64,000 nucleotides of DNA. Source: Tachypleus tridentatus (lineage: Eukaryota > Arthropoda > Merostomata > Xiphosura > Limulidae). This document shows positions 1-64,000 of this stretch, piece after piece. The notes under the pieces were generated by a model. It was not told the DNA's origin. It ran no database searches and was given only the letters and a program-made list of their open reading frames with translations. Both the position numbers and the translations under genes were made by a program. The stretch spans positions 20,005,276 through 20,069,275 of the forward strand of contig NW_027467782.1 in assembly GCF_004210375.1 (NCBI RefSeq), read 5' to 3'. How positions within the stretch are numbered: the first letter of the stretch is position 1; every line of letters starts with the position of its first letter.

Positions 1-146
1 GACAAGAATATCACTAACAAACAACAATACTCAACTGATAACAAAAATATCACTAACAAACAACAATACTCAACTGACGACAAGAATATTACTAACAAAC
101 AACAATACTCAACTGACGACAAAATATCACTAAGAAACAACAATAC
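1..146. repeat. 39-bp minisatellite, about 3.7 copies
   Basis: Direct reading shows a unit ending in aacaacaatactcaact at 36, 75 and 114, a 39-bp period with a partial fourth copy to about 146. It begins at or before the window edge. It abuts the 3' end of the reductase copy and replaces the last residues expected there. Confidence 0.85.
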
Positions 147-149
147 GAC

Positions 150-1078
150 AAGACGTTTCTTACCGCGAGTTTAGCCATATTTTGTCTAACTGTTACTTCT
201 GCAGTTCCTATGTGGGGTAGAAGGACCAAGTTTGGTAGAGTGGTGGGTCTGTGATCTTTTGGTATCGATTCAGGAACCATGATATCCAAACCAGCAGCAC
301 GGATCTTTCCATGTTTTAAGGCATCGTATAAATCATCATGTTGGACGACTTTTCCTCTGCTCGTGTTGATAAATATAGCAGTAGATTTCATCAGGTTAAA
401 CTGCTTAGCAGTAAACAGTTCTGTTGTTTTGTGTGTCAGATTGCAAGTACAAAGAACGAAGTCCGACTCTCTCAGAAGATCTTCAAATTCTACATAGCGG
501 GCTCCCATACTTTCTACAGCATCAACAGGTTTGTGTATATCATGGTACACAACTTCATTGACCTTAAATGATAAAATTCTTTCGGCAACAGCCTGACCGA
601 TTTTCCTATGCCCACGATGCCCACAGTGGCATTTTAAAGTCCTACACCACACATCCAATAAGGCTCCGACATATATACCCACTCTCCATTTTTTATAGCG
701 TTTGAAGCTTCAAACAGTCGTTTCCCAGTTATCAGCAGAAGAGCTACTGTTAATTCGGCAACGCTATCAGTTGGTATCCCTGGTGTATTACTTACTAGGA
801 TGTCGCGTTTCCTGCATTCATTAATATCAATATGGTCGTACCCGACAGAATTGGTCGCGATTACTTTAAGTTGTTGTCCAGCTGCATCAAGTACTTCACT
901 GTCGATTTTATCTGTTGGTAAACAGTAAATAATATCCTTTCCTGAATACCCTTAATAAGCGCCTCACGTGGTATTGTTTTGGGTTCTTTATAAAATTCAA
1001 CATCACATACCTTCCTCAACATGTCGTTCACTTCCTGCGATATGTCAGGCCTAGTAACAAAACTTTGTATTTTGTCAT
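150..1078 (-). pseudogene. GRHPR-like: Intronless, frameshifted glyoxylate/hydroxypyruvate reductase copy
   Basis: The minus strand encodes a D-2-hydroxyacid dehydrogenase, the NAD(P)H enzyme family that reduces glyoxylate and hydroxypyruvate. The start is ATG at 1078 with a good context (gtcaccATGac), reading MTKYKV then VTRPDISQEV. Next come the substrate-domain stretch VIATNSVGYDHIDINECRKR, the Rossmann glycine motif VGIVGIGK, INTSRGKVVQHDDLYDAL with the catalytic Arg region, AAGLDIMVPESIP, and LLPHIGTA with the catalytic His. About 290 of the usual ~325 residues are present without any intron. The reading frame is broken at about 1063 (one T short), about 948 (one G short), about 625 (TAA in place of a Lys codon) and about 597 (one A short). 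All four lie in or beside short homopolymers. The C-terminal ~25 residues run into the minisatellite. Lack of introns suggests a retrocopy; sequencing indels are the alternative. Confidence 0.75.
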
Positions 1079-1429
1079 GGTGACTACGTTTTATCGTTAG
1101 CAGTGCTACACTGTCCGTGTAATGCTCAGTGAAACTCAGTCACTCGCATAGCTCAAGATTAATTATATAACCTATGTTGTCGGTAAGCATCATCTCTGGA
1201 TAAACACGTGCAAAAGGTTTGTTTGTGATTATTTGAGTTAACCCAAGAGTGTTGAATTTATAGAGCCATAATTTTCCTTTTGTTGATAATAGTAACATAA
1301 AACTTAAGAATATGTTATTTAGCCAATAGGTCGCTGCATTTTTATTTTTCTTCATATAAGTGTTTCACATTCTAATGGTAACTGTTGAAGAATTGAAATA
1401 TATATTTTCTTATTGAAAACATACTTTAA

Positions 1430-2710
1430 TATCAAGCCACACCTCAAGTAATGTCCGATTTTAGGTTCAGAAAAGAGAAAGGATTTCAAACACTTTTAAT
1501 GTCACTTAATCAATGATGTATGTTCCTTTATTATTAATTACTTCCTGCCAACGATTCACAAGCTTCTGAATGCCACTTCTATAAAATTATTAGGGTTTGG
1601 AGGAAAAGAATGCAGAGAAGGTAGTTTTGACAATTTCATGTGTTCCAAGCTCTTTTCCATCAAGATACTTCTGCAAACTTCGGAATAGATGATAATCAGA
1701 TGGGGAAAGGTCTGGAGAATCAGGAAGTTGTGGAAATCTTTTCAGTCTAGCTCTTCAATCTTTGCAGATGTGATCCTTGCTGTATGAGGCCGTGCATTAT
1801 CCTTGTGTTACACAACACCTTTACAACTGATCAAAGCAGGCCTCATTTCTTTCAGTGCAACCTTTGAGCGCTCTAACTGTTGACAATAGAAGTCTGATGT
1901 AATCGTTACATTAATAGCAGCAATTCAAAGTGAATCACATCAACAATATCCAACCGAAAGATTAACAAGACTTTCCTAGGGTGGTGGTACATTTTGGGCT
2001 GTGCTTTAGCCAGTTCACCTGCACGTAGCCATTGTCTGCGGCACTTAACAATTTTATAAAATATCAATTTTCCATCTCCAGTCACTAACCTGTCCAAAAA
2101 AGGTGAGTTACATTTACGAGAGTGCAGAGAAGTGCAAATGTCCACTCTTGCTCTAAGGTTGGCTTCTTTCAAATCATGGGTGACCTTTTGCTAAATTTTG
2201 AAACGTTTTCTAGCTGCTGTAGATGACGGTGAAATGTTGAATGGTTTGAAATTAGCTTCTGTGCCAGTTCTTTAACAGTTACAGCACAGTCTCCATCAAG
2301 TGCAGCCAGCAACAAGTCATCGTTAAACTATATAGGATGACCTGATCGTGGCGCATCACATAAATTGCAGTCACCTGATCTGAACTTCTGAAACCACCTT
2401 CGACATCTTCTTTCATTGAGAGGCTTCGCATCGTAGACAACTTGAATATTTCGTGTAGATTCGGCTGCACGGTTGTCTTTAAAATTCATAAAGCATTATA
2501 TGCTTAATGTGCTTCTCAGACACATCCATCTTCATAATGGTTTATTTGATAAATGATCTAAAAGTGGAGTTGGGTTAGTTTCTTTAATTTGTGTGAAGAT
2601 TTTATACACGTCTTACTACATATTTTAGTCATTAAAGCCTTTTGCAAAGACAAAATGATAATACAATTTCTGTATTACATTTTTGAAAATTACTATGGGA
2701 TGACCTGATA
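1430..2710 (-). mobile_element. Full-length decayed mariner (Tc1/mariner) transposon
   Basis: The ends match as inverted repeats: on the minus strand the right end reads TATCAGGTCATCCCATAGTA, and the left end reads tatcaagccacacctcaagt, a diverged copy. TA dinucleotides sit at 1430-1431 and 2709-2710, as expected for TA-target insertion. The length of about 1.28 kb is normal for mariner. Transposase remnants fill the interior on the minus strand. The left end has diverged more than the right. A SINE-A begins 14 bp to the right. Confidence 0.9.
1506..2535 (-). pseudogene. Mariner transposase remnant (DD34D type)
   Basis: The start is MKMDVSEKHIKHIMLYEF at 2535. The second catalytic Asp lies in HKDNARPHTARITSAKIEEL (about 1760-1820), and the third in SPDLSPSDYHLFRSLQKYLD (about 1670-1720). 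The C-terminus reads YRSGIQKLVNRWQEVINNKG and ends at a TAA at 1506-1508. Several stops and frame changes interrupt it (for example a TAA before HKDNARPHTA, and a frame change before RFPQLPDSPD), so it is not functional. It would have catalysed cut-and-paste transposition. Confidence 0.9.
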
Positions 2711-2723
2711 GTTTTTCCTTCAT

Positions 2724-2991
2724 TTTTGTTTAATTTCGCGCAAAGCTACACGAGGGCTATCTGCGCTAGCCGTCCCTAATTTAGTAGTGCAAGACTAAAG
2801 GGAAGGCAGCTAGTCATCACCACCCACCGCCAACTCTTGAGCTACTCTTTTACCAACGAATAGTGAGATTGACCGTCACATTATTTCGCCCCGATGCTGA
2901 AAGGGCGAGCATATTTGGTGTGACGGAGATTCGAACCCACGATCCTCAGATTATAGGTCGAGCGCCTTAACCACCGAGCCAGGCCAGGACC
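2724..2991 (-). mobile_element. SINE-A, near full length
   Basis: Reads from a tail matching tttgtttaatttcgcgcaaa through the body to a tRNA-like head with box B at gattcgaacccacgatcc. It is inserted just outside the mariner right end. Confidence 0.9.
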
Positions 2992-3285
2992 CTTAATTGT
3001 TCAACAATACGTCTGTGAACTAAAAACCGAATTTTGTTAACCGTTGTGCGTACAGCACAAATAGTCTATTGCAAAGCTTTCTACTCACCTACAAACAAAC
3101 GCATCAAAACATATAAATTATGATGAATTTTATATGTCAGAAATATCGCTTTATTAGAACAAAGCATTCGGTGAAATTTTCTCGTCTTCTCCAAAATGTA
3201 TAAATTGTATTAGGGTTTACATATAAAATATCTGTTTATCTACAATTTGTACTGATAAAGACCAAGATAAAATTTATTTTTATGT

Positions 3286-3350
3286 TTCTTTTTTTAAGCA
3301 CAAAGCTACAGAATGGGCTATCTGTGCCGTGCCCACCACCGGTTTTAACC
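3286..3350 (-). mobile_element. SINE-C 3' fragment
   Basis: taagcacaaagctacagaat followed by gggctatctgtgccgtgccc matches the reversed tail and distal body of SINE-C. The tRNA-like head is missing. Confidence 0.6.
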
Positions 3351-3423
3351 TTACTTACCACAAGAAAGCCTGTGCTCTTTCTAACAAAAGTAAACAGAAA
3401 ATGGTGCTTCTAAATAGTTTCTT

Positions 3424-3745
3424 TTATTCGATATTAGAACGGTAAAAATGTTTGATCAAGGTTTATATTTCAAAGAATACAATAGGTATGAGTGATATTT
3501 TAGTTACACAGTCCATGAATAAAATGAATAAAAAAGACAATATAAAAATTTGACAATAGTCGCAAAGGTCACAAAGTCGTAGGATCGACTGCAGTCGGAC
3601 TTGGCAGTGAAAGAGTTAATGACTGAAGTTGGTTTTCTGACAGTCTCTCAAACATATACATTAATCGATAATCCACAGGTAACACACCGTTTAACAAACA
3701 GAAATTTACATAAACCGCCAACCAACATAATACGGTAGCCACTGT
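3424..3745 (-). other. Candidate terminal exon with poly(A) signal
   Basis: On the minus strand an open frame reads ATVLCWLAVYVNFCLLNG, then VDYRLMYMFERLSENQLQSL, and ends PTAVDPTTL at a TGA (3569-3571). A possible acceptor (gattaacag) lies at about 3740. An AATAAA-type signal lies near 3425-3430 (cgaataaaag on the minus strand). The first ~20 residues are hydrophobic and would suit a signal or membrane segment. I do not recognise the product. The weak polypyrimidine tract keeps confidence low, and it could be a repeat. Confidence 0.3.
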
Positions 3746-3764
3746 TAATCTCACTTAGTGATGT

Positions 3765-3900
3765 CGCAACAAATAACTTACTGAAATCAAAATTGTTAAC
3801 TGTTAATGTAGTGGCTTCATATCAAATACCCTAATGAAACCAAAGTTGTTAACTGTTCATTTAGTGGTGTCATAACAAATACCTAAAGAAGCCATAGTTA
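3765..3900. repeat. Imperfect tandem repeat, about 2.5 copies of ~60 bp
   Basis: The phrase aaagttgttaactgttcatt recurs at about 3791, 3843 and (diverged) 3891, each followed by a variant of gtggtgtcataacaaatacc. Confidence 0.6.
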
Positions 3901-5110
3901 CAACGGTAACACGTACAATGATGAAGAATGATACTTAAGTTATGCAAATATTGTATGAAAGCAGAATATTTCAGTTATAATATGCAATATAATCAATTAT
4001 GCAACTTAAACAAATACTAAAGCATTTTATGCTGAACAGTGTTTCAAAATTTCAGTGAGCATTGGACTTTTGATACTTGTTAGCACAATGTTATTAGCAA
4101 CCCCATCATGTGTTACAAATACAATTTTCTTGGCTGTGGAAATTCATTACAATTACACCTCCATGTCAAACCTGTTATTAGTAATAATTAGTTATAGTTA
4201 TTAGTAACATGTATTCTGGTTCATTCATGAAGTAAGCAAAAATAAAGTATAACATTAAACCAATCTTTAAGTACAGTTTTACCAAAACATTCTCTAATTG
4301 AAATTGATACTCAAGACTCTACAATTTGATCTTTAGCTATATTTAACTGTTGTGAAATGTATCTATTGTGTGATTGGAAAAAAAAACTGAGCCAGGCTAG
4401 TACAGATACTTATGTACATTTCTGTATTTTGAACTTTACACCATCACTGACATCATTGTTAGATATGACTGGACATGCACTGGACATCAGCAGCTGAACT
4501 TATAAGAAGAAAACAAATACGACTACACATTGTGGAAAATGTAGGTGAGGAAGTGGTAATTGTTTATGTTTACAAAATGTCTTTATGGATTTTGTAGAAA
4601 GTAGCAGCTTATAAGTCACTTACTTTAAGTGTAAACCAAACCTTTACTCAAAGATAAACAATCATAAACAGTATTTTGTATTTATGGCAAAAGCTACTGA
4701 AACTACCTGCCACAATCTTTAATTTTGAGCTACTTATCAGAGAGAAGATAGCAAACCACTACTTCTCCCACCTCCTGTGCTAAGGGATTGACTGCTTCTT
4801 TTGTAACACAGCCACAGCTTAAAGAACAGGAGACATTTTGTGGTATTGCAATGAATTTGATTTGATTGAAACACAGGAAGAACGATTACTAGTAACTTGT
4901 AATATAAGTTATTACATACTCATGTAGAAAGTAAACTAAATATACATCCTTATGCATACATGAAGTCAGACAGACACTTAAGATATTTTGTCAGTTCTGG
5001 ATTATGGTAACTAATTAAACACCCTTGAAAGAGGTACAGATAGTCCTGAAGTACATTCCTATCTTGGTATCTTCTTGTGTCTGTTAACCAGTTTGAAGGA
5101 TTATTAACAG
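3901..5110. other. Unannotated AT-rich stretch
   Basis: No SINE, ORF or convincing splice-bounded exon was seen. It may be 3' flank of the minus-strand terminal exon at 5128-5209. Confidence 0.5.
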
Positions 5111-5117
5111 ATTCACT

Positions 5118-5209
5118 TTATTTATTTTCACCATGAAACTTCAGTTCTCTTCTTTAACTCTGTCAGAATTTCAAATATGTCCCAAAGTGATGCACTTGTT
5201 TCAAAGTTC
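5118..5209 (-). CDS. Terminal coding exon of an unidentified minus-strand gene
   Basis: A strong acceptor (tttaatttttacag) ends at 5210. The exon reads NFETSASLWDIFEILTELKK then RTEVSW and stops at TGA (5128-5130). Overlapping AATAAA signals follow immediately at 5118-5127. Entry phase needs two bases from the preceding exon. Acidic and basic residues alternate as in a real C-terminal helix. I do not recognise the family. Exon candidates at 6810, 8246 and 10987 on the same strand may belong to the same gene, but the phases do not all join directly. Confidence 0.55.
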
Positions 5210-6395
5210 CTGTAAAAATTAAATAAATTGAAAGACAAAGTAACTGAATAATTCTATATACAGAGTCTAGCACATTACCCTAAAACAAAACAATCCCACC
5301 AAAGATAGGAATAATGAAATTACTGAGACTTTAAATAAAAAAACATAAACCATGAAGCTATCAAGCTGAACAGATAAAATGGTCCCAGAAATATCAGTTT
5401 TGTTACAAGTTACTGTTACTTATGCTGAAAATATGTTCTGAGCCAATATGTTTCTTGTAACCAGAAATTATGTTATGTAGCTACCAAATACTGCTTAATA
5501 ACTAAACAACTACATATTATTTGAAATTTCATTCTTAATTAAGACTATAACTGGCTTTATTAAAACCAGTATTTGAAAAACAGTTTTGTATTTGGGTATC
5601 ACTTAGTTTAGTGCTGCTGTTATTTGTTGCCATGAGATTTTAGTCTTCTTTGACCAAAATGCATCTACGAGATTATTTGTTTTGTACTTACAAAGAGTGT
5701 TAAACTTTAACTGTATCTTATGGTGGCTTATTACACTTGTATAATTCAAATGATCAAATAAAGGACTTAAAATGTTTTCCTTAACTTATGTAAGCAGGTA
5801 CTAGTGTTACTATCAGAAAAGTTAACTGTGGTTAGTGTAAAAGAAATTGAGTTGTGATGGGAAAGTAACATAATTTTCCTTTCCAGGATAAATTTATAAA
5901 GGCCACAAAAAAAAAAGTGGAACAAGTGTGCGTGAATGTGTAGACAATTCTTATACACTACTTTCAAGAAGGTTCACAGAAAAGGTGGAACAAGTGCAAA
6001 CAATTTTACAATAAAACACTGTTTCATATAAGGAAATGAAATGTGTACCTATGTTTAACCAGTTCAAACATCTTTTGAAAGGAAGAAAATACTGATGAGA
6101 GAATTATTAAAAGTCAGTTATGTGGATGAACCATGTATTTTGAAAATGGAAAAACCAGGATTAAACAGCACATTCTCTTTAAACAAAAAGCAACTGGAAA
6201 CAGAGTTTATTAAATGTTTTGATTTTTTAAAATATTCAAGAGAATAGTGTACAAGGGAAAAAATTCAAAGAATTCAAGTCTACCGATATATTACGATAAC
6301 CTCCCAACTACTCCTGAAGAGAATGATGCATCTAGAAAATTTTGTTTTCTCCGTGACAAGAGTAACTTCTACAAGAAAATGAAGACAAAGAACCT

Positions 6396-6504
6396 GCCTC
6401 CCAATGGTACAGAGGATTTACAATGCTAAAATTAGGGTTTCGATTCCTCTCGGTTGGCTCAGCAGATTGCTCAATGTGGCTTTGCTAAAAGAAAACACAC
6501 ATAC
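6396..6504 (+). mobile_element. SINE-B with 11-bp target-site duplication
   Basis: The tRNA-like body carries ggtttcgattcctctcgg and ends in aaaacacacatac. It is flanked by acaaagaacct at 6385-6395 and 6505-6515, a perfect duplication. Confidence 0.9.
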
Positions 6505-6809
6505 ACAAAGAACCTTCCAATAGTAAGTTGAATGAAATCTGTGTCAAGAATTTTACAGGAGGAAGAATGTAAAGCTGTACACAAAGTAATTCTATTTTAT
6601 TATTGGTAAGTCATCTAATTATTAGATTCAAAGAGGTCTGGGAACTAGAAGGTTACAGAATAAGGATGTAAAGTTGTTTTTACCAAAACACAGTTTTACT
6701 TATCCATAGAAAACAAAACAAAAACAACAACAATAAAAAAAACATGTAATTCACCACCTAATGTCAATAATAATAAACTTAGAGAATGTGATGAAATGTG
6801 GTATTTTAC

Positions 6810-6862
6810 CAGTTTTCTATTGAGTAACTGGCAGAATAACAGGAGGTTCACCAGAAAATGTA
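6810..6862 (-). CDS. Candidate 53-nt internal exon
   Basis: On the minus strand it lies between an acceptor (tttgctctacag) and a donor (AAACTG|GTAAAATAC). One frame stays open: HFLVNLLLFCQLLNRKL, entering with two bases and leaving in phase 0. The two leading bases would complete a codon with the single base left by the open frame of the 8246-8331 exon. Hydrophobic and unidentified. It may be a chance pairing of splice-like signals. Confidence 0.3.
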
Positions 6863-7227
6863 CTGTAGAGCAAAATTCTAAATTCTCTAACCTTGACTGA
6901 AGTTGAAGCAAAAGAGAGATTGGCTTCAAGTAAAATCTTTATCTCAAACATTCATTAAACAGTCAAAGACAATAACAAGTGTATCACTTAGGTGCCTTTA
7001 CTGGAAAGCTTAAATATCAATTATATTTGTAGCAAAATATAATCATATCTGTGATCATTACTGATGGTACAGACTAAAAATACAACAACATGGAAGCATA
7101 TATGAAAAATATTGCCTTTCTTTTTAGGGTTAACATTACTGTATAAAAGTACAACATGAATACCAATACAAAGGAACACCTTTATACATAAACTATATTA
7201 ATAAATATAATCAAACATCAAGCACAC

Positions 7228-7402
7228 CCTCTACATTCCTACACTCAATTACACAACCCCTTCAAACATGTGGTCATCTGTCGGTCAGTTACCTCTTTCT
7301 TTCTTTATGAACCTGACAGAGACAGAAGAAGGTCAAAACGTTGTTTGTCCCTCTACATAAAAATTTTCTCAACCCATACCAGCCGTTTTAAATATATAAA
7401 AA
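7228..7402. repeat. Half-copy of the foldback element seen at 44995
   Basis: gaaggtcaaaacgttgttt, then about 45 bp later cccataccagccgttttaaa, matches the right arm of the foldback element (gaaggtcgaaacgttgttct ... ccattccagtcattctgaga). No opposing arm was seen here. Confidence 0.5.
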
Positions 7403-7581
7403 TACATCATGTTTTACTTGAAAGGAATTTTTCCTAAAACAACCAAGCTGATTGTTGTCTTAAATTAAAACTACACAAATAACATATTGAAAAAGTTTTA
7501 AAATGTATATTAAACAAGGTTGTAGGAAATGTTTCAACACCCAGACAAAGAGTAAGTTTTAGCGTTATTAACTGAAGACAG

Positions 7582-7856
7582 GGCCCAACATGGCCAGGTG
7601 GGTTAAGGCGTTCGACTTGTAACCTGAGGGTCGCAGGTTTGAATCCCAGTTGCACCAAATATGCTCACCCTTTCAGCTATGGGAGCAGTATAAAGTGATG
7701 GTCAATCCCACTATTCTTTGGTAAAAGAGTAGCCCAATAGTTTGCAGTGGGTGGTGATGACTAGCTGCCTTCCCTCTAGTCTTATACTGCTAAATTAGGG
7801 ACGGCTAGCACAGGTAGTCCTTGAGTAGCTTTGTGCGAAATTCAAAACAGACAAAT
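7582..7856 (+). mobile_element. SINE-A, full length, 9-bp duplication
   Basis: Head gggcccaacatggccaggtg, complete body, and tail gtgcgaaattcaaaacagac. tgaagacag lies at both 7573-7581 and 7857-7865. Its sequence is close to the family consensus, so it is relatively young. Confidence 0.93.
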
Positions 7857-8245
7857 TGAAGACAGAACAGAATGACAGAAAGTTGCAGGCCTGTTACCTT
7901 AAGTATAAATATGTAAGTTTCAATACTTCATAAAAAAAAAAGACAAAATGATCTTGAATGTCATTTTCATTATCTTAATGATTTTCACGAGTTCAGTATT
8001 TATTAACAAAAGAAGTTGCATTGTTTTATCTTAAGAATATGACACTTAGAAAATCTACAGAAATATACTGTTACTTCATGCACTTGACTACTGTTAATGT
8101 AAATTATTAAAGCTTATTTACTTTCAGTGAAGTTTCCTTGCTGTTATGTTTTTAGATCTGTAGAAAACAAATGTGGTATGTATAAGTTAACAACAGTATA
8201 GAGGATAACACAAGGAGTACCAAACAACAACAAATGCTGACTTAC

Positions 8246-8331
8246 AATATCTGCTAGAGAGGTCATATCTTACTATGTACTGATTTATGAGACTGGAACT
8301 TCTTTCTAACATCTGTAGCTTTGTCAATATT
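8246..8331 (-). CDS. Candidate 86-nt exon of an unidentified minus-strand gene
   Basis: The acceptor is gatctgtttacag (8332-8344) and the donor AGATATT|GTAAGTCAGC. One frame is fully open: ILTKLQMLERSSSLINQYIV then RYDLSSRY, leaving one base. A second frame, in phase with the exon at 10987-11085, reads NIDKATDVRKKFQSHKSVHS then KI and a TGA. Either use is possible, and the second would make this the last coding exon. Amphipathic and charged, unlike the surrounding noncoding sequence. Confidence 0.45.
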
Positions 8332-8504
8332 CTGTAAACAGATCAAAATCTTATGTTATCTAGATTCTAATCTCTTAATGCAAAGGACCTGTCATTAAAC
8401 ATAACAATACAGAAATACCTAAATTATAAAACAATAAACAAAGTCCCTTTCTTGTGAACATCACTTGGAGAAAAAGCTACACAAGAGAAATAAAGTAATT
8501 TATT

Positions 8505-9085
8505 TGACAAAAATTTGATGATAAGTCCACTAACTTCTTTATAAAGTACTTGTGTTGATATAAATTTGATTATAAATCCATTAACTTCTTTATAAAGTAC
8601 TTGTGTTGATAGAAACTTGATTATAAATCCATAAACTTCTTTATAAAGTATCTGTGTTGATATAAACTTGATGATAAGTCCCTGACTTCTTTATAAAGTA
8701 CTTGTGTTGATATAAACTTGATGATAAATCCATTAACTTATTTATAAAGTATCTGTTTTGATATAAACTTGATGATAAATCCATTAACTTCTTTATAAAG
8801 TATCTGTGTTGATATGAACTTGATTATAAATCCATTAACTTTTTTATAAAGTACTTGTGTTGGTAAAATTTTGATAAATCCATTAACTTCTTTATAAAGT
8901 ATCTGTGTTGATATAAACTTGATTATAAATCCATTAACTTCTTTATAAAGTACCTGTGTTGGTAAAATCTTGATAAATCCATTAACTTATTTATAAAGTA
9001 CTTGTGTTGATAGAAACTTGACGATAAATCCATTAACTTCTTTATAAAGTACTTGTGTTGGTAAAATCTTGATAAATCTCTTAAC
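8505..9085. repeat. 51-bp minisatellite, 11 copies
   Basis: The core cttctttataaagtacttgt recurs every 46-51 bp, at about 8535, 8586, 8635, 8685 and so on to 9035. Some units are shortened to a tggtaaaatcttgataaatc form. Each unit carries the self-complementary ctttataaag. The right edge merges into the retroelement fossil. Confidence 0.95.
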
Positions 9086-10080
9086 TTTATCTACTATCCT
9101 GAAATCTACAGGTAAAATATCCATCTGAGCAGTCACTAGAAGAAGCTGATGGGTATGGTTAGCAAACTTCAGTTTGGAAGGAGCTAAAAGAAGCCAATAA
9201 TCCATATAATGGCTCAATCACAACTCCAAAGCATGAAGATAATAAATAAAAGCTCTGACCTCTTGACAAAAAAAACATAAGGGGCAGAAGCAAGCTTGAA
9301 GAGAAGGGAACAAAACACCATGTGATGGACGAACTGAAGATACTGATGAGACCATGGGGATATAGGGATGTGGAGATAAACACTAGTGACATCAATACCT
9401 GTCATTCATAAGCCCAGAGAAAATGCCCACTGTCAGGTAAGAAACAGTAAAATTGGACAGTTGAACAAAGTAACTGAGGAAAGACGAATTGATGATAGGC
9501 TTCCAGTCCTGGTTTTCTTAAGAACAACAAAGAGTCTTGAATAAAACTAGGTGAAAGATATATAACAGATTCAATGTCCTGCTGAGATAATAGTTTCTGA
9601 ACCACCTCCAACAGACACTGGCTGGTCATGAGATTCCAATATGGAGGAAAGAAAATGGGTATAGGAGACACTGGAGGAAGGAAAAAAATGGGATTATGAA
9701 TCCTTCCAATAAAAGTTGAAGACCTTAATGTTCCATGTTGAAAGGATGCCAGTAAAGAAGAAAATTGGTAAGCCAAGCTCTCACCAGATTAGAATCCACC
9801 AGGTGATGTGATGTGCATTGTCAATGAATACGATGAGATGAGGACCTCAAGGAGAAGGAACAAGTAAGAGTTGGGAAAAAGTGGGAGGAGAAATGGTAAT
9901 AGGTGCTGTACTTGGCTCTGACTGAGACATAACAGACTGTTGTTGTACTGCTGCAGTTCATGATTCAAAAGACTCAGAGATTGTGTCCAGTATGTATTAC
10001 CACAGAAGTGGGCCATATGTAAATACCTAAGATAAGATGATGGTAAACATGTATGAGTTAAGGTTGCATCACAGTCTAGA
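9085..10080 (-). mobile_element. DIRS-like retroelement fossil, broken
   Basis: Minus-strand translations resemble the reverse transcriptase region of DIRS-type (tyrosine-recombinase) retroelements: a palm segment and a downstream segment lie in the order expected, with a less certain proline-rich region upstream toward about 10 kb. It is broken in several places and truncated at the 3' side, where the 51-bp minisatellite begins. No terminal repeats were recognised. The amount of decay suggests an old copy. The family call is from pattern memory and a Ty3-type origin is possible. Confidence 0.55.
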
Positions 10081-10986
10081 CGGTCCCAACAACAGAGAAA
10101 CTACATATGCAGAGATAGAGCCAAAGACATGAAATAAGCCAACATAGAATAAAGAAGGGACAGGATATTTCCCAAAATCCCTCAGGGTTTTGATGAAAAG
10201 CTTAAGAGAGAATGGGTGGTTGAGAGATAATGTAAAAAAGTTGTGAAGGTAGAACAAAGGCAGGAAAGTTGGGCATGTGTAAATTAATAAAACAATCTGT
10301 ACTGAATTGTGAAACATACTGAAACAAATGTTCTTTGTAAAGAACAAATTTCATTTCATACAAAGTACAAACAATTAACAAATATATCAGAATATACACT
10401 ATAAATTAGGTGTATATCATCTCTGTAATTCATTAACTAAATAATATTACAAATGGAAGCATGATTAAAAACTGGGTGATAGCATAGTAAGCATTACTGT
10501 TAGGATTAAAAAGAATCAAATTTTGATGTACTGTACCACTTGAAAAAGCAGTAAGAAAACTAGGTTTAAAACAAGTTGTTCCTATGACAACACAGTTGAA
10601 TAAGAATATGGACATCTAATTTATAAAAAAAAATATGGCAGTAATGCAACACGTTTTCCTGTGTGTTGTGTATGTTTTCTAAGTATAACAAGATCATATG
10701 GGCTTTTTATAGAAATATTTCTTTGCACAATATTTTAACATTATATCTCTGTCTGCTTAATACATGCATACTTTACATAATACTTTCTGTTGTTTAAATG
10801 GGTTTATGCTGTATTTATGTGTGTGTGTATATGTTTATATTCTCTCTGAATTCTACACGCTATATGTTACTGTAGTCACTATATGCTACTGTCTTATTAG
10901 TAAAGAAAACAAAGATTAATGGACTAAAAAGTCTACAATAACAAACAGATGTTCTGATACATGAACGTAGCAATAAGGGTGTTTAC

Positions 10987-11085
10987 CTCTTCTGGTTTAA
11001 ACCACTGAGATAACAAAAACAATAAATGTTCCGCTACAAGAAGTAGAGCAAAAAAAGTCCTCCAACTGCACCAATTTGTCGATAC
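10987..11085 (-). CDS. Candidate 99-nt exon encoding a membrane segment
   Basis: The acceptor is tttcttccctcttccacag and the donor CCAGAAGAG|GTAAACACC, giving exactly 33 codons in phase 0: VSTNWCSWRTFFALLLVAEH then LLFLLSQWFKPEE. A hydrophobic helix of about 17 residues is followed by a charged end, as in a multi-pass membrane protein leaving the bilayer. It somewhat resembles a late anoctamin-type helix, but I cannot assign it. It could join the exon at 8246-8331 directly in phase. Confidence 0.5.
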
Positions 11086-11205
11086 CTGTGGAAGAGGGAA
11101 GAAATAATAGTTTTATACCAATGTAAACTTAACGTCAGATAACAATAAAATAGAATCACTTTTTTCTATGATATAAAACCTTATAGGCTAATACTAGGCT
11201 AATAC

Positions 11206-11293
11206 GGCGAGCATGTTTGGTGCGACTGGGATTCAAATCCGCGACCCTCGGATTACGGGTCGAACGCCTTAACACACTTGGCCATGCCGGGCT
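11206..11293 (-). mobile_element. SINE-A tRNA-like head only
   Basis: ggcgagcatgtttggtgcga through cttggccatgccgggct is the reversed head. The body and tail are absent, an unusual 3' truncation. Confidence 0.8.
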
Positions 11294-11489
11294 AACATTG
11301 CTTACTGTGTTTAAATGTTTTAGAAAAAAATCCTTTCTTTGTCGGGAGAGAAATGAAAAGATATTATAATCACATAACCTCGGAAGGTTTTTTCGTGATG
11401 CATATGAATATTTGTGAAAAATTAAAATAACTTGAACACATATATTTGTTTAATTACCTGAATCTGACTGATACTTATTGATTTGAGTG

Positions 11490-11555
11490 TTTGTTGTTAA
11501 GCGAAAAGTTACACAATGGGATCTCTGTACGATGCCCATCACGTGTATCGAAAGT
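11490..11555 (-). mobile_element. SINE-C 3' fragment
   Basis: taagcgaaaagttacacaat then gggatctctgtacgatgccc matches the reversed distal SINE-C. Confidence 0.5.
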
Positions 11556-11685
11556 TGATTTTGAGCGTTATTAATACACATTTAGCACAAATTTTTTTTT
11601 ATTCCGTATGTTAATTATCAATAACTTCCGATCAGAAGTTTGCGTCCTCTGGTGGGACAGAAGTAAATCTACGGAATTAAAGGGA

Positions 11686-11730
11686 AGTTCGATAGCCCAA
11701 TGTGGCTTTGATGGGAGAAACACACCTACA
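11686..11730 (+). mobile_element. SINE-B 3' fragment
   Basis: gatagcccaatgtggctttg followed by agaaacacacctac is the distal part of SINE-B. The head is lost. Confidence 0.55.
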
Positions 11731-12010
11731 GACGTTTGTGTGGCGCCATCTGTTTTAATTTCTTTGTACGTTTTCGATAGAATATGCATAATATACTGAT
11801 GCATGCACTGATTTATGGAGTATGCTAAACTTGGATAAGATTTTTAAAGTGACGTATTAGGATGAAATATAGGGAAATGCTTTAGAAAGTTCAGTTTAGT
11901 TGTTGCTTTACTGATCTAAAACTTTACTTCACTCTGTGAGTACTTTTGTTGAAATAAGAAACGAAAGACGAAAACGAACCATTTGAAACAAAAATCTAAC
12001 TTTCATTCAG

Positions 12011-12121
12011 ATGAGAGATAATAAAATGCTAACGTTTGCTCTTGGAATGGGTGAGGAAGTCGTGTTCTTTCCCTATGTTTACCCTGCCGAGACGGTCGGT
12101 ACTCGATCAACAAACGAAACG
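12011..12121 (+). CDS. Candidate 111-nt in-phase exon
   Basis: Between acceptor ctaactttcattcag and donor GAAACG|GTGAGAAAT lie exactly 37 codons: MRDNKMLTFALGMGEEVVFF then PYVYPAETVGTRSTNET. The other plus frames are closed. The opposite strand also has a donor-like CAGG|GTAAAC at about 12090, so a minus-strand first exon is an alternative. No family recognised. Confidence 0.4.
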
Positions 12122-12746
12122 GTGAGAAATGGAACTCGTCAAAAGATAAAGAAACCAACTGTAAATGTTTGCTGACATTTATCTACTGCTTCCATACAAA
12201 AAACACACCAAAAGGCAGCATCCAGTTTCCTTGCTTTTAATAAAGCTCCTTCATGGATTGCATTCAGAAATGCTAAATTTCACGTCTCTTATACATCTAA
12301 TTAACTGCACGAGAAAAATCAGTTACTTTGTCCATAGTATATACATTATTAGACTGAAAGCACGGTGTGGCTGAATAGGTTTTGGTTTCTATTTTTGGTC
12401 TGTTTTTCAAGAAAACGATCACCGAACTTTCAGTTCCAGTGAGAGGACTCGTTTTCAAATTATTCCGTTTGGTGTGTCCTCATCTAGAAATGGGTGATAG
12501 AAACTGTGTCAACATCAACACAGAGAATAGGTTGAAGACTCAGTGTCTGCCTTGAGTCTTAAAGTTAACGGTGTAAGTCAGTGTTCTACGTAGGATAAAC
12601 AATACAAATCTGTTTTAATTATTTACACCACTGTTAATTACTTACTATCCATACAGTTTATTTATATATTTAAAATCCTTGATACATCTGCAGCTTTTCT
12701 ACACGATAAATTAAGCCTGTGTTTTTAGTCGTACAAACGAATAATG

Positions 12747-12829
12747 TCCCCGCTAGTACAGCGGTAAGTCTAAAGATTTACAACGCTAAAATCAGGGTTC
12801 GATTCCCCTTGGTGGACTCAGCAGATGTC
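12747..12829 (+). mobile_element. SINE-B, tail truncated
   Basis: cccgctagtacagcggtaag, the box B-like ggttcgattccccttggtgg, and actcagcagatg are present. The aaaacacacacac tail is not. Confidence 0.85.
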
Positions 12830-12996
12830 GAAGAAAGAAAATTGAAAAAAATAAACACCACTTGGTGTTGGTCAATCTATTTGGAGCAGAATAAACACTT
12901 TATATGAAGAAGCACTGAGCACCATTCCTTAACCACTATTATTTCATAGAAAGCTTGTATGCCTAAAAAACACGATATATTTTTATTATTTCATGT

Positions 12997-14126
12997 TTAT
13001 ATATCTGTGTTGTAGTAAACAGTAACATTATGAGTGAAATGAAAGACATTATTTAAACCTAATTTGCTTTCTTGAAAGTTTTGACTGCCAAGGTCGGATC
13101 CTCGACGTGGTGCTACTTTTGACAGCGCTAATAGAACAAACGAAACAATTCCACGCATGAAGCTTGGAATGAAAGATAAATATATATAAGGATTAATACA
13201 GCTGTTACCGGCTGAGATGATGACACTGTTTTCTTGTCGAAGACTTTTGGATTTCCAAAGGCCATTACCATCTCCTGGATGGTGCATAGCAAATTGGTAA
13301 TCATAATGGCAACAAATGTGGCCGTAGCCATCATAAGTGTCTTCACCTTTGCACGAGGAAGGGCCGACGCTGTCTGTTGGCAATTTCTCATTACTGATGG
13401 TTGTCGCCTTATGTCTAGTAAAATTCGTGAGTACAAGGCCACCAAAAGACTACATGGGATGGTGAATACAGTTAGAAACACAACATCCAGGTACAGCTGG
13501 CGATGTGACCTTGGATACTTCTGGGTGTAAAAGATAGAGCCACATAAATACTGATTTATACTTGAAGTACTGAATGAAATAAAGTGACCACTCACGCTCC
13601 CAAGGAAAGTTTTCACGAAGAAATGTGCGGGTTTAAGGCGTGGTCAAGTGTGTTCAGGCGTGCGACTCGTAATCTGAGGTTTGCGGGTTCGCATCCCCGC
13701 CGCGCCAAACATGCTCATCCTTTCAGCCGTGGGGCCTTATAATGTGACGGTAAATCCCACTATTATTTGGTAAAGAGAAGCCCAAGAGTTGGCGGTGGGT
13801 GGTGATGACTAGTTGTTTTCCCTCTAGTCTTACACTACTAAATTAGAGACGGCTAGCGCAGATAGCCCTTGAGTAGCTTTGTGCGAAATTCACAAATCAA
13901 ACGATCCAGGGTTATACCAACCAACATGTAAGTAAACGAAACTAAAGTACTCTGAATGAACAGCAAAAGAATCTCCGTTCTACCCGTAACTTTCCATATT
14001 ATCTGTGACGTCACTGTCACCATGGTAACTAGCAGGTCAGCTACAGAAACGTTGAGAAACAGGGTTCTAGGTTTTGAGCGACGAAGCCGGTGAGAGATAC
14101 GAAGTTTCCAACAAACCAAAACGTTT
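12997..14126 (-). pseudogene. Class A peptide GPCR interrupted by a SINE
   Basis: A splice acceptor (tttatttttccag) ends at 14127. The exon starts in the TM1 GN motif (NVLVCWKLRISHRLRRSKPR) and continues with TM2 LNVSVADLLVTMVTVTSQII and TM3 LVSFTYMLVGITLDRLI, where DRL stands for DRY. SINE-A follows directly. Beyond it come ECL2/TM5 (RQLYLDVVFLTVFTIPCSLL), a basic loop 3, TM6 (MMATATFVAIMITNLLCTIQ) and TM7 SAGNSCINPYIYLSF with the NPxxY motif, ending at 12997. The ECL1 Trp/Cys stretch is shortened and about 40 residues of loop 2/TM4 are missing. One frame change lies at about 13225, in an A run between TM6 and TM7. The layout is that of the vasopressin/GnRH/AKH neuropeptide-receptor group. 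It is most likely a dead paralogue of an intact receptor elsewhere. Confidence 0.8.
13627..13902 (+). mobile_element. SINE-A inside the GPCR copy
   Basis: Head gcgggtttaaggcgtggtca, body and tail gtgcgaaattcacaaatc. It lies opposite to the receptor's reading direction, between TM3 and ECL2. No clear duplication flanks it, so a deletion probably accompanied or followed the insertion. Confidence 0.9.
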
Positions 14127-14881
14127 CTGGAAAAATAAAATGATTATCGTTACTGTAACGCAACAATAACAACACGAATCGTTCGATAATAATCAAATCA
14201 AGAAACGTCCTTAATATTATCAATGTACGTTAAGTTAGAATCGGTCAGTTTAAGATGAGAAAGATTCGCCATGATGTACAACACACTGACAGCTTCGCAC
14301 TTACCGGTAACACTACGTCACTAACAACATTTTTCGTTGCTTAACGAAACGTTCTTATGGCAACCTCACCGTCTTTTCAGGTTTGTCTTGGCGCCCCATG
14401 CACTTTAGGTTAAGAAAATAAATATAATTTAACGATAAATAAATTCTCAACTCAAGAATGGAATTTTGGGATTGATACAGTGACGACGAAACCATAAAGT
14501 CTCTTACTATGTTACAGTTCAAATAAAGTTTTAAGACATTTTCACCCGTTAACGTTGGGTTGATAAAATAATAAAACTGTATCATTTTAGTTCTAGTGTT
14601 GTTGTGGTAGTGCATTTATCTGAACAACTGGATTTAAAAATTCACCTAATATATAATATTCTGAAAAAAAAAAGAAACCATAGAGAGAATATATTATTGT
14701 ATATATTAAGAAATATAAATAAAGTTTTAAATAATGGAAAATATTTAAAATAAAAGTAAGAAACTAAAGGTTATTAAACAAACAACAAACCCGATTTCTA
14801 TATAGAGAAACTTCTGAATAAATTACCTATATATTATGCTTCTTGAAGAATAGTTAAAATTGTTTAAGTCTCGTAAAAATA

Positions 14882-15005
14882 TCTCCACTAACGCAGCGTT
14901 ATGCCAAAAGACTTATAACGCTGGAATCCTGGTTTCGATACTCGTGGTGGGCAGAGCACTAATAGCCCATTGTGTAGCTTTCTGTGTATTTACAAACAAA
15001 CAAAC
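14882..15005 (+). mobile_element. SINE-C
   Basis: ggtttcgatactcgtggtgg, gcccattgtgtagctttctg and a tail of repeated caaa units. The head is partly degenerate. Confidence 0.85.
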
Positions 15006-15017
15006 ATGTCTTGTAAA

Positions 15018-15170
15018 AGATGTCGAAAATATAATTTGCCTCCTTTAGCCAATCAAAATATCTGTCGTAATATCAAGAAATATAATTTGCTTCCTTTAGC
15101 CAATAAAATATTTGTCGTAATATTAAGAAATATAATGCGTCTCTTTTGCCAATCAAAATATGTGTTGTAA
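15018..15170. repeat. 51-bp tandem repeat, 3 copies
   Basis: ataatttgc starts at 15031, 15082 and 15132. Each unit carries agccaat or gccaat followed by AT-rich sequence. Confidence 0.85.
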
Positions 15171-15179
15171 TAAACTATT

Positions 15180-16220
15180 TAATTCTATGTTGTACTTCAT
15201 CTCACAAGTCACAATGGTAGTAACTTAAACAATTATTCAGCGCTGTTGTAATTTTTATAAGCTAATTTCATCAAGTATTCATATCAATCAATTAATTACA
15301 TGTTTATATATTTAGCACTATGTAAATTAAATAAACATACATATCACATTACAAAGTGTACCGATTTATTGTACCAATTGAGCTTTTCACCTAGCTGAGT
15401 TTTGGCAACAATTTGAACCGATCACGAACTAAATTAACATATAACATTGATAAATACATGCTTTACAGAATTATACAATAGTAACAACTCCGATTTCACA
15501 ATATTTTACTTTTACAAACTTGCTGTAATGCTTTTGAAAAGTTCCAGACTTTTTAAAATATGAATTAAAGAGGCTGTTACATTGAATATTATAAATATAT
15601 TTTGTTACAACTTGTTCAACACACGTGTCTAAACGTCACTAAAACACGGAACAGAAATACGTTTTGGTTTTATATATGGTAATATTAATACAGAAGCATA
15701 CACACACACACACATATATATGTATTTACATTTATACAGCTTGATGTCTAAAATATGTCGAAAACAAGTCACAGATACGATTAGACAATATGTCAATTAC
15801 AATACATAACCAATAAACAGTTTGAAGCTAATGATAGTAAAGCGGTCAATACAATAATAGAAATTACACTGTGAAGAGCTTACGGAGACTTTAGACATAT
15901 CAGTGACAAAATCCTGGAAACCATTATGGAAGATACAGCAAATAGAAACTACGTTTGAAATCCCCGATTTTCTGTCATTTCTGATAACAAAAGTATACGG
16001 TTTAGCGAGTCAGGATTATATTGGTAGCTGAAAGCTTTTAATGGGCGTAAAATAATCAGACTAGCTTGTCGAAGTAACGTTATGAAATCGAACAAAGTAG
16101 GTTGTTACTGAAAAGTAAAGTGTATATCGATTAGCCAAAATACGTTATTCGACATATAATGAAAACAGTACATTATTCAATGTGTAAAACACATATAATT
16201 AAATGGTACGGGAAGAAGTG
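15180..16220. other. Unannotated AT-rich stretch with a CA/TA microsatellite
   Basis: A short cacacacacacacatatata run lies at about 15700-15722. No exon or mobile element was recognised otherwise. Confidence 0.5.
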
Positions 16221-16227
16221 CCCTTAG

Positions 16228-16358
16228 CAGAATTCCAAGAATCAAGAAGTCTCCTAAACAGTATTCCAGAAATGTAAAAGTATCTTAAATAGTATTCCAA
16301 GAGTAAAGTATCTTAAATAGTATTCCAAGAGTAAAGTACCTTAAATAGTATTCCACGA
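16228..16358. repeat. 28-bp tandem repeat, about 4 copies
   Basis: ttaaatagtattccaagag and variants recur; the central two units are nearly identical. Confidence 0.85.
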
Positions 16359-16424
16359 AGTCTGAAGTTGATCACCTGGAACATTATGATGAAACATTAC
16401 AAAATGAAACAGTTCGTTATACCA

Positions 16425-16701
16425 GGTCCGGCATGGCCAAGCGTGTTAAGTCGTTCGACTCATAAACTGAGAATGGCGCGTTCGAATCCCAGTCGCACCA
16501 AACATGCTCACCCTTTCAGCCGTGGGGCGTTATAATGTGACGGTCAATCCCACTATTAGTTGGTAAAAGAGTAGCCCAAGAGTTGGCAGCGGTGGGTAGT
16601 GTTAACTACCTGCCTTCCCTCTGGTCTTACACTGTTAAATTAGGGGCGGCTGGTGCAGATAGCCCTCGCGTAACTTTGTGCGAAATTCAAAACAAACAAA
16701 C
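16425..16701 (+). mobile_element. SINE-A, full length
   Basis: ggtccggcatggccaagcgt head, complete body, and tail ttcaaaacaaacaaacg. Weak flanking similarity (cgttatac / cattatac) is consistent with an eroded duplication. Confidence 0.92.
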
Positions 16702-17079
16702 GAATCATTATACTAATTTTTTAAAAAATGGATATTGTTTGGTTAACAATAAACTTTCGATTAGTTGATTAAACCATTGATTCAAATTTTTTTATTGGTC
16801 ATAAAATGTCAAATAAATTCCCCATATTTACTGAACTGTTTATTAAACATTAAACTTTTATTAAAGGATATTGACATCATATCTTGTTTAAAGGTGAATT
16901 TTACAGAAAAAGAAAACTTTGCTGTGAAAAGAACTACTCGTACTGATTAATTTTGCAGGTTTACATTTTTATAAAAATATGTGCTAATAAATGAAACGTA
17001 GAACTTGGTGCAGAATGTGCCCTTTCTGAGTGGCAATCCGAACGTTTTAGTTTTACGTTTGCAGCTGGGAAAGGTACTG

Positions 17080-17877
17080 TGACGTAATAGTTGCCAAACA
17101 AACCGCCAACGCCAGCGCATTGAATGTAAATAAACATGGCCAATGCATGGAGAGAAACAGAGGCGGAGTCTGTTTTGACTTTGTGTTCTGAACAATGTCG
17201 AGTAGCGCTATATCAATTTCAACCTACTCTGAATGAATCTAGTACAGTTACTTTTGACACAGATCTGACAAGTTCTAGTTATGAGGACAGTTCCACGAAC
17301 GAAAGTGGCGGAACTGTGAGTGATACTGATAGCATCCAGGCCGGTTGCGAGTCGGTCATACAGCCAGTGGAAGAATGGTAAGCCTTAGTCATGACAATAA
17401 ATATGGTCTGTATTATTTTACGTGCAATTTTAAGCATCTCGAAACCTGTCTGGTGTTTATAAATTATTGGTATCACAGACTGGGTTTTATTTGTTTATAC
17501 TTTGCCGACTATGGTAACTAATACTCGGCCCTTCCACAATCATTGTACCGGGTATTTATGACTCGTAACAAAATGAATTTCAATTATACGTCATAATTCT
17601 GTTTATAAAATTAAACTTGATGTAGCAGGCTGATTAGTTAATTTAATATTTACCATAAATGTATAATTTATACGACATATTCCTTTTCTACAACCATAAG
17701 CAACGCAGTAAACCATGTTATCTTAAAACAAACATAAAGTAGCAATATCAAGACAAAAAATTGTATAACAAGGTATGTAATCCGAAAAAAACACCGATAG
17801 ATTTATATAAAACACCACCACTGAAACGAACAAAATGATCGGCGCGCAACGAAGCGTGTTTGGCAACTATTACGTCA
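17080..17877. repeat. Perfect 21-bp inverted repeat pair with CRE-like site
   Basis: tgacgtaatagttgccaaac plus a at 17080-17100 is found exactly inverted at 17857-17877, 756 bp apart. The outer end is TGACGTAA, a CREB/ATF-like site. The first coding exon at 17136 starts 36 bp inside the left arm. The arms do not extend, and no target duplication was seen. Confidence 0.9.
17136..17377 (+). CDS. First coding exon, P2X7-intracellular-domain-like protein
   Basis: ATG in strong context (aaacATGGCC) opens 80 codons: MANAWRETEAESVLTLCSEQ, then VALYQFQPTLNESSTVTFDT, a Ser/Asp/Glu-rich acidic stretch, and VIQPVEEW. A good donor, GAATG|GTAAGC, splits the Trp codon. Invertebrate proteins with the P2X7 intracellular (ballast-like) domain begin with a YxFxP motif and an acidic linker, then a zinc-binding WCxCGxC segment. 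An exon ending exactly at Trp fits that layout. The zinc-binding exon was not found downstream in the window. Family assignment is inference. Confidence 0.5.
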
Positions 17878-17983
17878 TAGTTGTAAAACGTCACGGAAAC
17901 AGCCAAACGACCGAGAGAAACTTGTGTTCGAGGATCGCATATTTTGTTTCATTTATTACTCAAAAACTAAAGTGTTTATAAAT

Positions 17984-18030
17984 ATGGCAACCACACAGGA
18001 ATTTTACCTAACAAAAGTACAGTTCCTAAG
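17984..18030 (+). CDS. Candidate short first coding exon
   Basis: ATG at 17984 (aaatATGGCAACC) reads MATTQEFYLTKVQFL and reaches donor CTAAG|GTAATT. Upstream are a CRE-like acgtcatag and cgtcacgg. It may be an alternative start for a plus-strand gene or a chance ORF. Confidence 0.3.
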
Positions 18031-18089
18031 GTAATTATTAAATTTGTTGAAAATTCACCATAAATGTACAAGACTTACGTAACTGTTAC

Positions 18090-18475
18090 CTGCTAATAAT
18101 AAAATGATTCAAAACCAATAAGTTATTGTAAGCTGTTGCCTGCAAAAAATAAAAATGATTCACAACAAATCAGTTATTGTAAGCTGCTGCCTTCTAACAA
18201 TAAAACTGAATCACAACCAATCAGTTATTGTAAGCTGTTGCTTAATAACAATAAAACTTATTCACAACAAATCAGTTATTGTAAGCTACTGCCTACTAAC
18301 AATAAAACTGATTCACACCAAATCATTTATTGTAAGCTGTTACTTGCAAAGAATAAAAATGATTCACAGCCAATCAGTTATTGTAAGCTGCTGCCCACTA
18401 ACAATAAAACTGATTCACAACAAATCAATTATTGTAAGCTGCATCCTACTAACAATAAAATCATTTATAACTATT
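18090..18475. repeat. 51-bp minisatellite, about 7.5 copies
   Basis: caatcagttattgtaagctg recurs every 51 bp; many units contain CCAATCA. Because 51 is a multiple of 3, two overlapping plus frames remain open as 17-residue repeats. This is a by-product of periodicity and not evidence of coding. Confidence 0.95.
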
Positions 18476-18944
18476 GAACTTTGTCCTGTATCAGAAGAAA
18501 TAAATATAATAGTCATTCAACAAAGTGTGGCAAAAAGTTACTGTTTTATAAATAGTATGTACCTCAAGTTGTACTATGGGCATTTATTAAGAAGCAGAAA
18601 ACAGACTTAAAAGACAAACAACAGGCCAGTATTCAATTAGAAGAGTCGCAAAGGAAGACCAAAGGATATCTTTGTAGAACAACATTATAAAAGTAAAGAT
18701 CTGGACAAAACAAAGGCCTAACATAGCGGAGAGCCTTCACAGCTGTCCGTGGATTATTTGAAACAAAATAAGAGAGGATTTATTAACCAAGCCTTTAAAT
18801 AACAAAATACAAACAGAAGAACCAGCAGTTATGTTGTAGGAGTCCGCAGTAAAATGTTTATTACATTTGCTGAGACATAGGAACGAATTTTTCAGTTTGC
18901 TTCTTCATATGTTAGAGTGAACAGATGACAGAATTGGAAAAAGT

Positions 18945-19335
18945 CACATTTCTGAGGCCATAGTGGAATTTACTATATGAGCCTTTTACATATTTGGTAT
19001 AGAGGCTCATTACGTCCATGAGGAGATAGACATAAACATTCAATTTTGGGTTTTATGAGCGTTTCTCACCCATTTTCTCTTACCACTATCTCACCTCACG
19101 TGGACGCATCTTTATGAAATTTGGTATGGAAGTTCACTGGATTTATGGGAAAATACACATAAATTTTATTTTTTACGTTTTCCAGTTTTATTGGGCAGTT
19201 TTACGTTTTTTTTTACCAATACTCTCCTCCTCTAGTGGATCTTCACCAAATGTGACATGAATGTTTGTTGTGTCCACGGTGAAATGCGTGCAAACTTATG
19301 GTTTCACATGTTATGTTTTGCAGTTTTTAGGCGTT
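18945..19335. repeat. Dispersed repeat with three ~127-bp monomers
   Basis: atttggtatagaggctcatt (about 18989), atttggtatggaagttcact (about 19117) and a diverged form near 19245 mark monomers. Each is followed by a ccatg/acataaa segment and a tttt-rich tgggcgttt phrase. Family unknown. Confidence 0.6.
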
Positions 19336-19608
19336 TCTAAGTTTTGTTTACAATTACATATAAGGGAAGCAACTTTCGATCTCCTAAGTAACTTTCAATT
19401 AGATAATGAACTTATGTAACTTCTGTCCAGAAAACGAGTACTCAATTGGTTCCATAAATGTGTTTCGTTTCAACTGTATAACACAAGTGTAAGCTTTGAG
19501 ATTTACCGTTGATTGTATTTGTTAAATAATGCCCTTTGATCTAATTTTCAAAATTCCGGTAAAAATGCCCCAATGCTTAATCATTTTTAAAATGTATAAA
19601 ATGCTTAC

Positions 19609-19729
19609 CCTCCATTAGTACAGCGGCAAGTCTACGGATTTACAATGCTAAAATTAGGGGTTCGATTCCCCTCAATAAACACAGTAGATAGCCCGATGTG
19701 GCTTTGCTATAAGAAAACACACACACATA
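19609..19729 (+). mobile_element. SINE-B, full length
   Basis: ccattagtacagcggcaagt, box B-like ggttcgattcccctcaataa, tail taagaaaacacacacac. ataaaatgct / ataaaatact flank it as an imperfect duplication. Confidence 0.92.
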
Positions 19730-19951
19730 AAATACTTTGTCAAAATTTAAATGAAATATAGAGTCTTAGCCGCTAAGTAAAGGTTGGTATTGAAGATATG
19801 ATCACTGGGAGGGACTTCCCCATAAAGCGGGCAAAAAGATCTGAAGAAGATCAGTGAGCGACACACTTAACTTTTAACCTAACATAAAGAAGTTTTACTC
19901 AGGTTGTCATAGTGATGCAACTAAACTATTCTTCATGTTAAAATAACAGTC

Positions 19952-19973
19952 AAGAACGTGTCCACGTTCTTGC
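19952..19973. other. Perfect 22-bp palindrome
   Basis: caagaacgtg and cacgttcttg are separated by tc: 10-bp arms with a 2-bp centre. It could be a dimeric factor site or chance. Confidence 0.6.
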
Positions 19974-20303
19974 AACAAAACAGCCCATGTTTTCATATAT
20001 ATCACATTTAAACAACAAGAAAACGTGATAAATGGAAAACAAATTACCGAGGAAAAGTCTCGGTTGTTCTGTGGCTTCCTACAAATATAACATTGTACAA
20101 GAGCTATTAAATACAGGGGTTTCTTTTATTTAACATAAATCTTACACTAAGTGTTTTAAACAATATTCCGATTATATATGTATATATCATACACTGTTTT
20201 AAAATACAATATAATATTTTTACCAGCCCGTATAGAAGACACCAATAAAATCGCGGAGAAAAATCTGTATATACGATACAGGAATGCCCTTCTTTCTCAT
20301 CGA

Positions 20304-20574
20304 TTGTTTGTTTTCAAATTTCGTGCAAAGCTACACGAGGGCTATCTGCGTCAGCTGTCCCTAATGTAGCAGTGTAAGATTTAGAGGGAAAGAAGCTAGT
20401 TACCACCACCCACTCTTGCGTTACTTTTTTATCCACAAATCGTCGAATTGACCGTAATATTATAACACTCCCACGACTGAAAGGGCGAGCATGTTCGGTG
20501 TGACGAGGATTGGAACTCGCTACCCTCAGATTACGAGTCGAGTGTCTTTACCACCTGGACATGCCGGTACTGGT
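20304..20574 (-). mobile_element. SINE-A, full length, 11-bp duplication
   Basis: Tail tttgttttcaaatttcgtgc through head. tttctcatcga lies at 20293-20303 and 20575-20585. Confidence 0.93.
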
Positions 20575-20856
20575 TTTCTCATCGAATGAGTGTATACTGT
20601 TTGAATTAGATATAGTAATTTTATTATCGAGATCTGATTTGTCTAGAACGACAACAGAAGAAAACTAACAAACATCTAAATCTATTTTTTTATCCCTATA
20701 TTGATAGTGTTGTTCAACGTGTAACCTTATTAAACACAAAACACTATAACACAGACTACGAGTCAAAACCGGGAAGCAGTACAGATTTGTAAATAAAAAT
20801 AATTTACGATTTTGACTGATTTAACAAAATATACCCAGAGTTGTGATACTTTTGTA

Positions 20857-21088
20857 CCGGCCTGGCATGGCCAGGTCGGTTAAAGCGTTCTACTCCTCAT
20901 CTTAGGGTCGAGGGTTCGAATCCCCTCACACCAAACATGCTCGCCCTTTCAGTCGTGGCAGTGTTATAATCTGACGGTTAATACCACTATTTGTATTGGT
21001 AAAAGAGTAGCTCAAGAGTTGGCAATGGGTGATAATGATAGTCGCTTTCTCTCTAGTCTTTCACTGCTAAATTAGGGACTAGTAACGC
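20857..21088 (+). mobile_element. SINE-A, 3' truncated
   Basis: Head ggcctggcatggccaggtcg and most of the body; it stops after ctaaattagggac without the tail. Confidence 0.88.
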
Positions 21089-21139
21089 GTGAAGTTAAAA
21101 TCAAACTTATGTTCTACAACTTAATGACACTCGATTAGG

Positions 21140-21335
21140 TTTGAAGGCTGTTAATGCTTGAAAACTGTATTTCAATACCTGTGATGGGCACGGCCCAGAT
21201 ATCCGTTATTTACACTGCTTCCCCAACGGCACAGCGGTATGTCTGCGTACTCCCACCGCTAAAACTGGGTTTCAATACCCGTGGTGAATAAGCACAGATA
21301 GCCCATTGTGTAGCTTTGTGTTTAATCACTAACAC
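21140..21335 (+). mobile_element. Two SINE-C copies in tandem
   Basis: A degenerate copy (tttcaatacctgtgatgggc) is followed by a better one (ccccaacggcacagcggtat ... gcccattgtgtagctttgtg). Confidence 0.75.
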
Positions 21336-21830
21336 GCAAAACACTTAGAATGAAATTATTTACTTAGTTTGTAAAACACTATAGCTAAGTTTCTTATTAT
21401 TCAAACTAGTAAAAGAAGCGAATTACTTTAAGATGAACCAACAAAACAAAGCGTATAACATTTATCAATACAAATTCATACTACAGGGTGAATTTAAAGA
21501 AACCATTATTGGAAATGATTATATCTTAAATAAGTAATACTTGTTCTAGGGGAATTATGCTTCACCAGATAAGAATATTGATATTTATTTGTACAGGTAC
21601 AAGATGACTCAAAAACTGTCTTAGTAAGTGTTTAATATAACTTCTGTTATTCTTTATCAGAATATGAAACCTAACCCTAAATTAAGACACTGCAAGTATT
21701 ATCTATCCTGGACAATTTTCATTGATATCCTGAATAACGTTGATTCATCCTTAAAATTCCCTGGCCAGTATTCGTTGATCCTCACAATACCCCATAATAA
21801 AATAATGCCAGTCTGTTAGAGAAGCTCCCT

Positions 21831-21950
21831 CCCCTCTCAGTGGCATAGCGGTATGTCTTCGGACTCACATGGCGAGAATCCGTGTTTTGATATCCTTGTT
21901 GGGCAGAGCACAGATAGTCCATTTGTTTAGCTGTGGACGTAATTACAAAC
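21831..21950 (+). mobile_element. SINE-C
   Basis: ctcagtggcatagcggtatg, then gttgggcagagcacagatag and a diverged tail. Confidence 0.85.
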
Positions 21951-22026
21951 TGTTGGAAAAGCGATATAAGTATACAATGTAATGTGGTTTTGAAGGACGC
22001 TGTGATATGTACGAGCTTTCGTGATA

Positions 22027-22299
22027 TGCCCCGCATGGTCAGATGGTTAGGGCGTTCGACTCGTAATCTGAGAGTCACGAGTTCGAATCACCGTCACACC
22101 AACATACTTGCTCTTTCAGCAGCAGAGGCGTTATAATATTACGGTCAATCCCACTTTTCGTTGGTAAAGAGTAGCCCAAGAGTCGACGGTGGGTGGTGAT
22201 GGCTAGCTGCCTTCCCTCTAGTTTTATACTGCTAAATTAGGGACGGTTAATGCAGTTAGCACTCATGTAGCTTTGCGCGAAATTAAAAGAAACAAACCA
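22027..22299 (+). mobile_element. SINE-A, full length
   Basis: ccccgcatggtcagatggtt head, body, tail gcgcgaaattaaaagaaac. Confidence 0.92.
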
Positions 22300-23310
22300 A
22301 CTTTTCATGACTAAAGCTTTTTTTTTTTTTTCAATATGCCTCTGGTAAAACTGAGTTGTTTTAGGGAAAAGTAACTTTTCAGAAACGAGCAGTGTACTCA
22401 TTGTATTCACACTGCACGAAGAAAGTTTCCCGAAATTACATATTGGATCAACATTTAGCAATAACGTTTTAAAGAAGACCTAACGCTAACTTCGGTTCAC
22501 TTACTGGCAAATAAAATGGTTTCTGGGGCGTATATGTGCGCGAGATCATAACAAAAATACTTTTAATTCGTTGATATACATTTAAGATATGCTACAGTTA
22601 GCTTAAGTTATTTCTGATGATCCTAGGCTTAGGAGAACATGGAATTTGTTAAGTGTAAGTGATAGAAGACCCTAGAGATACAAGTCGACACTGAATCAAC
22701 CGAGTCACTGATTGAACAGTGATCCGAGTATAGCAGAGAAGGGTAGAACTTATTTCTTTCCTAACCAGATTTGAGATTCACAAACAGCGTTCGAAATCTA
22801 GATGTTTGGTTATCTCTTTGTTTGTCAGATTAAAACAATAACTATCGTTCGTGTAAAGTTGAAACTCGCATGATTAAAGGAAATATTTCCCAGAATAGAG
22901 GAAGCGTTGTCAGTTCATATATACACTCAATCATAAGTTGGATACAACTAGTATGGCTATTAAAATAGAAAACTTTAGATACACATCGGGAATTGGCTAT
23001 TAGGCAACGATGAAGTTCGCTCTTCACAAATATGCTTCTGATACACAAATCACTTTTGTACATGCTTAAATACACAGTCGTTTTCTTATAGTGAGAGAAA
23101 TTGTTGACGAAACTGGATTCGTGTTTATAATTTCATCGTGTGAAAATCTTATTTTGAGATTGGAATAAACTTGAAGGTGTGGTTAGTTTTATCATCATAA
23201 ACTCTTTGCTTGATTTTGAGTTTACGTAAATTACCGTTTTATGGAACGTGTTGTTTGTGGACAGTTAAAAAAATGTTTTAAATTTGATCAAACAAAATAA
23301 TAAATTTGTA
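22300..23310. other. No feature recognised
   Basis: AT-rich with a 13-T run at about 22319. No splice-bounded open frame or repeat was identified. Confidence 0.5.
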
Positions 23311-23317
23311 AGAATAC

Positions 23318-23460
23318 CCAAGTCTGGCGTAGCCTATATGGTGTTAGACTGCAGACCGATGACCGATCCGTGATATAAGACATGATGCCTGTAAACACGC
23401 TCAACATTTTCAGCTGTGGATGTATCATACAGTTAACAGTAACTTCCGTTATTCAGTACA
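23318..23460 (+). mobile_element. Old degenerate SINE-A 5' half
   Basis: agtctggcgtagcctatatg, then acgctcaacattttcagctg, aligns to SINE-A head and proximal body with many changes. Confidence 0.55.
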
Positions 23461-23704
23461 AAGAACTGAACAAAGCCCTTGTGGCGGCGGTTGTTGTAGA
23501 TTTCTCGTTATTTGAAAATTAGTGACATAGTTTCTGACCTGGTCATCTAGTCCATCTACTCACGAGGTAGGTATCTGACGTGAATACTTTCAAGAACTAA
23601 AGCTTCAGTACACGTTTTAAGGAATACTGACTTATTTCATTAATATGGAGAGAGACGAAATCAGTCATACATTTCACAACTTTAAGAAACATGGACCATC
23701 GATT

Positions 23705-23935
23705 TTATTCAGGAACCAGAAAGAGTTCCAATAACTTTGGTGTTTCTATTCCAATAAAATCAAAGTTTGTACAGGTAGTAGGGACATAAACAGAGAGGAA
23801 AACATCTATGACTGTTAACCTCACATCATACCAGAGGTTGTCTTCTTTTAGTTCCTGATATATAGGATACAAATAACTTTTAATCTTCTTTATGAAGGCT
23901 ACCTTCTGCTGAATGTCATCTGTTATGTTGTACAT
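23705..23935 (-). other. Unidentified 76-residue open frame
   Basis: ATG at 23935 follows an in-frame TAG that could also be an acceptor end (cttacatag). It reads MYNITDDIQQKVAFIKKIKS, then ELKEDNLWYDVRLTVIDVFL and IETPKLLELFLVPE. Composition looks protein-like. No family was recognised and no poly(A) signal confirmed. Confidence 0.3.
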
Positions 23936-24614
23936 CTATGTAAGCTGAATACGTTCACCAACAGCTCAAAGAGCCATCTGTGGGACCACAAATGACCTAT
24001 CCGGTTTCATTGAGTATTTCACTTGCATGGTTTCGAAACACAATACTGATAAGACCCAGGAAATTGTCAACTAGAACAGTAAGACAAACAGTCAACCTTT
24101 TCTTATTGCTGTCTACGGAATTTTTTATCGCTGATATCTATATATCTATGTGTGTGTGGCTTATTGTGTTACCAACAGTTACAGGCGATCCCACTTGATT
24201 ATAGAAGTACATTATGCAAATATAATAATAAGTTGGAAAACAACGGTTTATGATCATAATGAAGCGGTTTATTTTGGTGAATTATACGACACGTTTCGAC
24301 AGAACACTGGTTTGTTTTCTTTAGGGAAGATCTGTAGGATTCTAGCGCATTATAAGTCTATATACAGTAGTCACTGTTCAGTTTTCTCTGTTAATAAATA
24401 TATAAATGTACAGTGACTCTCCGAACACCCTGTAGTATAAAATATTAATATCAATAAGTTGCACGTGTTCTTAATATACTAACAACTTCAAGTTGAAAAA
24501 TGCCACGGATCATATCCTAAGAAGACAAACCAAAGTTGTGTAAAACGTTTAGTATATTTTCTAAAATATGTATCAACTAATGGTTCTTATAAATCGTTTT
24601 GCCAACTTATTACT

Positions 24615-24744
24615 AGGCCCGGCATGGCCAGGTGGTTAAAGCACTCGACTCGTAATCTGAAGATCGCGAGAATCCCCGTCACTCTAAACATGCTCGTCCT
24701 TTCAGCCGTGGGGACGTTATAATGGTACGGTCAATCTCACTTTT
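24615..24744 (+). mobile_element. SINE-A 5' half
   Basis: ggcccggcatggccaggtgg to ggtcaatctcactttta. The rest is missing, and a SINE-B begins 5 bp later. Confidence 0.88.
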
Positions 24745-24749
24745 AAATG

Positions 24750-24868
24750 CCCCCCGCTAGTACAGCGGTAAGTTTACGAATTTACAATGCTGAAATCAGG
24801 GTTCGATTTCCCTCGGTGGGGTCAGCAGATAGTCTGTTGTGGCTTTGTTATAAGAAAACACACACTTA
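24750..24868 (+). mobile_element. SINE-B abutting the truncated SINE-A
   Basis: ccccgctagtacagcggtaa, ggttcgatttccctcggtgg, tail taagaaaacacacac. Confidence 0.92.
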
Positions 24869-25292
24869 TTACTATAAGCTATCTTTTACTACCCAAATTA
24901 AAACATTTGTTTGAAAATACATTAAAACTGAAATCGAAATGAAATTGTAGTGAAATTTTATTTAACATTAAGACCAAATTCGCAGGCCTACGTAAGGCTT
25001 TTGGAGAAAAAAAGATTAAGCCAGATCCACGACGACTGCAGTATGTTAAATACATGTACATGTAATTTTCTGTTTTTTTATTAACTGTAGCTCTAAAATT
25101 ATCGTTTCATTATTGTACATAAATCTGAATTCCGAGATTGATTCTGACTTCTATTCTATTGTTTATGTTATTATGCCTTAAAGAGATAATTAGCATATTA
25201 ATCATTTTGACATTATCTTTGTAATCCCTTTAATAATTAGATATCTTAATAGTTCCTATATTAAGCGTACATATCGGGTGCATGAAATATAT

Positions 25293-25505
25293 TCAAATTA
25301 AACTCATAAGCTACGGCTTCTAGATACACCAGAATCCCATTAACCTTATAAGTTATGGCTTCTAGATACACCAGAATCCCATTAACCTTATAAGTTATGG
25401 CTTCTAGATACACCAGAATCCCATTAACCTCATAAGTTATGGCTTCTAGATACACCAGAATCCCATTAACCTGATAAGTTATGACTTCTAGATACACCAG
25501 AATCA
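25293..25505. repeat. 42-bp minisatellite, about 5 copies
   Basis: ggcttctagatacaccagaa recurs at 42-bp spacing and units are nearly identical. The minus-strand 14-residue repeat is a by-product of the 3n period. Confidence 0.95.
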
Positions 25506-25825
25506 CACAACTCAATACTATCAGCAACTTAAACCTCTCTAACCATTTTCTTAATCGTATGTGTTTTGTACGTCACACCTGACTTATTGGATAGTATAAA
25601 TTGTTCAGATAACAAGAGTCTATTAATTATGAAAATTTGAAGAAAATTAAAACAATCACTTATCATAAATAGTAAAATTTAAACTATTTATAGATAGTAT
25701 TGGTATGCTCATTGTTTTAGTTTATTTATATATATATTTACTTTGGAGAAGTAAACGTCTTGTTATCTCGCCACACAGAATTTTGAAAATCACCGAAAAA
25801 AAAAAAAAAAAAGAAAACGGGTTCA

Positions 25826-25945
25826 CGTTTCATGTTTTAATTAAACTGACGTTTCATGTTTTTCATTGAACTGACGTTTCATGTTTTTCATTAAACTGAC
25901 GTTTCATGTTTTCATTGAACTGACGTTTCATGTTTTCATTAAATT
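25826..25945. repeat. 24-25-bp tandem repeat, 5 copies
   Basis: ctgacgtttcatgttt recurs with alternating ttcattaaa and ttcattgaa; it directly follows a poly(A) run at about 25797-25812. Confidence 0.92.
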
Positions 25946-25949
25946 TGTG

Positions 25950-26850
25950 GCTAATTTTCTTGAAGAATAAAAGAAGTGATTAACAATATCAAATAAATTT
26001 ATGGTATCTAAGAAACGTTCTAGAACATAAATAACACATATGGTTATTCACAAGTAACGCCCTACAGGGTATACGTAATGAACAAACTGTAGCACCTTAA
26101 ATGTGTCACGTCTCACCCACCTATCGAAAAGCACGGAACTAACCAGGCCATCTGTGATGCCATAACTCATCACTTAATGTGTACTTCCACAGTAGGTGGG
26201 GGGAGTTTTGAATATGTTTCTATTACATTTTTTTTTCATACAGGCAGAAAAGCTCAGCATCTAAGGTAAGAAATTTTCAGACTTAAGAGGAGCACTTAAT
26301 GAAGCACTTAATGACCGGAATACGAGTGTCATCCTGTATTCATGAAAAAACAACAGAGATGCACAGCTACATCTCTGAAAATGACAGACGCGTCTTTTCT
26401 GAGAGTTTTAACTTCATAAAACATTTACAGCTCTGGTCAGTTTTGTCAAGAGCATTTAGAGACCCACCCGGGAAATTTCTCCAACCTTCCCGACCTTCTG
26501 GTTGATCTGGCTCTAGCAAGAGCCTTCGAACTTTGTAGCTTTCACTGAGGAAAAATTACAAATTTGGTGCCATAAAATGAAGTGCCTGGTAAGAACATTT
26601 CACTAAAAATTTTAAAATATTGCAGACGTATAGAAATATAAATTTATAATATGAACTGCTTACTTAGCGCTATTATATCCAACACTACTATTATACTGAA
26701 CAGGAACCATAACGTTCTACTAGAATTGTTAGGTTTCAGTTTTGGTTTTGCTCGTTCATTTTAAACACATCCTCTAAATATTCCAAGTTTTATTCACTTT
26801 AACTGTCAACATTACAAAGAGTCTTACAGAGAGATTCATAATAACCTATA
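25950..26850. other. No feature recognised
   Basis: A 68-codon plus frame at 26299-26505 has no splice or poly(A) support and is left uncalled. Confidence 0.4.
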
Positions 26851-26862
26851 CGATGTTTCGTT

Positions 26863-27135
26863 GTTTATCTGTATCTTTAGAGAACTGTTACAACAGTCAG
26901 TCGTTGTTGTAGTTCAGTGTTTATCTGTATCTTTAGAGAAGTGTTACAACAGTCAGTCATTGTTGTAGTTCAGTCTCTAGAGAAGTGTTTCAGTCGTTGT
27001 TGTAGTTATGTTTATCAACATCTTTAGAGAAGTGTTACAACATTCAGTCGTTGTTGCAGTTCAATGTTTATCTCTATATTTAGAGAAGTGTTGCAACAGT
27101 CAGTCATTGTCCGTAGTTCAATGTTTATCTATATA
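26863..27135. repeat. 56-bp tandem repeat, about 5 copies
   Basis: gtttatctgtatctttagag starts at 26863 and 26919 and recurs in shortened forms. Units also contain acagtcagtcgttgttgtag. Confidence 0.88.
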
Positions 27136-27391
27136 TTTACAGAATTATTGGTACATTTAGTAAATATATAGAAAACACACACCATCAACGTAAAGATACG
27201 TAAAGTTAAAATTATCCGAGTAAAACCACATTATGGTAACGCTTGTAATTTGTAAATATTAGTTAAACTAAATTATCAGTTTTCAAACATTGTGTTATTA
27301 TAATTATCAGTTCATGTTAGTGACTGTCTTGTCTTTTCCAAAGTTCAAGGGATTTTCTATACCCTGAACAATGAGTATTTTACGTTGTTCT

Positions 27392-27785
27392 TGTTGTTTC
27401 CAATTTAGCGGGCCCGGCGTGACCCAGCGTGTTAAGTCGTGCGACTCGTAATCTGAGGGCGGCGGGTTCGCATCCCCGTAGCGCCAAATATGCTCCATTT
27501 TTCAGCCGTGGAGGCGTTATAATGTGACGGTCAATCCCACTACTCGTTGGTAAAAGAGTTAGCAGTGGGTGGTTATGACTAGCTGCCTTCCCTCTGGTCT
27601 TACACTGCTAAATTATGGACGGCTAGCACAGATAACCTATGTGTTGCTTTGTGCGAAATTAAAAAAACAAACAAACCAATTTAGCACAAAGCTACACAAT
27701 AGGCTATCTTTGATCTGCCCACCACTGGTATCGAAACCCGGTTTGTAGCGTTGTAAGTCCGTACACATACCACTGGGGCAGTACT
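27392..27785 (-). mobile_element. SINE-C split by a SINE-A
   Basis: The tail part lies at about 27392-27409 and the remainder at 27686-27785 (gcacaaagctacacaatagg ... atcgaaacccggtttgtagc). Confidence 0.85.
27410..27675 (+). mobile_element. SINE-A nested in a SINE-C tail
   Basis: gggcccggcgtgacccagcg head to aaacaaacaaa tail. ccaatttagc at 27400-27409 and 27676-27685 is the duplication, lying in SINE-C sequence, so SINE-A is younger. Confidence 0.93.
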
Positions 27786-28527
27786 TTACGTCTTTACATC
27801 CACTGACCTTAATAATATTGTTAACACCTGCCCCACGAACCAGCACAGAATCTAATATGGAGTCTCTTCATAAACCGATCATGTCAGATTATTTCGATAG
27901 ATCTTAATGAATGAGGCTCGGAGAAACTTCTAAAACAACCAAAAGCAAAAACATAAAAATATGAATTATGAAATGTATATGAATTATGCAATAGTGGTAC
28001 CACGCTGTGTGTTATACTATAATTTGTATATTTATTCTTTATTGGTGAAAGAACATTTTTTAATTTGATAATCGCTAGGAAAATCATTGTATCTATTAAC
28101 GCATTGTGCCACCTGCTGCTATTTCAAGACAACACTTTTGGGGCTTCACTGTGGTGTTAGTTTCACAAAGTATTAAAACTAAGGACTTTGTATATATGAT
28201 TCCAATCCATCTTTTAACAGGTAACGATACTGGTGTGCCCACTTTTATGTATCGCTGTCAATGCAGCAATCAATTAATAAATCTTTGATTGGTCAGTTGT
28301 ATCGAATCGATTAGAATAGCTTTGAATAATTTCTCCATCTCATCTGGACCCACAGTTTAGCTTAATGGGTAGGCTTAACTCATGAGATTCACAACACCAT
28401 CTAGAACATTTCAACCATGTTTTGTTTTCCCCTTTCAAGTTAACATTTCCATGTAAACATTGATAGTCTCGAGTATAGGTCATGGGTTTGATGTAATAAC
28501 TTCGACTTCGAAGGAAATACCAAATGT

Positions 28528-28672
28528 CTTCTCTTTTATATCTAATCAGAACAATCCAAACCTTTCTGGAATGACTGTTTTTTATATCCACGTTATGATT
28601 TCAGGTTCGATCGTTATCAGATGTTACAATACAGTGATGTCTTGTCTTTTATATCTCATCAGAACAACCCAA
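28528..28672. repeat. 36-bp direct repeat pair
   Basis: cttttatatctaatcagaac and cttttatatctcatcagaac, each followed by aancccaaac-like sequence, about 108 bp apart. Confidence 0.7.
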
Positions 28673-28746
28673 ACTAAACACGAGATGGCAATATTTGAGT
28701 GACTTTCACACTTTGGATCGAGAAATCCGCTTTCTACTAAGTCAAA

Positions 28747-29012
28747 GGCCCAGAATGGTTCAGGTACTCGACTCGTAATCTGAGGGTCGCGGGTTCGAAT
28801 CCCCGTCATACCAAACATACTCACCCTTCAAACGTGGGGGCATTATAATGTGACGGTCAATACACTATTTGTTGTTAAAAGGGTAGCTCGAGAGTTTGCT
28901 GTGGGTGGAGATAACTAACTGTTTTCCTCTAGTCTTATACTGCTATATTAGGGACGGCTAGCGCAGATAGCCCTCGTGTTATTTCGCGCGAAATTCAAAA
29001 ACAAACAAACAA
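28747..29012 (+). mobile_element. SINE-A, near full length
   Basis: ggcccagaatggttcaggta head with a small internal deletion, tail ttcaaaaacaaacaaac. Confidence 0.9.
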
Positions 29013-29654
29013 AGTAAATGAAGTATCAGTTTCATCTGATATTAGAAGTTTTTTTTCAATTCTTCTCACATCAACATGAGAAAAAATTCATCAGCTCAGC
29101 AACGATGGATATATTTAATGTTGTTGTTTTTTCATATTAACGTCAGCGTAAGAAATAGGAGAAATTAATATTTTGTGGGGAAATATAAGTACTTGTAATT
29201 TTTATTTGTTTATAATACATTTTACCCTGCCTGCGCGGTACACACAAGAAAACTGGTTGTTGTACCTAATAAAATCTTATCTGCGCTTCTACTGTACAGT
29301 TTCAGTTATAATCGGATTACGAATTTCATTTTTTTTGTTGCTCTACGTTTGTTCTACCTCACTAGATTAATTCGGATACGATCCAATTTTTTCTTGGGAT
29401 GTACTTGTAGAGGGATGGGTGTGGGGGGAACAGAGTGATTAGTTAGTGTCTCAGGCAACATAAGAAACAACACGAAATAGCTGGAGATAAAGAGAAAGAA
29501 CGACCCAAGATGGCTGCCACCTGTAAAGTATCCTCTGTCTGATCAATACGACAACGTTACACTCAGATCAGTAGAATGTTCTTGAATGTTTCTACTCATA
29601 ACAAGAGAAATCTAACATTTAAGTACCGTCATATGCTCTCACTCGACCCATATG

Positions 29655-29735
29655 AGGTTTATAAGGTTAAAATTATAGTTCCAGTCCCCTCGATGAACAC
29701 AGAATAGATAGCCTATTGTATAGCTCTGCAATTAC
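29655..29735 (+). mobile_element. SINE-B/C fragment
   Basis: ccagtcccctcgatgaacac and gatagcctattgtatagctc; family ambiguous. Confidence 0.5.
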
Positions 29736-30313
29736 CAAGAAATCACTACAATAGTAACAATAATAATACCACTATAATATATTCACGTGTTAACATGAAT
29801 TTCTGGGTTACAGATTTCTCGTTTTAGTTGGTGCGACCTCTACGCCAAAGTATTTTTTATTGTATTGTTGATATGCGTCTCAGAATAAAGGTCTTGGAGC
29901 CTAGTTGTAGTTAGGAGTGAATCATCACAATGGACAATATGCCAAGAGTTACTTTAGTGCCAGAAAAATATCCATAAACATCAGTATATATAAACTATTT
30001 TAAACAATCGTATTGTTGAGAACTCAGATTTTGAACGAATTCCCTCAGCTTCAAGTAGGTGGCGCCAGTAAACACATCACGAAGCTTTTCTGTGGGGTAG
30101 GTGTATATATATCAGGCTTAGAAGGTGCGAGAAAGACTGTCGAATTGAGAATAACTTTGCACAAACGTCATTACAAGGGTAGGAAATCTGGTGTTCTGTG
30201 TCCACCACAACAGGTGATACACGAGTGAGGTTTATTATCAGGTTTATTAATCTCATGGCCTGGCCTGGCATAAATTTTAAAACAAATGATCTTCTTAAAT
30301 GTTAAGTAACTCC

Positions 30314-30412
30314 CCTAGTGGCTGTAAGGGTTAGTATATTTGGTGCGACGGGGGATTTGAACCCGTGGTTTACGAGTCGAACGTCTTAACCCACCTGACC
30401 ATGCCGGACCTT
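30314..30412 (-). mobile_element. SINE-A tRNA-like head only
   Basis: ggtgcgacgggggatttgaa through cctgaccatgccggacct; the distal body and tail are absent. Confidence 0.8.
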
Positions 30413-30749
30413 ATAGAGATTTTCTTTCAACTAAAGTAAGTTGATATAAGCCAGTAAGTTTCGTTTGAAAACATTTAGTTAAGTATAATGGTGAAAGTGG
30501 AAGAAAGTTTCTTATTCCTGTCATGAATTTGTACTTCGTGTTTTATAACTAATTTATGACTCCACTGTTATCATGCAATACACTCCAGTACATGTAAAAT
30601 GACTCTTTGACATCACATTTGTTTGGAACGAAAATTCACAAGTTGCTACTTGTGGCATAGTTTATCAGGTTACGGAAGATATTTCTTAGCATAACAATGA
30701 TTTTGAAGCAAAATGACCACTTACTAGACTTGTTCATTGAGGAAACCAG

Positions 30750-30855
30750 TCTTCCCAGTAGCACGGTGGTATGTCTCAGGACTTACAATGCTTGAAAACA
30801 AGTTTAGATACTTAATGTAGGCTAAACACAAATAGCCCCTTTCCGTAGCTTCTCA
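30750..30855 (+). mobile_element. SINE-C, degenerate
   Basis: cccagtagcacggtggtatg, aacacaaatagcccctttcc. Confidence 0.75.
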
Positions 30856-31005
30856 GTCAATAAGAAGAACAAATTGAATTGTTTCCCCTCTAGTGGCAGT
30901 TAACGAAAGTACTAAAATACCAATTTCAACAAGAATAAATTTTATCGTACTTTTAACACATGAGTCTAATAAATAAAATACACGTTTTTTTTTTTCTACT
31001 TTTAG

Positions 31006-31082
31006 AATATTTGGAAACCAGCGAAGGTGGAATGGTTTCTCCTGGACGGTATAAATACCCCGGAGCGATGAACGAACGTTAA
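31006..31082 (+). other. Candidate terminal coding exon or TATA promoter
   Basis: A long T-rich tract and ctacttttag end at 31005. The following frame reads YLETSEGGMVSPGRYKYPGA then MNER and TAA (31080-31082), in unusually GC-rich sequence. The same stretch contains TATAAATA at 31050-31057, so a core promoter is an alternative reading. Product unknown. Confidence 0.3.
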
Positions 31083-31129
31083 GGGGACATTTCGAGAACC
31101 CACGCTCTCCACCTTCACCCCAAACTCAC

Positions 31130-32110
31130 TGTGTGTGTATACAATTGATGACCACATAGCAATGTCATACAATTAAAAGGAAAGACACTATACAAATCCT
31201 AGGCCATAAAGTATAGGACCACGCATACCTACACAGGTGTTGAGTTCGACCCCACTGAAAACGTTAATTAAAAGAACATCTTAATATATGATTTGCTACT
31301 AAAGAACACAGTGGTGTTAACTAAATTTATAGGCCAATTCCTGTTTCACAAACCTTTTTAATTGTCTAAAGTTTCAGGTTATTTGATAAAAATCATTTTA
31401 GTTGTTTTATTATTTACTTCTTGTTATTAAAGTCAAGTTGTACATAAATTATTTATCTATTGAAAACACTATATGGGTTACATCATACATCTAAACTGCC
31501 CTGACATCCAGTGAAATGTGAATTACAGTCAGTAAATAAGAATAGTAATTATTAGAACATGAGCTGTCAAATTATTGTGTGCACATTTGTTATTTATTTT
31601 ATTTCTACAAATAACATTAATAATATGATAAAAGTATAATGTTATTATATTTTAATTACAATTTAATGTTTATTTGTCTTTCTGAATTATTTACTATAAT
31701 ATATGAAATATGCTATTAAGCGCAATCTACATTACATAAACTAATTGTGTAAAATCTTACTGATTGAAGTATAATATTTATAATTGGTTAAAAATGTAAT
31801 ACTGAAGACATTTTACAATGTTCTTCATTGTGACCAACACTTGTTTTGAAAAGTACAGTTTTCTTTCATTGTTTCATGTTTAACTATATGGTGTAAGGAA
31901 GCAACATTGACCACGATATAATATTTCACATTGTTCGTATGTCACTTGAATAAATGATTAGAGAAACATAGTGTTCTAATAAGTAGTTTTAAAATATAAA
32001 ACACATTATTATACTTGTATTGTGAATTGTTTGTATATTTCTTTTATCAGCCAGTAATTAAAATTCCACTGGCCTTGTTATTTGAACAATAAACAGAGAT
32101 GCGCGGAACG
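31130..32110. other. No feature recognised
   Basis: Very AT-rich with no repeats or splice-bounded frames that I could support; possibly intronic to the minus-strand candidates. Confidence 0.4.
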
Positions 32111-32125
32111 TGAGAAAAGTATTAC

Positions 32126-32164
32126 CTCTTGTCTATTGTTGACTTTGTTCCTTCGAGGACTAGC
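32126..32164 (-). CDS. Candidate 39-nt mini-exon
   Basis: Acceptor tgtctttctcacattgcag precedes, and donor CAAGAG|GTAATACT follows. The 39 nt are open as 13 codons, ASPRRNKVNNRQE. It lies about 1.1 kb downstream of the first exon at 33292-33346 on the same strand, so both may be one gene. Confidence 0.4.
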
Positions 32165-32547
32165 CTGCAATGTGAGAAAGACACAGATGAACTGTGCAAA
32201 GAGATGGGTCGATATGCAAACAATCAAACGTATTAAAAGATAGAAATAAATACAGTTTCATAATATGTTATTATAAATGGAGCTGAAAGCTCATTCTCAA
32301 TCCCATATCTAAAGGTTTTCTTGATAATTTGTATGGTAAAACTACTTACACTCATGAAATACTATTCAGTAGTGGTATAGATATGTCTCGTATACAATAA
32401 TTTTTTAAAGATAAATTTAAGTATGGGATTTGATATAATTAGATTATGAGACATTAAAGTTCTTAATATAATTGTAAAATGATAAAATGGTCCCGGGTGC
32501 GTAACAAAAATATTCATCCCTGGATATTAATTACTAAAACAGTGATT

Positions 32548-32610
32548 TGTTTTGTTGTTGTTTTTTAAATTTTGCGCAAAGCTACATAATGATTATCTGC
32601 GCTTGCCGTA
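32548..32610 (-). mobile_element. SINE-A tail fragment
   Basis: aaattttgcgcaaagctaca, then ttatctgcgcttgccgt; it abuts the next minisatellite. Confidence 0.65.
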
Positions 32611-32611
32611 G

Positions 32612-32828
32612 ATCAGCGATGTTATCTCTTATGTAACATTTAAGTTATGTCGTAGTAAGTGATGCCATCTCTTGTGTAACATCCAAAGTTATGTCGTAGA
32701 TAAGTTATGTCATCTCTTGTGTAACATTCAAAGCTACGTCGTAGATAAGTGACGTCATATCTTGTTTAACATTTAAAGTTATGTCGTAGATAAGTAATGT
32801 TATCTTTTATGTAACATTTAAAGTTATA
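32612..32828. repeat. ~45-bp tandem repeat, about 5 copies
   Basis: gtaacattyaaagttatgtc phrases are spaced 43-46 bp apart. One unit contains a full CRE palindrome, tgacgtca, at about 32750. Confidence 0.9.
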
Positions 32829-33291
32829 TGTAATACTTCATATTGTGTAATAACCCTAATGCCTGCTGCTTACATAAGACATATATGGAATAAATTGTTG
32901 GAACATTTCCTATAGATAAGCAAGATATAAATGAAAGTACAATGTGTAATGTCGTATTTGTGAAAATATAATATACAAATTTGTTAAAAATATAATATAT
33001 AATGTCGTTGAAACTTAAAACATGTAAAGTCATTGAAAACATAACGTATTTCTCAGTCTACGAAGTGTATAAACATAGTTTTATGCATATATATGCTTGC
33101 TGTCATAGGAGAATATATACCCATTGTTATAATATTTACAAAGTTAAAAATACAAGAGGCTTAGACTGATACAAAAGGTTAATAATTTTCTCGTATCTAC
33201 CTTTGTTGTAGACACCATAATTTTCCTAATGTTGAATAAAACCTTTAAGGTTTTTTTTCTCCATTGTATTTTAAATTAAAAAATAACTTAC

Positions 33292-33416
33292 CTTATAAGG
33301 ATCGAAACGAGAAACAACGTTAGGAGACTCGTGACCGCGAGGAACTGCTCAGAAACTCAAATTCGATCTTATATTTCACCAAGAAGAAAGGTGGGAATAC
33401 TGAAACCTCGTCCAAT
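33292..33416 (-). promoter_or_regulatory. Minus-strand TATA promoter with noncoding first exon
   Basis: Read on the minus strand: an ATTGG (inverted CCAAT) box at 33412-33416, ATATAAG at 33368-33374, an initiator-like GCAGTTC with A at 33346, and a 55-nt ATG-less leader ending at a consensus donor, TATAAG|GTAAGTTA (exon edge 33292). The TATA-to-start distance of 27 bp is in the usual range. The gene would continue toward lower coordinates. Confidence 0.5.
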
Positions 33417-33654
33417 CGCAGCCCCTGTTGGCAGCTTTCTAGCATTACAGCAGTGTTGCGGGTGATTGTGAGCATCTTGTGACTCTACCCATCATGGTAT
33501 CAAATTGTACTAAATCTGCCACTCGTGTGATCGAGTCTTCAGTAGAATGATGGTCATAATTATAATTGTATTCATAAACTCAAATAAATATAAAGAACAT
33601 CTCATGAATCTATATAATTCTTGTATATCATGGAATTATTTTATTGAATATTTT

Positions 33655-33702
33655 CGCAGATAGCCCTCTCATAGCTTTGCGTGAACTTCATAACAAACAA
33701 AT
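33655..33702 (+). mobile_element. SINE-A 3' end, 5' truncated
   Basis: cgcagatagccctctcatag, then cataacaaacaaatcc. Confidence 0.75.
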
Positions 33703-33938
33703 CCTTTGAGATCGTATAGCAGGATCTGACTGTCACTCTTATAATACATCCAAAGTTCAAAAGTGCGGAGCGTGTTTTTTATTTTGATTTTGATAATAAC
33801 TGAACGTGAGCCACGGAACCTCCAATCTAGCACATTAATCTCAGGTCCAAGCTTGACCCATGAACTTAAGTAAAACACGTGTATTGTAAAGCAGTAACTG
33901 CAGAAAGTGGGAACATGTGTCACAGAAGCAATTGCCTT

Positions 33939-33957
33939 TGTGTGTGTGTGTGTGTGT
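33939..33957. repeat. (TG)n microsatellite
   Basis: About nine TG units, preceded by cctttg. Confidence 0.9.
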
Positions 33958-34190
33958 GAATTTAATGAACATTTAAGTGGAATATGGCGAGTTTTATTCA
34001 CCAATAGAAGTTGTCAAGGATGATCTATATTTATTTCCTCCTGATAAAGAAACGTGAAAAGAGTCATAGAAAGTTTCACAAGTAAATAACTGGTGAGAAA
34101 AAATAATTTCGTGAGTTCACAAGAATCTTTGTTCATAATTACATAAAAATAACACATGGTGGATAAAATGTCGTTCACGATTCGAATTTA

Positions 34191-34448
34191 GTTTGTTCTG
34201 AATTTCGCGCAATGCTACACGAGGACTATCTACGCCAGCCTCCCTAATTTAGTAGTGTAAGACTAGAAGGAAGGCAGCTTGTTATCATTACCCGCCGCCA
34301 ACTCTTTGGCTACTCTTTCCCAACGAATAGAGGATTTAACGTCACAATATAACGCCTCAATGGCTAAACATGTTTGGTGTGACGGTGATTGGAACCCACA
34401 ACCCTCGGTTGCGAGTCGAATATCTTAACCACATAGTCATGCCGGGCC
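34191..34448 (-). mobile_element. SINE-A, full length
   Basis: ctgaatttcgcgcaatgcta tail to catgccgggcc head. Confidence 0.9.
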
Positions 34449-34716
34449 ACACGGTTCAAGTATCTTGATCGTATTAATTAATTTGTCTTTGTACTCAACC
34501 AATCATCAACATCTAAATAAATACGCGCGTGTCTAGAACTTGATACTGATGTTAAATAGCACTAAAACATAAATATATTAGTATCTATTATTTCAAATAA
34601 TGGAGTCAGGAAAAAGAACCAGAAGAAAAAAAGTTAATTCGATAAAAAATACATTTCAAAGTCATCTTTCTCTATTAATAACCATACTGGGTGTCAAACA
34701 TCAATAATTATTTTGT

Positions 34717-34833
34717 CCTTCGCTGGTACAGCAGTAAGTCTACGGATTCACAACGCTAAAATCAAGGGTTCGATTTCCCTCGGTGGACTCAGCAGATAGC
34801 CGATGTGGCTTTACCATAAGAAAACACACACAC
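34717..34833 (+). mobile_element. SINE-B with perfect 13-bp duplication
   Basis: ataattattttgt at 34704-34716 and 34834-34846. Near-consensus body and a taccataagaaaacacacac tail. It lies 20 bp beyond the 3' edge of the exon at 34853, within that intron's donor side. Confidence 0.95.
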
Positions 34834-34852
34834 ATAATTATTTTGTACTCAC

Positions 34853-35043
34853 TATCCCGTGTCTCCGTTTATGAAGCTGATGGCAGGATATTTATTTATT
34901 CCGTTAGACCACGAGAATACATCTGAGGGGATCATAAATTTACATAATCTTCCGCAATATTGATAATATTTGTATGTCGTTGCTGGGGAAGCTGGTATCA
35001 GTTTCATAATTCCTACATATTTACCCAAAATAGACGTGATCAC
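34853..35043 (-). CDS. 191-nt internal exon of an unidentified gene
   Basis: Acceptor aattcatcttctag and donor GGGATA|GTGAGTACA bound a single open frame of 63 codons plus two bases: VITSILGKYVGIMKLIPASP, ATTYKYYQYCGRLCKFMIPS, DVFSWSNGINKYPAISFING, DTG. Both splice sites are strong, and balanced codon composition separates it from the AT-rich flanks. Two Cys and several aromatic residues suggest an extracellular or lumenal domain. The following exon was not found, and I do not recognise the family. Confidence 0.6.
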
Positions 35044-35100
35044 CTAGAAGATGAATTAGTGTTTTATTGTAACTAACTATTTGTAGCTACACTAAACGAT

Positions 35101-35287
35101 TGTTTTGTTTGTTTTGGAATTTCGCACAAAGCAACTCGAGGGCTATCTGTGCTAGCCGTCCCTAATTTAGCAATGTAAGACTAGAGGGAATGCAGCTAGT
35201 CATCATCACCCACCGCCAACTCTTGGGCTACTCTTTTACCAACGAATAGTGACATTGACCGTCACATTATAACGCCCCCACGGCTGA
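35101..35287 (-). mobile_element. Headless SINE-A body joined to Penelope-like sequence
   Basis: The body starts at the ttcagccgtggg position and runs to a ttccaaaacaaacaaaac tail. It is about as close to consensus as the full copy beside it. Confidence 0.85.
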
Positions 35288-35603
35288 ATTTTATTTTGGG
35301 TTTAAGTTGTTGTATAAGTAAGGTTTCTTTAATTTTGCGTTTGTTTATGTTTGTTTCTTTATTTAGTATTTGAGTGTTTTCTATGGTTATGTTGTGTTTA
35401 TTTGACTTGCAGTGTTCGAAAACGTGTGAAGGTGACTTTTTATTTTCTTTGAATCTGGTTTCCATTTTTCTACTTGTTTCTCCAATATAGAAGTCGTGGC
35501 AGTTATCACATTGTATTTTATAAATAATGTTGATATGGTGTTTGTCAGTGTAAAGGAACGCCATTATACCTATATTAATATAGATATAATTGTATTCAAA
35601 CAT
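35288..35603 (-). mobile_element. Penelope-like element, GIY-YIG endonuclease fragment
   Basis: The frame reads HHINIIYKIQCDNCHDFYIG, then ETSRKMETRFKE and KETLLIQQLKPKIKF. This matches the C-terminal GIY-YIG domain of Penelope-like retroelements (IYKI...C..C..FYIGET). It is truncated at the 5' side, with no reverse transcriptase. The open frame continues seven residues (SRGGVIM) into the SINE-A body before stopping, so the element's 3' end is joined to SINE-type sequence. Penelope-like elements are neither LINE nor LTR elements. Confidence 0.85.
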
Positions 35604-35887
35604 CGTTGTTTTTTGTTTTTGGAATTTCGCACAAAGCTACTCGAGGGCTATCTGTGCTAGCCGTCCCTAATTTAGCAGTGTAAGACTAGAGGGAAGGCAG
35701 CTAGTCATCACCACCCACCGCCAACTCTTGGGCTACTCTTTTACCAACGAATAGTGGGAATGACCGTCACATTATAACGCCCCCACGGCTGGGAGGGCGA
35801 GCATGTTTTTGCACGACTCGTGCGCGAACCCACGACCATCAGATTACGAAGCGCACGCCTTAACGCGCTAGGCCATGCCAGGCCTGC
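35604..35887 (-). mobile_element. Full-length SINE-A of the composite
   Basis: The tRNA-like head begins at the right duplication; the tail (ttccaaaaacaaaaaacaac) meets the Penelope-like fragment directly. Confidence 0.92.
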
Positions 35888-36547
35888 ACACTAAACGATA
35901 GAAGGAATAATATATGAAGTAAACACAACTGGAACAAAAATTCTATAATTCATTGTGTTTGTGATTGCCTAATAACGTTATTATGGACAGAACATAAAAA
36001 ATGATTTTGTTTTATTTTAAATTGGCCCTCTACGTTTTGCTGATTAAATTTCTGTGATTTACGATAATTTGATATAGTTGATTCATATTTAAATTAGGTG
36101 TTTTGAAGTAACTCAAAATTAATTCCCTCATCGTGAACCTTCGAAAAATATCCAGTTCCAAATGAGATAGAAGATTTACTATTCTTTGTAAGTTTGTAAA
36201 ACTTTTCTATATAAGTCATCATTTGTAATAACCGTTATTGTAAATTGTATTAATGTCTGAAATTTAAAATATATGTGTTTTGAAAAAGAAAATTGTGTGT
36301 ATCAATCTTGTCAGCAAATACCGAAATTTGGATACGTATCGACATTTATTTAACGTCTAAATATAAATTATAAATTAATTCAGGTTTAGGCCTATTTGAA
36401 ATTGTAACACCACACATTTTCAATGATCATAACGAAACGTAAGCGAGGAAAGCAATTGATAAAATGAAATGGGACACTGATGTTATAGACCCCAAGAAAT
36501 GATTTGCCACATGTATAAACTGAAACCAACCCAAATTTCTTTGAGGT

Positions 36548-36655
36548 GTAATTTGATTGTTGTTAAGGTGAAAACTACACAATAGACTATCTGTATTATG
36601 CCAATCACAGGTATCGAAACAAAAGTTAACCTTATAAGCTTGCAAACTTACCGGT
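36548..36655 (-). mobile_element. SINE-C, degenerate
   Basis: actacacaatagactatctg, then cacaggtatcgaaacaaaag. Confidence 0.75.
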
Positions 36656-37009
36656 GAAAAAAACTGGCGTTATTTCTGAGATCAAAAGCCAACAAAATCT
36701 CATAACTTTAGAAATATACACAAATATGTTGTTTCTAAAGGAAGATTATAAACTTATGAGGTTCGTAACGTTGATTATATCCACAGATAATATAACTATT
36801 ATTGTTATTATTTGTTTGATTTTTTACATTTTGTTAGGTCCAGTATATTTCATAGAATAGAACTTATGAACTCATTTATACAGATTTCAAAGCATCAGAG
36901 TTTTGTTTTTTAGGTTCAGTATTTTGTTATCGAATATCATGTAGGTCAGGTTATAAAGCTAACCAAAATTTCAGGTTCATCATGTCGCTCCACTGATAAC
37001 GTGAAGTTC

Positions 37010-37203
37010 GCCAAATGTGTTCGCTCTTTCTGCTATGGGGACGTTATAAACCTTCAATCAATCCCACTATTTTTTGGTAAAAGAAGAGCTCAAGAGTTGG
37101 TGGCGGGTGATAATGATTAGCTACCTTTCTTCTAGTCTTACATTGCTAAATTAAAGAGGGCTAGCGCAGATAGCCCTCGTGTAGCTTTGCGCACAAATTT
37201 AGA
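37010..37203 (+). mobile_element. SINE-A, head lost
   Basis: From cgccaaatgtgttcgctctt to cgtgtagctttgcgcacaaa. Confidence 0.8.
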
Positions 37204-37280
37204 CCTTGTACTCAGTAACTTTATTACATCATTGAACAGAATATATAAATATATATATGTTTTAAAAAATTACTTTAATG

Positions 37281-37390
37281 GTAGTCCAGTGGCACAGCGA
37301 TATGTCTGTAGACTTACAACGTTATAATCTATATTTCGATACCCGTAGTGGTCAGATCATCTGTAGCTTTGTGCTTAACTTCAAACATAT
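37281..37390 (+). mobile_element. SINE-C
   Basis: ccagtggcacagcgatatgt and tttcgatacccgtagtggtc, tail tagctttgtgcttaacttc. Confidence 0.88.
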
Positions 37391-37517
37391 AGCGTGTCTA
37401 TGGAGCGCTAACAAAGGCTGTTTTTTATACTATTTCACAATCATGCTAGAATGGCTTTCAATTTAATGATTCTGAAAACACATTCATTGTCAAGCTTAGC
37501 GTTCACGTTTTTGTGAA

Positions 37518-37613
37518 ATTGTAATCGTTAATTCATCAGAACGCACCCGATCGTCGGGCTGCGACGATTACAGACTTTTGTAACCGGTTAATCGTACTAT
37601 ATTGCCCAGCCCT
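37518..37613 (-). mobile_element. hAT-like terminus or short nonautonomous element
   Basis: On the minus strand the sequence begins agggctgggcaatatagtac, close to the CAGGGCTGGGCAA ends of many hAT elements. Internal self-complementarity includes tgtaatcg/cgattaca. No partner end was found. Confidence 0.4.
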
Positions 37614-37960
37614 CAAAAGTTCGCTCCTGTCTTGGAAAAAGAACGATTTTCTGACACCAACAGAAGAGGAGAGACCCGGATGATCACCCCACCGGAAGTT
37701 TCTTGTGTGTTATGCAGAAATTGCGAACTGCAGATCCATGAACTTTTTTTGCTGGACTGACCTCAGTGTCCTCACCAGGTGGCAGACTACCGGTAGGTGG
37801 TCATTGAAAGCTGTTATTCATGTTCGAAATGATAATACAACAACTATTCAAAAAACACAACATATTTTATTAAAAAAACACGATATTCATTATTGCACAA
37901 TTATATCAACCAAATGAACCAATATGAATTATTTTCAGAACGCTAATGTAGACCTTGTAC

Positions 37961-38032
37961 GGCTGGGAGGGCGAGCATGTTTGGTGCGACCTGGATGCGA
38001 ACCCGCGACCCTCAGATTACGAGTCGCACGCC
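37961..38032 (-). mobile_element. SINE-A 5' segment fused to a coding-like remnant
   Basis: gagggcgagcatgtttggtg to cgagtcgcacgcc is head and proximal body; the first ~25 bases of the head are replaced by the sequence at 38033. Confidence 0.75.
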
Positions 38033-38180
38033 TTGAGGCTTGAGGACCTCTACTGCTCCTTCCATCACCCTCCACATGGCATCGTCAAACACCAAGCTGG
38101 CACGATCTTTTGCTTTTGTTATGCTTTCCATCGTAGCATTGCACCATAACAGGCACACGGAGGTGAAAGAAGTCGTAAGT
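38033..38180 (-). other. Coding-like remnant, unidentified
   Basis: On the minus strand an open frame reads SFTSVCLLWCNATMESITKA, KDRASLVFDDAMWRVMEGAV, EVLKPQ and runs straight into the SINE head. Relatively GC-rich and protein-like. It may be a transduced transcript fragment or an exon cut by the SINE. Confidence 0.35.
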
Positions 38181-38259
38181 TAACATCTGATATGTGGAAT
38201 TCCATCTTGTGGCAACTTTGTATGTATTATACGAGGGTTCAACGCCGATTTTTTTGTTT

Positions 38260-38759
38260 NNNNNNNNNNNNNNNNNNNNNNNNNNNNNNNNNNNNNNNNN
38301 NNNNNNNNNNNNNNNNNNNNNNNNNNNNNNNNNNNNNNNNNNNNNNNNNNNNNNNNNNNNNNNNNNNNNNNNNNNNNNNNNNNNNNNNNNNNNNNNNNNN
38401 NNNNNNNNNNNNNNNNNNNNNNNNNNNNNNNNNNNNNNNNNNNNNNNNNNNNNNNNNNNNNNNNNNNNNNNNNNNNNNNNNNNNNNNNNNNNNNNNNNNN
38501 NNNNNNNNNNNNNNNNNNNNNNNNNNNNNNNNNNNNNNNNNNNNNNNNNNNNNNNNNNNNNNNNNNNNNNNNNNNNNNNNNNNNNNNNNNNNNNNNNNNN
38601 NNNNNNNNNNNNNNNNNNNNNNNNNNNNNNNNNNNNNNNNNNNNNNNNNNNNNNNNNNNNNNNNNNNNNNNNNNNNNNNNNNNNNNNNNNNNNNNNNNNN
38701 NNNNNNNNNNNNNNNNNNNNNNNNNNNNNNNNNNNNNNNNNNNNNNNNNNNNNNNNNNN
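38260..38759. other. Assembly gap of 500 Ns
   Basis: Exactly 500 Ns, a fixed-size scaffold placeholder. Order and distance across it are not measured, and frames spanning it are meaningless. Confidence 0.98.
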
Positions 38760-39890
38760 TCAGTTTACATTAAGGATCACACGTCAGATTCTTCTATTTG
38801 ACAATATTAGCTTTAAAATTTCATTGGGTGTTCTATATTAGTTAGCTTTCTCATGAGATTAATGTATCGATTATTTTCTCTATTTAGAGTAACAAGTTAA
38901 AGGGCATTATTTTCAGTGTCTGGAATTAATCACGAATAAAGTGAAATACCTTTTATTTTACCCTTCCATAACTAGTGTTTAACTTACCAAGATAATATTA
39001 CTGCGGATCATCTTCACAGCTAGATTTATCTTTTCAAAAGTATCCTACGTTTCGGTCGAGTATAAAGTGAAGAGATGGGAGGTGTTTTTATCACAGAACT
39101 AACTTGATTTCTTACTGTAGTGTTTTTTTTACTGAGGAATCTCAAATTGTCATTTCAAATGATAACATAAACGTTTCATGAAATTATAAGTTTGTAAAAT
39201 CATACTAACCAATCTGTAACAGTGGATTTCTTGTTTGTTCTAGCTTATCTCAAAAGTTAATTAAACTGTAATCACTAATCTGTATATGTCTTACATACTT
39301 ATGTTTCACTACTTGTCACTAAAAGCATATAAGTGTGTGTAATAATTACCTAAATAATATTTTCTTATCGCCAGTTTGTACCAAAACTATAGTTACAATG
39401 TATATTGCTTAAAATTACTCAATTTACCCATCGTAATTAATTACGGAAGAATCATACTCATTGATATCGTGTACTTATTCAAAATATACTTATACTTCTG
39501 CACTGATTATTAAACATTTTGGCTAATCTGTTTCAATTAAATCACCTGTTGTTCTGACACAAAAAAGGTTTCGTATTTTTCGTCCATAATAGTTGCATAA
39601 AATGTTTAACAGAGAATCAATAAGACGGTGTTGAGGTTTTATCTAATATACAGGGTTCACTTCAACTAGTTTATATCTATATTGTTTATTAGTTCCTTTT
39701 AAATCAAAGATACATTGTCTGTTTTCAATGTCTTTCGCAAACAATCGAACTCCAGGTTTTAGGGTGGCAATTAAAAATACGGCTTGATAAGTATCCATTT
39801 TCTTATAATTAAGCTACTTTAGTATCATACAAATTTTCTGAATTTGGGGAAAGGTCTTATTAAAATGGAATTTGATTTAAATTTTGAGAA
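38760..39890. other. No exon recognised; minus-strand donor-like site
   Basis: ATCTTG|GTAAGTTAAAC lies on the minus strand near 38990. No open frame of note. Confidence 0.35.
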
Positions 39891-39899
39891 TTACTTACA

Positions 39900-41420
39900 C
39901 AGTATTCTCAAATTCAGTTTCGTTGAACATACACAAAAAAAAAACTTCTTTTCTAAAACTAGAATGCTTCTAATAATCACTAAGAATTTAATGTAGATGT
40001 TTTTCATGCACTCTTTTGCTGGCTTAGACGTATATTTCTTCAATTTTATATTTAAAATGTTCAAACTAAACTATGTGCTGTACTTACCAACAGTGCTTTC
40101 AAAATAACGAGTTCAGATATTTACACAAGGAAAATATCCTGCTATTTAGTGTGTAAGGAACTTGCAAAGATCCATAGGTCTATCTGCGGTAGCTATATTA
40201 TTATAGACTAGAGAGACACACAAATAGCTGATTAAGAAATATCCTAGTGTATAAAAAACAATTAATACTTACTCTTAACTTAAAAGTAAAGTTAAACTCA
40301 CAATTTTGAAAAACAAAATACAAAAATTCTCCAAACCTTCAATTACACGCCGTATTGTTCTGAAACTAACCTCAGTGTTAGTACTTCCGTATTTAGCTAG
40401 CCAGTCTTTAAAAATATGTTATAAAACCAGCAAATTCAACAGATTTTGTGTTCACATAAAAGTAAAATTTATAAATTAATTAAAATTTAGACTTTTTTTT
40501 ACTTTATCTCAGGTCAACTAAATCTAAAGATCTCAGGTTCGAATCTTGTCTCTCCAAATATGCTTGTGTTTTCAACTTTGGAGACTTTCTAATGTGAGAG
40601 TTTATTCTACTATTCGTTGGTGAAAGAGTATACCAAGAGTTGGCGGTGAGTGGTAATGACTAGTTGTCTTTCCTTTCCTCTTGTACTGCTAAATTAGAGA
40701 CGGCGAGCACAGATAATCCTCGTGTAGCTTTGCGCAAAAACACAAAACAAACAATCGTAAGGACACTGCGAGTTTAATTGCGTTTAATTATCTATATTTC
40801 TTTCAAGTGTTATTTTGGAAGTTCCTACAGATGGCTGCAAACTCGAGGCAATAAGTACGCCAGACTTTGTAGCATGGATAAACAAACCTATTTTATGGTC
40901 TGTAATCTCTATACTGTTTTCTAGGATGAACATCGGTTGTTTTCATGCCAATTCATATTGATTTGCAACAATGTGATGTCATTGTTGTAGCTCAATAATA
41001 ATCGGACCTCTCGCCGTTAAGTAAACCATCCCTCTAAGTGTAATTTATTAACTTTATAGTGAATTCTGCCAATTAGTATAAGTGTACTTACTCACTTGCA
41101 CTAATTAATTTAATTATTTTAAGCAGTCTTAGTAGCTAACTAATCACACATAATAATTAGTATTAGTAACTACACTTATCCATATCTAAAGGTTACATAA
41201 ATAATGTCTCCTCTTTTGTTTTAACATACCGAAACATGTAGAGCATTTCTAAGGAATCAATCATTTCTTATCTTCATTTGCCTGATGATTTACCATTTAA
41301 AAAAAAGGTTTAACCTTTCTCAACCTGATTTGATAATTTATATGAAATAAAATGGTTTCCTGAACGAGCAAAGAAAAACAACATGTTATATTTCTTTTAT
41401 CAAATATTTATTTTATATAC
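39900..41420. repeat. Segmental duplication block D, copy 1
   Basis: Shares with 47940-48540 (gcaaactcgaggcaataagt / gcaaattcgaggaaataagt; tttcatgccaattcatattg / tttcatgccaattttaattg) and with 53680-54420 (taagtgtacttactcac; aactacacttatccatat; acctgatgattyaccattta). Confidence 0.85.
40520..40755 (+). mobile_element. SINE-A, old, present before block D duplicated
   Basis: The tail cgtgtagctttgcgcaaaaa is followed by aaacaatcgtaaggacactg, matching the SINE and flank at 48010-48108. Confidence 0.8.
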
Positions 41421-41792
41421 CAAATTGATCTAGGCAGACAGTTGTTATCACAAACAGAGAGGTATTCTGTTTACTCTACGGCTTCTTAAATAAGTTGTAT
41501 TTTTACATATAAAGAAAATAATGAACAATGGATGATAGTAATATATGAATCTGATTCATTGTGAATGTCAGTTTTCATTTTGGAATCGTCAGCGTAGCTT
41601 ATAGTTTTAAAAAATATATCAGTTACAAATAAAATGTTTGTACTCTTATCCCATAGTTTCAAAAATGATGGACTTCGCTGCAAAGACGTAATAAAAGATT
41701 ACTATAACCATCTGATCACCTTTATTTCTTAACACTTTCTTTCCTTCCGGACATTTCTAGTTCAGTCCTCACCTGAGGAATTTAGGTTTAGT

Positions 41793-41972
41793 TGAGACGT
41801 TATAATGTACGATCAATCCCACTATTCGTTGGTAAAAGAGTAGCCTAAGAGTTGGCGGTGGCTGGTGATTACTAGCTGCCTTCCCTCTAGTCTTACACTA
41901 CTAAATTAGGGACGGCTAGCACAGATAGCCCTTGAGTAGCTTTGTGCGAAATTCAAAAAAAATAAACAAAAC
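41793..41972 (+). mobile_element. SINE-A, 5' truncated
   Basis: From gttataatgtacgatcaatc to tgtgcgaaattcaaaaaaaa. Confidence 0.88.
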
Positions 41973-42983
41973 GGACATTTCTTGTTATGTAATGATATCA
42001 ATATGTTATTCATATTTTTAGTATTTCATAGTTATCATATTTTATTTTGTTACTTAAAATAAGACAAAATTTAATTTCGCAAAAAAGCTCTGATTCTAAA
42101 CAAATAACCTGTTACTTTATCAATCTATGAAGCTAAGGTTAAGAAAACATTTAAAAGAGGCTCATTTGCTGTTATTCCTGAAAAAACGTAAGTTAATAGT
42201 AATTTACACAAAAAAACTTATTCATCCAGAAACGAAGTAGATCAAAGAACATAATCTAGCTGCTTTAAATATAAGTTATAATTACAGGTTTCTTATGTTT
42301 ATTCTTTTAAACGTAAAGATGATTTTCAAAGATGGTTGAACTAATAACTACACTAAGTAGTACCACTATTCAGGATAATATAAAAAACGTCAGTGGCGAA
42401 ATTAAAACTCTTTATGAAATTTACCCTATCGTATTTAAATGATTTCGGAACATCGTCGAATATTTAAAAACACTACGCCATGTGCAGTCATGTTCTCTCT
42501 GCTGTGTGTGCATCTGGACAATAACACTAAAATTTGCCTTGCAAAATGTTGCGTATCTATTTCTCTTCAATTCAAATTTTCTCTAACACTTTCAACTAAT
42601 GAATTTTAGCTTAATTCTTTTGTAATGCACTGCTAATTCTACATTAAGAAAAGTGTAATTGAAATTAGATTACTAAAAATTATTTTAACAAAGCACAAGG
42701 ATTAATTAAATCTAGCGGAGGAGAATTTTTGTTATGAACATTGAACATTACTGAATATTTAACAGAAAGTTACACAATAACTTACTTACATTGTGTCCAC
42801 TGATTGGATTTGAATCCTGGGTCTTTAGTAACTTATCGATATTCCACCGAGAGACATAAAAATAAACGTCGTGAAAACTGATATAATAATTAGTTACAAA
42901 TAACTAAAAAGTTATAATTTATTAATTTGATTAATGCTCACCAAACACATTTTAGTTAATGCTCTTCACATTTTGAAACTAGC

Positions 42984-43253
42984 TTAGATGCGTTAAGGCG
43001 TTCGATTTGTAATCCGAGGGTCGCGGGTTCGAATCCCTATAGCACCAAAATACTCGCCCTTTTAGCCGTGAAGAAGTTATAATGTGACAGACAATCACTC
43101 TATTCGTTGGTAAGAGTAGCACAAGAGTGTGCGGTGGGTGGTGATCACTAGTTGCTTTCCCTTTGGTCTTACACTGCAAAATTAGGGATGGCTAGCGTAG
43201 ATCGCCCTCGTGTAGCTTTGCGCGTAATTCAAAAACGAACAAACAAACAAACT
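42984..43253 (+). mobile_element. SINE-A, nearly full length
   Basis: gatgcgttaaggcgttcgat, ggtcgcgggttcgaatccct, tail ttcaaaaacgaacaaacaaa. Confidence 0.9.
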
Positions 43254-43299
43254 ATTATAGAGTTCTAAACTGAATAGATAGAGCTAAAAATGAAATTAT

Positions 43300-44330
43300 T
43301 TATACCTGACGTATTACCACCAATGTATTAGTATGATAATGTTAACTTGCACTTGACTAACTTCCTTCTGGAAGGAGGATTTTTTGCTGGTATATTTATG
43401 TTAACGAAATTCACATCACTCAAAAATATGAACCAACAAATGTTCGTTTATCAAGAACAAAAGACGAAGAAAGAAAATCATGATCAACTTTTATATTTGA
43501 GGACAATTAAATTTTACGTCAAATAAAAACTATGACGTATTCTACCTTCTTATATAATAGAATAAGTTGAAAAACAAAATATGCATTTTATTGATTTTAT
43601 TTTCTCACCTGAAGTGAAAATCAACAGAGAATTCGTGGTGAAGAAAATTAATGTACTCTTAAATCTACTGAACTCTCTGGGGTTAGTTGCAGTTTTTTCT
43701 CTCTACAGTTAATCAACACATCTTGGGTTAACACATCAATCTAATATTAATCAAATATAAAAAAATGGAATCCGTCTTCATACAAAAATACAAATTCTTC
43801 AAGAATACGCAAATACTCATTTGTTAATAAATTATAATAATAATAATAACAATTATGCAAAATATATTTTTCAGGTTGTCCTTTTTACCACGATATGAAA
43901 ATAACAAGTACTACGATGAAGTTCGTAAGTAGCAAATAAACTATTCTAAGATAAAAAAAATGTTAAATATAAATTGTTCTTTTTTTTTGGTGTTTAATAC
44001 AGAAAAAGTAATATATTATTAACTATTTGTTGAAAACTATAGGAAAGTGAATGTTTTAAACTGTTATCAGTTTAATTATGATTTTAAAACTTTTACGGCT
44101 CGTAATATTTCTCATATTTTAAAAATGAAAACAGATAAGGATTTTTCTTTTTGCCTTGAAAGTTGTTCATATCTTGATGTAAGTTTGCGACGCCTTTACC
44201 GCCTATCACATTGTTTATATATGATTTCAAGTACGACTTTTAAAAGAATTAATTTTAATTCTCTAGTTTTTAATCAAACGCAAATTTATGCCTAAATGAA
44301 TCCTAACAACTATTTTACAGCAGTACAAAT
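43300..44330. repeat. Segmental duplication block E, copy 1
   Basis: Related to 44390-45620, 46640-47130, 56820-58560 and 63000-64000. Shared marks: gaaaacta.a.gaaa.t.aatg..tta, attttaaaactttt, taagtttgcgacgcctttac versus gacggggaggcattttccgt. Confidence 0.75.
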
Positions 44331-44389
44331 AAAAAGTTAAATTATAATATAAAATATAATACTTCGTTTAAACTTTCCCTTAAATAGTT

Positions 44390-45620
44390 TAATTTTAACC
44401 TAAATAAAGATTTAAATTCCATGTATAGATACCTGTCAACAATAAATATATCAATAAATAATAACATGAACTTCTTTTAGCTTAGAACGATTGCGATAAA
44501 TCCTTTGACGTGAAAATTTCTCCTCGAAAAGTTTGTACAGGAAGGAGAATGTTGCGCTGATATATTTATATAAAGAACATTTATATCGCTTAAAACATAA
44601 ACCGACGAATATTTTTATTTTTAGAACAAAATGAACAAAGAACAATGTAATTTTCATTATGGTTTTAGTAAAGGTTTTCGCTTTCGTGTAATTAGAAGAT
44701 TTATCGATTCAGTTTAGCAATATATTATTCGCACTGCTTGATTAATCAAAATAAATATGTTCTGAAGTAAATGTGGAATTATACCTCGAGGACAAAAATA
44801 TGCATTCTTTTGCACCGGCATATATTTATTTGTCATGAAATATAATAATTATTAACGAAAAAATTATGTAACTACTTTTCCAGGCTGTTCTTTTTACCCT
44901 AAATTTACAATAATGAAGAATATTTCGGTGAAGTTTATAAGTATAGAAATTATTTAAAAAAAAATATGAACGAGTTACAACATAATCACTTTCTATATAT
45001 CTCAAAATTGCTGGTATGTGTATTAACACTTTTACTGATAAAGAGAAACAACTCTTCGACCTTCTTAGGTTATCTTCAACTAAAGAGAGAGTGTTTGAAT
45101 GTGACTGTTGACGGACACATGCCATAGGACGAGATTAACACTCTCTCTTTCTTGACCTAAAGATGACCTTGGAAGGTCGAAACGTTGTTCTCTCCTTATC
45201 AGTAAAAGTGATAATATCCATTCCAGTCATTCTGAGATATATTTTCATTTCAAGAGGGTTTCTCGTCGTCAGGAATATAATAACTTTATTTCATATTTGT
45301 TTGTTTTATTGTGTTTAAATATATAAAAATACATATAATTATTTAATAAATGTCGAAAACTATAAGAAATTCAATATTTTAATTGTTATGAATTAAGTCA
45401 TGATTTTGAAACTTTCATAATTCCTAATATCTCTTATTATTTAAAATGACAACATATGACACTTTGTTTTTGCCTTGAAAGTAGTTGAAACAAACATATA
45501 TTAATTCCAAAAACAATCCAAACAAATGCTTCACAAGTGTACAAGTAATGAATTGAATTAACTCTTCTGCGTCATGTGTGACTTTCAAATTTTTATTATC
45601 TATCTTATAGAAATATTCAA
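44390..45620. repeat. Block E, copy 2
   Basis: gaagtttataagtatagaaa and tgtcgaaaactataagaaat match the other copies; interrupted by the foldback element. Confidence 0.75.
44995..45244. mobile_element. 250-bp foldback element (MITE-like)
   Basis: The arms (44995-45094 and 45140-45244) are inverted copies about 100 bp long: atctcaaaattgctggtatg mirrors ccattccagtcattctgaga, and acttttactgataaagagaa mirrors ctccttatcagtaaaagt. The 45-bp centre is not paired. The ends are TATATAT-like. Absent from the paralogous E copies. Confidence 0.8.
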
Positions 45621-45782
45621 TTAGAGGTTAATCTGTAAAATTATTTAGCAGCTTGTACTAATAATCCAGAAAGATTTAAAGTCGAATATACTAGTAATGA
45701 AGAATCTTTCATATCTTGTCTTTGTATCATATTAATCCATTCGTTTCTGTGCACTAGGTATTCAAGTAAGCAGTTGTATGCC

Positions 45783-45905
45783 AAGTAGCCCAAGAGTTCG
45801 CAAAGAGTCGTGATTAATAGTTCCCTCCACTCAAGTATTTCACTCCTATATTATGGACGGCTAGAGCAAATAGCTTTCTGATAGGTTTGTCCGAAGATAA
45901 AAATC
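45783..45905 (+). mobile_element. Old degenerate SINE-A body
   Basis: tagcccaagagttcgcaaag, tatggacggctagagcaaat. Shared with 47159-47285, so it predates that duplication. Confidence 0.65.
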
Positions 45906-47158
45906 AGCGAACGAATGCTATATCTGCATGGAGGTTATATGTTTGTAATCCAAATGATACATTATCTCTTTTAAACTACAAACATTCATACACCAATTGA
46001 CTGCTCTAACAACAGAATTAAAGGTTATCCCGTGTAACAGTTGCAGTGAGCCAGTTCTAAATAACTCAAACTACATAATATATAAACGAACTTGATTTAC
46101 ACTTGCAATTTGGAATTTGTTATTTTCGGGCAGAATAACAGTTTATAAATACATCACATGAACAGTGAAGGCTTAAACATGGTCACACGTAATATGGAAC
46201 AGCTGATCAGCAAAACTACAAATCGTTAAATTTTCTCCTTTACAATTAGAATACATTTAACTGAATAATATAATAACCATCACACTTATAACTTTGCGAT
46301 ATCCGAAAGTGCTGAAAATTTTCACTCGCTAAATGGCTTTATTGATATCTTGCGATATTTTTTGATATGAAGGGCTTTCATATTGGTATTTATTTTTAGC
46401 ACCTATCGGTTTTCTTCTCCTGTTATATTTACAAATTTATATGAAACTGTTCATAAGTGTCTTTATTTTTAAAAATTCGAATTCGTTATCTTGTCCAATT
46501 TCAATGGTAAAAACTGATCTATTTATTAATAATCTACTTGTAGCATAAAATTGTAATGAAAAATTCAATTGGTTAGATTTATCCTTGAAAGATAAAGTGG
46601 CTTTGTAGATATTAATTAATGATTAGTTGCTGATAGAAAAACAACGCAATAAACATATGATTTCATGGTATTATATGTAATTTTGCCTCTTTACGATTTA
46701 TTACCACTGCTAGGGTTGACATATCATAAACATTAATCAAAATGATAAAACGGAATCAATCTCCACATATAAAACACTTGGTATAATAATGAATTAAAAA
46801 TAAAAAAAATTAAAACATATTATTTTGTTTAATATTAACCAGACGCAAAACCAATCCAAACTAATACTTTAAAACCGCACAAGTATTGAAATATTTAAGC
46901 TTTTTATGTCAGGTGTGACTTTAAATCTTTTATTGTTATCTAGCTTCTAGAAATGCTCAATTAGAGGTGAATCTATTAAATTATTTTGCAACTTGTACTG
47001 ATAAACCAGAAAGACTGAAAAGTCTAACACACTACTAATGAAGAATTCTTTGGTATCTTCGTTTTGTATTATATTAGTCCTTTCTTTATTGTGGACAAAG
47101 TATTCAAATAAATATTTGTATGCCATATTTAAAAATGGTCTATAACTATATCAAAAGT

Positions 47159-47285
47159 ATCCCAAGAGTTCGCGAAGGGTAGTGATTACTACTTGCCTTC
47201 CCTCCAGTAATTCATGGCAAAATTATAGTCCAGTAGCGCAAATACCCTTCTAATAAGTTTATGCGAAGATAAAATCCAATGAACG
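47159..47285 (+). mobile_element. Old degenerate SINE-A body (duplicate of 45783)
   Basis: tatcccaagagttcgcgaag, aaatacccttctaataagtt. Confidence 0.6.
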
Positions 47286-47309
47286 AGTGTATTATCTATA
47301 CCTTCCCAG

Positions 47310-47437
47310 AACCACAGTGTCTGCAAAGTATGTCTGCAAACTTATTCATTAAAAACCGGGTTTCGATACGAGTGGTGAGCAGAGCACAGATAACCCATTG
47401 AGTGGCTTTGTTCTTAATTCTAAATAAACAAACAAAA
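47310..47437 (+). mobile_element. SINE-C present only in E copy 3
   Basis: gggtttcgatacgagtggtg, tail aaataaacaaacaaaac; the matching place near 45905 in copy 2 lacks it. Confidence 0.88.
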
Positions 47438-47939
47438 CTTTATCTACATGGAGGTTTTATGTTTATAATCCAAATGCTATTTTATCACTTTTTTAAACTA
47501 TGAACATTTATACACCAATCGACGATTTTATCAACAAAATTTAAAGCTAATCCCTGCAACGGTTGCTTGTAGGCCAGGTTTAAACAACTAAAACAACCTA
47601 ATAAATATAATTTTTATACTTAGACTTTCGAATTGGAAGATGGTATTATCTACCAGAATAACACTTTATTAACACATAATTTGAGCGGCAAAGGCTTAAA
47701 TATAGCCACATCGTAACATACAAATGCTGATCAGCAAGACGAGAAAGTAAAATTTGTCCCCTACAAGAACAATAAATTTGACGAAATAATAGAATAACCA
47801 TCACGCTTATAGCGTCACCATACCCGAAAGCACTGGAACGTTTCACTGGCTAAATGGTTTTATTAAGAACTTGCAATATTTTCTAACATTAAGTTTTTTC
47901 ATACTGGTAATTATTTTTACCCACTATCAATTTTTTTTT

Positions 47940-48540
47940 ACCCTGCTGTTATATTTATACACACACACATAAATTTTAATTTATTGTAAAGATTAGAAAA
48001 TTCAGACTAAAGTGTAGTGCCTTTTTTCTGGTCTTGTACTGCTGAATTACGGACGGCTAGCACAGATAGCCCTCGTGTAGCTTTGCCCAAAAATTCAAAC
48101 CAAACAGCCATAAGGACAGTGTGTCTTTCTTTCTAATCGAGATAATTACTTAACCCGCTATAAGTGTTATTTTCCAACTTCCAACATATGGATGCAAATT
48201 CGAGGAAATAAGTGCACTACACTCAACAGAATGAATAAAGAAACCTATTACACCATCTGTAATCCCTGTACTGTTTTACAGAACGAACACCTGATGTTTT
48301 CATGCCAATTTTAATTGTTATGTAGCATTGTGACGTCTTTGATGTAGCCCCAAATATGAGACCTCTCGCCATAAAGTAAGTCATACACACTTTTAAATTG
48401 GCTTACATGAATTTTTCTTTAAGTTTAATTGCTATATTTTAACTTAACACTGTTACTATACTTACCACCAGAGCTTTCAAGATAGCTAGTTCAAAATCTT
48501 TTCACAATTAAAATATCTTCTGGTTTTGTTTGTTTGGAAG
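47940..48540. repeat. Block D, copy 2
   Basis: Contains the minus-strand donor CTGGTG|GTAAGTATAG near 48462-48475, also found in copy 1 near 40083. Confidence 0.75.
48010..48108 (+). mobile_element. SINE-A 3' end shared with copy 1 of block D
   Basis: acggacggctagcacagata to aaattcaaaccaaacagcc. Confidence 0.8.
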
Positions 48541-49380
48541 TTCACGAAACAATATTAACAATAACCGTCAATATTCGATATTTAAAATGCACTATTTGTA
48601 ATTTATCAATACTGGAACAATTCTGACGATGTAACATTTCTCTAAACGCTATAACTCATTGTAAAAAATAAAACATCTATTAACATATTATGTCATTTAT
48701 CTATTACTTCAAGATATACCGTTTTTTTATCCAGGAAAGCTGCAATGAGTTGCAATAATTTTGTAACATTTACTCTTGGGAGAAGCGTAGATCTTAGAGA
48801 AATTGAGTACGCTTTTAACAATGTAAATGACCTCTCGTTAGTAAAACCACGCCCAATTGGTGAATATTGTGGACTCGGTAGTGCTGGACTATATGGTCGT
48901 CCTAGGAGAACAGAATAGAATTGCGATTTTGGAGTCTTTGTGAGGAGGCCAAGCGGTAAAAAATGATGGGAATTTTTTCAAAGAGGTGAATATGAATGGT
49001 GATAATCCAGTTGCTTTTACTATTGGTAATTTGTATCGTGGTGTATCTAAACCCAAAACATTATATCTAAAACATGTGTATACAGTTTTGAGAATTCACC
49101 AGCTATCGTCTGTAATTTATCGTATTCTTATTAAAGCCGAAAACATTTATGACTGAAACTTTATTATATTACAGCCTAACAATACACTTTATACAGTTAC
49201 AGAATAATTTAAATTTCATTTTCATCATTGCATTTATATACATAAATTAAAGAAATTTAGCAACAGCTATTATATTATTTTATTTGCTTTTTTATTAGCA
49301 TGTCAATAAACGAACATTAACGTTAGTGTAAAATAAACCAAACACATGAACTTTATAATGTGCACTTTGTTAGAAGATTT
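48540..49380. other. No feature recognised
   Basis: AT-rich sequence linking blocks D and F; no SINE seen. Confidence 0.4.
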
Positions 49381-49960
49381 CTCATTCAGAAAACTCAAGT
49401 GATATGTTGCAGAAATATCTGAACAACTCGAGAACAATTAAGATATACTATGCTAAAAAATAATAACAAACAACTTGCATAATGACAACAACAAAAAAAG
49501 AAATAAACTATAAATTAAAATAAAATTCAGTATTGAGTATGTTAAAGGTATCGAGATATCGCAAAAAACAAATTCATATAACCACACTTAAAGTTATTGA
49601 AAAGTAGTGCTTATAAATTATACAGAAATTAGAAAGAGATGTACATTTATGAAAACTTTACAGAGTGAAACATAATGTGTAATCAAAAGCCTTTTCACTA
49701 AGTTGTGATAAAAAGTAAAACCTATTTCTTCCTGATCGTTTGTTATTCCAGTATCTGTTATGGTTTTCAACGTGGTTTAAGACGGTGTACGATAGTTTGT
49801 TGTTTGAGGCTGTTTTCCTTTCTGGTGCGATCTTAACTAAGATACAAACTTTTCTATAAAAAACTGTAGAAGGGCTGAAAGTTGGTATCATGACAAATGA
49901 TGTCCTAAACTTTCTGTTAAACTAATATTGAATTATCTTTTCAGGAACTTTGTTTTCATT
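49380..49960. repeat. Block F, copy 1
   Basis: ggttttcaacgtggtttaag and ggctgaaagttggtatcatg match ggctttcaacgaggtttgag and ggattgaaagacgatatcat at 55735-55890. The minus-strand frame at 49658-49891 is not conserved in the copy, so it is probably not coding. Confidence 0.7.
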
Positions 49961-50659
49961 TCTTGACCTAAATCATAATTTGTAAAGGGTAAAATTATGA
50001 ATATTCTAAAATAAGTGTTATGTCCTAGGAACCACATGTCTAGCTTTGGATAATCTAATAATTTTGCTGGATCATTAGGTATAATATATCATAAAAGTGT
50101 ACTTCTTATGATATATTAAAATCTTGTTAATGACACTTGATAAACCAAAACATAAACTGCTATTTAACGGAAATAAATTTATGTAAAGTCTTCATTCATA
50201 GTGTTATTGTTCAACACATTATTTATGTGAAATAACGGCAATCAGTGCAAATGGAATTATAGTGGCTACCGACTGACATACGCAAATAATAGCGATTAAA
50301 TTGACATTTGAATATATAAGGGAGATGTTCATAACCGGAAACTTAGTAGCACGTGAAACGTGTAATTTAGTTTACAATACAAGCAGAATGAGCGTTTTAA
50401 GTAGAAATAATAACAAAAATATAAAACTCGCTAAAAAATTGAGGTTAAACTTTAAGCGATAACAAAAATAATGTGTTTCTTTAAATAATGTATTTGTTTG
50501 TTTCACAATGTTTGGTCAAACCTTCATAAAAAGATTGACATTGAAAGGCGTTCATAGTTTCAAACTGATAAAAGAAACAAGAAATCTGGCCTATTTCACA
50601 TACAACCAATAATTAGGCTTCTCTTATATCACCGACTTGTAGGTTTCTTGACACTTTCT

Positions 50660-51480
50660 TAACAAACACTCTCACCTAGATAGAAGCCAACAATGGATGC
50701 GGGGATTCATAATCCAAGTAGTTACCACTAAGCCACGCTCGTCCCTGTAAAATCTGACCATGACTACATGATAAAATCATGTAAAAGTTCACTACTTCAA
50801 TATATAACGATATTGTTATCATTAAATAAAACTGGAAATACAACCAGTGGCCAAGCGGAATCATTATGGACTTGCACACCACAAACAAGGTTTCGATACC
50901 CGTGTTGGACAAAGTAGAGATAATCAATTGTGTAAATTTGTACTAAACATAAAAAATAAACAAAGAGAAAACGATAGCTATAAATCACAAGTGAAATACA
51001 AAATAAAAGCAACAATGTGACAACTTTATATTTCTTAAACTAACCGAAATTTCTTTTCTTTGAAAACATTATGTTGTTAGATGTTACAATACACTTTGTT
51101 GTTATTATAATAATACTAAGAGTTTATAAAGGGCTAAGACAAAAACTACTACACGTATGTTTCACTTATAACATGGTTTAGTTTTCAATGTCTTAATTGG
51201 AAACAAACAACAATTAAATTCGTTCAAACTGTTTTTTGAAACTCTACTTTCCTACAGTCATGTATTATCAATTGCAAACTCTTTGTCCCAATCCATGCGT
51301 GTCATTTCTACGCTTTATAAGGACTTTCAACAAATAATTTTTATGGTAATGCTGAAGCACTAATGTGAAAATGTTAACAAGAGTATTTTTCTTATTAATT
51401 TTTGTATACGTACAAATAAACGACGTGTGTACATTTCAAAACGAAAGTTTAAACGAAATCTGTTGAAAACAACGTGTTGT
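50660..51480. repeat. Block G, copy 1
   Basis: attataataatactaagagt and taacatggtttagttttcaa match 59600-59685. Confidence 0.8.
50839..50962 (+). mobile_element. SINE-C present only in G copy 1
   Basis: ccagtggccaagcggaatca, ggtttcgatacccgtgttgg. In copy 2 (about 59335) aactggaaatcc continues without it. Confidence 0.88.
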
Positions 51481-51782
51481 TTAGGCCAAAGTATACGAAC
51501 ATTTATGAATTAATTTATCCCTATTAGATGAAAGCGTCTGAACTTTAAGGTTTTTTTTTATGAAATATTACCGTCTCATCTTTCATATACATTAAAAATA
51601 TAATAGTACTCAATGTTCTGCAATAACCGAAGTATTACATTGTTATAACTTTAATATTTGCACGTTTCGACAAAGGGAACGGATATTTATAATTATGTTA
51701 CCGAGTCATATTATAGAATAATAAATCGAACAATTTTTGTTACAAAATAATAGCTAATTAATGGAGTTAAAAACTTCGGAGA

Positions 51783-52048
51783 TTTTAATTTCGCACAAAA
51801 CTACTCGAGGGCTATCTGTGCTAGCCGTCCCTAATTTAGCAGTGTAAGCCTAGAGGGAAGGCAGCTAGTCATCGTCACCCACCGCCAACTCTTGGGCTAC
51901 TCTTATACCAACGAATAGTGGGATTGACCGTCACATTATACACCCCCACGGCTGAAAGGGCGAGCATGTTTGGCGCGACGCGGGCGCGAACCCTCGACCC
52001 TCGGATTACGAGTCGCACGCCTTACGCGCTTGGCCATGCCGATCCAAT
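51783..52048 (-). mobile_element. SINE-A, full length, 8-bp duplication
   Basis: ttcggaga at 51775-51782 and 52049-52056; tail taatttcgcacaaaactact. Confidence 0.93.
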
Positions 52049-52089
52049 TTCGGAGAAATAAATATAAATGTCGCAAGTTTATTCCCTGT

Positions 52090-53560
52090 GCAACTGTTTT
52101 TAAGTTTAAATATTTCTGTAAGCTATTGTTTATACCGCTAGAAGCGTTATTAGATACATTTTCATTGAAAATCATCATACCATTTATATCAGTTGGTTAT
52201 AGATAACAGTACAAGACTGTTATATAAATTATTTCCGTTACGATTTCAATACAGTTTAGGGCATTTATTCCAATTTTGAAAATATAAGCACTGATAAGAT
52301 ATTCATATTTATTCCAGTAGGTTAAGTTGTCTGATCCATTGTGACACCAGAAGTGTTTCAACCACAAACAGAAATGTAACTCTTCTGACAGATGTTTGTA
52401 CGAGTAATTAATTTCAGTAGTATAGACAACTAAAAGTTAAAAACGATAAAGACAAATCAATTTGCTGAGCTCAAACTTTTCATAAATTTTACTGATGTAA
52501 CTGTAGTTTTTATATAACTACCAGTTATTTACTTTTCTTGAATTCACGAAGTAGTTTGTACGTGTTTCTCTGCATCAAGAAGCTATTTTTATTTCAGGTA
52601 TGAAGATAATACCCTGAAACACAAAATCAAATAATTATAAATTGGAAAATGACCTATGTAGTTTATTTAAAATCGCAGATTTATGAAATAGTTCTTAAAT
52701 TTCAGAAATATTTCAATACATGTATTCTCCATTTTAGAATAGTTGATATTACTTTGAAAAACAAGGCAATAATCACGATACGTTGTACTAGAATAATAAA
52801 ATATCAGATTTCCCTTAAAGGTGTCTGAGTTTGATATTTATTGTTATAAAATCTAGTTGATATAATCTTACGTACATACTAACTTTATTCCTACAAAGCG
52901 CAATTAAGTCTCTGGTAATTATACCCTCTTTATGTTACATCACACAAGCAAAGAAAGTAGAAATGTCAACGACTTCACTCTGTCAATTGACAGAAGATAG
53001 GGAAAATTACAACTTTCATCTTGAATAGGAAATTTATATTTCCAATAAATCATATCGACTTTTTGAAAATTCCTCCTCAATACATTACACAAAAAAACCA
53101 GCCTTCTCCAATTTTGAAAAACTTTCTTCGACATCCGCTCTCAATCATTTTATACTTCTATTTTTTTAACGCAGTCTTTTCACCAAAAGCCGCAGTCGTT
53201 TAAAGGTAACTTTGAAATTACCAGTATAAAACTCGAGTTTCGATATAAGGTGTGACCAAATCACACATAGCAATATTTGTTTATTTGCACTTAGCAACAA
53301 ATAAACAATTAAAAACAAAGACATGTATTTGTCAAATATCAAGCACAGTCTTTAAAAATTAAATATCAAGTTTGGTTGTGAGAACCACAAATTTTACTTT
53401 CTGGTAATAATGATTTCCTGAATAACTGATTTTGTTACATGCTATCACATACTTTATTATAGGTATAATTACTTATTCCCTAGATATGAAATCTTTTGTG
53501 TTTAGTACAGGCGAAAGTCTGCAGACTTATAAAGCTGAAAATCAGGTTTAGATACACCTA
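52090..53560. repeat. Block H, copy 1
   Basis: Matches 60240-62560 (aaaatcatcat; taactgattttgttacatgc versus taactgattttgttccatgc; aattttgaaaaactttcttc versus attttgtaaaactttctaca). Confidence 0.85.
53190..53290 (+). mobile_element. Ancient SINE-C shared by both H copies
   Basis: actcgagtttcgatataagg aligns with actcttgtttcgatagaagt near 62045. Confidence 0.55.
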
Positions 53561-53562
53561 AA

Positions 53563-53660
53563 GTGCACCCCGATAGTACAACGGTATGTCTACGGTATAC
53601 AACGCTAAAATTAGGTTTTCCATTCCCATCTAAGTGGCTTTGCAAAAAGAAATCACACAC
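53563..53660 (+). mobile_element. SINE-B, internally shortened
   Basis: caccccgatagtacaacggt, acaacgctaaaattaggttt, tail aaagaaatcacacacg; preceded by a SINE-C remnant at 53510-53560. Confidence 0.8.
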
Positions 53661-53679
53661 GATACCTTTTGTTAACATC

Positions 53680-54420
53680 ATGCTCATTTCAGAAAAAAAA
53701 ATACTCTGTCTCAAAAAGACATAATATTTAAAATATGAAAGTTACAAATACCTGTACATTTATTCTTATTTGAAATTTTCTTTATAATTTTGATCAAAGA
53801 AATTCTTAACTTAATACTTTTGCGAATGCTGTAAAACTTCTGCATAAACAAAATGAAAAGAAATTCCACCAGATAGCTGCAAACTTCAGACAATAAGCAT
53901 TCCAGACAGCAGGAGGAACAGACGAACCGAGCTCTAAGATGAACACATGTTGTTTCATGAGAAATCGTATTGTTTTGAAGCTTTGAGATGTCGTTGCTCT
54001 TACACTAAAAGAATGAGATCTCTCGGCATTAATTAAATCGTCCCTGTTCATGGAATTTAGTAACTCTATTGTGAATTCTGACAATTATGTTAAGTGTACT
54101 TACTCACGTCAATTATTAATTTAATTATTTTAAGCAATCGAAGAAGCTAACTAATAATATTTATGAATTGGTATTAGAAACTACACTTATCCATATAGAA
54201 TATTTATTGAAATCATGGTTTCTCTATTGTACTAACATATATAAAAAAATTAGTACATTTCAAAGAATCAACCGTTTCTTATGTTTTTATGTTTTTGTGA
54301 CCTTCATCTACCTGATGATTCACCATTTAAAAAATTTGGCATTTCCTAGACTAACTTGCTCATTTAAATACAATAAACTGGTTTTATGAGCGAGGAAACA
54401 GAAATCACTATGTATTATAT
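53680..54420. repeat. Block D, copy 3
   Basis: Strongest match is to 40850-41420, including the minus-strand donor-like GTGAGTAAGTACAC. Confidence 0.85.
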
Positions 54421-54689
54421 TTTTTAATCAAGAAATTATTTTACATTCATAACAATATGTAAATGGTGTTCATTAAAACCTTTATTTTTAAATCAGTAGA
54501 TATTTATATATATAAGGAACAGAATGACTTGCACGACTAATCAACGTCATAACTCAGAAATAGCGTATTCATCTGCATATGATAAACGGTAACAAGAACA
54601 GAAAAATTTCACATTGGTACAATCGTCACTATGTAGCGTAAGGGTAGGAATACCACCTGTTTCTAATTTCAGACACAACTGTATTTTAT

Positions 54690-54956
54690 TGTTTTGTTTA
54701 GAATTTCACGCAAAGCTACACCACGGTTACCTGGATTAGACATCCATACTTTTGCATGGAAGACTAGAAGGAAGACAGTTAGTCATCAAAACACACCGCC
54801 AACTCTTGGTACTACTCTTTTACCAACAGTAGTGGGATTAACTGTCACATTATAAAGCCCCTGTGGCTCAGGAGTCAAGAATTTTGAGGTGAGGGTCAAA
54901 CCCACGACCGTCAGATTATTAGTCGAGTGCCTTATCCACCTGGTTTTGCCGGGCCA
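54690..54956 (-). mobile_element. SINE-A, diverged full length
   Basis: agaatttcacgcaaagctac tail to ttttgccgggcc head. Confidence 0.85.
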
Positions 54957-55269
54957 ACTATAATTTACAAGTTCTTAGAACATACCTCTTATCCATAGGT
55001 TCTCACCTACACATAAATATATTAGCGGTTATATTGTATGCGTTTTCATTATTGCCTGTTTGTGAATGGTTGACGTAGAAACAGATTTTTCTTTAAACAC
55101 CACTTCTTTTATTTTCAAACTGAAGTGTTATAGGCAGATCACGGTTATATTAATAAGAGGGGTAACCTGATTACAATACCAGCTTCTGAAGAAAACAATC
55201 TTACTCAATGTCTTACGAAAAGTAAGTTTTTGTGAATTAGTAGAACCAAAATCAATCTTCTCTGATAGC

Positions 55270-56090
55270 TACATCTGGAACAGGTGAAACACTCTATGCT
55301 AGAAATCATAACAAAAAACTCACATTATGGCAACCACTTTCAAACGAAAAAATGAATAAATTAGTAAATAAAAATAACAGTTAAGTAATGTAGACCATTC
55401 AAAATATCTCGTAGTCATTAACAATAAAACCGTATGCATACCTTAAGTAATTGAAGAGGATATTTGAAAGTTATACAGAAATTAGAAAATACTGTATAAA
55501 TAACAGTAATTAAAAAAGAAGCACTCTTTCTTTAGTCAATTATGAACTTAGGTACTTTAGGAGAAACATGATTTGATTATTAAAATATAGACTTTCGTTC
55601 CTGATCAAAAATATATATTTATATTTGTATTGAGAATAAAAACTTATGGAACAACGAAAATATTTTTGCATTATGTTTGTTTAGAAACGAAATCCTGATC
55701 CACCTTGATCGTCCCTTATTCCGTTATCTTACATGGCTTTCAACGAGGTTTGAGAAATCTCTAACTTATAATCGTTTCACAGCTCAGTGTACGGCATTTT
55801 TTGTTTGAGGATATTTTCCTTTCAATGCAATCTCAGCTTCGAAAGAAACCTTGCTAAAAGAAGCTTTTGAGGATTGAAAGACGATATCATGATGATGTAT
55901 CACTGTCCCACCTTTCATAAATGAAGAAAACAATCTTACTCATTGTTTTACAACTTTATCTTTTCTGTTTTGCCAAACAGGACGAATATTTATAATATGA
56001 TCGAGTCATTTCCTACAACAATCAAACGAAGAATTGCTGACTTATAATGATAGTTAATTGATGCAGTCAAAATTCGGATAAGCATGTATT
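55270..56090. repeat. Block F, copy 2, with a piece matching 51640-51780
   Basis: atatttataatatgatcgag and agttaattgatgcagtcaaa correspond to atttataattatgttaccga and agctaattaatggagttaaa; intervening sequence differs by large indels. Confidence 0.65.
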
Positions 56091-56424
56091 AATCTGAATC
56101 GATCGTATAGGTTTATATACATATCCTTTTGCAACAGCTGATTCACGCAATATAAAATCTTAAGTCAGTGGGTCAACAATAATGAGGATAATCTCTTATT
56201 ACATTTATTTTAACCAAAACGTATACTACAACAAATCAAATAATTTTTTGTCAGAGTTTAGTAACTTTCATATTAAAACATTCTATCTCTTCACAGTCTT
56301 GTAGCTCATATGTGATCAATGTCATTACTTCTCTTATTTGATGACGAGAAATCCAACGTAAGTCATTAAAACTTGAATATGGCGAGAAATGTTCAAGAAC
56401 AAAATCTATTTTATTAAACAAGAC

Positions 56425-56660
56425 GATTGTTTTCTCTAGCCGTCTCTAATTTAACTCTTATAAATTAATTGTTACAACTAGTTATCACCACTCACCGCCT
56501 TCCCTTTGGTTACTATTTTACCAACAAATACTGGAATCGATCATCACATTATAACGTCCCTTCTTCTGAAAGGATGAGCATGTTTAATGTGATAGGGATG
56601 CAAAGACACTTTTCATAGTCTATGCGACGATAGCCTTAACCACCTTGCCATGACGGGCAT
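56425..56660 (-). mobile_element. SINE-A, diverged, tail lost
   Basis: ctagccgtctctaatttaac to ttgccatgacgggcat. Confidence 0.8.
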
Positions 56661-57790
56661 GATTGCAAATTAATTTTCTTTGTTTATAAACTTACCGCTA
56701 ACTCGTCGGTGGACATATAAATAAACCTGTTGTAAACCGATTTAATAATTAAGTATAAATAACAAGGAAGTTAAAATATATTACTTTCTTTATATTTAAC
56801 CAGATGCATTTTGGTAATTTCTTTTGACATTTTGAAACTAGCTTACTTTTACTCTAAATAAAGATTTAAATTCCATGTTTAGAGTTCTGAACTTAATAGA
56901 CAGAGCAAATTTAATAAAATGAAATTATTTATTTCAGATGGATAACGATAGATGTCTTAGTGTGATAATATGAATTTGACTGCTTTTCTGTTGCAAGGAA
57001 GTTTCTGTACTGATATTTTTTTTCATGCAAATAAAATTCACATTATTCGAAAATATGAACTAATAAACGTTCTCTTTTCAAGTACAAAAGAAAAAAAAAG
57101 AAAATTTTACTCAAATTTACCTTTTCTGTGTAAAAATTATACGTCCTATAAAAATATGACGTTATCTATTTTTTGTAATAATAGAATAACATAAAAAACA
57201 AAAATATGCATTTTATTCATTTTTTTCTTGCTAACAGAAGTTAAAATGAAAAGAGAATGTGTGGCATTGTGGTCTAATGCATTCTTGATCAGCTGAACTC
57301 TCTAGTGTGAGCTGTAGTTTTTCCTCTTTATGGTTTATGATCACAGTTTTGGTTAAAATGTCATGATATCAATCAAATGGCTAAAAACGGAACCAAATTT
57401 CATAAATAGAAATATACTATCTTATAAATAGACAAATATTTATTTGTCATAGAAAATAATAAGTACATTATCAAATTTCTGTTTTTACCACTATATTACA
57501 ATAATAATAAATACCTCGGTGAAGTCTGTAAGTAGAAATTAAAATACTTTAACAGAAAAATATTAAATATGAATAAAAAAAAAGAAATTTGTTCTCTATT
57601 TCATATGTGTTCTCTTTATTTTCGTTGATTTTTACATAGAGGAATAAAATATATTATTTACTCTGTGTTAAAAGCAGAGGAAATTAAATATTTTAAGTTG
57701 TTTTTAATTTAATAATGATTTTAAAACTTTATTAGTTCGTAATATGTCTCTTATTTTAAAATGATAACAAATGACCCTCTTGTTTTGTGT

Positions 57791-58062
57791 TTGTTTGTTT
57801 GGAAATTTCGCACAAAACTACTCGAGGGCTATCTGTGCTAGCCGTCCCTAATTTAGCAGTGTAAGACTAGAGGGAAGGCAGCTAGTCATCACCACCCACC
57901 GCCCACTCTTAGGCTGCTATTTACCAACGAATAGTGGGATTGACCGTCATATTATACACCCCGACGGCTTGGAGGACGAGCATGTTTAGCGCGACGCGGG
58001 CTCGAACCCGCGACCCTCAGATTACGAATCGCACGCTTTACGCGCTATGCCATGCCGGGCCT
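57791..58062 (-). mobile_element. SINE-A, full length, 11-bp duplication, with empty sites in paralogues
   Basis: ttgttttgtgt at 57780-57790 and 58063-58073. Paralogous E sequences near 44130 and 63905 read across the site without the element. Confidence 0.95.
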
Positions 58063-58317
58063 TTGTTTTGTGTCTGTAAAATAATTCATATCTTTGATTT
58101 TAGACGGGGAGGCATTTTCCGTCTATCATATTGTTGAAGCAAGATTTCAAATAAATTTATATGAATATATTTTATTTTCCTGTTAACTGGAACAAACACA
58201 TATTATTGCCCAAAACAATCCTAACAAATATGTTTCAACTGTACAAGTAACGAAATAGATGAACACTTTTCATGAGATGTGTCTTTCAGTATCTGTTTAC
58301 TAGAGTTGTACTGATAA

Positions 58318-58413
58318 AGGAGGATTTACAACGCTAAAATCATGGACTCCATTTCTCTCTTTGGACCAGGCATATTGCTCGATGTGGCTTTGCTGTGCAA
58401 AAAAAACACACAC
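58318..58413 (+). mobile_element. SINE-B, 5' end lost
   Basis: aggatttacaacgctaaaat, tcgatgtggctttgctgtgc, tail aaaaaacacacac. Confidence 0.82.
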
Positions 58414-58655
58414 TGAAAAAGGAAAAAGACACAAATGTCGAATATACTTGTAGTGAAGAGTTCGTTGACATTCTAGTTATGTGTTGTATTAGTTTGTAGG
58501 CTAGGTATTGAAGTAAGCAGTTGTATGTCATGTTTAGTAAAGGTCTATTACATTTTTAACATTGCCAATTGTTAGGGAGCTTGAATCGCGATCTGACGGA
58601 TGCGGCTTCCAATTCCAGTTCTACCAAATATTGTAGCCTTAAGCCATCGGCTATT

Positions 58656-58750
58656 TCTGAATTTTGAGCAAAGTTACACAACGCCTGCATGGGCTGGTTA
58701 TCTTGATTTAGCTGTGTGAGAAAGAGGGAAGACATTTAGTAACACTGCAT
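58656..58750 (-). mobile_element. Degenerate SINE-A tail
   Basis: gaattttgagcaaagttaca, then gtgtgagaaagagggaagac. Confidence 0.5.
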
Positions 58751-58872
58751 AAATTGTTTAGATAAATCATGTAAATGATAGAAAAAATTAAAAATAAACG
58801 TTTTTGTCTTCTGTATCAATTAATTATTGACATAGGTACGTAACGAGAAACGTGATTTGATTGATTAATCAT

Positions 58873-59027
58873 GGTTATTCTTTAACCAACAAATAGTGGG
58901 ATTAACCGCACCTTATGACGCCACTACAACTGAAAAGGCGAGCATGCTTTATTGCTACGGGGATGCGAACCAGCGACCCTCAGTTTACGAGTCGCACGCC
59001 TTAACCCACCTGGCCATGCGGGGCTGA
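58873..59027 (-). mobile_element. SINE-A 5' half
   Basis: accaacaaatagtgggatta to cctggccatgcggggc; distal body and tail missing. Confidence 0.85.
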
Positions 59028-59149
59028 TTAATTATGAACGTTGCTATAAAACACACACGCAGATTAAAAGTAGAATGATAGGCTGAAGTGAAAATACTAA
59101 CAATATAAAAATATAATGGTACGAAAATTAAAATAAAGCTGTAACCTCA

Positions 59150-59900
59150 TAACCAATACAACATGTTTCTAGAAGAGAACCATGGATATGTGGATTCAAA
59201 GGCCAGGAAATAACATGTAAGTCTCACCGTATTATAAATTAACCGCTCACGGCAACTGTAATATATACCCTTTGTCATGTAAAAGCTCAGTATTTCAATG
59301 TGTATTAGTACTGTTATTATGAAACAGAACTGGAAATCCAAAATATCACAAAGAATTTTCTCTAACTATAAACAGTAAAATGCCTTGGAGGAAATACACA
59401 AAAGACCACAGTTTACATTTCTCCTCAACTTCAAACCAACATACAGAAATGAAGAAAAAGCAATATCTATAGAAAAGGAGTGAAATGCGAGAAGAGAAGA
59501 AGCAATGTGACAGATTTGTGTATCTTATACTGATAAGGATTATTTTCTCCCTTAAAACATTGTGTTTTTTAGTTGTTCATTATAGAATACACTTTATTGA
59601 TATTATAATAATACTAGGGGTTTGTAAAGGGTTGATGCAAAAATTACTGGATGATTGTTTCATCAATAACATGGTTTAATTTTCAACGTCTTACTTTGAA
59701 ATCAACAATAAATAAAAACGTATATTATTAACTGCAAGGTAACTTGCGGATTATTTTTATGCCTTACGTAATCCTTTCAAGAAACGCATGTCATCGTAAT
59801 GCTGATGCTCGATGTAAACATTTTTATAACATATTTTTGTTATTAATTTTTATATACATACAAATATGTTATTATTTTAAACTTGTAAGTCTACACGATC
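59150..59900. repeat. Block G, copy 2
   Basis: See copy 1; about 8.5 kb downstream of it. Confidence 0.8.
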
Positions 59901-59932
59901 ACGACATGTGCTTGTTGTCCTTTTGAATTAGA

Positions 59933-60130
59933 AGTATAACACTAGAAGGTAGGCAATTAATCATTACCACCTCTTTTGATACTCTTTTAGCAACGATTAG
60001 GGAGATTGACCTTAACTTCATAACATCCCGCGGCTGACAGGGCGATCATAGCTTGTGTAAAGGAGATACAAACCCACGACCCAATGACCAAAAGTCGGGC
60101 TCCACTAACCTCTTGACCATACCGGGCCCA
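59933..60130 (-). mobile_element. SINE-A 5' portion
   Basis: acactagaaggtaggcaatt to cttgaccataccgggccc. Confidence 0.75.
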
Positions 60131-60169
60131 ACCCATAGTTGTAAAAGTCGTAAATATAATCTCTTAGCA

Positions 60170-60238
60170 AGTTTGTTTGTTTGCTTTGGAGCTTCACGCA
60201 AACCTACACAAGGTCTACTTACGCTAGCCGTACTTAAT
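60170..60238 (-). mobile_element. SINE-A tail fragment
   Basis: tttgtttgtttgctttggag, ctacttacgctagccgtact. Confidence 0.7.
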
Positions 60239-61349
60239 ATTTCTTTTATTAAAATCATCATGTCATAAATATTAATTTGTTATAGATAGCCATTCAGAAC
60301 TGTCATAAAACTATTTCCTTTACCATTTCCATACGTTCTAGGGCGCTTATTTCAGTTTTGAAAATTTATGCATTGATAAATTTTATTATTCATTCTAGGA
60401 GTTTAGTCGATATGACCCATAAAGGGACAAAACATATTTTCACTAATAACAATTAGTAATTATAAATCTCGGTAACAAGATAATCCAAGTTGAATGGCTC
60501 AAAATTTTCATAAATTTTACTCATGGAAACTGTAATAATTTGATGTATAAAAAAGTGGTTTCCGTTATTCAAAAGATAATTTTTAAGTAGTCGAATTTTT
60601 CAGCACTGCATATAAAATTATATCAAGAAAAAATAAAGTCAAATTCTGACATATAGTCATAGAGATAGTTATGTTCCTCGTAAAAATTGTGTTATATTGT
60701 TAAAAAAATGGATTTTGCACGTGCAACATTTATTTTCAGATTATTTCTAAATTTTGAGTAACTCAATATGTAAAAATTCTTTTACGGAAGTTTGTTTGTG
60801 ATATCACTCAATATACAACACTGCAATTAATAAGACTCAATCACAACTTCTGATTTTGAGATATTCTTAAATTTCAGAACAGTACGTAACACGATCATAT
60901 TTATTATTTCCTTGATATCTACAGATTGATAATTATATAAACTTTTACGACATTGCTTAAATATAGTAAAAACTTCTAGGAACCTCAAAATATATCATGA
61001 GTGATCTTTTATTAGGTTTAAGTAGTATATGGTAATTCCAAAATACCTTATTAGTTTGTCAACAGAATCCTATGTATGACAGTTTTTATTTAATATGTTT
61101 AATAAAGCTCGTTGATGATATGTTATTTTCCTTTAAATTAGTTGTTAACTCAAATACAGACTGTTTACTACCAAGTCGAAGAAAACAGAAATTGAATTAA
61201 TAATAATTTGCAAACTAATTTATGTATTCAATGTCTGTATTCTCTATGTAACAGTAATGGATATTAGTTTGAAAACGAAAACATTAAGCACGAGCTATAG
61301 TGTTGGAATAATAATATGGAAGGTTACTTTTGATGGTGTCAAAGTTTGC

Positions 61350-61615
61350 CGTTTAATGTTGTTTGAAATTCGCGCAAAGCTACTCGAGGGCTATTTGCGT
61401 TATTCGTCCCTAAATTAGTAGTGTATGACTAGAGAAAAGGCAGCTAGTCATCACCACCCACCGATAACTTTTGTGATATTTTTTTACTAACGAATAGTGG
61501 GATTGACTGTAACGTTATAATGCTACCATAGCTGAGAAAGCGAACATGATTGGTGCGACGGGGATTCCAACCCGCCTATCGGATGACGAGTCGAACGCTT
61601 GGCCATGCCGAACTA
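61350..61615 (-). mobile_element. SINE-A present only in H copy 2
   Basis: ttgaaattcgcgcaaagcta to cttggccatgccgaac; gtttaatg flanks both sides. No counterpart in copy 1 near 52830. Confidence 0.9.
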
Positions 61616-62424
61616 TTGTTTAATGCTATTAAACTTCATTAAAATAGTCTTACGTATATACCAACTTCATTCATGCAAAGAGTAATTAATTCTCTGATAA
61701 CAAAAATTAAACTGTTAAACTGTTAAATTAAACAGGCTTATGAAGTAGGAAATTCAGTTTCTTGGACATGGTAAACATTTTCATTCTGTTAAATGACAAA
61801 ATAAAAGGAAAATTACAACTTACATTTTAAAACTATGAATTTCGTCCAAATTAAATTAAGGTTTTATAAAATCCACAGTTGATACATTACATAACAAATT
61901 AAGCATTCTCCCATTTTGTAAAACTTTCTACATACTACATTTTCAATATTTCTATGCTTGTATTTTCTCTGCGTTGTTTTCTCCAAAAAGATACCTCCAG
62001 TGATTTAACAGTAATTTAAGTTTTGTTGCTTACGAGTATAAAACTCTTGTTTCGATAGAAGTAGTGACCAGATTACAGAGAGCAGTCTGATTTAGTTTAG
62101 GCTGAACGACAAGAAAACAAGAGAAAAAACAGTATCTATTCGTTAAATATCAAGCAGAGTATTTAAAATTAAATATCATGTTATATTATAAAAAAACCAA
62201 GTTTATTCATTTTTATAACGTTTTAATGGATAACTGATTTTGTTCCATGCTCTCACATACTTTCAAAATACATTTAATGCAGGTAGAATTACTTATATTC
62301 AAACATATGAAATCTTCTATTAACCGTTAATGTTTTATTGTTTCATCAACATCTTAGAATATTTACATTACCTTTTCTGACCCTTTGTACAAGGTACATA
62401 TAATAACACACATACTCAAGTGAT

Positions 62425-62523
62425 ACAGCTGAATATTTGCAGACTGAAAACGCCAGAAACCCGGTTTAGATACCTGTGGTAGGTAGAACCATTTTTGTAA
62501 TTTTGTGCTAAATTTCAAATAAA
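62425..62523 (+). mobile_element. SINE-C
   Basis: ccggtttagatacctgtggt, ttttgtgctaaatttcaaat; the counterpart remnant in copy 1 is at 53510-53560. Confidence 0.75.
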
Positions 62524-62757
62524 ATAAACTTCATATCTTCATGAGAATTTTAAAGAAATAATATTTTTTCCAAAAATTCAACATGTTTGAAATAGAAAAG
62601 TTTAAAATTTATACACATTTCTAGTTATTTCAAATTTTTTATATCACTTTGACAAAAAGAACTCTTAAATTAACTCTTTTCTCAATGAATTGTTAATTCT
62701 CCATATAAAAGTAAACTCCACAACGGCCCAATATTTAATTGTATTGCTGCTTGGTGA

Positions 62758-62962
62758 TGGTTCGTCATATTGTGTTTGAAAAACTACACAAGGGCTATCT
62801 GTGCTGGCCGTCTTTAATTTAGCAATGTAAGTCTAGAGAGAAAGCAGTTAGTTAACACCACCCACCCACAACTCTTGGGCGAGCATGTTTGATGCGACGA
62901 GGATTTGAAGACGCGACCCTAAAATTACTAGAAGAACGCCTTAACCAACCTGGCCATGCCAA
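62758..62962 (-). mobile_element. SINE-A with internal deletion
   Basis: aactacacaagggctatctg, then a jump to gggcgagcatgtttgatgcg and head tggccatgccaagcc. Confidence 0.85.
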
Positions 62963-62999
62963 GCCGTTTCGTAATGAACACAGTCAATTCTACACAATA

Positions 63000-64000
63000 C
63001 TTCAATATACGAACCAACAATTTTTCATTTTTACGAAGAAAGATGAACAAACAAAATAAAAAGTATTATTAATATAATAGAATAATCTGAAAATCAAAAA
63101 TATATATTTTATTACTTTTATTTTCTCAGCAGATGTAAAAATGATAAAATAATTCGTGGTAAAGAGAATTAACGTGTTCTTTTATCGACCGAAATCTCTG
63201 GGATTATATGTAATTTTGCTTCTTTTGTGTTTATTATAACAGCTTGGGTTAACATGTCATAATATTAATCAAATAGCTAGAAATGGAATCATACTTCACA
63301 TATAAAAATATGTATTCTTCATGCAAAGACAAATATTCATTAATTATTTAAAAATAATAATAATAACAAATATGAAAAATTACATTTTTCAAGTTGCTTT
63401 TTCCTCATGATATGAAAGTAACAAGAAGTATTTCGATAATAATTATAAGAAAAAATTATTTAAAAGAAATATATTAATTGTGGACAGAGAAAAAGAAATA
63501 TTTTCTTTCTTCCATAACTTTTCCTTTTATTTTCATTGGTTTATAACGCAGAAATATACAATTATTCATTTACTATATGTTGAAACAATGATGTAAAGTA
63601 CAATGATCAAATTGCTCTTTTTACTTAAATAAGAAAATAATAAGAAGTACTTTGATAGAGTTTGTAAGTAGAAAATAAATTATTTTAACAGAAAGATATT
63701 AAATATGAATAAAGAAAAAAAATGTTTTGTATTTGATATGAGTTAACTTTATTTCATTGTTTTTTTAAACAGAAGAATACAATTTTTTTAGCTATATGTT
63801 GAAAACTATAAAAAATTCAATATTTTAAGTTGATATCAATATAATCATGATTTAAAACTTTATAGTACGTAATATCTCTTTTTAAAATTACAACAAATGA
63901 CGTTTTGTTTATTATCTGGAAATTAATTCATATCGTTGATGTAAGATGGTGACGCATTTTCCGTCTGTCATATTGTTAATGTAAGATTTCAATTTCGACA
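63000..64000. repeat. Block E, copy 5 (runs off the window)
   Basis: gacgcattttccgtctgtca matches ggaggcattttccgtctatc at 58110; gaaaactataaaaaattcaa matches 45360. Confidence 0.78.

Follow-up and report, generated by a model that had tools for sequence, protein, structure and literature searches.

How did a fragment of a putative Penelope-like element (PLE) come to lie between two copies of the same SINE, inside a single short target site duplication? The arrangement occurs within the window, by which we mean the whole stretch of 64,000 nucleotides that was analyzed, and we refer to it as the block. Read in the sense of its minus-strand parts, the block opens with one copy of the duplicated sequence ACACTAAACGAT (35888-35899), followed by a full-length SINE-A with a tRNA-like head, body, 3' hairpin and A/C-rich tail (35605-35887). 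Next come a 313-bp non-SINE piece coding for a putative GIY-YIG nuclease fragment (35292-35604), a headless SINE-A made up of body and tail whose first bases are TTCAGCC (35101-35291), and the second copy of ACACTAAACGAT on the 3' side (35089-35100). The predicted 3' hairpins of the full and the headless SINE-A lie at 35629-35657 and 35124-35152, respectively, both on the minus strand, and a 28-bp palindrome with 14-bp arms and one mismatch (35563-35590) separates the tail of the first SINE from the nuclease core. Our answer, to which we give a probability of roughly 0.7, is that one event of target-primed reverse transcription, most likely by a LINE-type reverse transcriptase (RT) that serves SINE-A, created the block as a tripartite chimeric retro-insertion, with the PLE piece as a passenger.

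The case for a single event begins at the edges of the block. The same 12 bp stand at both outer edges of the three-part structure without a mismatch. When random pairs of 30-mers were drawn from the window, 15 of 19,702 had at least 12 identical bases anywhere, and a perfect 12-bp match placed at both outer edges is rarer than that. At the inner joints, the longest words shared across the three possible internal duplications measure 5, 5 and 4 bases, and random comparisons have a median of 5 and reach 7 at the 95% level; because these words lie within the random level, no internal duplication is seen. Independent nested insertions were considered as an explanation and rejected, as the inner joints carry no duplications. 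The sequence-only reading had described a perfect 12-bp duplication around the three parts with none at the internal joints, and this is confirmed; with the outer duplication perfect and none inside, a single insertion is therefore the natural reading. It had also placed all three parts in one orientation, which holds, since all are on the minus strand, and within that orientation the 5'-most SINE-A is full length and a SINE 3' end stands at the priming side.

These features can be compared with those of SINE-A elsewhere in the window, which its tRNA-type SINEs suggest to be eukaryotic. A search with the full copy returned 34 BLAST matches in 64 kb, both block copies counted, at least one of which (21291-21343) is the tail of a copy of a second family, SINE-B. 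The consensus of 20 aligned copies consists of a tRNA-like head, a body, a 3' end CAGATAGCCCTCGTGTAGCTTTGCGC, GAAATT and an A/C-rich tail that, judged by eye, varies between copies; the head contains what we take to be pol III boxes, placed by eye from the usual box motifs, and ARAGORN found no intact tRNA in the window. We scanned 27 SINE-A entries for duplications, made up of single and truncated copies with the block counted once, and by our reading 9 of them, block included, have credible flanking repeats of 8-15 bp. Matches of 8-9 bp, near chance at the width of that scan, were accepted because they sit at the element edges. A tenth repeat, of 13 bp with two mismatches, flanks the entry at 54685; the remaining 17 entries had no flanking match or only matches judged to be chance. 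The block's 12 bp is thus ordinary for SINE-A, given the 8-15 bp repeats of other copies. The two SINE-A bodies of the block are mutual best matches among the 20 aligned copies (93.5%), 12 differences between the two copies were listed, and the bodies carry minority states at 7 and 10 of 175 columns. Mutual best matching and similar minority-state counts are as expected if one event made both bodies. An age difference between the two bodies was considered as well and fails, with minority states at 10 versus 7 of the 175 columns and states unseen elsewhere numbering 2 versus 1.

We found no sign of SINE-A beyond this setting in the collections searched. Its body pattern had 0 matches in viral contigs, its tail pattern had 0 matches in GTDB contigs, and blastn against phages and plasmids gave no match. 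The horseshoe crab repeat literature, as far as its accessible text goes, for example that of PMC7815833, does not describe SINE-A. Two further minus-strand loci in the window depart from the usual form of the family. The SINE-A copy at 58873-59019 has neither 3' end nor tail, although it lies between 12-bp repeats that differ at one base (CATAATTAATCA/CATGATTAATCA); its reverse transcription possibly began within the RNA. At 59928-60238, a short spacer separates two SINE-A pieces that share one orientation (tail, spacer, head), an arrangement that is a possible source of read-through RNAs.

Target-primed reverse transcription copies the 3' end of its template first. In an insertion made by the usual RT of SINE-A, most likely of LINE type, that enzyme would start on a SINE-A RNA, at its 3' end and A/C-rich tail. 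By one route, it would leave this first RNA near the CGCCC/TTTCAGCC step, copy part of a PLE transcript and, last, jump to a second, complete SINE-A RNA, which would be copied to its 5' end. By another route, it would copy an RNA already holding two or all three of the parts, either a read-through transcript or a PLE copy with a 5'-truncated SINE-A in it. Along both routes the PLE piece would be a passenger in an insertion made by the RT of SINE-A, and the structure left by one read-through RNA with all three parts would be no different from that left by template jumps. The 5' limit of the headless SINE-A falls within two bases of the CGCCC/TTTCAG step in the SINE-A consensus, and a switch motif GCC*A/U has been published for one fungal LINE (PMC2104539); as that motif is short, the GCC(C)/T step near the joint is weak evidence. 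With TTTT occurring just once on the sense strand between the outer repeats (35422), pol III could have produced a read-through RNA. The sequence-only reading had combined one insertion and template jumping with a PLE as the driver of SINE-A: these tests agree with the single insertion and with template jumping as a possible way to it, and the PLE as driver went unsupported.

The block is a real tripartite chimera, and its kind has already been described. Double template switches during LINE reverse transcription have been held to produce tripartite chimeras in Magnaporthe grisea (WEIRD/Mg-SINE/MGL) and in mouse (B2/U6/L1), the fungal one with 14-bp repeats and two mouse ones with repeats of 15 and 16 bp (PMC2104539). 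As in these chimeras, three RNA-type parts are here fused directly within one perfect outer duplication, 12 bp long as against 14-16 bp there. The fungal WEIRD/Mg-SINE/MGL chimera resembles the block further in that its 5'-most part is full length and that the switch lies near a GCC/T step (PMC2104539). Unlike the chimeras presented in the accessible text of that study, however, the block has the same SINE at both ends, a PLE-like coding piece in the middle and no LINE sequence. A second likeness is to captures by Penelope elements of Adineta vaga, where foreign sequence likewise lies between direct repeats within one short duplication (PMC3846280). There the direct repeats are the pLTRs of the PLE, whereas here they are tRNA-type SINEs.

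The identity of the middle piece bears directly on where a PLE would be expected to end. Its open frame of 124 aa, P0001, had no Pfam match as a whole; the 79-aa core alone matched the GIY-YIG profile PF01541 with E = 0.01 and 16.6 bits, below the cut-off of 22.6, over profile positions 4-74 of 78, where the end at position 74 partly reflects our having cut the core at the joint. This match lends weak support to a GIY-YIG nuclease as the probable source of the piece. That the source was Penelope-like is our assumption from two motifs, CxxC...YIGET and LLIQQLKP. Residues Y39, Y50, R61 and E104 of P0001 stand at distances that fit the catalytic residues of GIY-YIG nucleases. The catalytic set is incomplete: the His site is occupied by N65, and the residue that takes the Asn position, at the joint, is K116 (E+12) or F117 (E+13). 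In I-BmoI the catalytic Glu and Asn are E74 and N87, and in Eco29kI they are E142 and N154 (PMC3161791). The joint coincides with the expected place of the catalytic Asn (Glu+12), which makes a natural PLE 3' end at this point unlikely. Judged by the spacing in these distant enzymes, the nuclease piece appears to be cut inside its coding domain; were the SINE body at this joint the natural end of a PLE, that element would probably be without its catalytic Asn.

The open frame of the nuclease piece does enter the second SINE body, as the sequence-only reading had observed. Since the frame stays open in the other direction as well, into the A-rich tail that ends the first SINE, an open frame across the joint means little. 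Of a PLE, the block contains a nuclease fragment only. In the window, blastn found no second copy of the nuclease piece, and the other tblastn matches were at chance level (E of 1.5 and above). A base-composition breakpoint at 35404, with 7 of 500 shuffles as high, was considered as the 5' edge of the PLE and rejected, as it falls inside the coding part. In pattern searches the PLE peptide matched 25 times among viral contigs and 112 times among GTDB contigs, 0 of these matches being confirmed by tblastn, and phages and plasmids gave none; a CxxCxxxYIGET pattern in three viral contigs was judged to be chance, occurring in frames of 31-35 residues. A sequence search of the PDB with the nuclease piece gave no match, PHROGs and NCBIfam returned weak matches only and no GIY-YIG family, and an AlphaFold2 model of the frame had a mean pLDDT of 38 and was set aside.

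A second source of evidence on the partner of SINE-A is the other tRNA-type SINE of the window. SINE-B, aligned from 15 stretches, some of them poor, has a different tRNA-like head and does not contain the SINE-A body; examples are found on the plus strand at 14885-15005, 21225-21345 and 47318-47433. The two families have in common the last ~31 bp and the A/C-rich tail, and not the body. In a comparison of their consensus sequences, the 31 columns before the tail score 21; the best of 500 single-base shuffles, which kept the SINE-B tail attached, scored 13. This segment, GCRCAGATAGCCC...TTTGYGC, followed by the A/C-rich tail, points to a recognized 3' end carried by both SINE-A and SINE-B. The 31-bp segment can be folded as a hairpin, and 37, 28 and 44 of 200 shuffles were equally or more stable, so its stability does not exceed that of shuffled sequence. 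In the alignment, 89.4% of cells are paired, a share reached by 41 of 500 shuffles, and the covariation score was reached by 57 of 500, counts that cover 23 of the 24 listed SINE-A hairpins and none of the 13 SINE-B ones. Neither the paired share nor the covariation score is thus in excess of shuffles, and the pairing does no more than suggest that structural selection may act on the 3' hairpin of SINE-A. The lack of excess stability and covariation counts against a LINE-type partner that recognizes this end.

Comparable 3' ends are known from Helicoverpa, in which HaSE1 and HaSE3 are SINE families with a common body or 3' tail; template switching has been invoked there for a 3' region common to several SINEs, and a tail common to a SINE and a LINE has been taken as the mark of the partner (PMC3272025). 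SINE-A and SINE-B resemble HaSE1 and HaSE3 in their common 3' end. In contrast to the partner-marking tails described there, as the accessible text presents them, the SINE-A tail is here matched to no LINE. The clear matches of a tail probe in the window were, by our reading, SINE-A or SINE-B, except for two tail-only pieces with no SINE body upstream (32563-32603 on the minus strand and 33657-33698 on the plus strand). These may be 5'-truncated SINEs or the end of another, partner-type element. No partner LINE with the SINE-A 3' end was seen in the window, a point against our reading, and the SINE-B tail pattern had 0 matches in viral contigs.

A second hybrid lies at 41756-41969 on the plus strand. 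Within one flanking repeat, CGGACATTTCT, which extends up to 15 bp with one mismatch, it combines a SINE-A copy (41798-41969) with a leader of about 36-40 bp upstream of the body that corresponds to neither the PLE piece nor a tRNA head. No convincing further copy of the leader is present in the window, and it has no Rfam match of note. It joins the SINE-A body at CGTTATAATG, whereas the joint in the block is at TTCAGCC. Occasional template jumps account better than a fixed PLE-SINE boundary for leaders that differ and meet the body at separate positions, in a comparison that rests on two hybrids, which is few.

The sequence-only reading had asked whether SINE-A is mobilized by a PLE RT, its body being the 3' end of a PLE or a PLE's flanking repeat and the block the result of a 5'-truncated PLE copy followed by a jump. 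As this would have it, the nuclease piece is joined in sense to the SINE-A body within one duplication, and PLE insertions can have duplications of 8-10 bp, flanking repeats and captured sequence (PMC3846280). The joint, however, appears by its spacing to lie inside the coding domain, at the residue expected from distant enzymes to be the catalytic Asn. SINE-A also ends in a predicted hairpin and then an A/C-rich tail, and one PLE tested in vitro begins reverse transcription in an AC-rich stem loop, but in that element the starting point is close to where the ORF begins and not behind the nuclease (PMC11167929). The body does not fare well as a PLE 3' end when SINE-B carries the same 3' end without it, nor does a fixed boundary between PLE and body when the second hybrid has another leader joined at another body position. 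We consider a PLE partner very unlikely on these grounds. Hammerhead motifs are a reported feature of PLEs. Rfam matches included none in the block or around the second hybrid (34900-36100 and 41740-41990, E up to 10) and none in the window as a whole (E up to 1), with models that may miss PLE hammerheads. This is a weak point against a PLE, also because hammerhead mutants of the PLE tested in vitro did not affect insertion there (PMC11167929). It is just as unlikely, in our estimation, that SINE-A and SINE-B both use a PLE RT, their 3' segment and tail imitating its AC-rich stem loop, with the PLE transcript copied between SINE RNAs. To our knowledge, no SINE has a partner other than a LINE, and a PLE link, if true, would be the first. 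From titles and abstracts in the open-licence literature we recognized no report of a SINE-PLE partnership, and the SINE-LINE partners of butterflies, in the accessible text of that study, include no PLE (PMC6685494).

Two other explanations dispense with a single insertion of all three parts. The block could have been assembled in several steps, in which a 5'-truncated SINE-A inserted into a PLE copy elsewhere and recombination or gene conversion between SINE-A copies then brought the two to a locus that already had a full SINE-A with its duplication. The outer duplication would stay intact, and the density of SINE-A in the window (34 matches in 64 kb) favors recombination, but two exchanges and a suitable donor would be needed, and the two block bodies are nevertheless closest to each other among the 20 copies; we regard this course of events as unlikely. 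Alternatively, the assembly could have joined two SINE-A copies around a PLE piece in error. High-identity repeats are prone to misjoining, and a misjoin within SINE copies would keep the outer duplication of a single SINE-A, yet two misjoins would be needed, both inside SINE-A copies. The block copies are not one copy duplicated by the assembler, because they differ at 12 places, and an assembly error seems to us highly improbable.

If the block did arise as one insertion by the RT of SINE-A with a PLE passenger, the RT complex of an abundant SINE can fix a foreign retroelement transcript between two SINE copies. Through such capture, SINE families could acquire heads or bodies that are new to them.

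The palindrome beside the inner joint is the sole one in the window with arms of at least 12 bp, at most one mismatch and a loop of 0, 2 or 4; in 20 random 64-kb sequences, one palindrome with arms of at least 14 bp was found. PLE repeats with palindromes at their 5' end have been published (PMC3846280). The palindrome may be PLE sequence, DNA that lay between two source elements, or the site of a jump.

Elsewhere in the window, two minus-strand open reading frames matched Pfam profiles. The frame at 13128-13643 matched the rhodopsin-type receptor profile PF00001 (E = 9.4e-06, below the cut-off), and that at 92-709 matched the 2-hydroxyacid dehydrogenase profile PF02826 (E = 2.3e-41).
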